A stretch of 43,042 bases of DNA from Caulobacter sp. AP07. GTDB lineage: Bacteria; Pseudomonadota; Alphaproteobacteria; Caulobacterales; Caulobacteraceae. The translations under genes were made by a program, and so were the position numbers. Of this stretch, positions 1 to 43,042 are shown in pieces; the first letter of the stretch is position 1; each line of letters begins with the position of its first letter. The notes under the pieces were generated by a model, which saw nothing but the letters and a program-made list of their open reading frames with translations, did not search any database and was not told where the DNA came from. Location of the stretch: NCBI RefSeq assembly GCF_000281955.1, contig NZ_AKKF01000124.1:1-43042 (forward strand). Direction: 5' to 3'.

Positions 1-2598
1 GGCGGCAACCGCCACGGCTTCCTCGCCTTCAACGAGATCCATCCGGACTATTACCAGATCCCGGTCGCCGACCGCGAAGCGCTGATGCGCGACGATTCGC
101 ACGACGACGAGGACGACCATCACCACGCTCGTGACGGCGAGAACGAAGGCGACGCCGTCGACGACGAGGAAGACGCCGTCGAGGAAGAACTGGCGCGCCG
201 CAAGCGCCGGCTGATGCGCAAGTACAAGATCCAGGAAGTGATCCGCCGCCGGCAGATCATGCTGGTCCAGGTCGTCAAGGAAGAGCGCGGCAACAAGGGC
301 GCGGCCCTGACCACCTACCTGTCGCTGGCCGGCCGCTACGGCGTCCTGATGCCCAACACCGCCCGCGGCGGCGGCATCAGCCGCAAGATCACCACGGTGA
401 CCGACCGCAAGCGCCTGAAAAGCGTCGTCCAGGGCCTGGACGTGCCGCAGGGCATGGGCCTGATCGTCCGCACGGCCGGCGCCAAGCGCACCAAGGCCGA
501 GATCAAGCGCGACTACGAGTACCTGCTGCGTCTGTGGGAGAACATCCGCGACAACACGCTGCACTCGATCGCCCCGGCGCTGATCTACGAGGAGGAAGAC
601 CTCGTCAAACGCGCCATTCGCGACATGTACGACAAGGACCTGGAAGGCATCTGGGTCGAGGGCGAGGCCGGCTACAAGGAAGCGCGCGACTTCATGCGCA
701 TGCTGATGCCCAGCCAGGCCAAGAAGGTTTTCCCCTACCGCGAGCCGGCGCCGCTGTTCGTCAAGCACAAGATCGAGGACCATCTGGCCCAGATCTACTC
801 GCCGATCGTGCCCCTGCGTTCGGGCGGCTATCTGGTGATCAACCAGACTGAGGCCCTGGTGGCCATCGACGTCAACTCGGGCAAGGCGACGCGCGAGCGC
901 AACATCGAAGCCACCGCGCTGAAGACCAACCTGGAAGCGGCGGAAGAAGCCGCCCGCCAGCTGCGTCTGCGCGACCTGGCCGGCCTGATCGTCATCGACT
1001 TCATCGACATGGATGAAGGCAAGAACAACCGCGCCGTCGAGAAGGTCCTCAAGGACTCGCTCAAGGACGATCGCGCCCGCATCCAGATGGGCAAGATCAG
1101 CGGCTTCGGCCTGATGGAAATCAGCCGTCAGCGCCGCCGCACCGGCGTGCTGGAAGGCACCACCCACGTCTGCGAACACTGCGACGGCACCGGCCGCGTC
1201 CGCTCGGTCGAGTCCAGCGCCCTGGCGGCGCTGCGCGCGGTCGAGGTCGAGGCCCTGAAGGGCGGCGGCGCCGTCACCCTGAAGGTCAGCCGCCCGGTGG
1301 GGATCTACATCCTCAACGAGAAGCGCGCCTATCTGCTGCGCCTGCAGCAGACCCACGCGCTGTTCGTCACCGTGCTGGTCGACGACGCCCTGCACCAGGC
1401 CGAGCACGACATCGAGCGCACGGAGCTGGGCGAGCGCCCCGCCCCGCAGATCTTCGCCCCGATCGAGCCGGACCCCGTCTATGACGACGAGGCGTTCGAC
1501 GACGAGGAGGACGAGGACGAAGAAGAGATCGAGGCCGACGACGAGGCCGCCGGCGAAGACGAGGCCGAGCCCCGCGCCGCCCGTCCGGCCCGCGCAGAAC
1601 CGGCCGAGGACGACGACAGCCGTCGTCGCGGCCGCAAGCGTCGCCGCCGTGGCGGCCGTCGCGATGACGCCGCCGACGACGCGCCGGTCGAAGCCGCTGG
1701 CGATGAAGACGAGGATGACGCCGACCGTCCCGAAGCCGACATCGACGGCGAGGACGAGGAAGCCCGTCGTCGTCGTCGCCGTCGCGGTCGCCGAGGCGGC
1801 CGTCGCGGTGGTCGCGAGGACGGTGATCGTCCGGCCGACGTCTTCGCCTGGACCCGTCCGCGGGTGCCGTTCGGCGAGAGCGCCTTCGTCTGGCACGACC
1901 CCGAAGCCCTGGACGGCCGCAACAGCGAGCGCCGCCCCAATGGCGATCGTCCGGAACGCGCCGAGCGTCCGGAAGCCGTCGAGGCGCCGGTCGCCGAACG
2001 TGCGGAGCGTCCTGAACGCTCGGAGCGTTCGGAGCGCGGTCGTCGCGGTCGTGGCCGTGGCGAGCGCGGTGAACGCGGCGAACGGACCGAGCAGGCCGAA
2101 GCGCCGCGCGGCGAACGCGTTCCCGCGTTGCGGGTCGACGCCGCCGATCTGGAGCTGGCGCCCCTGGCTCCGGCCGTGATCGAGGGCCCCCCGGCCGACG
2201 TCTGGGTCGAACTGCCGCCCCAGGAGGAAGCGCCCAAGAAGGCCCGCCGTCCGCGCAGCCGTGGCCGCAAGGCCAGCGAGGACGCCGCGCCCGAAGCCGT
2301 CGTCGCCGAAACCGTCGCCGAAGTCGCGGTCGAGGTCGTGGAAGCCGCTCCCGTCGCCGCTCCGGTGGTCGAGGACGTTCCGCTGGTGGCGGCCGATGTC
2401 GAGGTGGCGGCCCCGGCCCCCGTCGCGACGCGCTCGCGCCGCGCCGCGCCCGTCCCCGTGGCGATCGTTCCGGAACCTGTCGCTCTGGAACCTGTGGCCC
2501 CGGAACCGGTCGCCGAGCCCGTGGCGGTCGAGCCCGATCCGGCCGAGATCTCCACGCCGCCTGAAAAGCCGAAGCGCGGCTGGTGGCGCCGGGGCTAG
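1..2598 (+). CDS. rne: Ribonuclease E, 5'-truncated by the window edge
   Basis: This is the main endoribonuclease of mRNA decay and rRNA processing and the scaffold of the degradosome. The reading frame is open from base 1, where the residues GGNRHGFLAF belong to the S1 RNA-binding domain, so the true start lies upstream. An acidic/His-rich insert (codons about 30-65) splits the S1 domain, as I recall for alphaproteobacterial RNase E. The catalytic Mg-binding aspartates are in AIDVNSG (codon at 868-870) and IDFIDM (997-999), 43 residues apart as in E. coli D303/D346. The Zn-link is CEHC (1171-1182). From about 1480 the protein becomes a low-complexity acidic and Arg-rich scaffold. It ends in KPKRGWWRRG, the GWW tail that in Caulobacter RNase E binds PNPase (family knowledge). 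A perfect hairpin follows the stop. Confidence 0.97.
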   Translation, partial: GGNRHGFLAFNEIHPDYYQIPVADREALMRDDSHDDEDDHHHARDGENEGDAVDDEEDAVEEELARRKRRLMRKYKIQEVIRRRQIMLVQVVKEERGNKGAALTTYLSLAGRYGVLMPNTARGGGISRKITTVTDRKRLKSVVQGLDVPQGMGLIVRTAGAKRTKAEIKRDYEYLLRLWENIRDNTLHSIAPALIYEEEDLVKRAIRDMYDKDLEGIWVEGEAGYKEARDFMRMLMPSQAKKVFPYREPAPLFVKHKIEDHLAQIYSPIVPLRSGGYLVINQTEALVAIDVNSGKATRERNIEATALKTNLEAAEEAARQLRLRDLAGLIVIDFIDMDEGKNNRAVEKVLKDSLKDDRARIQMGKISGFGLMEISRQRRRTGVLEGTTHVCEHCDGTGRVRSVESSALAALRAVEVEALKGGGAVTLKVSRPVGIYILNEKRAYLLRLQQTHALFVTVLVDDALHQAEHDIERTELGERPAPQIFAPIEPDPVYDDEAFDDEEDEDEEEIEADDEAAGEDEAEPRAARPARAEPAEDDDSRRRGRKRRRRGGRRDDAADDAPVEAAGDEDEDDADRPEADIDGEDEEARRRRRRRGRRGGRRGGREDGDRPADVFAWTRPRVPFGESAFVWHDPEALDGRNSERRPNGDRPERAERPEAVEAPVAERAERPERSERSERGRRGRGRGERGERGERTEQAEAPRGERVPALRVDAADLELAPLAPAVIEGPPADVWVELPPQEEAPKKARRPRSRGRKASEDAAPEAVVAETVAEVAVEVVEAAPVAAPVVEDVPLVAADVEVAAPAPVATRSRRAAPVPVAIVPEPVALEPVAPEPVAEPVAVEPDPAEISTPPEKPKRGWWRRG

Positions 2599-2609
2599 CA
2601 AGGTTCGAT

Positions 2610-2643
2610 GACGGCCGGCGGGGCCCTGGTCCCGCCGGCCGTC
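2610..2643 (+). terminator. Hairpin after rne, probable terminator
   Basis: A perfect 13-bp inverted repeat: GACGGCCGGCGGG at 2610-2622, an 8-nt loop, and its complement at 2631-2643, starting 11 bases after the rne stop. There is no clear T-tract after it (gcgactatat), so it may act as a weak terminator or as a 3'-end stabiliser. It lies over an ATG at 2608 in frame with the next gene, which argues against that upstream start. Confidence 0.65.
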
Positions 2644-2745
2644 GCGACTATATCCGTGGGTAGCTTGATCGACCGTTGTTCCCAGGTCGTCGAGAACCGC
2701 GTTAGACTGCTGCTTGAGCGCGGGGGCGCGATCAGGAGAGCTTCG

Positions 2746-4176
2746 ATGACCTCCCGTAGTTGGGCGGCTTCCGGAAGAATCGGCAAGAAGGCGGGATCGG
2801 CGCTGTCGGCGTTGGCCCTGCTGACGGCCACCCTGGCGCCGGCCGCCCCGGCGCGGGCCCAGGACGGCCCCTCCCTGATCCGCGACACCGAGATCGAGGA
2901 GATCCTGCACCGCGACGCCGACCCGATCTACGCGGCGGCCGGCCTGGACCCCAAGACCGTGCGCATCCTGCTGGTCGGCGACAAGGAACTGAACGCCTTC
3001 GCCACCCAGGGCCTGATGATGGGGCTGAACACCGGCCTGATCCTGCAGACCGAAACCCCCAACCAGTTGAAGGGCGTCATCGCCCACGAAACCGGACACC
3101 TGGCCGGCGCCCACCCGCTGCGGTCCGGCGAGATGATGAAGGCCGGCCTGACGCCGATGATCCTGACCATGGGCCTGGGCGTGCTGGCCGCCCTGGCCGG
3201 CGCCCCCGACGCCGGGGCGGTGCTGCTGGGCAACGCCTCCTATTTCGGCCAGTTGGGCGCGCTGGGCTACAGCCGTGACCAAGAGTCGCGGGCCGACCAG
3301 GCCGGCGCCGGCTTCCTGGAGGCCACCGGCCAGTCGGGTCGCGGCCTGGTCGAGTTCTTCGACAATTTCCGCTACCAGGAGGTCTTCGACCAGTCGCGAC
3401 GCTTCGCCTATTTCCGCAGCCACCCGCTGTCGTCGGAACGCATCGAGACCCTGCGCAGCCGGGTCGAACGGCAGCCGCACTGGAACGCGGTCGATAGCCC
3501 CGAAGACCTGGCCGAGCACGAGATCATGAAGGCCAAGCTGGAGGGCTTCCTCAATCCCGGCGTGGCCATCGTCAAGTACAAGGAAAGCGACCGAGGCTTC
3601 CCGGCCCGCTACGCCCGCGCCATCGCCTATTACCAGATGAAGGAGCCCGACCGGGCCCTGAAGATCCTCGACGGCCTGATCGCCGAGAACGAGAACAATC
3701 CCTATCTCTGGGAGCTCAAGGGCCAGATCCTGTTCGAGTTCAACCGCGTCAAGGAAGCCGAGGAGCCGCAGCGCCGCTCGGTGGCGCTCAAGCCCGACGC
3801 CGCCCTGCTGCGGGTCAATCTGGGCCAGACCCTGATCGGCCAGAGCGATCCCAAGAAGGTCGAGGAAGGCATCGCCGAGCTGAAGCGCTCGCTGATCGAC
3901 GAGAGCGACAACGCCGTCGCCTGGCGTCTGCTGGCCCAGGCCTATGACCAGCGCGGCGAGGACGGCCAGGCCCGCCTGGCCACCGCCGAACAGTATTTCA
4001 ACATGGGCGCCGCCCAGGAGGCCCGGGTGTTCGCCATGCGGGCCCGTGAGCTGCTCAAGAAGGACAGCATCGAATGGCGCCGGGCCACCGACATCGTCCT
4101 GACCTCCAATCCTTCCAACCAGGACCTCAAGGACCTGGCCAAGGAAGGCGCCGTCACCTCGGGGCTTCGCCGCTGA
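2746..4176 (+). CDS. Secreted M48-family zinc metalloprotease with TPR repeats (BepA-like)
   Basis: A 476-residue periplasmic protease/chaperone of the peptidase M48 type. It begins with a basic stretch and a hydrophobic Ala/Leu signal segment ending near ARAQD (residues about 36-40). The zinc motif is HETGH at residues 114-118, followed downstream by the usual third-ligand region ESRADQAG and the HPLSSERI motif. The C-terminal half has TPR-like helices rich in Ala, Leu and Tyr. The layout (signal, M48 domain, TPR) matches E. coli BepA/YfgC, which acts on outer-membrane protein assembly; that role here is inferred. The ATG at 2746 was chosen because AGGAG lies 7 bases before it and because the signal peptide then starts correctly; an earlier in-frame ATG at 2608 sits inside the rne hairpin. 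The DsbA-like gene follows after 24 bases, a likely operon. Confidence 0.92.
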   Translation: MTSRSWAASGRIGKKAGSALSALALLTATLAPAAPARAQDGPSLIRDTEIEEILHRDADPIYAAAGLDPKTVRILLVGDKELNAFATQGLMMGLNTGLILQTETPNQLKGVIAHETGHLAGAHPLRSGEMMKAGLTPMILTMGLGVLAALAGAPDAGAVLLGNASYFGQLGALGYSRDQESRADQAGAGFLEATGQSGRGLVEFFDNFRYQEVFDQSRRFAYFRSHPLSSERIETLRSRVERQPHWNAVDSPEDLAEHEIMKAKLEGFLNPGVAIVKYKESDRGFPARYARAIAYYQMKEPDRALKILDGLIAENENNPYLWELKGQILFEFNRVKEAEEPQRRSVALKPDAALLRVNLGQTLIGQSDPKKVEEGIAELKRSLIDESDNAVAWRLLAQAYDQRGEDGQARLATAEQYFNMGAAQEARVFAMRARELLKKDSIEWRRATDIVLTSNPSNQDLKDLAKEGAVTSGLRR

Positions 4177-4200
4177 GGCGTCCCCTTTCCAGAGAACCCC

Positions 4201-4950
4201 ATGTCCCTGTTTGATCGTCCCCTGGCGCGCCGACTGGCGCTGGCCGCCGTCTCCGTCGCCGCCCTGGGCCTGGCCGCCTGCGGTCCGCCCAAGCCCGACA
4301 AGGCGTTCGGCGAGAAGGTCCGGGCCTATCTGCTCGAGAATCCCGAGGTCCTGGTCGAGGTCAGCGCCAAGCTGCAGGCCAAGCAGACCGCCCAGGCCGC
4401 CGACAAGGCCCGGGGCGCGATCGGCAAGTACCGCCAGGCGCTGGAACGCGATCCGCGCGACTTCGTGGCCAATCCCGACGGCGCGATCACCGTGGTCGAG
4501 TTCTTCGACTACAAGTGCGGCTACTGCAAGCTGGCCGCCCCGGAAGTGATCGCCCTGATCCAGCAGAACCCGGACGTGCGTTTCGTGTTCAAGGACTTCG
4601 TGATCTTCGGTCATGATTCCGAGGTCGCCGCCCGCATGGTCCTGGGGTCCAGGGACCAGGGCAAGTCGCTGGTCTTCCACAAGCGCCTGATGGCTGAGAA
4701 GAGCCTGGACGAGGCGGCGGTCATGCGGATCGCCCAGGAGGTCGGGATCGACGTGGCCAAGGCCCGCGCCGCCGCCGGCGCCGAGCCCACCACCCAGCAC
4801 CTGGCCGACACCCACGCCCTGGCCCAGGCCCTGGCCATCGAGGGCACCCCCGCCTTCTTCGTTGGCGACACGATGATCGCCGGGGCCGATATGAGGGCCC
4901 TGAAGCTGGCGATCGACCAGGCCCGGGCGGGCAAGACGAAGAAGGTCTAG
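4201..4950 (+). CDS. DsbA-family thiol-disulfide oxidoreductase, lipoprotein
   Basis: A 249-residue thioredoxin-fold protein of the DsbA/DsbG-like group (also called Com1-like). It starts with a signal peptide ending in the lipobox LAAC, so Cys27 is probably lipidated and the protein anchored to a membrane facing the periplasm. A helical region with a conserved ENPEVL element (about 40-85) precedes the thioredoxin domain. The redox motif is FFDYKCGYC, with Cys106 and Cys109, and the cis-Pro loop is GTPAFFVG near residue 215. It should oxidise or isomerise disulfides in exported proteins. The gene lies 24 bases after the M48 protease stop, so the two probably form an envelope-quality-control operon (inference). 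Confidence 0.92.
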   Translation: MSLFDRPLARRLALAAVSVAALGLAACGPPKPDKAFGEKVRAYLLENPEVLVEVSAKLQAKQTAQAADKARGAIGKYRQALERDPRDFVANPDGAITVVEFFDYKCGYCKLAAPEVIALIQQNPDVRFVFKDFVIFGHDSEVAARMVLGSRDQGKSLVFHKRLMAEKSLDEAAVMRIAQEVGIDVAKARAAAGAEPTTQHLADTHALAQALAIEGTPAFFVGDTMIAGADMRALKLAIDQARAGKTKKV

Positions 4951-4969
4951 GCGCGGCGCCAGCGGTTTA

Positions 4970-5086
4970 CTTGCCCCCTACGGGCCGCTTCGCGGCCGTC
5001 TTCCCCCATAGGGGGAAGAGCCCGGTGCGCGCGGCTTCGCCCCCTATAGGGGCGGACAGACCGCGAAGCGGTCAGGTGGGGGCAAG
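4970..5086. repeat. Palindromic intergenic repeat, family E
   Basis: The stretch opens with CTTGCCCCC (4970-4978) and closes with its complement GGGGGCAAG (5078-5086). Between them are nested smaller palindromes: a GGCCGCTTCGCGGCC hairpin, a TTCCCCCATAGGGGGAA hairpin, CCCCTATAGGGG and ACCGCGAAGCGGT. It starts about 20 bases after the DsbA-like gene. I saw one copy in this window. It may double as a transcription stop or be a REP-type element. Confidence 0.6.
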
Positions 5087-5602
5087 TGGGTGTGATCTCA
5101 CGCCAATTGGCTGTGAGTTGGATGGGGAGGGTCGCGAAGCGCCCGGGCTCCGCCCGGAAGGATTGCGAGTTTGAGTACCGTTTCGACGAAGTCTGGCGCT
5201 TCGCGTAATCCGTTATCCGAGAGCGTCCGGTAGGCAGCGGTTTTATCGCTTAGCCGGTCTGCATTCGCCCCCGACGGGCGGGCCAGGGCGGCGAGCCCCG
5301 GTCCCGGACCGCATGCGTAACCCCCGCATGCCTGCTGGCCTGTCCGCCTACCCTCGGCGTCGGAGTTTCGTCGCGACTGAGGCGAACCTGCTCCGAACCG
5401 ACCAAGGGCGCCCCGAAAGGCGCGGCGGCCAAGCCTTCCCGCTCGACCACTGCCCACCGCTCGTCAGGTCGCCGGCCGACGTCCCTCCCCGTGCGATGGG
5501 GTGAGGTCAGTATCGGGGCGTCGGGAGAGGGTGAGGACGAGAAAGATCGAAAAACTTCAAGTCGTTGATTTTGCTGGATGCGAAGGGCGCCGATGCTCTC
5601 AC
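5087..5602. other. Gene-free stretch with a strongly folded segment
   Basis: I support no protein here. Minus-strand frames exist but look like GC-rich shadow frames with no recognisable domain. The stretch 5281-5340 can fold into a compact branched structure. GGCCAG (5281-5286) pairs with CTGGCC (5335-5340) and encloses two hairpins: CGGTCC-C-GGACCG, and GCATGCG (5311-5317) with CGCATGC (5325-5331). A further hairpin, GCGCC-CCGAAA-GGCGC, lies near 5408-5425. This could be a non-coding RNA on either strand. I looked for RNase P, tmRNA tag, SRP and 6S signatures and could not match any of them. Confidence 0.35.
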
Positions 5603-5606
5603 GGAA

Positions 5607-5665
5607 CCCTCTCCCATAGGGAGAGGGAGGGGCCCGCCGCGCAGCGGCGGGAGGGTGAAGGGGTA
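5607..5665 (+). repeat. Palindromic intergenic repeat, family A, copy 1
   Basis: The copy has two adjoining hairpins: CCCTCTCCC-ATA-GGGAGAGGG (5607-5627), then a CCCGCCGC/GCGGCGGG hairpin, then a tail gagggtgaagggg. Near-identical elements lie at 5718-5771 (inverted), 21437-21495 and 21551-21608 (inverted). This is typical of a REP/BIME-like extragenic repeat. Confidence 0.75.
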
Positions 5666-5717
5666 AGACGTCAACCGCCCATCCCCCACGCCCTGCCCGG
5701 ATCTGCACCAGCGTAAT

Positions 5718-5771
5718 CCCTCACCCTCCCAAGCTTAGCTTGGGCCCCTCCCTCTCCCGCTGGGAGAGGGT
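5718..5771 (-). repeat. Palindromic intergenic repeat, family A, copy 2 (inverted)
   Basis: The same element as at 5607-5665 but in reverse orientation: ccctcaccctccc, then CCAAGCTTAGCTTGG as the variable middle hairpin, then CCCTCTCCCGCTGGGAGAGGG. The arms are conserved while the middle hairpin sequence has changed but still pairs, which points to selection on structure. The following bases 5772-5949 hold no further feature that I can support. Confidence 0.75.
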
Positions 5772-5949
5772 TCAGGAAGGCGACGGAGGACGACCATTCC
5801 GGTCCTGGCGGAAGAAACTGCAGGGCCAACTCTGCCGTGCGCGCCGTCGCCATCCGGTCGCGCGTTCCTAAGCCCTTGAAAACCCTGTCCGCTCCCGCGC
5901 GCACGGCTCTTGCTTTGCACATCCCGCCATCCACACGGCGGGAGCTCCC

Positions 5950-6306
5950 ATGCTTATTTCCGGTTCCAGCATCATGGCGTCGCTCGCCATGCCGACCCTG
6001 AACAAGATCAACCAGGCGACCGCCGCGGCCACCACCAAGGCCACTGACGCGACCTCGGCGAGCGGGATGACCGCCGCGCCCGAAAAGACCGCCAAGGACG
6101 AGTTCCTCGACTACGCCAAGATGACCCCGGCGGAGAAGATGCGCGCCGCCATGCTGAAGCGGATGGGCCTCACCGAGGACGACGTCAAGGCGATGTCCGC
6201 CGACGAGCGCCAGAGGCTCGAGGACCAGATCAAGCAGCAGATCAAGGAGCAGGTGATGAACGATCCCAAGATGAAGACGGGATCGCTCCTCGACGTCTCG
6301 GCCTAG
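5950..6306 (+). CDS. Small conserved hypothetical protein
   Basis: A 118-residue soluble protein that I cannot assign to a named family. The N-terminal 50 residues are Ala/Thr/Ser-rich and look disordered. The C-terminal half (about 50-110) is helical and charged, with [18 protein letters not shown], then [16 protein letters not shown], then a Lys/Gln/Glu helix. The pattern (aromatic-x-KMTPAEK, then GLTEDDV, then S-x-DER) resembles short helical domains seen in alphaproteobacterial hypothetical proteins. A GGAG lies just upstream of the ATG. Its stop codon TAG overlaps the stop codon of convergent thiG through a shared CTAG (6303-6306). Confidence 0.75.
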
Positions 6307-7124
6307 ATCAGCCCGCCCAGCGGCGAGCTCGGATCGGCGTACAGCCGCTTCTGCATCCGCCCGGCCAGATAGGCCTCCCGGCCGGCGATCACCGCGTGCT
6401 TCATCGCCCGGGCCATGCGGATCGGATCCTTGGCCTCGGCGATGGCGGTGTTCATCAGGATGGCGTCGCAGCCCAGCTCCATGCCGATCGTCGCGTCCGA
6501 GGCGGTGCCGACCCCGGCGTCGACCAGCACGGGCACGCCCGCGTTCTCGATGATGATCCGCAGGTTGACCCGGTTCTGGATGCCCAGGCCCGAGCCGATC
6601 GGCGCGCCCAGCGGCATGATCGCCACCGCGCCGGCGTCCTCCAGCTTGCGGGCGTAGACCGGATCGTCCGAGCAATAGACCATCACCTGGAAGCCCTCGG
6701 CGACCAGCAGCTTCAGCGAGCGCAGGGTCTCCTCCATCTCGGGATAGAGGGTCTTGGGATCGGACAGCACCTCCAGCTTCACCAGGTCCCAGCCGCCGGC
6801 CTCGCGGGCCAGGCGCAGGGTGCGCACGGCGTCCTCACCGGTAAAGCAGCCCGCTGTGTTCGGCAGATAAGTGAATTCGGTGGGCTTGATGTAGTCGACC
6901 AGCAGCGGCTGGGTCGGGTCGGTCAGGTTCACCCGCCGCACCGCCACCGTGACGATCTCGGCGCCGGCCGCCCGCGCCGCCGCGGCGTTGGTGGCGTAGT
7001 CCTTGTACTTGCCGGTGCCGACGATCAGCCGCGAGGTGAAGGTGCGGCCGGCGACGGTCCAGGTGTCGTCGGACTCGACGGCGGAAACGGGCGTGGCGGA
7101 TTCGGGGGGGACGTGCGCGTTCAT
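6303..7124 (-). CDS. thiG: Thiazole synthase ThiG
   Basis: ThiG condenses deoxyxylulose 5-phosphate, dehydroglycine/iminoglycine and the sulfur of ThiS thiocarboxylate into the thiazole moiety of thiamine. The 273-residue protein is a TIM barrel. The Schiff-base lysine is in DLVKLEV (Lys116), and phosphate-binding loops are visible as [11 protein letters not shown] and [11 protein letters not shown]. It is slightly longer at the N-terminus than usual, with about 20 extra residues before TWTVAGRTF. It follows thiS by 46 bases on the same strand, so the two should be co-transcribed. Confidence 0.97.
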
Positions 7125-7170
7125 GGGGTGGGTTTACGCCTCCCCGCAGCGGGTTTCAAACCCGCAGGGC

Positions 7171-7371
7171 CTACCCGCCGCCGATGAACGTCACGATCTC
7201 GATGCGGTCCCCGTCGGCCAGCGCCGTGTCGGCGTAGGTCGAGCGCGGGGCGATCTCGAGGTTGCGCTCCACGGCCACCTTGCGGGCGTCCAGGCCCAGG
7301 GAAGACACCAGGTCCGCCAGCGTATCGACGCCGTCGAACACCCGTTCCTCGCCGTTCAATAGAAGCTTCAT
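7171..7371 (-). CDS. thiS: Sulfur carrier protein ThiS
   Basis: A 66-residue ubiquitin-like sulfur carrier. Its C-terminal Gly-Gly (here IGGG) is adenylated by ThiF and converted to a thiocarboxylate that donates sulfur to ThiG. The start MKLLLNGEE at 7371 was chosen because it gives the normal ThiS length and because GGAGGT (complement of 7375-7380) sits just upstream. A longer in-frame extension to 7491 would run through the aroQ promoter and is unlikely. I saw no TPP-riboswitch (THI box) upstream, which is unusual for thiamine genes in many bacteria. Confidence 0.95.
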   Translation of the reverse strand: MKLLLNGEERVFDGVDTLADLVSSLGLDARKVAVERNLEIAPRSTYADTALADGDRIEIVTFIGGG

Positions 7372-7394
7372 CTCACCTCCGAAACTCGGCCTGC

Positions 7395-7421
7395 TTGTGA
7401 CCTGACGGAACCGGCTATACA
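7395..7421 (+). promoter_or_regulatory. Candidate promoter of aroQ
   Basis: TTGTGA (7395-7400) and TATACA (7416-7421) are 15 bases apart and lie about 30 bases before the aroQ ATG. The -10 region reads GCTATACA, close to the GCTANAWC element described for Caulobacter housekeeping promoters. This is sequence inspection only. Confidence 0.4.
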
Positions 7422-7450
7422 AGACCTCCCGGAATCGACGGCGGAGCCGA

Positions 7451-7894
7451 ATGGTAAAACCGATCCATGTGCTGAGCGGACCCAACCTCAACCTGTTGGG
7501 AACGCGCGAGCCCGAGATCTACGGCAAGGACACGCTCGACGATGTCCGTACGCGCTGCGAGGCGCGGGCGGCCGCTCGGGGCCTTTCCGTCGTCTTCCGG
7601 CAGAGCAATCACGAAGGCGTGCTGATCGACTGGGTTCATGAGGCCCGGCTGGAAGCGTGCGCCCTGGTGATCAACCCGGCCGGATACGGTCACACCTCGA
7701 TCGCCCTGCTCGACGCCCTCAAGGCCTTGAACATCCCGATCATCGAGTGTCACCTGTCCAACCCGGCGGCGCGGGAAGACTTCCGCCGCCACACCTATGT
7801 TTCGCTCGCGGCGACCGGGATCGTCTCCGGCTTCGGCGCGGCGAGTTATGAACTGGCGATCGAGGCCGCCGCCGGCCTGGTCGGCGCCAACTAG
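7451..7894 (+). CDS. aroQ: Type II 3-dehydroquinate dehydratase
   Basis: It dehydrates 3-dehydroquinate to 3-dehydroshikimate in the shikimate pathway to aromatic amino acids. The 147-residue length is normal for the dodecameric type II enzyme. Visible family motifs are [16 protein letters not shown] with the catalytic Tyr24, [15 protein letters not shown], and ECHLSN carrying the catalytic His. The gene is followed after 43 bases by accB on the same strand; the aroQ-accB-accC order is common in proteobacteria. Confidence 0.97.
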
Positions 7895-7937
7895 CCGGCG
7901 ACCCCGGCTCCTAAAGAACACAGCAAGGTAAGCTTCC

Positions 7938-8453
7938 ATGTCCAATCCCAAGGCCCCCGCCGATCCGGTCGAGACCCCGTCGATCGACGCCCGCCTGGTC
8001 CGCAAGCTGGCCGACATCCTGAAGGACACCGGCCTGTCGGAGATCGAGGTCGAACATGCCGGCCTGAAGATCCGCGTCGCCCGCGAACTGACCGTCGCCG
8101 CCGCGGCCACCACCTACGTCCAGGCTCCCGCCCAGGCGGCGGCCTACGCGCCCGCTCCGGCCGCCGCCGCGCCGGCGCCGGTCGCTGACGCCGCCCCGGC
8201 CCCCGCCGCGCGCGCCGCCGGCGACGTGGTCAAGTCGCCGATGGTCGGCACTGTCTACATGTCGCCCCAGCCGGGCGCCGACGCCTTCGTCAAGGTCGGC
8301 GACACGGTCGCGGCCGGCCAGACCCTGCTGATCGTCGAAGCCATGAAGACCATGAACCCGATCGCCGCCACCAAGGCCGGCAAGGTCGTCGAGATCCTGG
8401 TGACAGACGCCCAGCCCGTCGAGTTCGGCGAGCCGCTCGTCATCGTCGAGTAA
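7938..8453 (+). CDS. accB: Biotin carboxyl carrier protein of acetyl-CoA carboxylase
   Basis: AccB carries biotin between the carboxylase and transferase halves of acetyl-CoA carboxylase, the first step of fatty-acid synthesis. The 171 residues show the usual order: an N-terminal helical domain (about 15-55), an Ala/Pro-rich flexible linker (about 55-95), and the biotinyl domain. The biotinylation site is EAMKTMN with Lys137. The accC start lies 5 bases after the accB stop, so translation is probably coupled. Confidence 0.97.
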
Positions 8454-8458
8454 TCGGC

Positions 8459-9802
<1,344 letters not shown>

Positions 9803-9810
9803 ACCTCCTT

Positions 9811-9892
9811 CGTCATCCCCCGACTTGTTCGGGGGACCCAAGCGGCTTCGGCCAATTCGGCTTGGGTCGCCCGGATGAACCGGGCGATGACG
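9811..9892. repeat. Palindromic intergenic repeat, family C, copy 1
   Basis: The copy opens with CGTCATCCCCCGA-CTTG-TTCGGGGGA, continues with GACCCAAGC...GCTTGGGTC, and closes with CGGGCGATGACG, so the outer CGTCATC/GATGACG arms pair as well. Related copies lie at 25621-25711 and 34997-35054. An in-frame ATG of the aat frame at 9875 lies inside this repeat, which is why I do not use it as the aat start. Confidence 0.75.
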
Positions 9893-9931
9893 GATTTGGG
9901 TTGGCTTGCGCTGGAGGACAGACCCGCGACC

Positions 9932-10588
9932 ATGGATGACGACGCCTTCACGGTCGATGATCTCATCGCCTGCTACGAGCGCGGCGTGTTTCCCATGGCC
10001 GACGCGCGCCATGACGAGAGCATCTTCCTGATCGATCCCGAGCGCCGGGGCGTGCTGCCGCTGGACGGCGTGCACGTCCCGCGCCGGCTGGCCCGCACGG
10101 TCCGCGCCGAGCCCTTCGAGGTCCGCATCGACAGCGCCTTCGACGCCGTCGTCGAGGCCTGCGCCGCCGCCCGTCCCGGCCGGCTGGAAACCTGGATCAA
10201 CAGCCCGATCCAACGGCTCTACGGCCAGTTGTTCGCGCGCGGCCTGGCTCACAGCGTCGAGTGCTGGGACGGCGAGGAACTGGTCGGCGGCCTCTACGGC
10301 GTGGCGTTCGGCGCGGCGTTCTTCGGCGAGAGCATGTTCTCGACCCGGCGCGACGCCAGCAAGGTGGCGCTGGTCCACCTGGCCGGCCGACTGGTGGTCG
10401 GCGACTATCGCCTGCTGGACACCCAGTTCATCACCGAGCACCTGGAACAGTTCGGGACCACCGAGATCACCCGGGCCGACTATCGCCGCCGCCTGGGTCG
10501 GGCCTGGACGGGCCAGGCCGACTTCTACCGGCTGGCGGCCGGCGCCGCCGGGGCCGAGGTCTTGCAGGCGATCAGCCAGGCGTCATAG
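9932..10588 (+). CDS. aat: Leucyl/phenylalanyl-tRNA--protein transferase
   Basis: Aat moves Leu or Phe from aminoacyl-tRNA onto proteins with N-terminal Lys/Arg, marking them for ClpS/ClpAP degradation (bacterial N-end rule). Visible family features are [14 protein letters not shown] near the N-terminus, [11 protein letters not shown], the core [18 protein letters not shown], and [15 protein letters not shown]. The start at 9932 gives 218 residues; the ATG at 9875 lies in a repeat and would add a tail unlike the family, though a GGAGGA is placed somewhat far (13 bases) from 9932. The 3' end overlaps the convergent DUF2155 gene by 64 bases. Confidence 0.93.
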
Positions 10589-11193
10589 ACCGGGTGCTGC
10601 AGCGGGTTGAGGCCCGGCGCATTGGCGTACATCCAGCCCTTGTAGATCTGGCGTCCGGGCGGGGCCACGCGGCCCGGCAGGGCCTTGGGCTGGGTGTCGA
10701 CGGTGACATAGGCCACGGAGTCCGGGGCGTCCTCGTCGGGCGCGGTCGTCTCGCAGGCTCGCACCGTGAAGACCAGGGTCTTGTAGCGGATGGGCTGGCC
10801 GACCGGGGCCTCGAATTTCATGGTCTCGGTCGTCACCTTGTCCAGCGCCTGGATGATGGCCACCGACGAGCGGGCGCGCTTGACCGGTTCGGCCGGCTTG
10901 GCGGGCGGGGTCGCGGCGGGCTTGGCGGCCGGCTGGGCTGGCGTCGGAGCCGTGGGCGCGGAGGCCGCCGTGGTCGGGGCGGGAGTCGGCTGGGCGGTCG
11001 TCGGAGCCGCCTGAGGCCCCGGAACCGGCCGCGACTGAGCCGGCACGACGATCGGCGCGGGCTGGGCCGCCGGTGGCGTCTGCGCGGCCGGCGGCTGTTG
11101 CGGCGCGTTCTGCAGCGCCCAGGCGCCGCCGCCGGCCAGCGAAACCGCCAGGGCCAGCGTGGCGACGCCCGTCAATGACCGCCGAATGGTCAT
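10525..11193 (-). CDS. DUF2155 family exported protein
   Basis: A 222-residue protein with an N-terminal signal segment (residues about 8-27), a long Pro/Ala/Thr-rich spacer (about 28-105), and a C-terminal conserved domain with [35 protein letters not shown] and [28 protein letters not shown]. That domain is the DUF2155 signature, of unknown function. Two conserved Cys (in RACET and LIACK) may form a disulfide. Its ATG follows the NDUFA12-like stop after one base, so it is translationally coupled to a complex I subunit. Family genes of this kind commonly sit next to NDUFA12 in alphaproteobacteria, as I recall. The 3' end runs 64 bases into aat. Confidence 0.9.
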
Positions 11194-11194
11194 C

Positions 11195-11590
11195 CTATTC
11201 CGGCGACCAGGGCTTGTAGTCGCTGGTGGCGGCCGAGCGCTGGCCGCCGCGGGTCAGCGAGCCCTTGGGACGCCAGGCGTGGATCGTGCCGGTCAGATTG
11301 GGATGGTGGTCCTTTTCCCAGGCGCGGCGCATCAGCGGCGCCGTGGTCGGCGGCTCGTCGAACGTATAGTGCAGCCAGCCGCTCCACTCGGGCGGCACCT
11401 TGGAGGCCTCGGCGTAGCCGTCGTAGATCACCCAGCGGCGCTTGCGCGCGTCGTAGCTGTCGCGGTTGTCGCGCGCCTCGAAATAGCGGTTGCCGTAGTC
11501 GTCCTGGCCCACGAACACGCCGCGACGGCTAATATGGAAACGCTGACCGATGGTCGCACCGTTCCACCACGTGAAGATCGCTTTCAGCAC
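11195..11590 (-). CDS. NDUFA12-like subunit of NADH:ubiquinone oxidoreductase (17.2 kDa family)
   Basis: An accessory subunit of respiratory complex I, homologous to mitochondrial NDUFA12/B17.2, which alphaproteobacteria share with mitochondria. Visible signature: LKAIFTWWNGATIG at the start, DDYGNRYFE, RRWVIYDGYAEASKVPPEWSGWLH, PPTTAPL and a C-terminal KPWSPE. I place the start at the GTG at 11590, which yields the family-typical beginning MLKAIFTWWNG (131 residues). A TTG at 11605 would add five residues. Neither has a strong Shine-Dalgarno site. DUF2155 follows one base after its stop. Confidence 0.92.
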   Translation of the reverse strand: MLKAIFTWWNGATIGQRFHISRRGVFVGQDDYGNRYFEARDNRDSYDARKRRWVIYDGYAEASKVPPEWSGWLHYTFDEPPTTAPLMRRAWEKDHHPNLTGTIHAWRPKGSLTRGGQRSAATSDYKPWSPE

Positions 11591-11717
11591 CGCGTCAGCA
11601 CCCAATCTCGTAAAGGCCCATTTCTGGGAAGGTTCGCGCAGCGCGGGAGGCGTTGCGAAGCGGCCAGACTATAGGTCGGCGGCCCGCCAGCGTCCAGCTT
11701 CGGGCGATGGCTCGAGC

Positions 11718-11765
11718 CTTCAACATCTTGTGGATCAAGGGCCCAACGCACCCCACATCTATTGA
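11718..11765 (+). promoter_or_regulatory. Pair of NrdR-like boxes upstream of the RNR homologue
   Basis: Box 1 is CTTCAACATCTTGTGG (11718-11733) and box 2 is ACCCCACATCTATTGA (11750-11765). Against the published 16-bp NrdR consensus acaCwAtATaTwGtgt, box 1 matches all eight strongly conserved positions, and box 2 matches six of eight. Their centres are 32 bp apart, about three helical turns, which is the paired spacing described for NrdR sites. The consensus is from memory, and the assignment is inference. Box 2 overlaps the candidate -35 of the next feature. Confidence 0.55.
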
Positions 11766-11790
11766 AGGGGGCTGTGGAGCGATCTAGGAT
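11762..11790 (+). promoter_or_regulatory. Candidate promoter of the RNR homologue
   Basis: TTGAAG (11762-11767) and TAGGAT (11785-11790) are separated by 17 bases and lie about 35 bases before the ATG at 11825. The -35 overlaps the end of NrdR-like box 2, a placement that would suit repression. Confidence 0.45.
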
Positions 11791-11824
11791 AGCCAATTCT
11801 TGGCGCTCAGACGCGGAATCGCCC

Positions 11825-14581
11825 ATGCGCATTCAGTCCCGACATCCCGGTCCCGCTCCCAAGGTGGAACCGCGCGCCCTGGAACGCTGCGATCAAGTGA
11901 TCGAGGTCCTGGCTCCCGAGGACTGGACCGACGCCCGGGTCGAGGCCTGGCTGGATTGGGCTCAGGAGCCGTTCGACGCCGACCTGCCGCTGGGCGGGGC
12001 CCCCGCCCTCTACGCCGGCCGCCTGGCCCGCGCCGGCCTGGCCGAGGGCCTGTTCGGCGACGCCGCCGACGCGGACGCCTTCCGCGACGCCCTGCTGGGC
12101 ACCATGCTGACCGGCGTCGCCTCGCCCGCCGGCCCGCAGACCGCTCCGATGCACCTGCCGGACGTCGGCGAGATCGAGTTCAAGCGCGTCGCCGAGGGGC
12201 ACCTGGCCCGCTGGCGCTCGGCCCAGCTGGCCGCGAAGGCCGCCGCGCGCCTCGACGCCGCCCTGGCCCAGGTCGGCGACGCCGTCGCCCGCTGCCACGG
12301 CGACGCCAAGGCCTGCTCCGACCCGCGCAAGAACAGCGCCCTGGGCCGCGCCGCCCGCCGGGCCCGCGAACTGGGCGCCGACGACCGCATGATCCTCGAC
12401 GCGATCGTCCTGGCCGGCGCGCCGCGCACCGCCCTGATCGACCCGGAGGCGCAAGGCCCCGTCCCGCTGGTCGCCTCGGCCTCGCGCCAGGGCGTCGCGG
12501 CCGTCGACGAGGCGACCAGCTTCGCCGCCCAGGTCGGCTGGGAGACCAGCGCCCTGACCCTGGCGATGTCGCCGGAAGACGCCGAGGCCCTGACCCGGGG
12601 CGCGGCCGTCCGCGCCGCCATCGACGTCACCGCCTTTCAGCACGAGGGGGCCTTCGACTTCGAAGGCTTCAACCAGACCGTCGGCCTGTGGGCCACGGCC
12701 CTGGAGATCGAGCGCGGCGAGCGCCCGGCGCAGATCGGCCTGGCCGGCGTCGGCGACTGGCTGCTGGCCCAAGGCCTGTCGCTGGCCAGCGACGCCGGCC
12801 GCGACGCCGCCGCCGCCCTTTGGGCCCTGGCCGTCGGCGCGGCCCTGTCGGCCAGCGCCGAGGCCGCCGCCGTGCTCGGCGTCGACCCGATCTTCGCCCA
12901 GGAACGCCAGGTCCTGCTGCGCGGCCTGGCCGAGCGCCGGGTGCGCGCCGCCGCCCTGCGCTCGCCCCTGGCCGCCGAGGCCGCCGCCGCCCTGGCCGTG
13001 GCCCATGGCCTGGCCCGCAAGCACGGCCTGCGCTCGGCCCGCCTGGTCGCCGCCTTCGCCGACGCCGAGACCGCTCTGCGCCTCGGCGGGAAGCCCCTGG
13101 GCCACGCCGCCGCCGCGTCGCCGGTCTCGACCGCCCAGACCGCCGACGGCCTGCTGATCCCGACCTTCAGCGCCGCCGCCCACGTCTGCCTGACCCAGGC
13201 CGGGTCCGATTTCGACGCCGCCCGTCGCCACGCCATGGGCCATGGCAGCCTGGCCGAGGCCCCGGCCATCGACCACATGGTCCTGCAGGCCCGCGGCTTC
13301 ACCGCCCACGAGATCGAGCAGGCCGAAGACGCCCTGCGCCATGCCGACGGCCTGCGCGCCGCCTTCGCCCCGGCGGTGATCGGCGCGGGCTTCCTCAGCG
13401 ACGTGCTCGGCGCCCCGGCCGAGGCCCTGGCTGACCCGAACTTCGACACCCTGGCCTTCGCCGGCTTCTCTGAGGTCGAGATCGACGCGGCCGAGCGCCA
13501 TGCCCTGGGCGCGCGCCGGCTGTCGGACTGCGAGGCCCTGGACAACGACATCCGCGCCCTGTTCGCCACCGTCGAAGCGCCGGTGCTGGCCGACCGCCTG
13601 GCGATGATCGAGGCGGTCGAGACCTTCACCTGCCTGGCCACCGCGGCCGTGCTGGACCTGCCGTTCGACGCCCGCCCCGCCGACGCCGCCCGGCTGCAGG
13701 CCGCCGCCGCCCGGGCCGGGGTCCGCGCCCTGCGCCTGAACCGCGTCGCGCCGCCGGCCGGCTTTGTGCTGTCGCTGCCCGAGGCCGAGGTCGAGGCGCC
13801 CAAGCCGGCCCGCGCCCTTGAGCCTGTCGCCGCCGAGGCCAAGCCCGCCCCACCCAAGGAGCGGATCGTCGAGCGCGTGGTCGAGCGGGTCGTGGAGCGC
13901 GGCGGCCGCGCCCGCCGCAAGCTGCCCGACCGCCGCAAGGGCTATATCCAGAAGGCGGCCGTGGGCGGCCACAAGGTCTATCTGCACACCGGCGAATACG
14001 AGGACGGCGAGGTCGGCGAGATCTTCATCGACATGCACAAGGAGGGCGCCGCCTTCCGCAGCCTGATGAACAATTTCGCCATCGCCATCTCGATCGGCCT
14101 GCAATACGGCGTGCCGCTGGACGAGTTCGTCGACGCCTATGTCTTCACGAAATTCGAGCCGGCCGGACCGGTGACGGGCAACGACTCGATCCGTTCGGCC
14201 ACCTCGATCCTCGACTACATCTTCCGCGAGCTGGGGGTGTCGTACCTGGGTCGCGACGACCTGGCCAACGCCGACCCCGGCGAGTTCAACGCCGACGGCC
14301 TGGGCCGGGGCGAAGGCGCCCCGGACAGCGAGGACGAGGCCGAGCCCCTGCCCGCCAGCAAGTTCATCTCCAAGGGCTTCTCGCGCGGCGCGGCGCCCGA
14401 CAACCTGGTGTTCCTGCCGTTCGGCGGTCGCCGGGCCGAGGAGGCGCCCCCGCCCAGCGCGTCCGGCGACGTCTGCCCGGCCTGCGGCGACATGGCGCTG
14501 CGCCGCATGGGCGGCCTGGTGACCTGCGACAGCTGCGGAACCCAGGCGACCGGCCGTAGCGAAGGCGACGGCGCCAGCTAG
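11825..14581 (+). CDS. Shortened, degenerate class II (B12-dependent) ribonucleotide reductase homologue with TSCPD domain
   Basis: The 918-residue protein aligns by eye with the roughly 1200-residue alphaproteobacterial NrdJ. Matching blocks are [17 protein letters not shown] (157-173), [20 protein letters not shown] (277-296), [14 protein letters not shown] (471-484), [22 protein letters not shown] (536-557), and the strongly conserved C-terminal TSCPD part (701-820) with PDRRKGY and [23 protein letters not shown]. It ends in a zinc-type CPAC/CDSC motif (884-904). Missing are the N-terminal radical/substrate region of about 280 residues, the NPCSE-type catalytic Cys segment, and the APTGTIG loop, where 408-418 reads [11 protein letters not shown] instead. 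I infer a non-catalytic paralogue, possibly a partner or regulator of a true reductase elsewhere. The gene is intact and upstream sites resemble NrdR boxes. The ATG at 11825 was chosen over a TTG at 11762. Confidence 0.8.
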
Positions 14582-14651
14582 GCCGTTTCCTTGGCCTTAA
14601 GCTTGCGAGGCCATGCTTGATCGCCGTTCCCGCCGAAAGACGCGTGCCAGA

Positions 14652-15152
14652 ATGAAACCCGCCCAGCTGATCGCCCCGCTCTTCCTCGCCGCGCTGATGG
14701 CCGCGGCCGCTCCGGCCATGGCCCAGAACGCCGGCCAGATCGCCAATGTCCGGGCCGGCGCCAGCTGTCCGCGCTGCAACCTGTTCCAGGCCGACCTGTC
14801 GGGCCTGGCGCTGAAGGGCAAGAACTTGGCCGGGGCCCGCCTGCGCCAGGCCGACCTCAGCCTGGCCGAAATGAACCGCACCAGCTTCGCCGGCGGCGAC
14901 CTGCGCGACGTCAATTTCTACGGTGGCGTGTTCGGCGGCGCCAACTTCGCCGGGGCCAACCTGACCAACGCCAGCTTCGTCGGCGCCTATCTGGAAGGGG
15001 CCGGTTTCCGGGGCGCCACCCTCACCGGGGTCAACCTGTCGGGGGCCGAAATGGACCGCGCCACCGGCCTGACCCAGGCCCAGCTGAACAGCGCTTGCGG
15101 TGACGGCTCCACTCAACTTCCGCGCGGCCTGTCGGTGCGCCCCTGTCGTTAA
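14652..15152 (+). CDS. Secreted pentapeptide-repeat protein 1
   Basis: A 166-residue exported protein. Residues 1-25 form a signal peptide ending in PAMAQ. After a short segment with Cys pair SCPRC come about 14 pentapeptide repeats of the A(D/N)LxG type (for example FQADLSGLALKGKNLAGARL), which build a right-handed quadrilateral beta helix. It closes with LTQAQLNSACGDGSTQLP and GLSVRPC. The next gene has the same architecture with the same Cys pattern. The start at 14652 gives a clean signal peptide; an ATG at 14613 would add a basic tail. Function is unknown; secreted pentapeptide proteins are not the gyrase-protecting type, which are cytosolic. Confidence 0.88.
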   Translation: MKPAQLIAPLFLAALMAAAAPAMAQNAGQIANVRAGASCPRCNLFQADLSGLALKGKNLAGARLRQADLSLAEMNRTSFAGGDLRDVNFYGGVFGGANFAGANLTNASFVGAYLEGAGFRGATLTGVNLSGAEMDRATGLTQAQLNSACGDGSTQLPRGLSVRPCR

Positions 15153-15250
15153 ACTTCCGTCATTACCGCGATTTAAGTGGCGCCCAGCGCCTCGTGGCCC
15201 CAAATCGTAACTCAAGCGGTCGCTTATTCTCGACCGGCCTGGAGGTCTCG

Positions 15251-16192
15251 ATGTCCCGATTGGGGATGACTATCGCAGCCCTGACTCTCGCCCTGTCGGC
15301 CCTTGGCCAACAGGCCTATGCGGGGGTCGAGGACAAGGACGTGCCGCGGATGATTTCGCTCGGCGGAACCTGCGTGAATTGCGAGCTGTCCGGCCGCAAG
15401 CTGACCGGCGCCCGTTTCACCGGCGCCAACTATGCCAAGGCCAACCTGATGGGCGCCGACCTGCGCGGGGCCAGCTTCTTCGGTTCGAACTTCACCGGTG
15501 CCGACCTGTCGCGGGCCGACCTGCGCGGCGCCGAGATGCGCGGCGCCAACTTCGTGGGCGCCATCTTCACCGACGCCAAGCTGTCGGGCATCGAGAGCAG
15601 CGGCGCCAACTTCCAGGGCGCCGACCTGGCTCGGGTGGACCTGTCGTCGTCCGAATTGCACGGCGCCAACTTCATCGGCGCCAACCTCGAAAAGGCCAAC
15701 CTGTCCAGCAGCGAGCTGGTCGGCGCCAATCTGCAGGGCGTCAACGCCCGCTACGCCAGCTTCCAGTCGGCCGAGCTGAACGCCAGCAACATGATCGGCG
15801 GCAATTTCGAGCGAGCCAACTTCCGCAACGCCGAGTTCCCCGGCTCCACCCTGCGCGGCGCGATCTTCGGCGGGGCCGACTTCCACGGCGCCGACCTTTC
15901 CGGCGCCAATCTGGGCGGCGCCGACCTGTCGGGCGCCCGGGGCCTGGACCAGGACCAGCTGGACGAGACCTGCGGCGACGGCGGCACCCGCCTGCCGCCC
16001 GGCCTGACCGTCCGCAACTGCTCGGGCGACCGCTCGCGCATCCGGGTCAGCGCCGACTTCCAGCGCGCCCAGGCCGAGGCCGCCCGGGCCCAGGTCGAGG
16101 CTCACCGCGCCCAGATCGAAGCTGCGGCCCGGATCGCCGCCGTTCCCAAGCCGCCCAAGCCCCCCAAGCCGCCGGCCCCGCCGAGATACTGA
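15251..16192 (+). CDS. Secreted pentapeptide-repeat protein 2
   Basis: A 313-residue exported protein with a signal peptide (residues 1-23, ending QQAYA), a Cys pair in GTCVNCELSG, and about 38 pentapeptide repeats (roughly residues 43-240) such as ANLMGADLRGASFFGSNF. A closing module LDQDQLDETCGDGGTRLPPG with VRNC nearly repeats the end of the preceding gene product, so the two are likely duplicates. Beyond it lies an Arg/Ala/Gln-rich helix (about 265-295) and a KPPKPPKPPAPP tail, absent from protein 1. GGAGG ends 6 bases before the ATG at 15251. An intrinsic terminator follows the gene. The function is not known to me. Confidence 0.9.
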   Translation: MSRLGMTIAALTLALSALGQQAYAGVEDKDVPRMISLGGTCVNCELSGRKLTGARFTGANYAKANLMGADLRGASFFGSNFTGADLSRADLRGAEMRGANFVGAIFTDAKLSGIESSGANFQGADLARVDLSSSELHGANFIGANLEKANLSSSELVGANLQGVNARYASFQSAELNASNMIGGNFERANFRNAEFPGSTLRGAIFGGADFHGADLSGANLGGADLSGARGLDQDQLDETCGDGGTRLPPGLTVRNCSGDRSRIRVSADFQRAQAEAARAQVEAHRAQIEAAARIAAVPKPPKPPKPPAPPRY

Positions 16193-16214
16193 GCGCGGCC
16201 AGCTCCTGAAAAGA

Positions 16215-16248
16215 AGCCCTCCGATCCATCGGGACCGGAGGGCTTTTT
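16215..16248 (+). terminator. Intrinsic terminator, probably bidirectional
   Basis: AGCCCTCCG (16215-16223) pairs with CGGAGGGCT (16236-16244), followed by TTTT. On the other strand the hairpin is followed by CTTTTC, so it can also end aspS transcripts coming from the right. It sits between convergent genes. Confidence 0.9.
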
Positions 16249-16274
16249 CGTATCCGCCTTAGACCTCGATCGCC

Positions 16275-18071
16275 CTAGATCTTGATGGGGGGCGCCGAGC
16301 GGATGTGCAGTTCCTTGTACTGCCGCTCCTGGGCCTCGGCCGGGGCGTTCATCAGCAGGTCCTGGCCCTGCTGGTTCAGCGGGAAGGCGATGACTTCGCG
16401 GATCGCGACCTGCTCGGCCAGCAGCATGACGATGCGGTCGATGCCGGGGGCGAGACCACCATGCGGCGGGGCCCCATAGCGGAAGGCGTTGAGCATGCCG
16501 CCGAACTGCTCCTCGACCACCTCGGCGCCGTAGCCGGCGGTCTCGAAGGCCTTGAGCATGATCTCCGGCTTGTGGTTCCGGATCGCGCCCGAGCACAGCT
16601 CGTAGCCGTTGCAGACGATGTCGTACTGATAGGCCAGGATCGACAGCGGGTCCTCGTTCTCCAGGGCCGCCATCTCGCCCTGCGGCATCGAGAACGGGTT
16701 GTGCGAGAAGTCGACCTTCTTCTCGTCCTCGTTCCACTCGAACATCGGGAAGTCGACGATCCAGCAGAAGCGGAACTGGTCCTCGTCGACCAGCTTCAGC
16801 TCGGTCCCGACCCGAGTGCGGGCCAGGCCGGCGAACTTGGCGAACACCGCCGGGTCGCCGGCCACGAAGAAGGCGGCGTCGCCGGTCTTCAGGCCCAGCT
16901 GGGCGGCGATGGCGGCGGCCTTCTCGTCGCCGATGTTCTTGGCGATCGGCCCGGCCGCGCCCTCTTCATTGCCGTGCTCGTCGGCGGCGCGCCAGAAGAT
17001 GTAGCCCAGGCCCGCCGCGCCCTCGCCCTGCGCCCAGCTGTTCATGCGGTCACAGAAGGCGCGGTTGCCGCCGGTCGGGGCCGGGATGGCCCAGATGGCG
17101 TTCTTGGGGTCGGCCGCCAGGATCTTGGCGAACAGGCCAAAACCGCCCTCGCGGAAGTGTTCCGAGACGTCCTGCATCTCGATCGGGTTGCGCAGGTCGG
17201 GCTTGTCGCTGCCGTACTTGGCGATCGATTCCTTGTAGGGGATACGCTGGAACGGATAGGCCGAGACCCGCTTGCCGTTCGCGAACTCCTCGAACACCCC
17301 GTGCATCACCGGCTCGATGGCGGCGAACACGTCTTCCTGGGTGACGAAGCTCATCTCGACGTCGAGCTGGTAGAATTCCAGCGACCGGTCGGCGCGCAGG
17401 TCCTCGTCGCGGAAGCACGGAGCGATCTGGAAATAGCGGTCGAAGCCCGAGACCATCAGCAGCTGCTTGAACTGCTGCGGGGCCTGCGGCAGCGCGTAGA
17501 ACTTGCCCGGATGCAGACGCGACGGCACCAGGAAGTCGCGCGCGCCTTCCGGCGAGCTGGCGGTCAGGATCGGGGTCTGGAACTCGTTGAAGCCTTGCGC
17601 GAACATCCGGCTGCGGATCGACTGGATGACCTTGCTGCGCAGGACGATGTTCCTGTGCAGGGTCTCGCGGCGCAGATCCAGATAGCGGTGTTTGAGGCGG
17701 ATTTCTTCCGGGTAGTCCGGCTCGCCGAACACCGGCAGCGGCAGTTCGGCGGCCTCGCTCAGCACCTCGACGGCGGCGACGCGGATCTCGACCTCGCCGG
17801 TCGGCAGGTTGGGGTTCACGGCGGCGGCGTCGCGGGCCACCACCTCGCCGTCGATGCGGATCACGCTCTCGGCGCGCAGGCGCTCGACGATGGCGAAGCC
17901 CGGGGTCTCGGGGTGCAGGACCAGCTGGGTCAGGCCGTAATGGTCGCGCAGGTCGACGAAGACCAGGCCGCCGTGGTCGCGCTTGCGGTGGATCCAGCCC
18001 GACAGGCGGACGCTGGCGCCGGTGTCGGCGGCCCGCAGGGCGCCGCAGGTATGGGTGCGATAGGCGTGCAT
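16275..18071 (-). CDS. aspS: Aspartate--tRNA ligase (probably non-discriminating Asp/Asn type)
   Basis: It charges tRNA-Asp, and in many alphaproteobacteria tRNA-Asn too, which is then amidated by GatCAB. The 598 residues show the N-terminal OB-fold ([27 protein letters not shown]), motif 2 around [23 protein letters not shown], the bacterial GAD insertion domain (middle third), and motif 3 ([13 protein letters not shown]). I chose [12 protein letters not shown] at 18071 as the start because this is how the family usually begins. An ATG three codons upstream (18080) is equally possible, and neither has a clear Shine-Dalgarno site. Confidence 0.96.
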
Positions 18072-18180
18072 CGAGGTCATGAAAAGGTCTTTGAAAGGCT
18101 TCGAAACGCGGTGATTTGCAAGGCGCGGAAAGGCGCATGGGGGGGCGTGGATGTCAAGGATTCTGGGGCGGCGCGCGGCC

Positions 18181-18246
18181 GGGGACATGCTCTCACGGCA
18201 AGGCCTCGAAGACCTGCCCAGGCGGCGGGGGTGAGTGCGTGTCCCC
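18181..18246 (+). repeat. 66-bp palindromic element, family D, copy 1
   Basis: It begins with GGGGACATGCTCTCAC and ends with GTGAGTGCGTGTCCCC, imperfect complements of each other. The interior is GC-rich. Copy 2 at 18309-18374 has the same length and lies in inverted orientation, so the right end of copy 1 is complementary to the left end of copy 2, and likewise for the outer ends. The 62 bases between them hold nothing that I recognise. Confidence 0.75.
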
Positions 18247-18308
18247 ATCGGCGTCCACGGCGCTTCCAAGCTTTCCCGCTCCAAGGAGCCAAGCGCAGCG
18301 GATGAATT

Positions 18309-18374
18309 GGGGACACGCACTCACGGCAGGCTCTCTGCAATCCGACCCACGCCGTGGCGTGAGAGCATGTCCCC
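18309..18374 (-). repeat. 66-bp palindromic element, family D, copy 2 (inverted)
   Basis: It begins with GGGGACACGCACTCAC and ends with GTGAGAGCATGTCCCC. These ends are exact complements of the right and left ends of copy 1 respectively, while the interiors differ. Its right end stops 5 bases before the EcsC-family gene end. Confidence 0.75.
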
Positions 18375-18378
18375 GGCC

Positions 18379-19080
18379 TCACGCCGCCGCCCACCGCATC
18401 CGGTAGGCCATCATCGCCGTCTCCCCCAGGTGGGCCGTCAGCCGCCAGTTGACCACGGCCCCGACCGGCGCGCCGACCACGGGCAGCAGCTGGGCCAGCT
18501 TGGCCAGGTCGATGTGGTCGCGGTACTGCTGCTGGAACGCCCGCCAGTCGAAATCGGCCAGGTCGGTGGGGTGCGGGCGCGTGTCCCAGTCGTCCATGGC
18601 CGCCAGCACCCGGACCCGGTGTTCGACGTCGGAAAAGGCCAGCTCGAAGATGTGCAGGATATAGAGCCGCTCGCTCAGCACGCTGCCGTCATGGCCGTAG
18701 AGGGCGGCGATCTCGAACAAGAGCTTGAGTTTGAAGCTCATCAGCAGCGGAAAATCGGCCGCCGCCAGCAGGAAGCCCCCGGCCCCGGCCACCCCGCCCT
18801 CGGCCCCGGCGGCCTTCTTCCAGCCGTCGATGGCGGCGCGGACCTTGGCCTCGCGGTCCTCCAGGCTGGCGTTGTGGAGCGGCGAGGCGGTGGCGAAGTC
18901 GGCCCCGGTCAGGATCGCCCGCGTCATCCCCTGCATGGCGGCGGTGACGGCGGCGTGGACCTTCTCGGGAATGATCCGGTTGATCCGTCGCTGCACGGCC
19001 CGGGACGCCGCGCCGAGCGGGCCGGCGGGACGCGTGATGCGGGCGCGCCAGGCGGCGAGGTCGGAGGCTATCTCGTTCAT
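18379..19080 (-). CDS. EcsC family protein
   Basis: A 233-residue protein of the EcsC family, named after a Bacillus ABC-transporter-associated gene whose biochemical role is still unclear. Recognisable features are the Ala/Gly-rich amphipathic segment GGVAGAGGFLLAAADFPLLMSFKLKLLFEIAALYGHD (given here only as the region at about residues 95-130), a central helical part, and a C-terminal LLPVVGAPVGAVVNW membrane-associating segment (about 200-215). It is probably membrane-attached. It is transcribed away from the AT-rich orphan gene, with 193 bases between their starts. No regulatory site is evident there. Confidence 0.82.
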   Translation of the reverse strand: MNEIASDLAAWRARITRPAGPLGAASRAVQRRINRIIPEKVHAAVTAAMQGMTRAILTGADFATASPLHNASLEDREAKVRAAIDGWKKAAGAEGGVAGAGGFLLAAADFPLLMSFKLKLLFEIAALYGHDGSVLSERLYILHIFELAFSDVEHRVRVLAAMDDWDTRPHPTDLADFDWRAFQQQYRDHIDLAKLAQLLPVVGAPVGAVVNWRLTAHLGETAMMAYRMRWAAA

Positions 19081-19273
19081 GCAGAAGACTTATCGTGCTT
19101 CTCTCAACTGACTGAACATATCGCTGAGTCAAAATTGCTCGCGTACTCCGTGAAAACGAAGTTCTGCATTCCACCTAGCGACGCGAACGCGCCCTCAGAT
19201 TCATAGCGATCAGGTTGCCGTTCGGCGGATTTCCGCACATTCTGCGGGAATGGCCGTCTGGGGAGGTGGAGTT

Positions 19274-20605
19274 TTGACAAAATTTTCGATCGACCGCGAT
19301 CAGCTTCATAGCGAACGCGTTGCGAGTTTCGTTGACCGCTTAGAGTCGGATTCTTACGAGGATCTCAACGAAGAAAGCCTCTTTGTAAGCGAGTACGTCG
19401 ATGAAACAATTGGCTCCCCAAAAACTCTACTCCCAAACTATAATTTTGATAGAATATTGGCTCAACTACCCTACAACGACGTTATCTATGTAACGGTATG
19501 TCCAGAATGTATACAGAAGAGCGATTTCAATAACTTTAAAACATTGGTGGAAAGAAAAGCTATTACTCCAATATTGACAGCACCATATAGTAGATATTCA
19601 GAAAATATTGCAGATTTTGTTTACTCGCACCATCACGTTAACAGCTATGAGTATCATGCGTATCGCTATTTCGGTGTGACTGAAATTGGCCCAGGAAGAA
19701 TTTGCTCCCACTGCGTTTCACTCTGGGAGAAAAATACAAAGAGAAGCATATCTCGCAGCATCAACATAAGAAAACATCGTGACGACGTGGACAGAATAAT
19801 AGAGAATTTATATCCTTTTATCTCTCCAGACAATGAACTTCTCGATGAATTCAAATATGCTGTAAAATCAAAAAATTCAGAACAAATATCTCATGTTACA
19901 AATATGAGCGAGACGATATATTCAATTCGAACCGCTCAAGTATTCAACTCCCCAATAAATATTGACGGAAAAGACATAGCCACACTACCGACAGGCGTCA
20001 CATCTGATATAGATGAAGCGATCACCATATCCAGCAGTCTCGATATGGAAGTTGCAAAAGGGCTTGGGCTAAAAATCCCGACAGACATCGATATAAATTC
20101 GTATCTGGATATCGTAGAAAATTTTCGTCCGTTAATTTCTAGAGAAATAAACCGAATTACATCCCAGTCAAAGGAAAATATCAGAAGCGATTTCGCCGAA
20201 ATTCAGCGGGAAATTATGAACATTAATGCGGAAGTAGAAAGGATAGCAAAATCCAGAAGATACATGCTGCTTGAAGCTTGCTCTGGATTTTACGGCAAGA
20301 ATGCCGCATTGGCGAACGCCGCGTTATTTGCAGGCGCATTTGGCTTGGCGGGAAGCCTTGCTGGATGCATTGGCGGACCAGCGGCTTCGGGAGCTGTTGG
20401 AGCTGCAACATCGGGCCTAGTAACTCTCGCAAAGAAAAACAAATGGGTATCGGGAGGACCTGCTGTCGACAGATTATCCGACAAAATATCCTCGGACTTG
20501 CAACCATTTTTAGCGAAAATGACGGCTCTCTACGTCGGTGCATCTACTCCCGCTGTGAATGTGATGTCACTTCGAACTCAGATTGAGAAATCGACTAAGA
20601 AATAA
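19274..20605 (+). CDS. AT-rich orphan protein, two CxxC motifs and a Gly/Ala-rich hydrophobic segment
   Basis: I do not recognise this 443-residue protein. Three 60-base rows that I counted have 32-43% GC, far below all neighbours, with codons ending in A/T, which suggests recent acquisition. I place the start at TTG 19274 because a perfect GGAGGT (19262-19267) lies six bases before it; an ATG at 19250 would put that site inside the gene. Visible parts: an acidic N-terminus, VCPEC (Cys76/79), SHHHVNSYEYH (118-128), ICSHC (Cys144/147), possibly one zinc site, a long polar helix likely to coil (about 285-330), and a Gly/Ala-rich hydrophobic stretch (343-386, AALFAGAFGLAGSLAGCIGG) that could enter a membrane. 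It interrupts an otherwise conserved cluster. A defence or toxin-like role is possible but unproven. Confidence 0.75.
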   Translation: MTKFSIDRDQLHSERVASFVDRLESDSYEDLNEESLFVSEYVDETIGSPKTLLPNYNFDRILAQLPYNDVIYVTVCPECIQKSDFNNFKTLVERKAITPILTAPYSRYSENIADFVYSHHHVNSYEYHAYRYFGVTEIGPGRICSHCVSLWEKNTKRSISRSINIRKHRDDVDRIIENLYPFISPDNELLDEFKYAVKSKNSEQISHVTNMSETIYSIRTAQVFNSPINIDGKDIATLPTGVTSDIDEAITISSSLDMEVAKGLGLKIPTDIDINSYLDIVENFRPLISREINRITSQSKENIRSDFAEIQREIMNINAEVERIAKSRRYMLLEACSGFYGKNAALANAALFAGAFGLAGSLAGCIGGPAASGAVGAATSGLVTLAKKNKWVSGGPAVDRLSDKISSDLQPFLAKMTALYVGASTPAVNVMSLRTQIEKSTKK

Positions 20606-20739
20606 TATTGGAGAAAACCTCCCTGAGTCATCCACACCTCCCCGCCCCTCATCCCCAGCCAAACCGCCCCCACACCTCGCCCTCCGTCCGTCCGCGCCCT
20701 ATATCTGCGGTAACAGAGTAACCACGTCCGGACCCCGCC

Positions 20740-21435
20740 TTGCCCCGTCAGTTCCGACTGCCGCTGCACCAACCGCCCGCCTGGGACCGCGCGACGTTCG
20801 TGTCGTCGCCGACCAACGTCCAGGCGCTGGCGGCGCTGGACGCCTGGCCGGCCTGGGCCGAGGGGCGGCTGGCCCTGGTCGGGCCGGCGGGGACGGGCAA
20901 GACCCACCTGGCGCGCGACTGGGCGCGGACCCACGACGCCGTGGTGATCGAGGCGACCACGACCGGGAGCGCGCCGCTCGACCTGGCGGCCCTGCGCGGC
21001 CGGCCGCTGCTGGTCGAGGACGCGGACCGGAGGTCCGACGGGGATATTGTCGACGACGAGACCCTGTTCCACCTGATCAACATGGCCGGGGTCGACGGCG
21101 GCAGCCTGCTGCTGACCGGCCGCCTGGCCCCGATCGCCTGGGAGGCGGCGGTGCCCGACCTGCGCTCGCGGCTCAACGCCCTCCCCGTAGCCCGCATCGA
21201 GGAACCCGACGACCTGGTGCTGCAGGCGGTGCTGCGGCGCGGCTTCGAGGCGGCGGGCATCCGGCCGGCCGCCGACCTCTATCCCTACCTGATGGCGCGG
21301 TTGCCGCGCTCGGCCCCGGCGGCGCTGGCGGCGGTGGCGGCGCTGGACGAAGCGTCGATCGATCAGGGCCGCGAGGTCAACAAGGCCCTGGCGTTGGCGG
21401 TGCTGGCGTTCGGGGAGGATGACGGGGAGGAGTAA
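20740..21435 (+). CDS. hdaA: DnaA-related regulatory inactivator HdaA
   Basis: Hda-type AAA+ proteins bind the beta sliding clamp and stimulate ATP hydrolysis by DnaA, preventing re-initiation; in Caulobacter the protein is called HdaA. The 231 residues begin MPRQFRLPLHQPP, with a clamp-binding motif QFRLPL right at the N-terminus as in other Hda proteins. Walker A is GPAGTGKTH (48-56), Walker B lies in PLLVEDADR, and the sensor-type helices follow. The start is a TTG at 20740, needed to place the clamp motif at the N-terminus; the Shine-Dalgarno site is weak. The next gene, ppk, follows on the same strand after a pair of family A repeats. No DNA-binding domain IV is present, as expected. Confidence 0.92.
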   Translation: MPRQFRLPLHQPPAWDRATFVSSPTNVQALAALDAWPAWAEGRLALVGPAGTGKTHLARDWARTHDAVVIEATTTGSAPLDLAALRGRPLLVEDADRRSDGDIVDDETLFHLINMAGVDGGSLLLTGRLAPIAWEAAVPDLRSRLNALPVARIEEPDDLVLQAVLRRGFEAAGIRPAADLYPYLMARLPRSAPAALAAVAALDEASIDQGREVNKALALAVLAFGEDDGEE

Positions 21436-21436
21436 A

Positions 21437-21495
21437 CCCTCTCCTATAAGGAGAGGGTGGGGCCCGCGCTCGAAGAGCGTGGGAGGGTGAGGGGT
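21437..21495 (+). repeat. Palindromic intergenic repeat, family A, copy 3
   Basis: CCCTCTCCTATAAGGAGAGGG followed by a CCCGCGCTC/GAGCGTGGG hairpin and the tail agggtgagggg. It is in the same orientation as the copy at 5607 and directly follows the hdaA stop. Confidence 0.75.
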
Positions 21496-21550
21496 TACGC
21501 CCTCACCGGTTTCACGCGAACACTCTGCCGGCACGCCGTCGAACGTCTTA

Positions 21551-21608
21551 CCCCCTCACCCTCCCACCGCTGCGCGGCGGGCCCCTCCCTCTCCCCATGG
21601 GAGAGGGT
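21551..21608 (-). repeat. Palindromic intergenic repeat, family A, copy 4 (inverted)
   Basis: Ccccctcaccctccc, then CCGCTGCGCGGCGG, then CCCTCTCCCCATGGGAGAGGG. It pairs head-to-head with copy 3, leaving 55 bases of unrelated sequence in between. The same head-to-head arrangement is seen at 5607/5718. Confidence 0.75.
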
Positions 21609-21669
21609 GCTTTGTCTTGCTCCCGTCACGACCCTCCGTCACTCTGTGCGCAGTAATCCGGAGCCCCCC

Positions 21670-23892
21670 ATGACCGACGCCGCCGCCCTGTCCCTGCCCG
21701 CCGCGCCGTCGCCGGCCGCGCCGGATCCGGCGGGGTTGCGGCTGGACGAGGAGTTCCTGGCCTCGCCCGAACGGTTCTTCAACCGCGAGACCTCGTGGCT
21801 GGCCTTCAACCAGCGGGTGCTGGAGGAGAGCGCCAACCCCCGCCACCCGCTGCTGGAGCGGCTGCGATTCCTGTCGATCAGCGCCAACAACCTCGACGAA
21901 TTCTACATGGTCCGGGTGGCCGGCCTGAAGGGCCAGGTGCGCGAGGGCGTGCGGGTGGTCAGCCAGGACGGGCTGACGCCGGGCGAGCAGCTGCTGCGCA
22001 TCAACGCCTCGGCCGCCGAACTGATGGCCGAGCAGCAGCGGATCTGGACGGAGGTGCGGGCCGAGCTGTGGGGCGAGGGCCTCAAGCTGCTGGACGCCAA
22101 GGACATCGCCGGCCCCGACCGCGAGCGGGCCGAGGAGCTGTTCCTGACCCGGATGTTCCCGGTGCTGACGCCCCTGGCCATCGACCCGGCCCACCCCTTC
22201 CCGTTCATCCCCAACCTCGGCTTCTGCCTGGCCCTGAAGCTGCGGCGGATCTCCGACGACAAGCACCTCTACGCGCTGGTGCCGGTGCCCAGCCAGGTGC
22301 AGCGGTTCTGGGAGCTGTCGCAGGGCCCGACCAAGACCCGCAAGCGCGAGCGGCGGATCGTGGCGCTGGAAAGCTTCATCATCCTGTTCCTCGGCCACCT
22401 GTTCCCCGGCTACGAGGTCGAGGGCCGGGGGCTGTTCCGCCTGATCCGCGACAGTGACCTGGAGATCGAGGAAGAGGCCGAAGACCTGGTGCGCGAGTTC
22501 GAGGCGCGGCTGAAGAAGCGCCGGCTGGGCCGCGTCGTCCGGGTCAAGATCCAGACCACCATGCCTGACGACCTGCGCGAGTTCATCATCGAGGGCCTGC
22601 GCGCCGAGCCCGACGACGTGATCATGGTCGACGGCAAGCTGGGCCTGGCCCAGATGGCCGAGCTGATCCCGCCCGACCGGCCGGACCTGAAGTTCAAGCC
22701 GTTCAACGCCCGCTTCCCCGAGCGCATCCGCGACCACGGCGGCGACTGTTTCGCGGCGATCCGCGAGAAGGACATCCTGGTCCACCACCCGTTCGAGAGC
22801 TTCGACGTGGTGGTGCAGTTCGTGCGCCAGGCGGCCCGCGACCCCAATGTGCTGGCCATCAAGCAGACCCTGTACCGCACCTCCAAGGACAGCCCGATCG
22901 TCGCGGCCCTGATCGAGGCGGCCGACAACGGCAAGAACGTCACGGCCCTGGTCGAGATCAAGGCGCGCTTCGACGAAGAGAACAATCTGAAGTGGGCCCG
23001 CGACCTGGAGCGGGCCGGCGTCCACGTGGTGTTCGGCTTCGTCGACTGGAAGACCCACGCCAAGCTGTCGGTGGTGGTGCGGCGCGAGGGCGAGGCCCTG
23101 CGCACCTATTGCCACTTCGGCACGGGGAACTATCACCCGCAGACGGCCAAGGTTTACACCGACCTGTCGCTGTTCACCTGCGACCCGGCCCTGGGCCGCG
23201 ACGGCGGCAAGCTGTTCAACTTCATCACGGGCTACGCCCAGCCGCACGGGCTGGAGAAGCTGTCGTTCTCGCCCGAGACGCTGAAGCCCGACCTGCTGAC
23301 CATGATCGCCACCGAGGCCCGCAACGCCCGCGACGGCAAGCCGGCGGCGATCTGGGCCAAGATGAACGCCGTAGTCGACCCGCAGATCATCGACGCCCTC
23401 TACAGCGCCAGCCAGGACGGCGTGCAGATCGACCTGGTGGTGCGCGGGATTTGCTGCCTGCGGCCGGGGATCGCGGGGTTGTCCGAGAACATCCGCGTCA
23501 AGAGCATCGTCGGCCGCTTCCTCGAGCACAGCCGCATCGTCGCCTTCGCCAACGGCGCGGCCATGCCCAGCGGCCAGACCCGGGTGTTCATCAGCTCGGC
23601 CGACTGGATGCCGCGCAACCTCGACCGCCGGGTCGAGAGCCTGGTGCCGGTCGAGAACCCCACCGTGCACGAGCAGATCCTCAACCAGATCATGGTCGCC
23701 AACCTCAATGACGAGGCCCAGAGCTGGACCCTCGACGCCGAAGGACGTTACGCCCGCGATCCGGCCTGGGACCGCAAGGGCGCCTTCTCGGCCCACGAAT
23801 ACTTCATGACCAACCCCAGCCTGTCGGGCCGCGGGCACAAGGTGAAGGACCTGCCGCAGGCGTTCGACCATGTGGGACCGCGGCGGGGGTGA
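21670..23892 (+). CDS. ppk: Polyphosphate kinase 1
   Basis: It makes polyphosphate from ATP reversibly, through a phosphohistidine, and feeds stress and starvation responses. The 740 residues cover the N-terminal helical domain ([24 protein letters not shown] region, about 35-55), the head domain, and two phospholipase-D-like catalytic domains. The catalytic His is in [19 protein letters not shown] (corresponding to E. coli His435), and the second conserved His is in FLEHSRIV. The start at 21670 is the ATG after the repeat block; longer in-frame starts would run through family A repeats. ppx follows on the same strand, separated by a family B repeat. Confidence 0.97.
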
Positions 23893-23902
23893 TCGCGCTT
23901 TT

Positions 23903-24044
23903 CCTTCTCCCCTTGCGGGAGAAGGTGGCGGCGAAGCCGACGGATGAGGGGTCGCGGGGCGTTGACGCCGCGAGCGGCTGAACTCGCCTTCACCCCCTCA
24001 TCCGACCCGCTTCGCGGGCCACCTTCTCCCGCAAGGGGAGAAGG
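23903..24044. repeat. Composite palindromic repeat, family B, copy 1
   Basis: The outer arms are a perfect 26-bp inverted repeat: 23903-23928 (beginning CCTTCTCCCCTTGCGGG) and 24019-24044. Each arm is itself a hairpin (CTTCTCCC/GGGAGAAG). An inner pair CGGATGAGGG (23941-23950) / CCCTCATCCG (23995-24004) is nested inside. A related, more diverged copy lies at 29854-29995. Confidence 0.8.
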
Positions 24045-24091
24045 AGCGTTTCGAGGCTTCCCCTCCCCGCCCAATAGGCTAAACCAGCCCC

Positions 24092-25582
24092 ATGCCTTTT
24101 GCGGCGCCGCGCGACGCGGCCGTTATCGATATCGGCTCCAACTCGGTCCGCCTGGTGGTGTACCGGCTGGAAGGTCGCGCCATCTGGACCGTCTTCAACG
24201 AGAAGGTGCTGGCCGGGCTGGGCCGTGACCTCGGCGACGGCGGACGCCTGAACCCGGAGGGCGTGGCCCAGACCCTGGCGGCGCTGAAGCGCTTCCGCGC
24301 CGTGCTCGAGGCCGTCAAGCCCGCCGAGACCTTCGTCGCCGCCACCGCCGCCGTCCGCGAGGCCAAGGACGGCGCGGCCTTCGTCAAGCTGGTGCGCGAA
24401 GAGACCGGCCTGGTCATGCGGGTGCTGACGGGCGAGGAAGAGGCCCGCTACGCCGCCCTGGGCGTGCTGGCCGGCGCGCCCGACGCCACCGGCGTGGTCG
24501 GCGACCTGGGCGGCGCCAGCCTGGAACTGGTCCGGCTCGAATCCACCGGCGCCGGCCTGGGCGTCACCCTGCCGCTGGGGCCGTTCAGCCTGGGCCTGTC
24601 GGACGGTTTCGACGGCGAACGCGTGCGCCGGCTGTGCGCCCAGCGCCTGGCCCCGGTGGCCCAGGCCTTCCGGAGCGACACCTTCCACGCCGTCGGCGGA
24701 GCCTGGCGAAACCTCGCCTTGCTGCACATGCGGCTTTCGGACTACCCGCTGCACGTCGTCCACCAGTACAGCATCAGCCGCGGCGAGGCCCTGGAGGCCG
24801 CGCGCCTGGTGGCCCACCAGTCGCGCAGCTCGCTGGACCGCATCGAGGGCATGAGCAAGAAGCGCTCGGAGACCCTGCCCTACGCCGCCGTGGTGCTGGA
24901 GACCCTGATCGAGAGCCTCGACCTCAAGCGCATCGAGATCTCGGCCTTCGGGGTGCGCGAGGGGCTGCTGTTCGAGGCCATGGCGCCCGGCGTGCGGCGG
25001 CTAGACCCGCTGATCGAAGGCTGCGCCTCCCTGGGGGCCCGGCAAGGGGTGGCCGACGAGCTGGGCGCGGCGCTCGACGCCTGGCTGACCCCGGCGTTCG
25101 GCCTCCTGCCGCCCTGTTTCGGCGACGCGCGCGACGCGGTGCTGGTCTCGGCCGCCTGCCGGCTGGCCGACCTGGGCGCGCGGCTGCACCCCGACCATCG
25201 CGCCGACCTGGTGTTCGAGCAGGTGCTGCGCGCCCCGATCGCCGGCCAGACCCACGCCGAGCGCGCCTTCCTGGCCGCCGCCGCCTTCGCCCGCCACGCC
25301 ACGGCCTTCACCCCGCCCGAGCTGGAGGTGCTGGAGCGCCTGCTGACCCCGGCCAAGCTGAAACGGGCCCGCGCCCTGGGGGCCGCCATCCGCCTGGGCT
25401 GCGACCTGTCGGGCCGCAGCGCCCCCCTGCTGGCCCGCTCGCGCCTGGCTATCGACAAGGGCGACCTGCTGCTGGCCGCCGAGCCGGGCTATGCCGACCT
25501 GCTGCTGGGCGAGCAGACCGGCAAGCGGGCGGGGACGCTAGCCACGCTGCTGGGGCTGAAACTGAAGATCACGGCGCTCTAG
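24092..25582 (+). CDS. ppx: Exopolyphosphatase (Ppx/GppA family)
   Basis: Ppx releases phosphate from the ends of polyphosphate, and GppA relatives act on pppGpp; with ppk directly upstream, exopolyphosphatase is the better call. The 496 residues start with the ASKHA/actin-like nucleotide motif AVIDIGSNSVRLVVY, followed by ATAAVREAKDG, GEEEARYAALG and the second phosphate loop VGDLGGASLELV. A longer C-terminal helical/HD-like domain (about residues 310-496) is the usual size for the long family form. It is convergent with the hybrid histidine kinase across a family C repeat. Confidence 0.93.
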   Translation: MPFAAPRDAAVIDIGSNSVRLVVYRLEGRAIWTVFNEKVLAGLGRDLGDGGRLNPEGVAQTLAALKRFRAVLEAVKPAETFVAATAAVREAKDGAAFVKLVREETGLVMRVLTGEEEARYAALGVLAGAPDATGVVGDLGGASLELVRLESTGAGLGVTLPLGPFSLGLSDGFDGERVRRLCAQRLAPVAQAFRSDTFHAVGGAWRNLALLHMRLSDYPLHVVHQYSISRGEALEAARLVAHQSRSSLDRIEGMSKKRSETLPYAAVVLETLIESLDLKRIEISAFGVREGLLFEAMAPGVRRLDPLIEGCASLGARQGVADELGAALDAWLTPAFGLLPPCFGDARDAVLVSAACRLADLGARLHPDHRADLVFEQVLRAPIAGQTHAERAFLAAAAFARHATAFTPPELEVLERLLTPAKLKRARALGAAIRLGCDLSGRSAPLLARSRLAIDKGDLLLAAEPGYADLLLGEQTGKRAGTLATLLGLKLKITAL

Positions 25583-25620
25583 GCGCGTGGACCGTGAGCG
25601 CTTCTTCAACTCAAAAATTC

Positions 25621-25711
25621 CGTCATCACCCGCTTTATGCGGGTGACCCAAGCAGCGCAGGACCCAACGTCAAACTCCGCTTGGGTCCCCCGAACAAGTC
25701 GGGGGATGACG
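25621..25711. repeat. Palindromic intergenic repeat, family C, copy 2
   Basis: It opens CGTCATCACCCGC-TTTAT-GCGGGTGA, carries GACCCAAGC and GCTTGGGTC near the centre, and closes with CCCCCGA...TCGGGGGATGACG. The outer arms CGTCAT/ATGACG pair over the whole length. It separates the convergent ppx and kinase genes. I see no other signal in the rest of the 25583-25784 gap. Confidence 0.75.
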
Positions 25712-25784
25712 ACTGTGGGTGGGCGTGGGCGCCGGAATATCGGCGGAAATGAAATCGCTCCACCTGGCTAGGTGTCGAAAACGC

Positions 25785-27479
25785 CTAACCCCGGACCTCC
25801 AGGGCCAGGCTGAGCGCCGCGTGCAGGCCCGCGACCTCGAAGGGCTTCTCGACCCAGCCGTCCATGCCCGCCGCCAGGCAGGCCGAGCGCTCGGCGGACG
25901 AGACCCCGGCGGTGACGGCGATCACCGGAGTCCGGCGGTTCGGCCCTTCGGTCCGCAGCCGGCGCGTGGTGTCCAGCCCGTCCAGCCCCGGCATGTTGAC
26001 GTCCATCAGGATGACGTCGAACCGTCGCTCCCCCGCCACGGCCAAGGCCGCTTCGCCGTCGCCCGCCAGCTCCACCTGAAGGCCAAGGGCGCCGAGGATC
26101 TGGTCGAGGACGCGGCGGTTGACCTCGTGGTCATCGACCACCAGGGCCCGCGGCGCGCCGGCGAAGACCGCGGGCGCCGGCGCCGGCTCGGCGGCGGGCG
26201 CGACACCTTCCGGCGTCGGCACGGTCAGGACGAAGCGCGCGCCGCCGGCGGGCGCCGACTGGGCCACCAGGTCGCCGCCCATCAACAGGGCCAGGTCACG
26301 GCTGATCGACAGGCCAAGGCCGGTGCCGCCGAAGGTGCGGGCAGTGTCGGCTCCCAACTGGTCATAGGCGGTGAACAACCGCGCCAACTGGTCGGGCGAC
26401 AGGCCCGGGCCGGTATCGGTGACCGATAGAGTCAGCAGCCAGGCCCCGCCCTGACGCCGGGCCTCGACGGCGATCTCGACCTGGCCCTCGGCGGTGAACT
26501 TGATGGCGTTGGACAACAGGTTGTTGAGCACCTGGCGGATCCGCATCGGATCGCCCCGAAGCCAGTCGGGAAGGTCGTCGCCGCCGGTCATCCTCAGCGA
26601 CAGCCCCTTGGCCCTGGCCCCGGCCCGCCAGAACCGGATCGTGTCGTCGACCAGGGCGCGGGGGTCGAAATCCAGGGTCTCGACGCTCATCTGGCCGGCC
26701 TCGATCTTCGAATAGTCGAGCAGGTCGTCGAGCAACGAGCGCATCATCGCCCCGGCGTCGGCGATCAAGGCGGCCTTGTCGCGGGCCAGGGCTCCGCCGT
26801 CGTCGCGCGACAGGTCGCCGGCTCCGCTCAGGATCGCGCCCAGCGGCGTGCGCAGCTCATGGCTGACCATGGCCACGAAGGCCGACTTGGCCGCCGTCTG
26901 GGCCTCCGCCGCCCGCCGCGCCGCGCGCTCGGCCTCGAAGGTGCGGCGCGACCAGGCGAACACCAGGCCCAGCACCAGCGAGAACAGGCTCACGCCGATC
27001 AGGAAATAGGGCGTCACCGGATCGTGGCGCGATCCGGCCACCAGCGGCAGCACGAACATGTAGGTGATGTGCGGGGTCACCGCCGCCACGAAGGCCGCGA
27101 CGCAGCCCTCGGCGCCCATCAGGGCGGTCAGGACCGAGCCGGACACCACCAGCACAGCCCCCGCCGACGCGACGGGCGTACCCACCTGCCACAGCGGAAT
27201 GGCCAGCCAGCCGAACACCATGGCCAGCAGCACGTCCGTCGTCAGGTTGAAGGCGACCGCCCGGCCCGGCGCGGGCCGGGTGAGAAAATGCCTCAGCGCC
27301 TGCTGCTCGGCGATCTGCGCGACGATGCAGGCCGCCGCCCAGGGGACCATGAAGCTGAAAGCCGGTCGCCAGGCCATGACGACGCAGACCACCAGGATGA
27401 CGAACAGCCGCAGCGGAATCTGGCGTCGATGGGAAATGGCCGCGGGCCTGTAGGCTTCAGCCAGACTGTCCCACGTCAT
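25785..27479 (-). CDS. Hybrid sensor histidine kinase with C-terminal receiver
   Basis: A 564-residue membrane sensor. Residues about 21-176 hold some six hydrophobic segments with little periplasmic sequence, so the signal is probably sensed in or near the membrane. A short coiled stretch (177-200) leads to the HisKA domain with SHELRTPLG (His207), and the HATPase domain shows NLLSNAIKFT, DTGPGLS and GTGLGLSIS. The receiver domain starts ALVVDDHEVNRR and has the phospho-Asp in ILMDVNMPGLDG. There is no HPt domain, so another phosphotransfer protein is needed. The start at 27479 (MTWDSLAEAY) gives a sensible N-terminus; an upstream in-frame start at 27512 is possible. It lies 59 bases behind rnd on the same strand. 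No cognate regulator gene is adjacent. Confidence 0.93.
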   Translation of the reverse strand: MTWDSLAEAYRPAAISHRRQIPLRLFVILVVCVVMAWRPAFSFMVPWAAACIVAQIAEQQALRHFLTRPAPGRAVAFNLTTDVLLAMVFGWLAIPLWQVGTPVASAGAVLVVSGSVLTALMGAEGCVAAFVAAVTPHITYMFVLPLVAGSRHDPVTPYFLIGVSLFSLVLGLVFAWSRRTFEAERAARRAAEAQTAAKSAFVAMVSHELRTPLGAILSGAGDLSRDDGGALARDKAALIADAGAMMRSLLDDLLDYSKIEAGQMSVETLDFDPRALVDDTIRFWRAGARAKGLSLRMTGGDDLPDWLRGDPMRIRQVLNNLLSNAIKFTAEGQVEIAVEARRQGGAWLLTLSVTDTGPGLSPDQLARLFTAYDQLGADTARTFGGTGLGLSISRDLALLMGGDLVAQSAPAGGARFVLTVPTPEGVAPAAEPAPAPAVFAGAPRALVVDDHEVNRRVLDQILGALGLQVELAGDGEAALAVAGERRFDVILMDVNMPGLDGLDTTRRLRTEGPNRRTPVIAVTAGVSSAERSACLAAGMDGWVEKPFEVAGLHAALSLALEVRG

Positions 27480-27538
27480 GCGCACACCCACAGCCCCTAC
27501 CGCACCGAACACTGGAGGGCCGAAGCCCCCCGGCGCCC

Positions 27539-28708
27539 TCAGTCCGGCTTGGGCGCGCGGCGCACTTCCACCACACGAACCCGGGCGCCGTCCAGCACCA
27601 GGGCCAGTTCGCCGCGCTTGATCTTCAGGGCGTCGGAACCGAAGGCCTCCAGCCGCCAGCCTTGCAGGGCCGGGGTGTTGGCTTCGTCGTCGGCGGCGAT
27701 CTTTTCCAGGTCGGAAACCGTGGCGATCAGCTTGGAGGCCACGCCGGCCTCTTCGGCCCGAGCCTTCAGCAGCACCTTCAGCAGCTCGACCACGGCGCCC
27801 GCGGAAGCGGGCGGCGGCGGGCCGGACTTTTCGAGCACCGGAGCGTAGCCCTCGGGATCGGCCAGGGCCGACTTGATCGCGGCCAGCAGGTCGGGACCGA
27901 ACTTGGAGCCGCCGAAGCCCTTGGGCACGCTGCGCAGGGTGTTGAGGCCCTCCAGCGACGTCGGGGCCTGGGTGGCCAGTTCGTCGATGGCCTCATCCTT
28001 GAGGATGCGGCCGCGCGGCTGGTCGCGGGTCTGGGCGGTGCGCTCGCGCCAGGCGGCGACGGCCTTGAACACGGCCAGGTATTTCGGGGCGGTCTTGCGC
28101 GGCCGCAGGCGACGCCAGGCCTTTTCAGGATCGACGTCGTAGGCGGCCGGATCGTTGAGCGCCTTCATCTCCTCCTCGACCCAGGCCAGGCGTCCGGCCT
28201 TTTCGAGGCGTTCGCGCAGGATGGGGAACAGGGTGGCCAGGTGCGTCACGTCGGCAACGGCGTAGGTCAGCTGCGCCTCGCTGAGCGGACGACGGGCCCA
28301 GTCGGTGAACCGGCTGGACTTGTCGAGCTCGATCTTCAGCATCTGGCGCACCAGGGCGTCATAGGCGATCTGCTCGCCGAACCCGGCGGCCATGCCGGCC
28401 ACCTGGGTGTCGAACAGCGGCGTCGGCATGGCGTTGAGATTGTTGAAGATCTCGACGTCCTGGCGGGCGGCGTGGAACACCTTGAGCACGGCGGGATCGC
28501 GCAGGATGTCGAGCAGGGGCGCGAGGTCCAAGCCCTCGGCCAGCGGGTCGATACACGCTTCGGTGTCCGGAGAGGCCACCTGGATCAAGCACAGCTTGGG
28601 CCAATAGGTGGTTTCGCGCATGAACTCGGTGTCCACGGCGATGAAGGGGGCGCCCTTCAACTCATTACAGAACGCCGCCAGCGCGGCGGTGGTGGTGATC
28701 GTCGTCAT
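27539..28708 (-). CDS. rnd: Ribonuclease D
   Basis: A 3'-to-5' exoribonuclease that trims tRNA 3' ends and other stable RNAs. The 389 residues have the DEDDy exonuclease domain: FIAVDTEFMRE (Asp26, Glu28), HAARQDVEIF, and YAVADVTHL with the Tyr/Asp pair. An HRDC domain follows (about residues 210-290) and a second helical region thereafter. Length is normal. Its start lies 112 bases from the divergent purM start, so the two promoters share a short gap where I saw no clear operator. The kinase gene downstream may be co-transcribed with it. Confidence 0.96.
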   Translation of the reverse strand: MTTITTTAALAAFCNELKGAPFIAVDTEFMRETTYWPKLCLIQVASPDTEACIDPLAEGLDLAPLLDILRDPAVLKVFHAARQDVEIFNNLNAMPTPLFDTQVAGMAAGFGEQIAYDALVRQMLKIELDKSSRFTDWARRPLSEAQLTYAVADVTHLATLFPILRERLEKAGRLAWVEEEMKALNDPAAYDVDPEKAWRRLRPRKTAPKYLAVFKAVAAWRERTAQTRDQPRGRILKDEAIDELATQAPTSLEGLNTLRSVPKGFGGSKFGPDLLAAIKSALADPEGYAPVLEKSGPPPPASAGAVVELLKVLLKARAEEAGVASKLIATVSDLEKIAADDEANTPALQGWRLEAFGSDALKIKRGELALVLDGARVRVVEVRRAPKPD

Positions 28709-28820
28709 CGGCTGCTAATAGCCTCGCGCACCCCCGAGTCTGCAAGCACAAGCTTAGGGGGAGCGGCAAGTTTCCTTTCAAAAACGGCCCGTTGGGTCGT
28801 TACCGACACAGAGCCCACGC

Positions 28821-29846
<1,026 letters not shown>

Positions 29847-29853
29847 GTTTCGT

Positions 29854-29995
29854 CCTTCTCCCCTCGTGGGAGAAGGTGGCCCGCGCAGCGGATCGGAAGA
29901 GGGGGCGCACCGCCGTCACCGTGCGCGGTCGCCCCCGCCTTCGCCCCCTCATCCGTCGGCCTTCGACCGACACCTTCTCCCTCAAGGGGAGAAGG
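29854..29995. repeat. Composite palindromic repeat, family B, copy 2
   Basis: It begins CCTTCTCCCCTCGTGGG and ends CAAGGGGAGAAGG, with an interior CCCCCTCATCCG and a central GGGGGCG...CGCCCCC pairing. It follows the layout of the copy at 23903-24044 but with changed bases in the arms. It occupies almost the entire purM-purN gap, in the same position relative to the next start (14-15 bases before an ATG) as a likely read-through region. Confidence 0.75.
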
Positions 29996-30009
29996 ATTAG
30001 AAATATCCG

Positions 30010-30591
30010 ATGACCCAACGCACCAAAGTCGCCGTCCTGATCTCCGGCCGAGGCTCCAACATGGAGGCCCTGGTCCGCGCCGCCCAGGACCCGGCCTGCC
30101 CGTTCGAGGTCGTCCTGGTGCTGTCCAACAAGCCCGAGGCCGGCGGCCTGGTCACGGCGGCGGAGGCCGGGATCGAGGCCCTGGCCGTCGACCAGCGCCC
30201 GTTCGGCAAGGACCGCGAGGCCCACGAGCGGGCCATCGACGCCGCCCTGCGCGCCCGCGGCGTCGAGGTGGTCGCCCTGGCCGGCTACATGCGCATCCTC
30301 ACTCCGTTCCTGGTCGAGGCCTGGGCGGGCCGGATGCTCAACATCCACCCGTCCCTGCTGCCGAAGTATCCCGGCCTGGACACCCACGGCCGCGCCCTGG
30401 CCGCCGGCGAAGTCGAGGCCGGCTGCACCGTCCACCTGGTCACCGCCGGCGTCGACGAGGGCCCGGTGCTGGGCCAGGCCCGCGTGCCGATCCTGCCGGG
30501 CGACACCGAGCACATGCTGTCCGACCGGGTGCTGGAGCAGGAGCACCAGCTCTACGCCGCCACCCTGGCCGAGTTCGTGCGCGGGCTCTAA
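30010..30591 (+). CDS. purN: Phosphoribosylglycinamide formyltransferase
   Basis: PurN transfers the formyl group of 10-formyl-tetrahydrofolate onto glycinamide ribonucleotide, the third step of purine synthesis. The 193 residues show VAVLISGRGSNMEAL, VVLVLSNKPEAGGL, the catalytic region VVALAGYMRILTPFLVEAW, and NIHPSLLPKYPGLDTHGRAL with the catalytic Asn/His, followed by GCTVHLVTAGVDEGPVLGQ. It is complete. Note the biological link that GAR synthesis consumes glycine, while a glycine riboswitch lies 150 bases downstream in the same orientation. Confidence 0.98.
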   Translation: MTQRTKVAVLISGRGSNMEALVRAAQDPACPFEVVLVLSNKPEAGGLVTAAEAGIEALAVDQRPFGKDREAHERAIDAALRARGVEVVALAGYMRILTPFLVEAWAGRMLNIHPSLLPKYPGLDTHGRALAAGEVEAGCTVHLVTAGVDEGPVLGQARVPILPGDTEHMLSDRVLEQEHQLYAATLAEFVRGL

Positions 30592-30633
30592 GCGTACTTC
30601 GACTTGCACGAGGGCGAACTCGCGCCCCTCCGA

Positions 30634-30650
30634 CGCCGCGAAAAGCGGCG
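30634..30650 (+). terminator. Hairpin after purN, possible terminator
   Basis: CGCCGC (30634-30639), loop GAAAA, GCGGCG (30645-30650), 43 bases after the purN stop. There is no T-tract (cgcgttgcgt follows), so termination is uncertain, and purN transcripts may continue into the riboswitch region. Confidence 0.35.
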
Positions 30651-30744
30651 CGCGTTGCGTTTCGAAACGGCGCCCGGCGTCATGTGGTGAGCGCGGCGTC
30701 GCCGTGAATTGACGCAAGGCCTGTTGCGGACCTTCCTGTCCCCG

Positions 30745-30940
30745 CTCTCGCGGGAGAGACCGGGCCTGGCCCGGCGCTGAAGGCGAAACCGCCCCGGAAA
30801 CGCTCAAGCAGAAGGACCGCGCGAGCCTCGAAACGCTGGAAAGCAGGGCGCGCTGCATGCGCCCTCGCCGAAGGAGCAAGGCGCCCCCTCATCAAGCCGA
30901 TAGGGGCGCTGAATCTCTCAGGCGCCAAGGACAGCGGGGG
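30745..30940 (+). promoter_or_regulatory. Tandem glycine riboswitch (two aptamers)
   Basis: Aptamer 1 (about 30747-30825) shows CGGGAGAGACCG, then a CGGG/CCCG hairpin, GGCGCTGAAGG, GAAACGCTCAAGC and AGAAGGACCG, closed by CTCGCG/CGCGAG. Aptamer 2 (about 30832-30940) shows CGCTGGAAAGC, an AGGGCGC/GCGCCCT hairpin, CGCCGAAGGAGCAA, an AGGGGCGCT arm, AATCTCTCAGG and CAAGGACAGCG. These are the conserved blocks of the gcvT-type glycine riboswitch in the cooperative tandem form. The downstream gene is not gcvT but a TonB-dependent receptor 300 bases away. I found no clear terminator or sequestered start just after aptamer 2, so how it acts is open. A TTGACGC at 30709 could be a -35, without an obvious -10. 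Confidence 0.9.
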
Positions 30941-31045
30941 TGCGGAAGACGGGCCATTCCGGCGCGTCCCTACACCCGTGCGGCTGCCCATGACCTGATA
31001 TCCAGACCTGTTCCCCGCCTCACCTGGAACCTCGCTCGCGCCCAA

Positions 31046-31070
31046 CGCGATAGTTCACGCAACTATCGCG
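31046..31070. promoter_or_regulatory. Perfect inverted repeat in the receptor leader
   Basis: CGCGATAGTT (31046-31055), spacer CACGC, AACTATCGCG (31061-31070). The 10-bp arms are perfect. There is no T-tract after it, so it looks more like a protein-binding site or a stabilising hairpin than a terminator. It lies at the boundary where the sequence turns AT-rich. Confidence 0.4.
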
Positions 31071-31097
31071 AGATACTCATTTGAACTTCAAATATAC

Positions 31098-31112
31098 AAC
31101 ATCAGTGATGTT
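31098..31112. promoter_or_regulatory. 15-bp palindrome in the AT-rich receptor leader
   Basis: AACATCA-G-TGATGTT, a perfect 7-bp inverted repeat around one base. It lies in the AT-rich stretch (31080-31200) that directly precedes the receptor gene and probably contains its promoter, although I could not settle on a convincing -35/-10 pair there. Confidence 0.35.
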
Positions 31113-31240
31113 CATATTCTAGGCACATATGCGCACCGTTTGACTTGTTCTTTATATTAAGGTCGCCAAGAGCTTTTCTGAATTTACCAATCAGAACGGA
31201 ACGTCGAGCTTGACCTCAGTCAAAATGATTGGGGATAGTC

Positions 31241-33631
31241 ATGACAAGAAACAGCTCTTCGCCCGCCGCCTGCCGCCTGCGGGCCTTCCTGCTGGCGGCT
31301 TCCGTGCTGGGCGGCGCGACGCCGGTCCTGGCCCAGGAGGCCGACAAGGCCTCGGCGGTCGACGAGATCGTCGTCACCGGCAGCCGGGTCTCCGAGGCCA
31401 GCGTCGCCATCGGCACCGACCACGCCACCGCGACCGTCTCGATCACCCGCGAAGCGCTGCTGTCGGCCCCGGCCGGCGTCACCGGCCTGAAGATGCTGGA
31501 GTCCCTGCCCGGCTTCAACGTCCAGGCCAACGACGCCCTGGGCATGTACGAGTTCGGCAATTCGGTGTCGGTGCGGGCCTTCAACTTCCAGCAGATCGGC
31601 TTCCTGCTCGACAACATCCCGATGGGCCGCAGCGACCAGTTCGGCGGCAGCCCGATCTATCGCTATGTCGACAACGAGAACCTCAACCGGGTCACCGCCT
31701 CGGCCGGGGCCGGCGACGTGTCCCTGCCCAGCTACGCCTCGCTGGGCCCGATCGTCGACTACTTCACCCAGAAGCCGTCCGAGGACTTCGGCGGCGCGGC
31801 CAGCGCCACCCTGGGCAGCGACGCGTTGAAGCGCGGCTTCCTGCGCCTGGAGACCGGCAAGATCGGTCCGGTCTCGGCCTATGTCAGCGGCTCGTGGATC
31901 AAGGGCGACCTGTGGCGTGGCCCGGGCACGATCGACCGCAAGCACTATGAGGGCAAGCTGCGCTATGAGTTGCCCACCGGCGGCGACATCACCTTCCAGA
32001 CCGTCCACAACGACTATTACGACTACGACAGCCCCTCGATCACCAAGGCGCAGTACAACGGCACGGCGGGCGATATCTTCGGCCGCAAGGGGCGCAGTTT
32101 CGCCTATCTGGGCGCGGTGCCGCTGTCCGTGCCGCTCGGCGCGCCGGTGATCGTCCCCACCGCCAGCCTGCCGCAGACCGCGGCGGGGATCGTCTATTCG
32201 AACCCTAACTACGCCAACTATTACAAGTTCGCGGTCAACAAGCGGAAGGACCACCTCTACGGCCTGACCCTGAACACGCCGATCACCGACGCGATCGACG
32301 TGACCACGACGGCCTATTACGAGGACAAGGGCGGCTACGGCGTCTCGCCGGAGGACTATGCGACGTCCAAGGGCAATTACGACGCCGAGGTGGCCGCCGG
32401 CCTGACGGGGCTGACCGCGCCCAAGGGCCTGCAATACGGTCTCTCCGCCATCGACGGCACGCGCAAGGGCGTCACGGCCAAGGGCAGCTGGAAGTTCGGC
32501 TTCAACAAGCTCGAGGCCGGGGTCTGGCTCGAGAAGGACGACTATCACCGCACCCAGGCGCGCTACAACACCGTCAACGGCGACCCCGACGGCGCGCCGC
32601 TGCTGAACCAGCCGGTGCACCTGCAGCGCGACTACGTCTCGACCCGCGACACCACCCAGTTCTTCCTGAAGGACACCCTCACCCTGCTGGACGACAAGCT
32701 GAAGCTGGAGCTGGGCTTCAAGACGCTCGACGTCGACTACAACATCCATGGCAAGCGCCAGATCGCCGACTATCGCACCGGCCGCACGCCGTCGATCGAC
32801 GCCAATTGGAAGGATAACTTCCTGCCCCAGGTCGGCCTGGTCTACAGCGTCAATCCGCGCGACCAGGTCTTCGCGTCCTATTCCGAGAACATGGCTCTGC
32901 CGCGCGGCGCCGACGACATCTTCTCGGCCGCCAGCCCCAGCGCGCCGGGCCCCAAGCCCGAAACCTCGACCAACCTGGAACTGGGCTATCGCGCCAACCG
33001 GCCGACCTTCAACGCCTCGTTCGTGGTCTACAAGACCGACTTCAAGAACCGGCTGCAGCAGTTCAACGCCGTGGTGCCGGGCAGCGTCACGCTGGAAAGC
33101 TTCTTTCAGAACGTCGGGGCGGTGAAGGCGTCGGGGGCCGAGTTCAGCGGCCAATGGAAGCCCGACCTGCTGGGCGGCAAGATCTATTTCAACGCCAACC
33201 TCTCCTACAACAAGTCCGAGTTCCAGGACGACGTCCTGAACTACCGGTCCAGCGCCACGGCCACGCCGGTCACCCTGCCGACCAAGGGCAAGGTCGTGCC
33301 CGACTTCCCCGAATGGCTGTTCCAGGGCGGGGTGACGGTCGAGCCGACGGAAGGCGTGGTGTTCAACCTGTCGGTCCGCCACATCGACGACCGCTTCACC
33401 AACTTCATCAACAGCGAGAGCACCAAGGGCTACACGCTGTGGAACGCCTATCTCGACCTCGGCGACGGCTTCGCGGCCGGGCCGTTCAAGCAGGTCAAGA
33501 CCCGGGTCAACATCGATAACATCTTCGACAAGGACTATCTGGGCACCATCAACACCACGGTGAACACCCCGGCCAGCTTCCGGCCGGGCTCGCACCGGAC
33601 GGTGCAGTTCACCCTCTCCGCCGACTTCTAG
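31241..33631 (+). CDS. TonB-dependent outer-membrane receptor 1
   Basis: A 796-residue outer-membrane importer driven by the TonB/ExbB/ExbD energy system. Residues 1-31 form a signal peptide ending VLAQE. A plug domain follows, with VDEIVVTGSRV and the LLDNIPMGR element (about 40-160). The rest is a 22-strand barrel rich in aromatic alternation, ending in RTVQFTLSADF with the terminal Phe typical of outer-membrane proteins. The ATG at 31241 is preceded by GGGGA; upstream TTG is not needed. It is followed by a secreted M19 dipeptidase and lies downstream of the glycine riboswitch, so a peptide or amino-acid conjugate as substrate is an inference. The long leader (about 300 bases) is unusual. 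Confidence 0.93.
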   Translation: MTRNSSSPAACRLRAFLLAASVLGGATPVLAQEADKASAVDEIVVTGSRVSEASVAIGTDHATATVSITREALLSAPAGVTGLKMLESLPGFNVQANDALGMYEFGNSVSVRAFNFQQIGFLLDNIPMGRSDQFGGSPIYRYVDNENLNRVTASAGAGDVSLPSYASLGPIVDYFTQKPSEDFGGAASATLGSDALKRGFLRLETGKIGPVSAYVSGSWIKGDLWRGPGTIDRKHYEGKLRYELPTGGDITFQTVHNDYYDYDSPSITKAQYNGTAGDIFGRKGRSFAYLGAVPLSVPLGAPVIVPTASLPQTAAGIVYSNPNYANYYKFAVNKRKDHLYGLTLNTPITDAIDVTTTAYYEDKGGYGVSPEDYATSKGNYDAEVAAGLTGLTAPKGLQYGLSAIDGTRKGVTAKGSWKFGFNKLEAGVWLEKDDYHRTQARYNTVNGDPDGAPLLNQPVHLQRDYVSTRDTTQFFLKDTLTLLDDKLKLELGFKTLDVDYNIHGKRQIADYRTGRTPSIDANWKDNFLPQVGLVYSVNPRDQVFASYSENMALPRGADDIFSAASPSAPGPKPETSTNLELGYRANRPTFNASFVVYKTDFKNRLQQFNAVVPGSVTLESFFQNVGAVKASGAEFSGQWKPDLLGGKIYFNANLSYNKSEFQDDVLNYRSSATATPVTLPTKGKVVPDFPEWLFQGGVTVEPTEGVVFNLSVRHIDDRFTNFINSESTKGYTLWNAYLDLGDGFAAGPFKQVKTRVNIDNIFDKDYLGTINTTVNTPASFRPGSHRTVQFTLSADF

Positions 33632-33639
33632 GTCCACGT

Positions 33640-33686
33640 TCCGGCCGGTCTCTCGCCCCAGAAAAGGGGACGGGGGGCCGGCCGGA
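33640..33686 (+). other. Hairpin between the receptor and the dipeptidase
   Basis: TCCGGCCGG (33640-33648) pairs with CCGGCCGGA (33678-33686), with an inner CCCC-AGAAAA-GGGG. It has no T-tract. It could dampen or process transcription between receptor and dipeptidase. Confidence 0.5.
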
Positions 33687-33708
33687 CAGCGTACGAGTGC
33701 TCATCCCC

Positions 33709-34941
33709 ATGACCCGCTTCACGACCCGCTCCCTGCTCCTGGCCGCCGCCGTCTCGGCGCTGGCCTTCGCCGCCACCGGCCAGGCCGCCGAAACCGCCGC
33801 CTCGGCGCGCAAGATCCACGAGGGCCTGCTGAGCCTCGACACCCACCTGGACACCCCGGCCAATTTCGGCCGTCCTGGCTGGGACATCCTCGACCGCCAC
33901 GACGCCCTCAAGGACGGCTCGCAGATCGACTATCCGCGCATGGTCGAGGGCGGGCTGGATGGCGGCTTCTTCGCCATCTACACCCCGCAGGGCCCGCGCA
34001 CGCCCGAGGCGACCCGCGCCGCCCGCGACGGGGCGCTGATCCGCGGCGTCGAGATCCGCGAGATGGTCGCCAAGCACGGCGACAAGTTCGGCCTGGCCCT
34101 GAAGGCCGACGATGCCGCGATGATCGCCGCCCAAGGCAAGCGCGTCGTGTTCATGAGCATCGAGAACAGCTACCCGATCGACGGCGACGTCACCCTGCTG
34201 TCGGCCTTCTATGCCCTGGGCGTGCGGATCAGCGGCCTGGCGCACTTCAAGAACAACGACATGGCCGACAGTTCGACGGACAAGCCGGAGTGGCATGGCC
34301 TCAGCCCGCTGGGGAAGCAGTTCGTCGCCGAGGCCAACCGCCTGGGCGTGGTGCTGGACGGCTCGCACTCGTCCGACGACGTGCTGGACCAGCTGATCGC
34401 CCTGTCGAAGACCCCGGTGATCCTCACCCATTCGGGCTGCAAGGCGGTGTTCGGCCACCCGCGCAATATCGACGACGCGCGGATCAAGGCCCTGGCCGAC
34501 AGCGGCGGGGTGATCCAGGTCGACGCCTATTCCAGCTACCTGATCGAGACGCCCAAGAACCCCGACCGCGAGGCGGCGATGGCGGCCCTGATGGCCAAGG
34601 CCGGGGCCCGGTCGAAAATGAGCGAGGAACAGCGCGCCGCCTTCATGGTCGAGTACAAGGCGATCGAGGCCAAGTGGCCGGTTCCGAAAGCCACCTTCGC
34701 CGACTTCATGAACCACCTGAACCACGCCCTGAAGGTGGCCGGGGTCGATCACGTCGGCATCGGCATCGACTTCGACGGCGGCGGCGGGGTCACCGGGCTG
34801 AACGACGCCTCCGACTATTGGAAGATCTCGCAGGCTCTGCTGGCCGAGGGCTACACCAGGGCCGACCTGGAGAAGATCTGGAGCGGCAACGTCCTGCGCC
34901 TGCTGCGCGCGGCGGAGGCGGCCAAGGCGCCGACGGGGTGA
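33709..34941 (+). CDS. Secreted membrane dipeptidase, peptidase M19 family
   Basis: A 410-residue zinc dipeptidase of the renal-dipeptidase type, which cleaves dipeptides, including those with a D-residue in the second position. Residues 1-26 are a signal peptide ending GQAAE, so it acts in the periplasm. The binuclear zinc ligands are visible as LDTHLDT (His46, Asp48), the bridging Glu in FMSIENSYP, and His residues in LDGSHSSDD and ILTHSGC, with the terminal GIGIDFDGGGG acid. Length is normal. The ATG at 33709 was chosen over a GTG at 33697 because it starts the signal peptide cleanly. Together with receptor 1 it looks like an uptake-and-cleave unit for peptides; the substrate is unknown. 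Confidence 0.94.
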   Translation: MTRFTTRSLLLAAAVSALAFAATGQAAETAASARKIHEGLLSLDTHLDTPANFGRPGWDILDRHDALKDGSQIDYPRMVEGGLDGGFFAIYTPQGPRTPEATRAARDGALIRGVEIREMVAKHGDKFGLALKADDAAMIAAQGKRVVFMSIENSYPIDGDVTLLSAFYALGVRISGLAHFKNNDMADSSTDKPEWHGLSPLGKQFVAEANRLGVVLDGSHSSDDVLDQLIALSKTPVILTHSGCKAVFGHPRNIDDARIKALADSGGVIQVDAYSSYLIETPKNPDREAAMAALMAKAGARSKMSEEQRAAFMVEYKAIEAKWPVPKATFADFMNHLNHALKVAGVDHVGIGIDFDGGGGVTGLNDASDYWKISQALLAEGYTRADLEKIWSGNVLRLLRAAEAAKAPTG

Positions 34942-34996
34942 GGCGGACGGTTGGAGCTTCGCCGCGGATATTCTGGCGCCCCGGCCCACCCACATT

Positions 34997-35054
34997 CGTC
35001 ATCCCCCGACTTGTTCGGGGGACCCAAGCCGCGTCGGCCGATTCAGCTTGGGTC
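34997..35054. repeat. Palindromic intergenic repeat, family C, copy 3 (shortened)
   Basis: It opens CGTCATCCCCCGA-CTTG-TTCGGGGGA and GACCCAAGC, ends with GCTTGGGTCA, and lacks the closing GATGACG arm of the other two copies. The last bases supply the stop codon of the convergent DUF1275 gene (TCA at 35053-35055), so the gene end seems to have been formed or altered by the repeat. Confidence 0.75.
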
Positions 35055-35700
35055 AGCTAGCCGCCCGCCGCTCCCGCCAGGCCTTCACTGCCGCCAGGGT
35101 CGCCACCACGCCGGCCGCGGCCCACAGGGCGGCGACGCCGAACCTCAGATAGGCGGCCGCGCCCAGGGCCCCGCCCAGGGTCAGGCCGGCCCACAGCAGG
35201 GCATAGGGCCCCCAGGCCCAGCGGTCGCCGCCGCTCAACGCCGCGGCGATCCGCTGGCCGGCCTTGACCAGGGCCCCGGTCATGTAGGTCAGGCCGACCC
35301 CGACGTCGCCGTCGCGCTGGAAGACGGCGTTCTCGGCCCCCATGGCCAGGACCATGGCCCCGACGCCGGCCGCGTCGAACCCGCCGGTGATCAGACCCGC
35401 CCCGAGCGCCAGCAACGCCGCCTCGAGGGCCAGCACCGCCGACCGCCGCCCTTCGCCCGCCCGCCGGGCGACCAGGGCGCCCGCCACCACCCCGGCGACG
35501 AACAGCCCCACCAGGACCACGACCGTGCGCACGGTCTCCCAATGGCCGGTCGCCGCCCCGACGCCCAGCCGGGTGGAATTGCCGCTCATGAACGAGACGA
35601 AGAACCCGCCCAGCTTCAGGAAGCCGATGGCGTCGACATAGCCGGCGACGCCCGACAGTCCGGCGGCCAGGGCGACGTCGCGCCGACGATAGTCCTTCAT
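35053..35700 (-). CDS. DUF1275 (YoaK-type) membrane protein
   Basis: A 215-residue inner-membrane protein with about six hydrophobic helices. The family signature is visible at the N-terminus: GLSGVAGYVDAIGFLKLGGFFVSFMSGNST, followed by TGHW and a later VGLTYMTGALVKAGQRIA (about residues 135-150). Members have unknown function. The C-terminal SerArgAla tail (RERRAAS) ends in the family C repeat. It is convergent with the dipeptidase and separated by about 80 bases from the esterase gene on the same strand. Confidence 0.92.
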   Translation of the reverse strand: MKDYRRRDVALAAGLSGVAGYVDAIGFLKLGGFFVSFMSGNSTRLGVGAATGHWETVRTVVVLVGLFVAGVVAGALVARRAGEGRRSAVLALEAALLALGAGLITGGFDAAGVGAMVLAMGAENAVFQRDGDVGVGLTYMTGALVKAGQRIAAALSGGDRWAWGPYALLWAGLTLGGALGAAAYLRFGVAALWAAAGVVATLAAVKAWRERRAAS

Positions 35701-35782
35701 GCTCCGATCCCCGATAGGACGACGACCGGATCGTCACCGATCCGGTCGCCGCCTGTCATGGGAAATCGCCCGCGCCCGCGCT

Positions 35783-36919
35783 TCAGACGCTCCGGTAGAC
35801 GGCCTCGATCAGCGCCATGGCCCGGGGATCGCCGCGCAGCTGGTCGCTCATCCGGTTCATGACATAGCCCATGGCCAGGTCGGCCTTCGGGTCGGCGAAG
35901 GCGAACGAGCCGCCCCAGCCGGAATGGCCGAAAGCCTCGGGGTTGGGGCCGTAGAGTTCCTCGGAATTGACCAGGAACCCGGCGCCCCAGCGGGCGAACA
36001 GGCCCAGGACCAGGTCGACGCCCTCGATTCTCGGCGCGGTCGCCTGGGCGATCGCCGCCGGCGAGGCCGGACGGCGGGCGGGATCGGCGTCCGGCAGCAG
36101 GGCGGCGTAGAAGGCGGCCAGGGCCCGGGCGTGGCCGTGGCCGTTGGCCGACGGCAGGTCGGCGGCGCGCCAGGCGGCGGTGTTGGCCACCCGCGGGTCC
36201 AGCGACGGATTGGTCAGGGCCGCGACCTGGGCCGGATTCAGCGCGCCGATGCTGGAGGAGCCCATGCCCGGCGGGGCCAGCATCTCGGCGGCACGGTCGG
36301 CCTGGTCCGCCGCCAGGCCGATGGCCAGGTCGAGCCCGTAGGGCGCGGCGATCTCCTCGGCGACGAATTGCCGGATCGAACGGCCCTCGATGCGGGCGAA
36401 CAGCGCCGTCGCCAGGACGCCGACGCTGATGGCGTGATAGCCCGACGCCGTGCCGGGCTCCCAGATCGGGGCCTGGGTCGCCAGGCGTCCGGCCGCCGCC
36501 TCGCCGGCCAGCAGGTCGTCCATGGTCGCCGGATCGGTGAAGCCGCTCAGCCCCGCCTGGTGCGACAGCAGGGTCCCGACGGTGATCGCCCCCTTCCCCG
36601 CCGCGGCGAAGTCCGGCCAGTAGCGGGCGACCGGGTCGTCGTAGGAAACCTGGCCGCGCGACACCAGCATGGCGAAACAGGCCGCATTGATCCCCTTGGT
36701 GGTGGACCAGACATTGGCCACGGTGTCGCGCGCCCACGGCCGGGTGCGCGCCGCGTCCTTCCAGCCGCCCCACAGGTCGACCACCGGCTCGCCGCCGACC
36801 CACAGGCTGAAGGCCGCGCCGACCTCGTCGCGATCGCGCAGGTTGGCGGCGAAGGCGTCCTTCACGGCGCCGTATTGGGGGGCGCAGACGCCGCCGATCT
36901 CGATTTCGAGCACGCTCAT
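35783..36919 (-). CDS. Serine hydrolase of the beta-lactamase/EstB fold
   Basis: A 378-residue enzyme of the class C beta-lactamase-like esterase group (EstB-like). The nucleophile motif S-x-x-K is STTKG with Ser72 and Lys75. Other family marks are VVDLWGGWKD, TLLSHQAGLSGF, YHAISVGVLATALF (the Tyr-containing loop near residue 165-180), and GHSGWGGSFAFADP near the C-terminus. No signal peptide is visible, so it is probably cytosolic and an esterase rather than a true beta-lactamase. The start lies 11 bases after the TonB receptor 2 stop, which makes them one operon. The ester substrate is unknown. Confidence 0.92.
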   Translation of the reverse strand: MSVLEIEIGGVCAPQYGAVKDAFAANLRDRDEVGAAFSLWVGGEPVVDLWGGWKDAARTRPWARDTVANVWSTTKGINAACFAMLVSRGQVSYDDPVARYWPDFAAAGKGAITVGTLLSHQAGLSGFTDPATMDDLLAGEAAAGRLATQAPIWEPGTASGYHAISVGVLATALFARIEGRSIRQFVAEEIAAPYGLDLAIGLAADQADRAAEMLAPPGMGSSSIGALNPAQVAALTNPSLDPRVANTAAWRAADLPSANGHGHARALAAFYAALLPDADPARRPASPAAIAQATAPRIEGVDLVLGLFARWGAGFLVNSEELYGPNPEAFGHSGWGGSFAFADPKADLAMGYVMNRMSDQLRGDPRAMALIEAVYRSV

Positions 36920-36930
36920 GGCACGGTCCT

Positions 36931-39234
36931 TCAGTAGCGATAGGTGAGTTCGACGCCGAAGGTGCGCGGCGTGTTGTAGTTCCTGTTGAGCAGGCCCAGG
37001 GACGACAGGTTGTTGCCCTGCACCTCGTAGAGCTTGTCGGAGAGGTTCTTGCCCCACACGGCCAGCTCCCAGTGGTCGTCCGGCCGGGCGATCGTGGCCC
37101 GGGCGTTGAACAGCCAGTAGGCGCCCGCCGCGATCAGCGGGTCGTTCGAGGCCTCCTTGAACACCGCGCCCGAATAGTGGGCCTCGCCCTGGAGCGCGGC
37201 CGTCAGCCCCTGGCCGATCGACCATTCGTAGCGGGCCGAGCCGTTGAAGGTGGCCTTGGGAGCGTTGGGCAGGCGGTTGCCGGCCGGGATCACCCCGGCG
37301 GCGGTAGTGAATGACGACAGCCGGGTGTGCAGCAGGCCCAGGCCGGCGTTGAGGCTCAGCCCCGTCACCGGCCGCCAGTTGGCGTCGACCTCCGCGCCAT
37401 AGACTTTGGCGCCGTCGACATTGCCGACCTTCTGCACCGACAGGGTGGTGACCGGATCGACGTAGCGGACGAAGGTCTGCGGGTCCGAATAGTCGTAGTA
37501 GAACACCGCGCCGTTCAGGATCAGGCTGGAAGCCGGTTGGGTCTTGGCTCCCAGCTCATAGGCGGTCAGGGTTTCGGGCCGGTAGGGCAGCAGCTGGGCG
37601 GCGTTGTTGGTGAAGCCGCTGAAGAAGCCGCCGCTCTTCACCCCGCGCGCCGCCGAGCCGTACAGCAGGACGTCTGGCGTCAGGCGGTAGTTGAGGCCCA
37701 GCTTCCAGGTGACGTTGTGGTCGTGGATCTTGTCGTCGAGGAAGGTGTCGTTGACCCCGACCAGCGGCGACGGGGTGATGAAGGTCGTGCCGCCGGCATA
37801 GTGGCGCTCCTCGCCGGTGTAGCGAAGGCCGGTGACCAGATCGAGGTCGCTCCGCAGATGCCAGGTGGCGTTGGCGTACAGCGCGGCCGAGCGGGTGGTC
37901 TGGTTGTAGGTGGTCTTGCCCGAGCCGCTGGCGGCCCCGAACAGCAGCAGCGGCCACTGGTCGCTCTGGTTGACGTTGTCGCCCAGCACGTGGTCCCACG
38001 ACACGAAGGCCCCGCCCAGCAGGTCGACCAGGGCGGTGTCCTTGCCGACCCGGAACTCCTGGGTGAACTGGCGCACCGCCTCGTTCTCCAGATAGTCGAA
38101 CTGCTGGCGCGGGGTGGCGTCGACGTCGATGTGGTAGAAACGGGCGAAGTTGATGTAGCCGGTGACCGAGGTCAGGCTGAAACCGTTGAGGTCGTAATTG
38201 ACCAGCGAGGTGGCGTTGACCTGGTCGATCTCGTACGGAAATTCGCCGGCCCAGTCGCCGCGATACGGGCTGGAATGGCTGTTGCGGTAGCCGAAGGCGT
38301 CGACGCACTGGGTGTTGTCGGTGTGGCCGGCCAGCACCGGCGCGCAGGGCACGAAGGGCGCGCCGGGGGTGAACGCGCCGAAGGTCTTGGGCACGCCCAT
38401 TTCCGACCGGGTGCGCTGGCCCTCCAGCTTCAGGTTGATCGACAGGGCGTCGGTGGGTTGCGCGGCCAGTTGGACCCGGCCCAGCCAGACGTCGCGCGAG
38501 CCGATGTCGCGCTCGCCTGGCGTCCCGTCGGCCAGCAGGGTGCTCTTCCAGTAACCCCTGCCCTGCTGGATGGTCTTGCCGCTGAGGCGCAGCTGGACGC
38601 TGTCGGACAGCGGGACATTGACCATCCCCTCGGCCTCGAACGCGCGGTAGTCGCCGTAGCCGACCTTGGCCAGGGCCCCGAAGTCCTTCTCCGGCCTGGC
38701 CGAGATGATGTTCAGGGCCCCGGCCGTGGTGTTGCGGCCGTAGAGCGTGCCCTGCGGTCCCTTCAGGGCCTCGATGCGGGCCAGGTCGAGGAAGTCGCCG
38801 CTCATCAGCCCGGGCGAGCTGAGCGGCACCTCGTCGAGATAGACGCCGGCGGCCGGGCTGCTGGTGGTGGAAAAGTCGTCCAGGCCGATGCCGCGCATGG
38901 TCACGGTCGGCAGGGCGCCGGGCACGGTCTCCTTGATGTCGACATTGGGGGCGTAGGACGACAGGTCGGCCACGCCGCCGATCCGCGAGGACCGCAACGT
39001 TTGCGCCGACAGGGCGGTGATCGTCGCGCCCACCTCCTGCAGGCGCTCCTCGCGCTTGAAGGCGGTGACCACGATCTCGTCGACCGTGGCCGGCGTCGTC
39101 GCGACGGGAACGGCGTCGTCGGCCGCGGCCGCGCCCCCGGCCCAGATCAGCGACAGCGCCGAAACGCCCAAGGCCATCGCGGCGCGACGGCGAACCTTCG
39201 TGATGGACCGACAGGCCCCGCGAGCATCCCGCAT
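36931..39234 (-). CDS. TonB-dependent outer-membrane receptor 2
   Basis: A 767-residue TonB-dependent receptor. It begins with a twin-basic, hydrophobic signal segment ending AAAAD (about residue 38). Then come the TonB-box/plug region ATVDEIVVTAFKREERLQEV and LKGPQGTLYGRNTTAGALNI (about 50-190), and the 22-strand barrel, ending FGVELTYRY with the terminal aromatic residue. A good GGAGG stands before the ATG at 39234. The plug motif LKGPQGTLYGRNTTAGALNI is of the type found in receptors for larger or xenobiotic-like compounds in Caulobacter and sphingomonads. It heads an operon with the esterase and is divergent from the tandem-TetR gene, which should control it. Confidence 0.95.
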   Translation of the reverse strand: MRDARGACRSITKVRRRAAMALGVSALSLIWAGGAAAADDAVPVATTPATVDEIVVTAFKREERLQEVGATITALSAQTLRSSRIGGVADLSSYAPNVDIKETVPGALPTVTMRGIGLDDFSTTSSPAAGVYLDEVPLSSPGLMSGDFLDLARIEALKGPQGTLYGRNTTAGALNIISARPEKDFGALAKVGYGDYRAFEAEGMVNVPLSDSVQLRLSGKTIQQGRGYWKSTLLADGTPGERDIGSRDVWLGRVQLAAQPTDALSINLKLEGQRTRSEMGVPKTFGAFTPGAPFVPCAPVLAGHTDNTQCVDAFGYRNSHSSPYRGDWAGEFPYEIDQVNATSLVNYDLNGFSLTSVTGYINFARFYHIDVDATPRQQFDYLENEAVRQFTQEFRVGKDTALVDLLGGAFVSWDHVLGDNVNQSDQWPLLLFGAASGSGKTTYNQTTRSAALYANATWHLRSDLDLVTGLRYTGEERHYAGGTTFITPSPLVGVNDTFLDDKIHDHNVTWKLGLNYRLTPDVLLYGSAARGVKSGGFFSGFTNNAAQLLPYRPETLTAYELGAKTQPASSLILNGAVFYYDYSDPQTFVRYVDPVTTLSVQKVGNVDGAKVYGAEVDANWRPVTGLSLNAGLGLLHTRLSSFTTAAGVIPAGNRLPNAPKATFNGSARYEWSIGQGLTAALQGEAHYSGAVFKEASNDPLIAAGAYWLFNARATIARPDDHWELAVWGKNLSDKLYEVQGNNLSSLGLLNRNYNTPRTFGVELTYRY

Positions 39235-39284
39235 GCGTCTTCCTCCCCGTGCCTGGCTTGGCGATACGTTGACGTCGTTCGCTC

Positions 39285-39325
39285 TGACACTTGAGTATGA
39301 CGCGCCTGAACATACGCATCTGTCA
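39285..39325. promoter_or_regulatory. 41-bp operator-like inverted repeat between receptor 2 and the regulator
   Basis: Two 15-bp half-sites, TGACACTTGAGTATG (39285-39299) and CATACGCATCTGTCA (39311-39325), are exact complements at every position of TGACANNTGNGTATG, with an 11-bp spacer. The right half overlaps TTGACA on the minus strand (39321-39326), a perfect -35 for the receptor gene. The placement suits a repressor site for the divergent tandem-TetR regulator. Only the symmetry is seen directly; binding is inferred. Confidence 0.65.
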
Positions 39326-39399
39326 ATTTATTTATCGAAGCGGTATCTCTTTGCTGCGATGACGGACGAAGGACGCATGGACGGAGCTTGGAAGCCTTG

Positions 39400-40617
39400 A
39401 TGAGATCGCTGGCCGGTGAAGCGCGGGCGGCCCGCCACGCGGCGGTGCTCGACGAGGCGACCGTCGAGTTCAACCGCGTGGGCGTGGCCGGCGCCAGCCT
39501 GGCGGCGATCGCCCGGCGCGTGGGCCTGACCCGGGCGGGGATCTACAACTACTGCGCAGACCGCGTGGACCTGGTCCGCCAGTGCTACCTGCGGGCCTGC
39601 GACCTGACCCAGGCCGATCTGGCCCGCGCGGCGGCCGGCGGCGGCCGGGGCCTGGACAAGGTCGCCGGGTTCCTCCGGCTGGCGGTCGAGCTGGACCATC
39701 CGCCCGTGGCGGTGCTCAGCGAACTGGCCTTCCTGCCCGAGGCGTCCCGCCACGAGGTCCAGGCCGCCCGGACCCGCAATGTCGAGACGCTGAAGGCCCT
39801 GGTCGGCCAGGGCGTCGAGGACGGCTCGATCCGCCCCTGCGACGCCGACCTGGCCTGCCAGACCATCTTCGGCATGCTGTCCTGGGCGCCGCTGGGCCGC
39901 GCCTGGATGGACAATGACGACGACACCTTCGCCATCCGCATGGCCGCGGCGATTCCCAGCCTGATCATCGACGGCGTGGCGTCGGAGGGCGCGACGATCC
40001 CGCCGATGCGGCGGCACATCGCCGACGTTATCACGCCGGGCGAGGGTTCGGAAAAGGACCAGCGGCTCGAGGCCCTGGCCCGGGCCGGCTCGCGGCTGTT
40101 CAACCGCCGGGGCATCGACGGGGTGTCGCTGGACGACGTCGCCGCCGAGGTCGGGGCGACCAAGGGGCTGGTCTACCACTATTTCGACAGCAAGCCGGCC
40201 TTCGTGGCCCACTGCTACGACCGCGCCTTCGACCTCTACGACCGGATCATGGACGTCGCCGAGACCGGCGACAGCGGGCTGGAATGCTCGCTGCTGGCCC
40301 TGGGGCTGAACGTCGAGGCCCAGATCGAGGACCTGCACCCGCTGTCGCTGACCACGGGTCTGGAGATCTTCTCGGAGGCCGCCCGCAAGCGATTCTCCGG
40401 CCGCACCGCCGCCCTGGCCGGCCGCTCGGTGGAACTGGCCCGGCGCGGCGTCAAGGACGGCACCCTGCGCCCCTTCGACCTCGAGCCCGTCGCCCTGGCC
40501 TCGGCCGGGGCCTTCAGCCACCTGTCGAAATGGCTACCGCCGGGCGACAACCGGCCGGCGAGCGAGATTTCCGGCGAGGTCGGCCGGCTGTTTCTGCTGG
40601 GCCTGCGGCGGGTGTGA
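39400..40617 (+). CDS. Transcriptional regulator with two fused TetR units
   Basis: A 405-residue protein in which two complete TetR-family units follow each other. The first DNA-binding domain is at about residues 20-55 (GVAGASLAAIARRVGLTRAGIYNYC) and the second at about 230-264 (GIDGVSLDDVAAEVGATKG, then LVYHYFDSK). Each is followed by its own helical ligand/dimer domain. A typical TetR protein has about 200 residues, so this is a natural tandem of two. Fused tandem TetR proteins are known in Caulobacterales and sphingomonads. The start ATG at 39400 follows a GGAAG. It is divergent from receptor 2, with the 41-bp inverted repeat between them. The ligand is unknown, but is probably the compound taken up by the receptor or hydrolysed by the esterase. 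Confidence 0.92.
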   Translation: MRSLAGEARAARHAAVLDEATVEFNRVGVAGASLAAIARRVGLTRAGIYNYCADRVDLVRQCYLRACDLTQADLARAAAGGGRGLDKVAGFLRLAVELDHPPVAVLSELAFLPEASRHEVQAARTRNVETLKALVGQGVEDGSIRPCDADLACQTIFGMLSWAPLGRAWMDNDDDTFAIRMAAAIPSLIIDGVASEGATIPPMRRHIADVITPGEGSEKDQRLEALARAGSRLFNRRGIDGVSLDDVAAEVGATKGLVYHYFDSKPAFVAHCYDRAFDLYDRIMDVAETGDSGLECSLLALGLNVEAQIEDLHPLSLTTGLEIFSEAARKRFSGRTAALAGRSVELARRGVKDGTLRPFDLEPVALASAGAFSHLSKWLPPGDNRPASEISGEVGRLFLLGLRRV

Positions 40618-40725
40618 GCGGCGGATCAATCGTCCGCGCATGTGTGTTTGGAAATCGCTTTGCGGCTTCAGGAGTCACGATAACCTTCCGCAAGCAAAGC
40701 GAAGGAAAACAATGTGGAAGCCCAG

Positions 40726-40950
40726 ATGATTCAATTCATGCCGATGATCGTGCTGAGCCTGTTCTACGTGGCCATCGTCTACGTCATTGCCCGAAAGCGC
40801 GGAATCAATCCCTGGGGTTGGACGATCGGGACGCTAGTCCCCGGTGTTGGTCTCGTCGTCTCGGCGATATTCTTCTTTCTGACCTTCCTCTCGGTCCTCG
40901 ATCGCCTGAACGCCCTGGAACGGACGAGCAAGGTTCAAGAATTTTCGTGA
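40726..40950 (+). CDS. Small membrane protein of unknown function
   Basis: A 74-residue protein with two hydrophobic segments (about residues 5-21 and 35-58) flanking a short basic stretch with ARKRGINPWGW, so a two-helix hairpin. It ends in a polar tail LNALERTSKVQEFS. I do not recognise a family. The start may be the ATG at 40726, preceded by GGAAG, or the GTG at 40714, preceded by GAAGGA; both are plausible, giving 74 or 78 residues. The gene is lower in GC than its neighbours. The gap before it (40618-40725) shows nothing else. Confidence 0.65.
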   Translation: MIQFMPMIVLSLFYVAIVYVIARKRGINPWGWTIGTLVPGVGLVVSAIFFFLTFLSVLDRLNALERTSKVQEFS

Positions 40951-40977
40951 TCAGGTGAGGTTCAACCCAAACAAAAA

Positions 40978-41001
40978 GGCCGGCGGGTCGCCCCGCCGGC
41001 C
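40978..41001 (-). terminator. Intrinsic terminator of ndk
   Basis: GGCCGGCGGG (40978-40987), loop TCGC, CCCGCCGGCC (40992-41001). The stem is perfect. In the minus direction it is followed by TTTTTGT, so it ends ndk transcripts. It also closes the small membrane gene from the other side, without a T-tract. Confidence 0.9.
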
Positions 41002-41028
41002 TCTTGCTGTCGCCAAGGCTGAAAAGCC

Positions 41029-41448
41029 TTAGCCGACGATTTCTTCGTCCTTGAAGAACTGGGCGATTTCGATGCCCGCGTTCTCGAGGCTGTCCGAACC
41101 GTGGACCGAGTTCTCGCCGATCGACAGGGCGAACAGCTTGCGGATCGTGCCTTCGTCGGCGTTGTCCGGGTTGGTCGCGCCCATCACTTCGCGGTACTTC
41201 AGGACGGCGTTGTCGCCTTCCAGCACCTGCACGACGACCGGCTCGGCGGTCATCTGCTCAACCAGTTCGCCGTAGAACGGGCGCTCGGCGTGGACTTCGT
41301 AGAACTTCTTGGCTTGGGCGTCGGTCAGCTTGACGCGGCGCTGGGCCACGATGCGCAGACCGGCCTCTTCGATGACGGCGTTGATCTTGCCGGTCAGGTT
41401 GCGACGCGTGGCGTCAGGCTTGATGATCGAGAAGGTACGTTCGGTCAT
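41029..41448 (-). CDS. ndk: Nucleoside diphosphate kinase
   Basis: Ndk balances nucleoside triphosphates by moving the gamma phosphate from ATP to other NDPs through a phosphohistidine. The 139 residues show the start [17 protein letters not shown], the kinase loop [11 protein letters not shown], and the active-site motif NSVHGSDS with His116. It is complete and normal in length. The promoter region faces the ABC-F gene and includes GCTATAAG on the minus strand at about 41495-41502, close to the Caulobacter -10 type. Confidence 0.98.
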
Positions 41449-41472
41449 GTTCCGAAAATCTCACACATAAAG

Positions 41473-41501
41473 TTGTGAATTGGGAGGTTGCGGGCTTATA
41501 G
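41473..41501 (+). promoter_or_regulatory. Candidate promoter of the ABC-F gene
   Basis: TTGTGA (41473-41478) and TTATAG (41496-41501) are 17 bases apart and about 47 bases before the ATG at 41548. The -10 overlaps the ndk -10 region on the other strand. Confidence 0.45.
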
Positions 41502-41547
41502 CCGGGCGCTCCCTCCCCGCCAACCCGCCGCGTACCTTCAAAATCAC

Positions 41548-43042
41548 ATGCTCCAGATCAAAGACCTGACCTTCAATGCCTGGGGACGGAAGTTCTTCGA
41601 CCACGCCAGCGTGAGTCTGCCCCCCGGCGCCAAGGTCGGCCTGATCGGCCGCAACGGCGTGGGCAAGTCCACGCTGTTCAAGCTGATCCTCGGCCAGCTG
41701 CACGCCGGCGACGACGAGATCAGCCTGCCCAAGAGCGCGCGGATCGGCTCGGTCGACCAGGAGCACCCGGCCACGCCCTTCACCCTGCTGGAGACCGTGC
41801 TGGAGGCCGACGAGGAGCGCCACCGCCTGCTGACCAGCCTGGACACCGCCGAGCCCGAGGACATGGGCGAGATCTGGGCGCGGCTGATCGAGATCGACGC
41901 CGACGCGGCGCCGGCCAAGGCTTCGGAAATCCTGGTGGGCCTCGGCTTCAGCCAGGAAGACCTGGCCCGGCCGATGAGCGAGTTCTCCGGCGGCTGGCGG
42001 ATGCGCGTCGCCCTGGCCGCGGCGCTCTTCGCCGAACCGGATATGCTGCTGCTCGACGAACCGACCAACTATCTCGACCTGGAAGGCGCCTTGTGGCTGG
42101 AGGCCCGCCTCCAGAAGTACCCGCACACCGCCCTGATCGTCAGCCACGACCGCGAACTGCTCAACAACAGCTGCACCCACATGCTGCACCTGGCCGGCGG
42201 CAAGCTGGAGCTCTACACCGGCGGCTACGACGACTTCGAGCAGCGCCGCGCCGAGAAGGCCCGCCTGCAGCTGTCGGCCAAGGCCAAGCAGGACGCCGAG
42301 CGCGCCCACCTGCAGGCCTTCGTCGACCGCTTCAAGGCCAAGGCCTCGAAAGCGGCGCAAGCGCAGTCCCGCATGAAGCGCCTAGCCAAGATGCAGCCGG
42401 TGGCCACCACCATCGAGGAGCGCGTCGCCCCCTTCACCCTGCCCTCGCCGCCGCGCCCCCTGGCCCCGCCGCTGATCCGGCTGGAACGGGCCAATGTCGG
42501 CTACGAGGAAGGCCGCTCGATCCTCAAGAACCTCAATCTGCGCATGGACCTGGACGACCGCATCGGCCTGCTGGGCGTCAACGGCGCGGGCAAGTCGACC
42601 TTCGCCAAGATGATCGCCGGGGCCCTGAACATCCAGTCGGGCGAACTGCACCGCGACCGCAAGATGAAGGTCGGCTGGTTCCACCAGCACCAGATCGAGG
42701 CGATGGATCCGGACGACACCCCGCTGGAGATCATCCGCCGGGCCATGCCGGACGCCTCGGAAAGCTCGCGCCGCTCGCGCCTGGCCCAGTTCGGCCTCGG
42801 CTTCGAGAAGCAGGAGACCACGGTCGCCAACCTGTCGGGCGGCGAGCGGGCCCGGCTGCTGCTCAACATGGTGGCGATGGACGCGCCGCACATGCTGATC
42901 CTCGACGAACCGACCAACCACCTGGACATCGACTCGCGCCGGGCCCTGCTGGACGCCCTCAACGACTACGAGGGCGCGGTGATCCTGATCACCCACGACC
43001 GTTCGCTGATGGAGCTGGTCGCCGACCGCCTGTGGCTGGGCG
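41548..43042 (+). CDS. ABC-F family ATPase (Uup/YheS-like), 3' end beyond the window
   Basis: A soluble tandem ATPase, open at the window end, with 498 codons visible. It has no membrane domain. ABC-F proteins bind the ribosome and rescue or modulate translation. Domain 1 shows Walker [10 protein letters not shown] (about residues 33-41), the signature [11 protein letters not shown], and Walker [13 protein letters not shown] with a following SHDREL. A charged linker (about residues 230-290) with [21 protein letters not shown] sits between the domains. Domain 2 shows [20 protein letters not shown] and [13 protein letters not shown], then LITHDRSL. The start at 41548 ([13 protein letters not shown]) follows the candidate promoter. 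A longer family member would end 30-130 residues further on. Confidence 0.95.

Follow-up and report, generated by a model that had tools for sequence, protein, structure and literature searches.

A class II ribonucleotide reductase descendant in Caulobacter with an eroded catalytic core and a conserved C-terminal domain

The C-terminal part of a class II ribonucleotide reductase (RNR) can form a chain of its own, as shown by NrdJb in the sections of PMC5704485 cited here. Many class II reductases also carry an IscU-like domain, for which the cited part of PMC9669993 reports no role. For Caulobacter crescentus, the pathway description taken from PMC6538847 places CCNA_01966 as NrdJ in nucleotide reduction and names dNTP production as one of the purposes that vitamin B12 serves in this organism, and the gene entry taken from PMC5869019 lists CCNA_01966 as a vitamin B12-dependent ribonucleotide reductase. 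Beyond the split NrdJa/NrdJb, neither a dead NrdJ nor a stand-alone TSCPD protein was found in searches of the open-licence PMC literature.

The window, which is the whole 43,042-nucleotide stretch of Caulobacter sp. AP07 DNA that was analysed (contig NZ_AKKF01000124.1), carries a relative of these enzymes, termed pseudo-NrdJ. It is very likely a pseudo-reductase that has been retained on account of its C-terminal domain, an assessment that leaves the identity of any partner aside. What would be new here is the retention of a pseudo-reductase for a domain, instead of a new paralogue. The following features are referred to below.

11825..14581, + strand: pseudo-NrdJ, whole gene, 918 aa (open reading frame, alignments and profile match)
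11825..13759, + strand: eroded reductase core, residues 1 to 645, with a predicted class II RNR fold but lacking the active-site cysteines, NPCSE and APTGTIG
13913..14263, + strand: TSCPD/IscU-like domain, residues 697 to 813, near-invariant and without cysteine
14360..14416, + strand: conserved peptide ISKGF..PDNLV, residues 846 to 864
14465..14548, + strand: zinc ribbon, residues 881 to 908, four zinc cysteines kept and two further tail cysteines lost
11195..11605, − strand: NDUFA12 (complex I subunit) gene, divergent neighbour and marker of the ancestral nrdJ locus

Reading frame, locus and eroded core

The ORF listing and translation gave an uninterrupted frame of 918 codons that opens with ATG 11825 and closes with the stop at 14581. 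The entry from the ORF tool begins at an upstream TTG, but ATG 11825 is likely the true start, because relatives and full NrdJs share an MRI/MKI..R start at this position in the alignments. As judged from sequence, kinship of this ORF to NrdJ is certain. NCBIfam PRK07562 (vitamin B12-dependent RNR) matched with an E value of 4.9e−122 and 408.6 bits, below its curated cut-off of 1737 bits; Pfam TSCPD (PF12637) matched with an E value of 6.2e−9 and 36.5 bits, above its gathering score of 22.8; and PDB 7b9p, the R. sphaeroides RNR, matched with an E value of 2.5e−22. The reductase barrel was a sub-threshold match in the Pfam search. Taken together, the profile and structure-database matches made NrdJ homology clear over the core and much stronger at the C terminus.

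The active-site positions were compared between 16 short forms and 20 full NrdJs. The thiyl-radical cysteine of the finger loop (NxCxE; the Cys of NPCSE) and the Cys of DTACN were each present in 0/16 short forms and 20/20 full NrdJs, and the column of the PHAC Cys, present in 20/20 full NrdJs, was deleted in 16/16 short forms. We take the PHAC and DTACN cysteines to be the active-site redox pair of class II RNR. The finger loop (NPCSE) and substrate loop (APTGTIG) motifs were likewise gone from all 16 short forms and present in all 20 full NrdJs. An internal deletion of ∼120 alignment columns follows residue ∼103 (near 12134); in the alignment with full NrdJs the deleted block spans NSPQWF to SGGTTRRAAK and takes out the first redox cysteine, with further smaller gaps near NANNSVRVTDEF and near NPCSE. 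Over core residues 141 to 645, the window protein shared 34 to 71% identity (median, 39%) with 15 short forms and 24 to 29% (median, 27%) with the full NrdJs. A barrel fold and common ancestry with class II NrdJ were recovered from the predicted fold, the alignment and the shared locus, and the structure model of the whole protein retained the class II RNR fold. By known chemistry, pseudo-NrdJ is predicted to be unable to reduce ribonucleotides.

The original prediction had described an intact, frameshift-free class II RNR homologue of 918 codons that looked catalytically dead, with the NPCSE segment and the APTGTIG loop replaced. These points were all borne out: alignment with full-length NrdJs found the catalytic cysteines not in place, and the position of APTGTIG was confirmed in alignments within the same order and class. 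Its claim that ∼280 N-terminal residues are missing was wrong, as the start is shared with full NrdJs and the gap is internal. The structure prediction it proposed succeeded for the RNR fold and fell short for the TSCPD part, which was modelled alone because the whole-protein model gave low pLDDT there.

Just upstream of the gene, a divergent NDUFA12 was found in 58 of 61 short-form loci. Two of the exceptions (L091 and L094) begin at a contig edge, and the third (L184) has no NDUFA12 neighbour, its genome (G225) carrying NDUFA12 elsewhere on the same contig. The pair was also identified in 27 of 68 full-NrdJ loci, part of the remainder being stretches that are too short, in the six loci with a stand-alone domain (L163 to L165 and L188 to L190) and, by coordinates, in G300. 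Since the divergent pair is common to short-form and full-NrdJ loci, the gene is an eroded nrdJ orthologue in place at the ancestral locus. A divergent pair of NDUFA12 and nrdJ, or an nrdJ remnant, occurs in alphaproteobacteria of several families. Directly 3′ of pseudo-NrdJ, Pfam identified two adjoining pentapeptide-repeat genes (14613 to 16192, + strand), relatives of which are found in most loci of the order.

An NrdJ profile search of the host genome (5.6 Mb, 326 contigs) detected no further NrdJ, only a class I NrdA at C127, which is intact with NLCSE and a C-terminal CxxC; NrdB lies at C212. The original prediction had read the gene as a paralogue and had asked for nrdJ or nrdAB elsewhere in the genome; the paralogue reading was rejected, this being the only NrdJ-type gene found and lying at the ancestral locus.

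Conservation of the C-terminal domain

Over TSCPD residues 697 to 813, the window protein shared 88 to 94% identity (median, 92%) with 15 short forms and 78 to 87% (median, 79%) with 20 full NrdJs. Residues 690 to 880 held no Cys in any of the 16 short forms. The four zinc cysteines were found in 16/16 short forms and 20/20 full NrdJs, and the tail cysteine pair (GTC, GCS), an additional redox pair, in 0/16 and 20/20, respectively. Conservation of the TSCPD part and of the CPAC/CDSC zinc motif, as originally proposed, agrees with the alignments with full NrdJs. Outside its cysteines the zinc ribbon had a median identity of only 46%, and it was absent from the stand-alone proteins of L163 to L165; a [ST]SKG[FY] stretch similar to the ISKGF peptide was present in stand-alone domain proteins. 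Given the poor conservation of the ribbon and its absence from these three proteins, TSCPD together with the ISKGF-type peptide makes up the minimal conserved unit. The TSCPD model has an alpha+beta fold; its matches, which include IscU and lipoate-ligase domains, are all weak. Cysteine ligands of the IscU type were found in the domain of none of the 16 short forms, and an Fe-S scaffold acting through cysteines was rejected for a domain without cysteine.

Among same-genus loci (n = 20), median identity was 93.6% for TSCPD and 52.4% for the core, and the comparison genes gave 95.5% for AccC (19 loci), 84.1% for NDUFA12, 81.1% for AspS (18 loci) and 75.1% for Aat, placing TSCPD nearly at the level of AccC and above the other three. 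The dN/dS values, calculated by the Nei-Gojobori method as simple estimates on GC-rich DNA, were 0.10 to 0.32 for residues 1 to 680 and 0 to 0.055 for TSCPD in the closest pairs. In more distant pairs the core reached about 1.0 and TSCPD 0.19. The zinc ribbon, a stretch of 28 codons, gave values above 1 in four pairs, in which synonymous changes were few. Synonymous change was present in TSCPD (pS, 0.14 to 0.47), and selection therefore acts at the protein level. The core is also under purifying selection in close pairs and, with the RNR fold kept in the model, may matter too; selection is by far the strongest on the C-terminal domain.

Distribution of the domain in bacteria, viruses and plasmids

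The domain was identified in 141 of 149 Caulobacteraceae genomes, covering 20 of 21 genera and 26 of the 27 genomes of the genus; the sole genus genome without a match (G004) was assembled in 590 contigs and has a fragment of the tail. Among the eight genomes of the family without the domain, four (G092, G342, G369 and G381) are 99 to 100% complete in ≤20 contigs, so the domain is not universally essential. The original view of a maintained gene free of frameshifts, for which conservation in close relatives and dN/dS had been proposed as checks, held in this family: no inner stop was found among the Caulobacteraceae matches listed, closest pairs showed purifying selection, and a pseudogene was rejected on the presence of the domain and its low dN/dS. 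Among the frames listed, none exceeded 980 aa, four run-off frames aside; full NrdJs of the order measure 1190 to 1270 aa. Those four frames (1024 to 1341 aa) were rejected as full NrdJs for want of an NPCSE, PTGT or GSG.G.N motif, and their extra length is read as upstream run-off. An apparent domain gap in G350 proved to be a stretch of Ns introduced during assembly. On a Brevundimonas MAG contig (L091:1-2119), an NrdJ core is joined to a Brevundimonas-type tail; this is probably an assembly chimera and was excluded from A3, A4 and the trees, while being included in the 61 short-form loci.

Across 289 genomes of the class, 193 carried the domain, 180 the NrdJ core and 148 NrdB, with cut-offs for core and NrdB chosen by the analyst. 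Domain and core occurred together in 177 genomes, with NrdB in 65 of them. The domain without the core was found in 16 genomes, all with NrdB, one of which (G072) has a 1229-aa frame with an intermediate core score; the strict domain-only set without G072 comprises 15 genomes from eight families, again all with NrdB (15/15). The difference in NrdB between domain-only and domain-plus-core genomes gave a Fisher P value of 8.6e−7, with kinship ignored. Three genomes had the core without the domain, and 93 had neither, of which 65 carried NrdB. No domain was detectable in 65 of the 81 genomes with NrdB and without the NrdJ core; most NrdB-reliant genomes without the core have thus dropped the domain too.

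A stand-alone domain protein (frames of 277 to 301 aa) was encoded by 6 of the 15 domain-only genomes, at L163 to L165 and L188 to L190 in families f12 and f87. At L163 to L165, in genomes of 1.2 to 1.3 Mb, a conserved N-terminal stretch precedes the domain. More diverged eroded forms (L168 to L171 and L180 to L183; families f26 and f88) had frames of 530 to 984 aa and a TSCPD that had drifted to about 43 to 54% identity (43 to 54% for L168 to L171). A TSCPD tree of ∼125 columns required six changes between short and full forms with 71 rows and four with five long rows removed. A single clade of all short forms had an AU P value of 0.064, and other groupings had values of 0.11 to 0.75. Several separate erosions (four to six changes) are favoured by these trees, with which a single origin would also be compatible.

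The scan of viral contigs, restricted to those with an exact peptide pattern in common, identified 38 viral loci, 15 of which encode the domain as its own protein in frames of 208 to 267 aa (IMG/VR loci L198, L200 to L202, L206, L208 to L211, L213, L214, L216 to L218 and L220). These proteins consist of TSCPD and the zinc ribbon, and all six tail cysteines were kept in the 14/14 with a visible end; three pairs had identical tails, leaving 12 distinct tails. The domain gene directly follows a DnaB-like helicase gene in 15/15 loci and is itself followed by SSB in 12/15, the remaining three stopping at the contig edge; DnaB and SSB were named by Pfam in L198 only. The DnaB proteins were 70 to 85% identical, which makes this a single gene order shared within one phage group and not 15 independent cases. 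An NrdJ core was not found in the fetched viral stretches, and the RNR barrel was detected in 0/15 viral records, most of which are fragments (51, 41, 34 and 15 kb, with the other 11 below 7 kb), and in 2/2 full-NrdJ records used as a control. As two tail cysteines are kept, the viral proteins could instead complete a host NrdJ. By annotation alone, nine domain matches in named phage records comprised seven RNRs and two unannotated, and 16 in plasmid records comprised six B12-dependent RNRs and ten without a feature there. The domain model also matches two phage entries of BFVD, with lengths of 184 and 136 aa, that bear the name ribonucleoside-diphosphate reductase.

A proposed role for the domain and comparison with known reductases

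We propose that a class II nrdJ descendant has remained in place in genomes in which class I NrdAB would supply dNTPs. The core has eroded through the observed loss of catalytic and redox cysteines, internal deletions and fast divergence, and NrdAB was presumably present before this began. That the open frame is retained by a second, non-catalytic job of the TSCPD/IscU-like domain and the ISKGF peptide, one independent of ribonucleotide reduction, is strongly supported, as the domain is near-invariant and survives without the core in several lineages. The fact that some bacteria and phages encode the domain alone suggests a separate job. Without cysteine, the domain should use neither cysteine redox chemistry nor, in the manner of IscU, Fe-S clusters with cysteine ligands, and it is most likely a binding or oligomerisation module. 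Tentatively, it could act at the replication fork, close to it or in supplying it with dNTPs, given that its gene lies between helicase and SSB genes on viral contigs for which the barrel search was negative. It is conceivable, though doubtful, that the TSCPD/IscU-like domain more generally acts as an autonomous factor that serves DNA replication or brings dNTPs to the fork. It would then be fused to a working NrdJ, survive under NrdAB in some lineages within a pseudo-reductase or as a stand-alone protein, and occur by itself in phages, where its gene lies between those for the DnaB helicase and SSB.

The inactive barrel or TSCPD could also bind NrdA or NrdB and so tune or assemble the class I reductase. 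The original suggestion of a protein that might regulate, compete with or assemble the true reductase would here have to refer to this class I enzyme, the only other reductase found. The intact host NrdA, the presence of NrdB in 15/15 domain-only genomes and the RNR-like fold kept in the model, which could permit mixed oligomers, would fit such a helper. However, NrdB is expected in domain-only genomes anyway, since some RNR is required; of the 93 genomes that lack both domain and core, 65 have NrdB and manage without such a helper; and stand-alone domain proteins have no barrel. We regard a class I helper as rather unlikely. Assembly of complex I, served by the IscU-like domain together with its neighbour NDUFA12, is improbable. 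In its favour are the NDUFA12 pair, shared by 58/61 short-form loci and by the stand-alone loci from two other families, and the weak IscU-like fold matches, but the same pair in 27/68 full-NrdJ loci indicates an old order that predates erosion, the domain lacks cysteine, viral copies adjoin replication genes, and NDUFA12, present in 249 of 289 genomes, is much more widespread than the domain.

A functionless relic whose frame stays open by chance might account for the fast-diverging core with its deletions and for the eight of 149 family members without a match. It is highly improbable against the absence of inner stops among the matches listed, a TSCPD dN/dS of 0 to 0.055 in the closest pairs and 88 to 94% TSCPD identity over 15 short forms. 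A reductase still working with rearranged catalytic residues would agree with the C. crescentus labels of NrdJ and B12-dependent ribonucleotide reductase in the cited entries of PMC6538847 and PMC5869019, but with three active-site positions devoid of cysteine in 16/16 short forms and both loop motifs absent it is barely credible. The preferred reading remains a pseudo-reductase preserved for the sake of its C-terminal domain.

The annotation, the genus-wide presence of the gene and a C. vibrioides MAG (L078) suggest that CCNA_01966 is the pseudo-NrdJ orthologue, without NPCSE; if so, the labels in PMC6538847 and PMC5869019 are wrong about activity, and a gene labelled as a B12-dependent reductase in the model bacterium C. 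crescentus very probably encodes no enzyme. Survival of the gene isolates a domain function that would be separable from catalysis, and domain-only bacteria and viral contigs provide material for finding this function without interference from reductase activity.

Compared with the long alphaproteobacterial NrdJ of R. sphaeroides (PDB 7b9p/7b9q), pseudo-NrdJ lacks the active-site and redox cysteines and the finger loop, and relative to NrdJ of this type it has a large internal deletion. Its IscU-like part and zinc ribbon resemble those of the cysteine-rich C-terminal domain and NrdJb, which in the relevant sections of Loderer 2017 (PMC5704485) carry a redox cysteine pair and serve a catalytic partner. 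Unlike NrdJb, pseudo-NrdJ has lost the redox pair, and the search of its genome revealed no catalytic partner of class II. With respect to the IscU-like domain of long class II C termini, as described in the cited part of PMC9669993, pseudo-NrdJ differs in that the domain appears to be retained without a working reductase.
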